A stretch of 10,507 bases of DNA from an uncultured Alistipes sp. (GTDB lineage: Bacteria > Bacteroidota > Bacteroidia > Bacteroidales > Rikenellaceae), in assembly GCA_947173915.1 (NCBI GenBank), contig CAMWGZ010000026.1, positions 1 through 10,507 of the forward strand. The letters run 5' to 3'. Positions 1-10,507 of this stretch are shown piece by piece. Each line of letters opens with the position of its first letter. Within the stretch, counting starts at the first letter, position 1. A program made the translations under genes and the position numbers. The notes beneath the pieces are model-generated. The model made no database searches, was not told where the DNA came from, and was given only the letters and a program-made list of their open reading frames with translations.

Positions 1-220
1 TTCGGCGCGCCAGCGCGATCTCCAGGGCGCCAGTTCCGGTCGCCAGGTCGAGGATGCGGCGGGGTTTCATGCGCCGCACCAGCCGCACCACGCGGCGGCG
101 CCACAGCTTATCCACCAGGAACGACAAGGTGTGGTTCAGCCGGTCGTATGCCGGAGCGATGCGGTCGAACATCTCGCGCACCTGCTCCTTCTTGGTCTGT
201 TGCGTATCGTAAGGTTTCAT
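1..220 (-). CDS. ubiE: Demethylmenaquinone methyltransferase (UbiE/MenG), N-terminal part, cut by the window edge
   Basis: The gene reads leftward from an ATG at 220-218, and 73 codons are visible before the window ends. The N-terminus carries the family signature MFDRIAPAYDRLNH (about residues 17-30). The SAM-binding motif I, ILDLATGTGALEIAL, is at about 56-70. Both are hallmarks of UbiE/MenG. In this family the enzyme methylates demethylmenaquinone to menaquinone with S-adenosylmethionine, the last step of the respiratory quinone pathway, at the inner face of the membrane. If the organism makes only menaquinone, as Bacteroidota generally do, MenG is the appropriate role. The upstream permease gene ends only 10 bases before this ATG, so the two probably share a transcript. 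The C-terminal part of the protein lies outside the window and cannot be judged. Confidence 0.93.
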   Translation of the reverse strand, partial: MKPYDTQQTKKEQVREMFDRIAPAYDRLNHTLSFLVDKLWRRRVVRLVRRMKPRRILDLATGTGALEIALARR

Positions 221-230
221 TTTCGCTTTT

Positions 231-1481
231 TTATGAGTTATACCGGATCGCCTCGTCCGGCCTGACATGCGCGATAAGCGAGGCGGGCACCACCAGCAGC
301 GCCACGATGACGGCCACCACCCCGACATTGAGCGCCAGCCACCACCCCAGGCCGAAGGCTACGGGCATCTCCGAGAGGACATACCCCTCGGGGTCGAGCC
401 GGACCAGATGGCAGCAGCGCTGCATCAGACAGATACCCAGTCCGATGGCATTGCCCCACGCCACGCCGCGCACGACGGTCAGCGAGGCGCGGTAGAGAAA
501 GATGCGCCGGATCGAGCGGTTGCCCATCCCCAGCGTCTTGAGCAGGCCGATCATCCGCGTGCGTTCGAACACCAGCGTAAGCAGCGCCACCGACATATTG
601 AAGAGCGCCACGACGGTCATGATCGCCAGCACCACCGCAGCGTTCACGTCGTGCGTGCGCAGCCAGTCGAAGACCCCCGCATGGGCGCGCTGCGCATCGG
701 CGGCCGCAAGGTGGGGATAGTCTCGTCCCGTCCCGCTGAAAAAGAGCGCGTCGTTCAGGCGCGAGGCGTACTCCTGCGCCTCATCCGGCCGACGCAGAGC
801 GATCTCGTAGCCCGCCACCTCGTCCGCCGCAAAGCCGCAGAGCCGCTGCACGTTCCTCAGGTCGGTCAGAGCCAGCATCCGGTCGAAGCTCTCCATCCCC
901 GTGAAGTAGAGTCCCGACACCTTGAACCGGTCGCGGCGCAGGGCACCGTCCTCCTCCAGAAAGAGCAGTTCGACCCGGTCGCCCGGCGCAAGGCGTGCCC
1001 GGCGTGCCGTCTCGCGGGAGAGAAGCAGCTCCTTGGTGCGGAGCGAGTCGCCCACGCGGGGAAAGCTCCCCTCCACCAGATACCGCTCGAAGAACGAAGC
1101 GTCGTAACTGCCATCGACCCCCTTGAGCAGCAGCGGAACGATCGCATCGCCGCTCTTCACGACCCCGCCCCGCACGGCATAGGGGGCGATCCGCTCCACC
1201 TCGCCCGCTTCGCGCACGAGGGATTCGAGCGCCTCGGTCCGAGGCACGGGACGGATGCGGACCGCAGGATCGCTCCGCCGGTCGGTCAGCACCACGTGGG
1301 CCGAAAAGCCGGCGACCCGGTCGGTAATCTCCCGCCGGAATCCCATGACCACGGCCAGCGCCACGATCATGACCGCCACGCTGAGCGCCACCGCCCAGAC
1401 GGCGATGCGCACCATCACGCCCGGACGGTTGCCGGGCGCCGGGCGGGCGATTCTGCACGCTATGAACCATTCGAGATTCAA
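231..1481 (-). CDS. FtsX/MacB-like ABC transporter permease (LolC/LolE type)
   Basis: This is an integral inner-membrane permease of about 416 residues with the FtsX-family layout. One transmembrane helix (about residues 24-48) is followed by a periplasmic domain of roughly 230 residues (about 49-278) and three helices near 280-304, 330-355 and 376-402. The segment FERTRMIGLLKTLGMGN after the second helix and the C-terminal RPDEAIRY are typical of LolC/LolE proteins, which extract lipoproteins from the inner membrane with a LolD ATPase. No ATPase gene is in the window, so the substrate is inferred only. I chose the TTG at 1481-1479, giving MNLEWFIACRIA, which resembles the usual N-terminus of the family in Bacteroidota. 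The longer in-frame TTG at 1514-1512 falls inside the likely -7 promoter element and is improbable. The gene precedes ubiE by 10 bases and probably forms an operon with it. Confidence 0.88.
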   Translation of the reverse strand: MNLEWFIACRIARPAPGNRPGVMVRIAVWAVALSVAVMIVALAVVMGFRREITDRVAGFSAHVVLTDRRSDPAVRIRPVPRTEALESLVREAGEVERIAPYAVRGGVVKSGDAIVPLLLKGVDGSYDASFFERYLVEGSFPRVGDSLRTKELLLSRETARRARLAPGDRVELLFLEEDGALRRDRFKVSGLYFTGMESFDRMLALTDLRNVQRLCGFAADEVAGYEIALRRPDEAQEYASRLNDALFFSGTGRDYPHLAAADAQRAHAGVFDWLRTHDVNAAVVLAIMTVVALFNMSVALLTLVFERTRMIGLLKTLGMGNRSIRRIFLYRASLTVVRGVAWGNAIGLGICLMQRCCHLVRLDPEGYVLSEMPVAFGLGWWLALNVGVVAVIVALLVVPASLIAHVRPDEAIRYNS

Positions 1482-1511
1482 CCCATTCCTATTTTGCGCG
1501 TTATTTGTATG

Positions 1512-1519
1512 CAAAGTAA
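1512..1519 (-). promoter_or_regulatory. Probable -7 promoter element for the permease-ubiE operon
   Basis: On the minus strand this reads TTACTTTG followed by C, close to the Bacteroidota -7 consensus TAnnTTTG. It is placed so that transcription would start around 1502-1506, giving a leader of roughly 20-25 bases before the TTG at 1481. No convincing -33 TTTG is visible at the expected distance. It lies back-to-back with the plus-strand element at 1533-1540. Confidence 0.5.
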
Positions 1520-1532
1520 CACAATAATTTCT

Positions 1533-1540
1533 TATTTTTG
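1533..1540 (+). promoter_or_regulatory. Probable -7 promoter element for the SDR gene
   Basis: TATTTTTG matches the Bacteroidota sigma-ABfr -7 consensus TAnnTTTG exactly and sits in an AT-rich island about 30 bases before the SDR start codon. Transcription would begin near 1546-1550. A TTTG at 1504-1507 is about 25 bases upstream, longer than the usual 19-21 spacing, so the -33 element is uncertain. Confidence 0.5.
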
Positions 1541-1569
1541 CCCGAAATTATGCGGATAATTCCAAGCGT

Positions 1570-2313
1570 ATGAAAAAACAAGCTTTAATCACGGGAGCCA
1601 CCTCGGGCATCGGCCGCGCAACGGCCCTGCGCCTGGCCTCCCTCGGATACGGGATCATCGCCACCGGCCGCCGCGCCGAGCGGCTCGAAGCGCTGCGCGC
1701 CGAAATCGAAGCCGCCGGAGGAACGTGCCGCACGCTCTGCTTCGACGTGCGCGACGAGCAGGCCTGCATCGCCGCGCTCGAACCCCTCGAACGGATCGAC
1801 CTGCTGGTCAATAACGCCGGACTGGCCGCCGGGCTGGAGCACATCGACCGGGGATCGTCGGCCGACTGGGACGCGATGATCGACACCAACGTCAAGGGAC
1901 TGCTCTACGTCACGCGCACGGTAACGCCCAAAATGGTCGCCGCAGGCTCGGGCCACGTCATCAACATCGGCTCGATCGCCGGCACGGAGCCTTACGAGAA
2001 CGGTGCCGTGTACTGCGCCTCGAAGCACGCCGTGCACGCCATCTCGCAGGCGATGCGGGCCGACCTGCTCCAGAGCGGAATCAAGGTAAGCGAGATCCGC
2101 CCCGGCATGGTCGAGACCGAATTTTCGCTCGTGCGCTTTCACGGCGACCGCCGGCGGGCCGACGACACCTACCGGGGTGTCACGCCGCTCACGGGCGACG
2201 ACATCGCCGAGGCGATCGCCTGGATCGTGCAGCTGCCCGCCCACATGAACGTGAACGACATCGTACTGATGCCCTCCCAGCAGGCGGGGGCCTACTACAC
2301 CCACCGCAAGTAA
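1570..2313 (+). CDS. Short-chain dehydrogenase/reductase, YdfG-like
   Basis: This is a complete classical SDR of 247 residues, a normal family length. The Rossmann nucleotide-binding motif TGATSGIG is at residues 8-15 and NNAG at 81-84. The catalytic tetrad can be assigned as N107, S135 (in GSIAG), Y148 and K152 (YCASK), and PGMVETEF at 178-185 follows. ATGRR at 31-35 places arginines after the second strand, which usually indicates NADP(H) preference. The closest resemblance is to YdfG-type enzymes, which act on 3-hydroxy acids such as serine, allo-threonine or 3-hydroxypropionate/malonic semialdehyde. The actual substrate cannot be read from the sequence. It is a cytosolic oxidoreductase transcribed away from the permease gene. 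The next gene begins 84 bases downstream with no obvious terminator, so some co-transcription with the metallopeptidase cluster is possible. Confidence 0.92.
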   Translation: MKKQALITGATSGIGRATALRLASLGYGIIATGRRAERLEALRAEIEAAGGTCRTLCFDVRDEQACIAALEPLERIDLLVNNAGLAAGLEHIDRGSSADWDAMIDTNVKGLLYVTRTVTPKMVAAGSGHVINIGSIAGTEPYENGAVYCASKHAVHAISQAMRADLLQSGIKVSEIRPGMVETEFSLVRFHGDRRRADDTYRGVTPLTGDDIAEAIAWIVQLPAHMNVNDIVLMPSQQAGAYYTHRK

Positions 2314-2397
2314 CACCGTAATTTCCACCTTCGGCGGAGCGCCGCAGCACGGACCCGATCCGCATTCCGGAGCCGCCGCCGGCAAAACAAACATCCT

Positions 2398-3159
2398 ATG
2401 CTGCAAATCCTCTCCCTGCTCCAGAGCGGCTACTACGCGACGGAGGGTGCCGCTCGATACGATGCGGCAACGACGGGCATGTTCCTGCTCATCATCGCGA
2501 TCGGCATCCTGGGCTATGCGGTCCAGGCCCGCCTGCAACACGTCTTCAAGAAATACTCGGAGATCCCCTTCCCCGGCGGTCTGACCGGCGCGGAGGTGGC
2601 CGAGAAGATGCTGCGCGAAAACAACGTCCACAACGTCCGGATTACCCACGTGGGCGGCATGCTGACCGACCACTTCAACCCCCAGACGATGACCGTCAAT
2701 CTGAGCGACGCCGTCTATTCGAGCCGCAGCGTGGCGGCCGCAGCCGTCGCCTGCCACGAGTGCGGCCACGCGATCCAGCACGCCCAAGGCTATGCCCCGC
2801 TGGCGCTGCGGTCGCAGCTGGTGCCGATCGTGCAGTTCTCCTCGCGGATGGCCACCTTCGTGGTCATCATCGGCCTGGTAATCCTGGCCACGACCCAGAA
2901 CGAGCTGCTCTGCTGGATCGGCATCGGCATGATCGGAGTCTCGGCCCTCTTCTCGATCATTACCCTCCCGGTCGAGTACAACGCCTCGCAGCGCGCGCTG
3001 GCCTGGCTCCAGAGCAGCCGCACGCTCGAAGGCCGCCAGCTGACACAGGCGCGCGAAGCCCTCTCGTGGGCGGCCCGCACCTACCTGGTCACAGCGCTCA
3101 GCGCCGTCGCCTCGCTGCTCTACTACATTCTCATCATCCTGGGAGGAAGACGCGACTGA
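2398..3159 (+). CDS. Membrane zinc metallopeptidase, YugP-like (Zn_peptidase_2)
   Basis: This 253-residue protein has membrane helices near residues 28-44, 152-166, 171-190 and 228-248. The zinc-binding metallopeptidase motif HECGH is at 120-124 (HExxH: two His ligands and the catalytic Glu), followed by AIQHAQGYAPL. The segment LPVEYNAS at 190-197 fits the YugP family, where this Glu (E193) is a likely third zinc ligand. DHFNPQTMTVNLS at 91-103 also resembles the conserved region preceding the motif. The family is widespread and annotated as a neutral zinc metallopeptidase, but its substrates are poorly known. The active site probably sits at the membrane. The stop codon overlaps the start of the next gene by one base (TGATG at 3157-3161), which suggests translational coupling to the SGNH protein. 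Whether it takes part in envelope acetylation is only a guess from position. Confidence 0.88.
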   Translation: MLQILSLLQSGYYATEGAARYDAATTGMFLLIIAIGILGYAVQARLQHVFKKYSEIPFPGGLTGAEVAEKMLRENNVHNVRITHVGGMLTDHFNPQTMTVNLSDAVYSSRSVAAAAVACHECGHAIQHAQGYAPLALRSQLVPIVQFSSRMATFVVIIGLVILATTQNELLCWIGIGMIGVSALFSIITLPVEYNASQRALAWLQSSRTLEGRQLTQAREALSWAARTYLVTALSAVASLLYYILIILGGRRD

Positions 3160-4745
3160 TGACCCCCGAACCCGATTACACGCACCGCAGCCGTACGGCT
3201 GCGGTGGCGCTTGTGGCCGCACTGATCCTCCTGAGCTTCGTCCCGCCGCAGACCGTCGGCGGGATCCGTCTCAAGCGGGCCAACATCCTCTCGGAGCTGA
3301 TCCGCTTCGAAGAGGAGGCCGTAGAGGCGGAGGAGCCGCTCCTCGACGCGATCGACGAGGAGGAGTTCCGGATCGACCTCCAGCAGGTCGCCCGGCTGGT
3401 CGCCGACACCGCACCCCGGGAGGCCCCCGCGACCTACGAATGGACGCTCGACGGGCCGGCGGCGGCAACGACTCCCCCCGCAGCGGGGCAGAGCGACACG
3501 ACGCGGAGGCTGCCGCAACTGGTCCCCATCGAGGATTTCGACACCACCGGCCGCTTCGCAGCCTTCTGCCGCAAGTTGCAGCGGGGCGACTCGCTCGTGC
3601 GCATCGCCGTGATGGGCGACTCGTTCATCGAAGGCGACATTCTCACTTCGGACCTGCGCGAACAGCTGCAGCTCCGCTACGGCGGCGGCGGTGCCGGATT
3701 CGCGCCGGCGGCCTCGCCCCTGACCGACTTCCGCCGCACGATCCGCACGACCTCGAAGGGCTGGAACAGCTACAACGTCATGCAGCGCCGCACCACCCCC
3801 GAAGCGCTGGCCGACAGCTACTGCGTCTCGGGCTGGGTCTGCCAGCCGGCCGACGGGGCATCGACCCGCTGGGAGGGAACCTCCGAGCGGGCCTGCCTGG
3901 AGCAGTGCAACACCGCACGCATCCTCTTCCTGAGCCGCTCGGACAGCCGCATCGAAGTGACGGTCAATGACACGGCGAGCCGTATCTTCGAGATCGAGGG
4001 CTCGCCCCTGATGCGCCAGATCGCCGTGCGGGGCACCGTCCGCTCGCTGGAGTTCTCGGTGCTCTCGGGAGCCGGGGGCGTGGTGGGTTACGGAGCGCTG
4101 TTCGAGTCGTCGCCGGGCGTGGCGGTCGATAACTACTCGATCCGCAGCAACAACGGCCAGGCCATGTTCCGCACCTCGCCCGCACTCAACGCCCAGGCCG
4201 ACCGGATGCTCGGCTACGACCTGGTAATCCTCCAGTACGGACTCAACATCCTCCAGCCCGACCTCCGCAACTACGCACGCTACGGCGAGCAGATCGAGAA
4301 GATGATCGCCTACGTCCGCCACTGCTTTCCCCGAGCCGCGGTGCTGGTTATGAGCGTCAGCGACCGCAGCATCAAGGAGGAGGATCGGTTCGTGCCGATG
4401 GCCTCCGCACCGTTCATGGTCGAGGCCCAGCGCGCTGCGGCCGAAGCCTCCGGAGCCGCCTTCTGGAACACCTACCGGGCCATGCAGTCGCTCGGCGGCA
4501 TGGCGCGCTTCGTCGCCGAGGGGTGGGCCGGCAAGGACTACACCCACATCAACTTCGCGGGCGGCCGCCGCATCGCCTGGGGGCTTTGCGACGCGATCGA
4601 CGACGCGGTCCGCCGCCATCCGCTGTCCGTCCGGGTCGCCCATGCCAACATCGCAGACAGCGCCCGCATCACGCCGCTCGAAGAGGCGCTGATCCGCTCC
4701 GCACGGCCGGTCGGCCGCAACCTGCGCAACCACCCCGAGCGATGA
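3159..4745 (+). CDS. Exported SGNH/GDSL-family protein, probable partner of the MBOAT acyltransferase
   Basis: This 528-residue protein has an N-terminal hydrophobic segment (about 13-30) that should anchor or export it to the periplasm. An acidic stretch (46-70) and an Ala/Thr/Pro-rich linker (about 83-116) follow. The SGNH blocks are visible: VMGDSFIEGD with nucleophile S155 (block I), G333 in SNNGQ (block II), GLN at 361-363 in LQYGLN (block III), and D460/H463 in KDYTHINFAGG (block V). Blocks I and II are about 180 residues apart, far more than in a minimal SGNH domain, implying an inserted domain at about 200-325. The ATG at 3159 overlaps the previous stop by one base, and the gene overlaps the MBOAT gene by four (ATGA). 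By analogy with AlgI/AlgJ-X and PatA/PatB pairs it probably transfers or removes acetyl groups on an envelope polymer. Whether it acts as transferase or esterase cannot be told. Confidence 0.87.
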   Translation: MTPEPDYTHRSRTAAVALVAALILLSFVPPQTVGGIRLKRANILSELIRFEEEAVEAEEPLLDAIDEEEFRIDLQQVARLVADTAPREAPATYEWTLDGPAAATTPPAAGQSDTTRRLPQLVPIEDFDTTGRFAAFCRKLQRGDSLVRIAVMGDSFIEGDILTSDLREQLQLRYGGGGAGFAPAASPLTDFRRTIRTTSKGWNSYNVMQRRTTPEALADSYCVSGWVCQPADGASTRWEGTSERACLEQCNTARILFLSRSDSRIEVTVNDTASRIFEIEGSPLMRQIAVRGTVRSLEFSVLSGAGGVVGYGALFESSPGVAVDNYSIRSNNGQAMFRTSPALNAQADRMLGYDLVILQYGLNILQPDLRNYARYGEQIEKMIAYVRHCFPRAAVLVMSVSDRSIKEEDRFVPMASAPFMVEAQRAAAEASGAAFWNTYRAMQSLGGMARFVAEGWAGKDYTHINFAGGRRIAWGLCDAIDDAVRRHPLSVRVAHANIADSARITPLEEALIRSARPVGRNLRNHPER

Positions 4746-6247
4746 CGGTCCGAGCGGAAGAACATATCTTCGGGAAACTCTGCTCGCTGCTGAGCTACGA
4801 TCCCCAGCAGCCGCTGATCTTCAGCAGCGGGCTGTTCCTGTTCCTCTTCGCGGGCTTCCTGCTCCTCTACGGCCGGCTGCGCAGCGCCGCGACCGCACGC
4901 ATCGTCTATGTGATCCTCTTCTCGCTCTACTTCTATTACAAGTCGAGCGGCATCTACTTCCTGCTGCTCGTCTTCGCCTCGGTCAGCGACTTCTGGATCG
5001 CCCGGGCCATCTTCCGCACCGAAGGCAGAGGCGCCAGGCGGTGGCTGGTGCTGCTGAGCGTGCTGGTCAATCTGGGCATGCTGGGCTACTTCAAGTACAC
5101 CAATTTCCTGATCGGCATCGCCAACGACCTCTTCGGAGAGGGATTTCTCGACTTCCGGAACATCTTCCTGCCGGTCGGCATCTCGTTCTTCGTCTTCCAG
5201 TCGATGAGCTATACCATCGACATCTACCGGGGCGAGCTGCGGCCGCTCGACCGCTGGGGCGACTACCTCTTCTACCTCTCGTTCTTCCCCCAGCTGGTGG
5301 CCGGGCCGATCGTCCGCGCCCGCGACTTCATCCCCCAGATCCGCCGCAACCCGATCCGCATCACGCGCGAAATGTTCGGCTCGGGAGTCTTTCTGATCCT
5401 GACCGGCCTGTTCAAGAAGGCGGTCATCTCGGACTACATCTCGCTCAACTTCGTCGATCGCATCTTCGACGATCCGCTGCTCTACTCCGGCTTCGAGTGC
5501 CTGACGGGCATCTACGCCTACGCCCTGCAGATCTACTGCGACTTCTCGGGCTACTCCGACATGGCCATCGGCATCGCCCTGCTGCTGGGCTTCCGCTTCC
5601 CGAAGAACTTCGATGCCCCCTACAAGTCGGCCACCATCACCGAATTCTGGCGGCGCTGGCACATATCGCTCTCCTCCTGGCTGCGCGACTACCTCTACAT
5701 TTCGCTGGGCGGCAACCGCAAGGGACGGGTGCGCACCTACCTCAACCTGATGCTGACCATGCTGCTGGGCGGACTGTGGCACGGCGCGGCCGTGCGCTTC
5801 ATCCTCTGGGGCGGGCTGCACGGACTGGCGCTCGCGCTCCACAAGCTCTGGATGCGGGCGGTCCCCGGCTCGAAAGCCCTCGGACACCAGATGCGCTGGT
5901 ACTGGCGCATTCCCGGCATCTTCCTTACCTTCAATCTCGTCTGCTTCGGCTGGCTCATGTTCCGGGCCGAGTCGATGCAGACCGTCGGTCTGATGCTGCG
6001 GCAAATCTTCCGCCACTTCAACGCGGCGATCGCCCCGCAGCTCTTCTCCGGCTACACCGGCGTATTTCTGCTCATCGGCCTCGGCTACCTGCTCCATCTG
6101 CTGCCGGGAAGCTGCGACCGCCGGGCGCGCCGCTTCGTAACGGGACTGCCCCTGGCCGCCCAGGTACTGCTGGCCACAGTCGTGGTCTGGGTGGTCATGC
6201 AGGTCAAGTCGAGCGACATACAACCCTTCATCTATTTCCAATTCTGA
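4742..6247 (+). CDS. MBOAT-family O-acyltransferase (AlgI/DltB/PatA-like)
   Basis: This is a polytopic membrane protein of 501 residues with many hydrophobic helices. It carries the MBOAT signatures PQLVAGPI (183-190), YCDFSGYSDMAIG (265-277), EFWRRWHISLSSWLRDYLY (301-319) and GGLWHGA (343-349), in which H347 is the expected catalytic histidine. A second conserved histidine (H360) lies in GGLHG. The C-terminus IQPFIYFQF is common among Bacteroidota members. Such proteins pass acyl groups, usually acetyl, from a cytosolic donor across the membrane for O-acetylation of alginate, peptidoglycan, capsule or other glycans, or for D-alanylation in the DltB branch. No DltA/DltC-like gene is seen, so acetyl transfer is more likely. 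The start at 4742 overlaps the SGNH stop by four bases, strong evidence for coupled expression of the pair. Confidence 0.93.
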   Translation: MTVRAEEHIFGKLCSLLSYDPQQPLIFSSGLFLFLFAGFLLLYGRLRSAATARIVYVILFSLYFYYKSSGIYFLLLVFASVSDFWIARAIFRTEGRGARRWLVLLSVLVNLGMLGYFKYTNFLIGIANDLFGEGFLDFRNIFLPVGISFFVFQSMSYTIDIYRGELRPLDRWGDYLFYLSFFPQLVAGPIVRARDFIPQIRRNPIRITREMFGSGVFLILTGLFKKAVISDYISLNFVDRIFDDPLLYSGFECLTGIYAYALQIYCDFSGYSDMAIGIALLLGFRFPKNFDAPYKSATITEFWRRWHISLSSWLRDYLYISLGGNRKGRVRTYLNLMLTMLLGGLWHGAAVRFILWGGLHGLALALHKLWMRAVPGSKALGHQMRWYWRIPGIFLTFNLVCFGWLMFRAESMQTVGLMLRQIFRHFNAAIAPQLFSGYTGVFLLIGLGYLLHLLPGSCDRRARRFVTGLPLAAQVLLATVVVWVVMQVKSSDIQPFIYFQF

Positions 6248-6254
6248 CCCGAAC

Positions 6255-6920
6255 ATGCAACTCTCTTTCGACGAAAAGCTCTTTCTGGCCCTCAACTTCG
6301 ACGGCGGCCCGACCCTCGACCGTCTGATGACGCTCCTCTCGGGCACAGCGCTCTGGATCCCATTCTACCTGCTGATCCTCTGGCTCGTATGGAGGCGGTA
6401 CGGCTGGCGCAACACGCTGCTCTTCGTGGCGGCGCTGGTCCTGGCTCTGGTCCTCTCCGACATGATCTGCGGCATCTTCAAACACTCGGGGCCCCTCAAG
6501 CACCTCTGGTCCGACTTCCCGCCCCGCTGGCGGCCGATGTTCTCCCCGCAGCTCGAAGGGCTGGATATTCCCGCCGACACGCTCTTCCGCTGGCGTGCGG
6601 AGGGGCTTCCCGCACCCGACCGGGTTCACGTTCCGGCCGGAGCCGTCGCCGGACGCTACGGCACGGTCTCCTCCCACGCCGCGACCATCGTCGCGGTGGT
6701 CACACTCGCCGGAGCGGTCATCCGCCGCCGCTGGTTTACCCTGCTGGGCATCGCCGCGACCATCGCGATCTGCTACTCGCGCATCTACCTGGCCAAGCAC
6801 TTCCCCCTCGACCTGCTGCTGGGTGCCGGCGTGGGAGCGGCAACGGGCTGGGCCATGTTACTGCTCTACGAGAAGGCGGGCAGAGGCCTCCTCGGACCGC
6901 TCCGCGCGAAAGGCGAATAG
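6255..6920 (+). CDS. PAP2-family membrane phosphatase
   Basis: This 221-residue membrane protein has hydrophobic helices near 32-47, 53-72, 143-156, 160-175 and 185-205. The PAP2 active-site motifs C2 and C3 are present: VSSHAA at 138-143 (SSH in place of PSGH, with H141 as general acid) and [12 protein letters not shown] at 175-186 (R176, H182, D186). Motif C1 is probably the region from K82 to R93-P94, but the spacing is longer than the usual K-x6-RP. A long periplasmic loop (about 95-135) separates C1 from C2. Family members dephosphorylate lipid phosphates such as undecaprenyl diphosphate, phosphatidylglycerophosphate or lipid A. The exact substrate is unknown here. It starts 7 bases after the MBOAT stop, so it likely belongs to the same envelope operon and may recycle or modify a lipid carrier. 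Confidence 0.87.
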
Positions 6921-6992
6921 CTCCCCCCCCGGCGGAGTACGCACGCCCCGGATTCCGAAATCCCCCGCACGCTCCGGGCGGAAAAAGCATGC

Positions 6993-7022
6993 GGTGCCCT
7001 GCAAAAGCCCCGCAGCGGCACC
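6993..7022 (+). terminator. Stem-loop between PAP2 and lysS, possible weak terminator
   Basis: GGTGCC (6993-6998) and CTGC (6999-7002) pair with GCAG (7012-7015) and GGCACC (7017-7022), leaving one bulged C and a 9-base loop. The stem is GC-rich and lies after the PAP2 stop and before the lysS promoter. No T-tract follows, so it is not a canonical intrinsic terminator. It may be a 3'-end stabilising hairpin or chance structure. Confidence 0.3.
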
Positions 7023-7042
7023 CGTTATCCGGCAAAATTTAC

Positions 7043-7050
7043 TAATTTTG
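7043..7050 (+). promoter_or_regulatory. lysS: Probable -7 promoter element for lysS
   Basis: TAATTTTG followed by C matches the Bacteroidota -7 consensus TAnnTTTG. It sits in the only AT-rich stretch of the PAP2-lysS gap. The predicted start of transcription, about 7055-7060, gives a leader of roughly 30 bases to the ATG at 7090. No clear -33 TTTG is seen upstream. Confidence 0.55.
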
Positions 7051-7089
7051 CGGAATAAACCCGTTTCAAACGAAAATAAGATAGAAAAC

Positions 7090-8817
7090 ATGAGCATCGA
7101 ACTCAGCGAACAGGAACAGTTGCGCCGCCAGTCGCTCGCCGCGCTGCGCGAACTCGGCATCGAACCTTACCCCGCCGCCCGCTACGAAGTGACGGCGACG
7201 GCACGTGAAATAGCGGAAAACTTCGACCCCGCGAAGGAGAACTACCAGCAGGTCCGCATCGCGGGCCGCATCATGTCGCGCCGCATCATGGGCAGCGTCT
7301 CCTTCTTCGAACTGCAGGACCACACGGGCCGCATCCAGGTCTATATCCGCCGCGACGACGTATGTCCCGAGGGCGACCCCACGCGCTACAACACGGTGTT
7401 CAAGAAGCTGCTCGACATCGGCGACATCGTCGGCATCGAGGGCTTCGCGTTCCACACCAACACGGGCGAACTCTCCGTCCACTGCCGGCAGTTCACTGTG
7501 CTCTCGAAGTCGATCCGCCCGCTGCCCGTGGTCAAGGAGAAGGACGGCAAGACGTTCGATGCCTTTACCGACCCCGAAGTCCGCTACCGCCAGCGCTACC
7601 TCGACCTGATCGTCAATCCGCAGGTCAAGGATACCTTCGTCAAGCGCTCGCGGATCATGGCCGCCATGCGCGAATATTTCAACTCGAAAGGATACGTCGA
7701 GGTCGAGACCCCGATTCTCCAGCCCATCCCGGGCGGTGCGTCGGCCCGGCCCTTCATCACGCACCACAACTCGCTCGATACGGACCTCTACCTGCGCATC
7801 GCGACGGAGCTGTACCTCAAGCGGCTGATCGTCGGCGGATTCGACGGCGTGTACGAGTTCGGCAAGAACTTCCGCAACGAGGGCATGGACCGCACGCACA
7901 ACCCCGAATTTACCTGCATGGAGATCTACGTCGCCTACAAGGACTACCTCTGGATGATGGAGTTCACCGAGCAGATGCTCGAACGGGTGGCGCTGGCCAC
8001 CAACGGCACCACCGACGTGGAGATCGACGGCCGCACCATCTCGTTCAAGGCTCCGTTCCGCCGCCTTTCGATGACCGATGCCATCCGCGAGAAGACCGGC
8101 TACGACATTACGGGACAGAGCGAGGAGCAGCTGCGCGAGGCATGCAAGCGGCTCGATGTCGAGATCGACGCGACGATGGGCAAAGGCAAGCTCATCGATG
8201 CCATCTTCGGCCAGTACTGCGAGGAGGAGCTGGTGCAGCCCACCTTCGTGACCGACTACCCGATCGAGATGTCGCCCCTCTGCAAGCGCCACCGCGCGAA
8301 CCCCGAACTGACCGAGCGCTTCGAGCTTTTCGTGAACGGCAAGGAGCTTTGCAACGCCTACTCCGAGCTGAACGACCCGATCGACCAGCTGGAGCGCTTC
8401 CAGGAGCAGCTCCGCCTCTCGGAGAAGGGCGACGACGAGGCGATGTTCATCGACATGGACTTCGTCCGCGCGCTCGAATACGGCATGCCGCAGTGCTCGG
8501 GCATGGGCATCGGCATCGACCGTCTGACGATGCTCATGACGGGCCAGTCCTCCATCCAGGACGTGCTCTTCTTCCCGCAGATGCGCCCCGAAAAGAAACC
8601 CGTGAACGACCCCGTCGAGAAGTACACCGCCCTCGGCATTCCCGAGGAGTGGGTCGCCGTGGTCCAGAAGATGGGTTACCTGACCGTCGAGTCGCTCCGC
8701 AAGCTGGCTCCCGGCAAGTTCTTCAACGACCTGTGCGGCTTCAACAAGAAGAACAAACTCGGACTGAAGGCCCCCTCGATGGAGGAGGTCCGGAAGTGGT
8801 GCGGGCAGGACGAATAA
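7090..8817 (+). CDS. lysS: Lysyl-tRNA synthetase, class II
   Basis: This 575-residue enzyme charges tRNA-Lys with lysine in the cytosol. The N-terminal OB-fold anticodon-binding domain is clear ([19 protein letters not shown] at about 55-73, with [12 protein letters not shown] at 75-86). Class II motif 1 covers about 186-212 ([25 protein letters not shown]). Motif 2 is [15 protein letters not shown] (261-275), and motif 3 is [15 protein letters not shown] (471-485). A further segment of about 70 residues after motif 3 (about 505-575) extends beyond the E. coli enzyme, as is common in Bacteroidota LysRS. I chose the ATG at 7090 because the N-terminus [23 protein letters not shown] matches the family and no other in-frame ATG is close upstream. 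A -7 element lies at 7043-7050. The gene is probably monocistronic or leads into the membrane ORF 22 bases downstream. Confidence 0.97.
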
Positions 8818-8839
8818 CAGCATAACGGCGGAACCGGAG

Positions 8840-9190
8840 ATGAAGCGCAGAGAGTGCATACGGACAGCCGTCGCCGGGGGCATGCTCCTGCTGGCCCTCG
8901 TCCTGCGACTGTGCGGGCTGCTGCCGCTGTGGGGGCTGTTTCTGGTCGCCGCTGCGGCGCTGGGCACGCTCTGGCTCGCCCTCGGCTACCGGGTGTGGCA
9001 CCGCCTGCGGGGCAAGGCGCAGCAGTGGTTCCTCTTTTGGAACTATGCGCTTCCCGTGCTGGCGGCACTCCCCACGCTGGCCCTCGTGCTGGACCGCGCA
9101 CCCCGGATCGACGAACGGCTGCTGGTCGCCACGCTGACCGGAGCCGTACTCGCCGCAATCTATTATCTGATATACCCTAAACCCAAAAAT
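8840..9190 (+). CDS. Small membrane reading frame continuous with tpiA; function unknown
   Basis: An ATG at 8840, 22 bases after the lysS stop, opens a frame of 117 codons with about four predicted membrane helices (near residues 10-28, 30-50, 67-85 and 96-113) joined by short basic loops such as HRLRGKAQQ. I do not recognise the family. The frame has no stop codon of its own. It runs through IYYLIYPKPKN directly into the tpiA start codon at 9191 and on to the tpiA stop at 9949, giving a possible 369-residue fusion. Stops exist just before tpiA in both other frames (TGA at 9168-9170, TAA at 9178-9180). A sequencing indel, or a natural frameshift that removed the original stop, is therefore possible. 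The hydrophobic pattern and codon use look like genuine coding sequence rather than an untranslated leader. Confidence 0.5.
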
Positions 9191-9949
<759 letters not shown>

Positions 9950-9984
9950 AACCGCGCAATATACGACGCGGACACTGTTACGTT

Positions 9985-10014
9985 ACGGCCGGAGGGGTTG
10001 CCTCCGGCCGTTTT
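9985..10014 (+). terminator. Intrinsic terminator after tpiA
   Basis: CGGCCGGAGG (9986-9995) pairs perfectly with CCTCCGGCCG (10001-10010) across a 5-base loop, and A9985-T10011 extends the stem. TTTTGCTT follows. This is a strong GC-rich Rho-independent terminator 36 bases after the tpiA stop. It separates tpiA from the tryptophan leader region. Confidence 0.88.
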
Positions 10015-10144
10015 GCTTCCGCCCTGCTCCGCCAGCCTCCGGTGCTGCGGCCGCTCCCCCTCCGCCCCTCTCCGACGGGATACGACCGACCAAGCAGCAC
10101 TGCTCCAGCCTCTGCCGAGAGCGATCACAGCCGATAAACAAGGC

Positions 10145-10164
10145 TGAATTAAGAAAATAATTCA
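10145..10164 (+). promoter_or_regulatory. Inverted repeat just upstream of the trp promoter, possible operator
   Basis: TGAATTA (10145-10151) and TAATTCA (10158-10164) form a perfect 7-6-7 inverted repeat ending 8 bases before the proposed -33 element. The position would suit a regulator-binding site or an UP-like element. The local sequence is AT-rich, so chance is a serious alternative. Confidence 0.25.
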
Positions 10165-10172
10165 AAGAATGA

Positions 10173-10202
10173 CTTGTATTTTGAAAAATTAAACTATATT
10201 TG
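10173..10202 (+). promoter_or_regulatory. Promoter of the trp leader transcript
   Basis: The -7 element TATATTTG (10195-10202), followed by C, fits the Bacteroidota consensus TAnnTTTG exactly. CTTG at 10173-10176 is a plausible -33 element with an 18-base spacer, slightly shorter than the usual 19-21. Transcription should start around 10208-10212, leaving a very short untranslated leader before the leader-peptide ATG at 10224. This is the best-supported promoter in the window. Confidence 0.72.
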
Positions 10203-10223
10203 CTTCCGCAAAAGAAAAATTCA

Positions 10224-10310
10224 ATGAAACGATTCTCTGCACGCAACTATTGGTGGTGGCGCTCCTTGTTCCCTCAGGCAAACAATGAGCGTGATTCCGC
10301 ACGTGTATGA
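10224..10310 (+). CDS. trpL: Tryptophan leader peptide (28 residues, three consecutive Trp)
   Basis: A short frame from the ATG at 10224 to the TGA at 10308-10310 encodes 28 residues beginning MKRFSARNYWWWRS. Three consecutive TGG codons (10251-10259) follow a Tyr codon at positions 9-12, a density of tryptophan not expected by chance. The frame begins about 15 bases after the predicted transcription start and has only an A-rich initiation region (AAAGAAAAATTCA), as is usual for Bacteroidota. Its role is as a sensor. When charged tRNA-Trp is scarce, the ribosome stalls on the TGG run and changes folding of the downstream RNA. The stall site directly precedes the left arm of the protector hairpin (10259-10270), the geometry required for attenuation. 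The peptide itself probably has no other function. Confidence 0.9.
   Translation: MKRFSARNYWWWRSLFPQANNERDSARV
10259..10292 (+). ncRNA. Protector hairpin (region 1:2) of the trp attenuator
   Basis: Bases 10259-10270 pair with 10281-10292 with one C-T mismatch (10265/10286) and one terminal G-U. They form a hairpin immediately after the Trp codons, and CC/GG at 10272-10273/10277-10278 can add to it inside the loop. This structure sequesters the strand needed for antitermination. A ribosome stalled on the TGG codons would cover its left arm and release 10277-10287. Confidence 0.65.
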
Positions 10311-10357
10311 GACAGTTCAGCGAATTACCCCTTTAGAAACAAAAAACGTTGTTTGCC
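10277..10357 (+). ncRNA. Antiterminator pairing (region 2:3) of the trp attenuator
   Basis: GGCAAACAATG (10277-10287) pairs with CGTTGTTTGCC (10347-10357) in 11 consecutive pairs, ten Watson-Crick and one G-U. The downstream partner is also most of the left arm of the terminator stem, so this fold and the terminator exclude each other. The repeat GCAAACAA appears both at 10278-10285 and in the right arm of the terminator (10363-10370), the sequence duplication expected of an attenuator. Confidence 0.82.
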
Positions 10358-10378
10358 GTGTCGCAAACAACGTTTTTT
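10341..10378 (+). terminator. Attenuator terminator (region 3:4) before trpB
   Basis: Bases 10341-10356 and 10363-10378 form a perfect 16-bp stem closed by a 6-base loop (CGTGTC). The stem ends in AAAAAA paired with TTTTTT, which also serves as the U-tract. It lies 30 bases after the leader-peptide stop and 49 bases before the trpB start codon. When tryptophanyl-tRNA is plentiful this hairpin should stop transcription before the structural gene. Confidence 0.88.
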
Positions 10379-10427
10379 CGTCTCCGGCATGGCAAGCGGC
10401 TTTACAGAACCATAAAAACAACTTGTC

Positions 10428-10507
10428 ATGAAAACGAAAAAAATTCTGCTCCCGGAGTCGCAGCTCCCCACCCAATGGTACAACATCGTCGGCGACATGC
10501 CCCACCG
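10428..10507 (+). CDS. trpB: Tryptophan synthase beta chain, TrpB2-like, N-terminal fragment
   Basis: Only 26 codons lie in the window. They read MKTKKILLPESQLPTQWYNI followed by VGDMPH, which I recognise as the N-terminus of the TrpB2-type (TrpB-like, PLP-dependent) beta chain. This family differs from the E. coli-type TrpB1. The enzyme joins indole and serine to make tryptophan in the cytosol. The assignment is reinforced by the tryptophan attenuator directly upstream. The catalytic lysine and PLP-binding loops are beyond the window. Whether further trp genes follow, or the gene stands alone and salvages indole, cannot be seen. The start is supported by the AT-rich initiation region (AAAAACAACTTGTC) and the family N-terminus. 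Confidence 0.88.
   Translation, partial: MKTKKILLPESQLPTQWYNIVGDMPH

Follow-up and report, generated by a model that had tools for sequence, protein, structure and literature searches.

Tryptophan attenuators described so far

In the trpL leader of Escherichia coli, the antiterminator pairs with the 5′ arm of the terminator, and the target is the trpEDCBA operon. Rfam holds the corresponding family as Trp_leader (RF00513), in which we know of no counterpart of the outer helix, P0, described below. To our knowledge, ribosome–RNA polymerase coupling of this kind has been little studied in Bacteroidota. For this phylum, a tryptophan leader with a UGG run has been described as Bacteroid-trp (RF01692; Weinberg et al, 2010; PMC2864571), leader-peptide-like small ORFs have been reported in Bacteroides generally (PMC7366714), and there are clues for leader-peptide attenuation before amino acid operons of Flavobacterium (PMC9723704). 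Tryptophan pathway variants in gut genomes include TrpAB alone, and the excerpts of the respective paper mention no TrpB2-only class among these variants (PMC9026213). Among the listed titles and abstract openings of open-licence papers, we found no report of a trpB2 attenuator.

The DNA stretch analyzed here (the window) is the whole contig G000:C26 (10,507 bases) from the 1.36-Mb assembly of an uncultured Alistipes sp., which is 85% complete. A preliminary description had proposed a ribosome-mediated tryptophan attenuator before trpB; our analysis supports this in part, since the reading was right in kind, as judged by conservation and covariation, and wrong in the target, which is most likely a TrpB2 gene, and in the family. 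Conservation and covariation strongly support the tryptophan attenuator reading, and the element very probably attenuates transcription through the ribosome, making expression of one gene, trpB2, depend on how much charged tRNA-Trp is available. The mechanism is textbook; the target, the helix layout, and the family are uncatalogued in Rfam. On balance, we lean toward the view that the element represents an uncatalogued family of tryptophan attenuators, dedicated to the indole-salvage gene trpB2 and present in Alistipes as well as Odoribacter, Butyricimonas, and Sanguibacteroides, in which a stalled ribosome would open P0 and the inner protector helix (1:2) together, and the antiterminator would use the opposite terminator arm from that used in a sister class before TrpB1. 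A textbook switch would then have moved from biosynthetic operons to a salvage pathway for a signalling molecule of the gut, within a genus that looks Trp-auxotrophic, providing a conserved, testable Bacteroidota case of ribosome position controlling RNA polymerase.

Organization of the locus

Between positions 10195 and 10430 of the forward strand, to which all features below belong, the window carries in order a promoter box, a 28-codon leader ORF with three consecutive Trp codons, an antiterminator, a terminator, and a gene start; the leader ORF, antiterminator, terminator, and gene start are located where the preliminary description had placed them. The promoter box TATATTTG (10195–10202) is of the Bacteroidota −7 type (TAnnTTTG), and 61 of 63 genus loci have such a box no more than 110 nt from their Trp run, compared to 150 of 3150 shuffles. 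The TTG at 10174–10176 is presumably a candidate for the −33 promoter element. A sigma-70 scan of 9950–10507 returned no promoter-like site; the same scan omits the terminator at 10341–10378, whose stem is mostly A-T.

Upstream of the promoter, a terminator-like hairpin, also called as a terminator-like site in a scan, is found at 9985–10011, 3′ of a triosephosphate isomerase gene (ORF 8840–9949; PF00121 TIM), and would insulate the leader from upstream transcription. In the isomerase ORF itself, the isomerase part (residues 121–364) is in frame with an N-terminal hydrophobic stretch of about 115 residues. An alignment spans both parts without a stop in six of 61 genus genomes besides the window's own (G200, G196, G012, G171, G031, and G002), and in most of the others it covers the isomerase part alone; a membrane-anchored isomerase or an internal start are both possible.

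The nearest relative found (G169; loci L109 and L253, the latter from Alistipes sp. SC0410_S4_8) has a near-identical leader and agrees with the window in gene order, the isomerase end being followed by the leader and trpB2. From leader to trpB2, the two DNAs are 87% identical over 301 bases, and the stretch between isomerase and leader matches in short pieces only.

The target gene

The gene downstream of the terminator is cut by the contig end, leaving its first 26 codons (10428–10507), which encode the start of a TrpB-like, PLP-dependent protein. These 26 residues match the start of the NF009057 TrpB-like model (E = 3.8e-4), and the nearest relative has a 461-aa open frame at the same position. 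Full-length proteins of relatives reach 543–637 bits with TIGR01415 (cut-off 518.85), and one of them passes both TIGR01415 and NF009057 and fails the classical TrpB cut-off. The gene product would be akin to the second TrpB type; what sets it apart is its position under a tryptophan attenuator, mostly without a TrpA or TrpB1 companion.

Across 180 genus genomes, TIGR01415 exceeds its cut-off in 65, TrpB1-like matches occur in two (G008 and G068), and TrpA exceeds its cut-off in one (G068), with weak matches in two more; indole-3-glycerol phosphate synthase (IGPS) is above cut-off in none of 37 genus genomes. Many of these assemblies are incomplete, and the control genomes all give matches. 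Of the 65 with TIGR01415 above cut-off, 63 showed no full match to TrpA or TrpB1 alongside it. G068 encodes both beside its TIGR01415 match, with TrpB1 and TrpA on one contig and TrpB1 preceded by its own WWW leader; G008, which is outside the 65, encodes TrpB1 only. No conserved gene neighbors of trpB2 were seen in 20 stretches, in which ten proteins were named. The TrpB2 protein of Alistipes sp. An66 (L209) is 100% identical to that of the same-genus genome G023.

Judged from these profile matches, the target appears to be a stand-alone TrpB2 and not an operon-borne trpB; TrpA is nearly absent from the genus, which seems unable to make tryptophan from scratch. Given the scarcity of TrpA and IGPS, the switch most likely governs indole salvage, which is the likely role of trpB2. 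Some archaeal TrpB2 enzymes, however, use O-phosphoserine, NCBIfam names the family only TrpB-like, and TIGR01415 is a hypothetical equivalog, as would suit a genuine switch whose TrpB2 handles another compound, or O-phosphoserine in another route. We consider such a function unlikely, because control by Trp codons points to tryptophan as the product and because the TrpB2 of Thermococcus converts indole to tryptophan without TrpA (as cited in PMC11085991). The TrpAB reaction, in turn, would not be available to the genus with TrpA above cut-off in a single genome.

Genes resembling tryptophanase match in 130 of the 180 genus genomes. None passes TIGR02617, and the three examples scanned, including the fragment from the window's genome, all pass the NF009709 tryptophanase cut-off. 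Full-length matches to TIGR02617 form two groups, near 500–560 and near 345–375 bits (L160 409–1857, L159 491–1870, L158 926–1753), and the lower-scoring kind is found in several genomes that carry the trpB2 attenuator. If the indole salvage reading is true, the trpB2 attenuator would set the direction of tryptophan–indole exchange in tryptophanase carriers.

Conservation of the leader peptide

The window's leader ORF (MKRFSARNYWWWRSLFPQANNERDSARV, 10224–10310) encodes the 28 residues first proposed, with the TGG run at 10251–10259 as the presumed stall site. Among 74 TrpB2 loci with 330 nt or more of upstream sequence (L025_G013, which has 68 nt, and the contig-end genomes G163 and G203 are left aside), we found a short ATG ORF with a W.?W motif in 69, namely in 63 of 64 from the genus (window included) and in six of ten from other families. 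By comparison, such ORFs appeared in 129 of 7400 dinucleotide shuffles (1.7%) and in none of the 74 reverse strands. The one exception in the genus is L107 (G088), where trpB2 has no Trp-rich leader. Conservation of the TGG codons in relatives was borne out as well, as TGGTGG is invariant in 58 aligned sequences.

Sampling the order more widely (83 of the 84 loci over the cut-off, G267 being missing) revealed a Trp-rich ORF at 34 of 83 TrpB2 loci, compared to 35 of 2490 shuffles and one of 83 reverse strands. The named loci with such an ORF include two from Odoribacter, three from Butyricimonas, and a Sanguibacteroides record; the Parabacteroides records among those listed have no Trp-rich leader ORF before TrpB2. 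In other families (L012, L013, L015, L026, L142, L156, L163, L180, and L182), the Trp codons upstream of trpB2 are interleaved, not tandem, mostly with Arg codons (WRWRWW, WRWR, WCWR, WRWRWQW).

A short leader with Trp codons, in a genus with tryptophanase-like genes, also recalls TnaC, in which case the leader peptide would arrest the ribosome on free tryptophan and not for lack of charged tRNA-Trp. TnaC-type arrest requires set residues, but the peptide sequence flanking the Trp run varies widely among loci. Moreover, two to four Trp codons in a row are the hallmark of control by codon starvation, and the target enzyme makes tryptophan instead of degrading it, so that we regard a TnaC-like arrest as very unlikely.

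Antiterminator, terminator, and inner protector

The window's leader RNA folds at −55.4 kcal/mol, compared to −39.3 (sd 4.0) for dinucleotide shuffles, none of 200 being as good. Its antiterminator pairs strand 2 (GGCAAACAATG, 10277–10287), the 3′ part of which also lies within the protector, with strand 3 (10347–10357) through 11 pairs, one of them G-U. This 2:3 pairing is worth −17.0 kcal/mol, which none of 200 shuffles of the upstream strand matched. Strand 3 is shared with the terminator hairpin (10341–10356/10363–10378), where its partner is strand 4; six T at 10373–10378 double as an A-T extension of the terminator stem.

A script examining each locus alone called a terminator in 66 of 67 loci. 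Out of 200 shuffles, the pairing of strand 2 with the 5′ arm of the terminator beats 190 or more in 52 of the 67 loci and 198 or more in 37. It is not better than 190 of 200 in 15 loci, mostly of other families; those failing include L012, L015, L018, and L026 from other families and L016, L085, L105, and L113 from the genus. Among the 69 leader loci, no terminator was found in L013 and L117 by one script and in L078 by another, leaving 66, from which alignment A1 (58 genus sequences) was obtained by removing five other-family loci, L113_G111, and two near-identical rows.

In this alignment, 91.1% of the cells of the 2:3 helix (11 pairs) are paired, and 49 double-change cells compare with 13.5 in shuffles (0 of 500 reaching this number). 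When the partner strand is slid along the alignment, pairing falls to 31–55%. Pair types are not more numerous than in shuffles (18 vs 17.1; 193 of 500). For the terminator helix 3:4 (14 pairs), 94.5% of cells are paired, with 125 double-change cells vs 40.1 in shuffles (0 of 500). The proposal that the competing pairings share one strand was thereby confirmed, both helices covarying; RNAalifold, applied to the same alignment, predicts the terminator only. The reading frame of strand 2 was compared across 67 loci, including five from other families: it is frame 0 in 22, frame 2 in 35, and frame 1 in three; in three others the strand lies 3′ of the stop codon, and in four no motif is present. 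Since the strand is read in three frames or lies beyond the stop in different species, it is conserved as RNA and not as peptide.

The inner protector (1:2), which the preliminary description had drawn as 10259–10270/10281–10292 with strand 1 at 10259–10270, folds in the window, but in a register that the genus does not conserve. In the window's register, 60.3% of genus cells are paired compared to 60.7% in shuffles, i.e., without covariation, and swapping 1:2 partners between species makes no difference. Free pairing of 1:2 does beat strand-1 shuffles (−11.4 vs −7.7 kcal/mol), and pairing energy is what speaks for this helix. Of the three helices first proposed, the antiterminator and the terminator thus display compensatory changes in relatives and the protector does not.

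An outer helix, P0

Covariation is instead seen in a fourth helix. In P0, the partner of a strand just 5′ of the Trp codons (10234–10243, core 10238–10243) is a motif beyond the 3′ end of strand 2 (10302–10312, core 10302–10307) that overlaps the leader stop codon. P0 encloses the protector from outside, making the latter the inner part of a longer hairpin. Examples from different loci are CATACA:TGTATG, ATGCACA:TGTGCAT, GTTTTATGCA:TGTATGAAAC, and TACTTTGCAG:CTGTGAAGTA, as well as CACATAACTCT:AGAGTTATGTG from a wider search, and 46 distinct helices occur among 60 loci. In each of two 30-locus clades, none of 400 partner swaps reached the observed score (16.9 vs 14.4, sd 0.5, and 14.3 vs 11.5, sd 0.5). 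The best helix has just four or five pairs in seven of the 60 loci, and the best one found in the nearest relative (L109) differs from that of the window.

The 5′ strand of P0 in the window sits 8–17 nt upstream of the first Trp codon, a distance that the upstream footprint of a stalled ribosome would reach. One ribosome would therefore mask the 5′ strands of both helices. We propose that, when tryptophan is sufficient or the leader carries no ribosome, the hairpin formed by P0 and 1:2 would sequester strand 2, so that strand 3 would pair with strand 4 and RNA polymerase would stop near 10378. When charged tRNA-Trp is short, a ribosome would stall on the three UGG codons, covering the 5′ strand of P0 as well as the first part of strand 1, which adjoins the codons on their 3′ side; strand 2, freed from the protector, would pair with strand 3, the terminator could not form, and trpB2 would be transcribed, its product then presumably making tryptophan from indole.

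Conservation of P0 and 2:3 as RNA structure would equally suit an RNA-binding protein or a direct tryptophan riboswitch acting on the alternative hairpins, with the leader ORF being incidental. This is hard to reconcile, however, with a Trp-rich ORF that is kept in nearly all genus loci and recurs in other families, where both the peptides and the sequences differ considerably, and we judge it highly improbable. Intergenic terminators are common, but a plain terminator next to a chance Trp-rich ORF, without any regulation, is scarcely credible in view of leader conservation against shuffles and the covariation of 2:3, 3:4, and P0.

A single target in the genus

R1, a covariance model of the element in which only 3:4 is drawn as structure, provides an RNA model for leaders that Bacteroid-trp misses. 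Searching 180 genus genomes with it under stricter filters, which miss weak matches, we obtained 64 full-length copies at E ≤ 1.6e-18, followed by a gap to 1e-10. By coordinates, 63 of the 64 adjoin trpB2 on the same contig; the remaining copy (G163) lies at a contig end, and the trpB2 of this genome is cut at the end of another contig. As 58 of the 64 copies helped build the model, the informative result is that no strong copy was found elsewhere. In the 65 trpB2 genomes, G088 has no leader, that of G013 is cut by the contig, and that of G111 reaches only 21 bits. The weak matches among those listed (E of 1e-10 and worse) mostly span the terminator end, and some are full length at 23 bits or less, one of them being the trpB2 leader of G111 itself. 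A multi-gene regulon is unsupported, with no strong full-length R1 copy before another gene in the 180 genomes.

Comparison with Rfam families

The preliminary description had considered membership in Bacteroid-trp, which our searches contradict. RF01692 (cut-off 49 bits) has no match in the window at E ≤ 10, none in 37 same-genus genomes at E ≤ 0.001, none in 14 loci at E ≤ 1, and none in 20 loci at E ≤ 10. Its three matches in relatives from the order sit before TrpB1 by coordinates, and the TrpB1 leaders of G008 and G068 score 41.9 and 33.9 bits, under the cut-off. The two types share a Bacteroidota tryptophan leader with a UGG run, and the RF01692 consensus has an outer stem just 5′ of the Trp run (AUACAUAU:AUGUAUAU), at the place of the window's P0. 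R1 scores five TrpB1-type leaders at 21–40 bits; with E. coli trpL also reaching 17.7 bits, kinship of the window's element with RF01692 is possible.

The two types differ in the terminator arm used by the antiterminator. For strand 2 of TrpB1-type leaders (GUCGUGAG, for example), the best partner is the terminator loop together with the 3′ arm (CUCACGAC) in five of five loci, weakly so in L041; for strand 2 of TrpB2-type leaders, window included, it is the 5′ arm in 59 of 61, a comparison that rests on these five TrpB1 loci and on an arm choice measured here, outside the definition used by Rfam. The exceptions are one tie (L113) and one opposite case (L017), with one further locus having no terminator call. 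In the TrpB1-type leaders L041, L042, L043, L118, and L119, the partner of the terminator loop and 3′ arm is a copy located upstream. The RF01692 model, which has 131 positions and ends in the 5′ arm of the terminator, does not draw such a loop/3′-arm antiterminator.

Searches with RF00513 (gathering score 41 bits) list no match in the window. Four of 20 genus loci reach 20–30 bits (best 29.6), compared to 93.1 for E. coli trpL itself. The genus loci share with this family the Trp codons and an antiterminator directed against the 5′ arm of the terminator, and differ from it in having the single gene trpB2 as target instead of trpEDCBA. The window's element thus resembles E. coli trpL in arm choice, yet is a member of neither Rfam family. 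Weak matches to other families in the window (mir-1255, mir-3051, 23S-methyl, ctRNA, and others) are far below their gathering scores and were rejected; most of them fall on the terminator palindrome or its flank. Finally, His_leader (cut-off 49 bits) matches 3′ of trpB2 at two loci, with 36.1 bits at 3163–3286 of L020 and 31.2 bits at 972–1101 of L019, possibly representing a second kind of attenuator in the genus.
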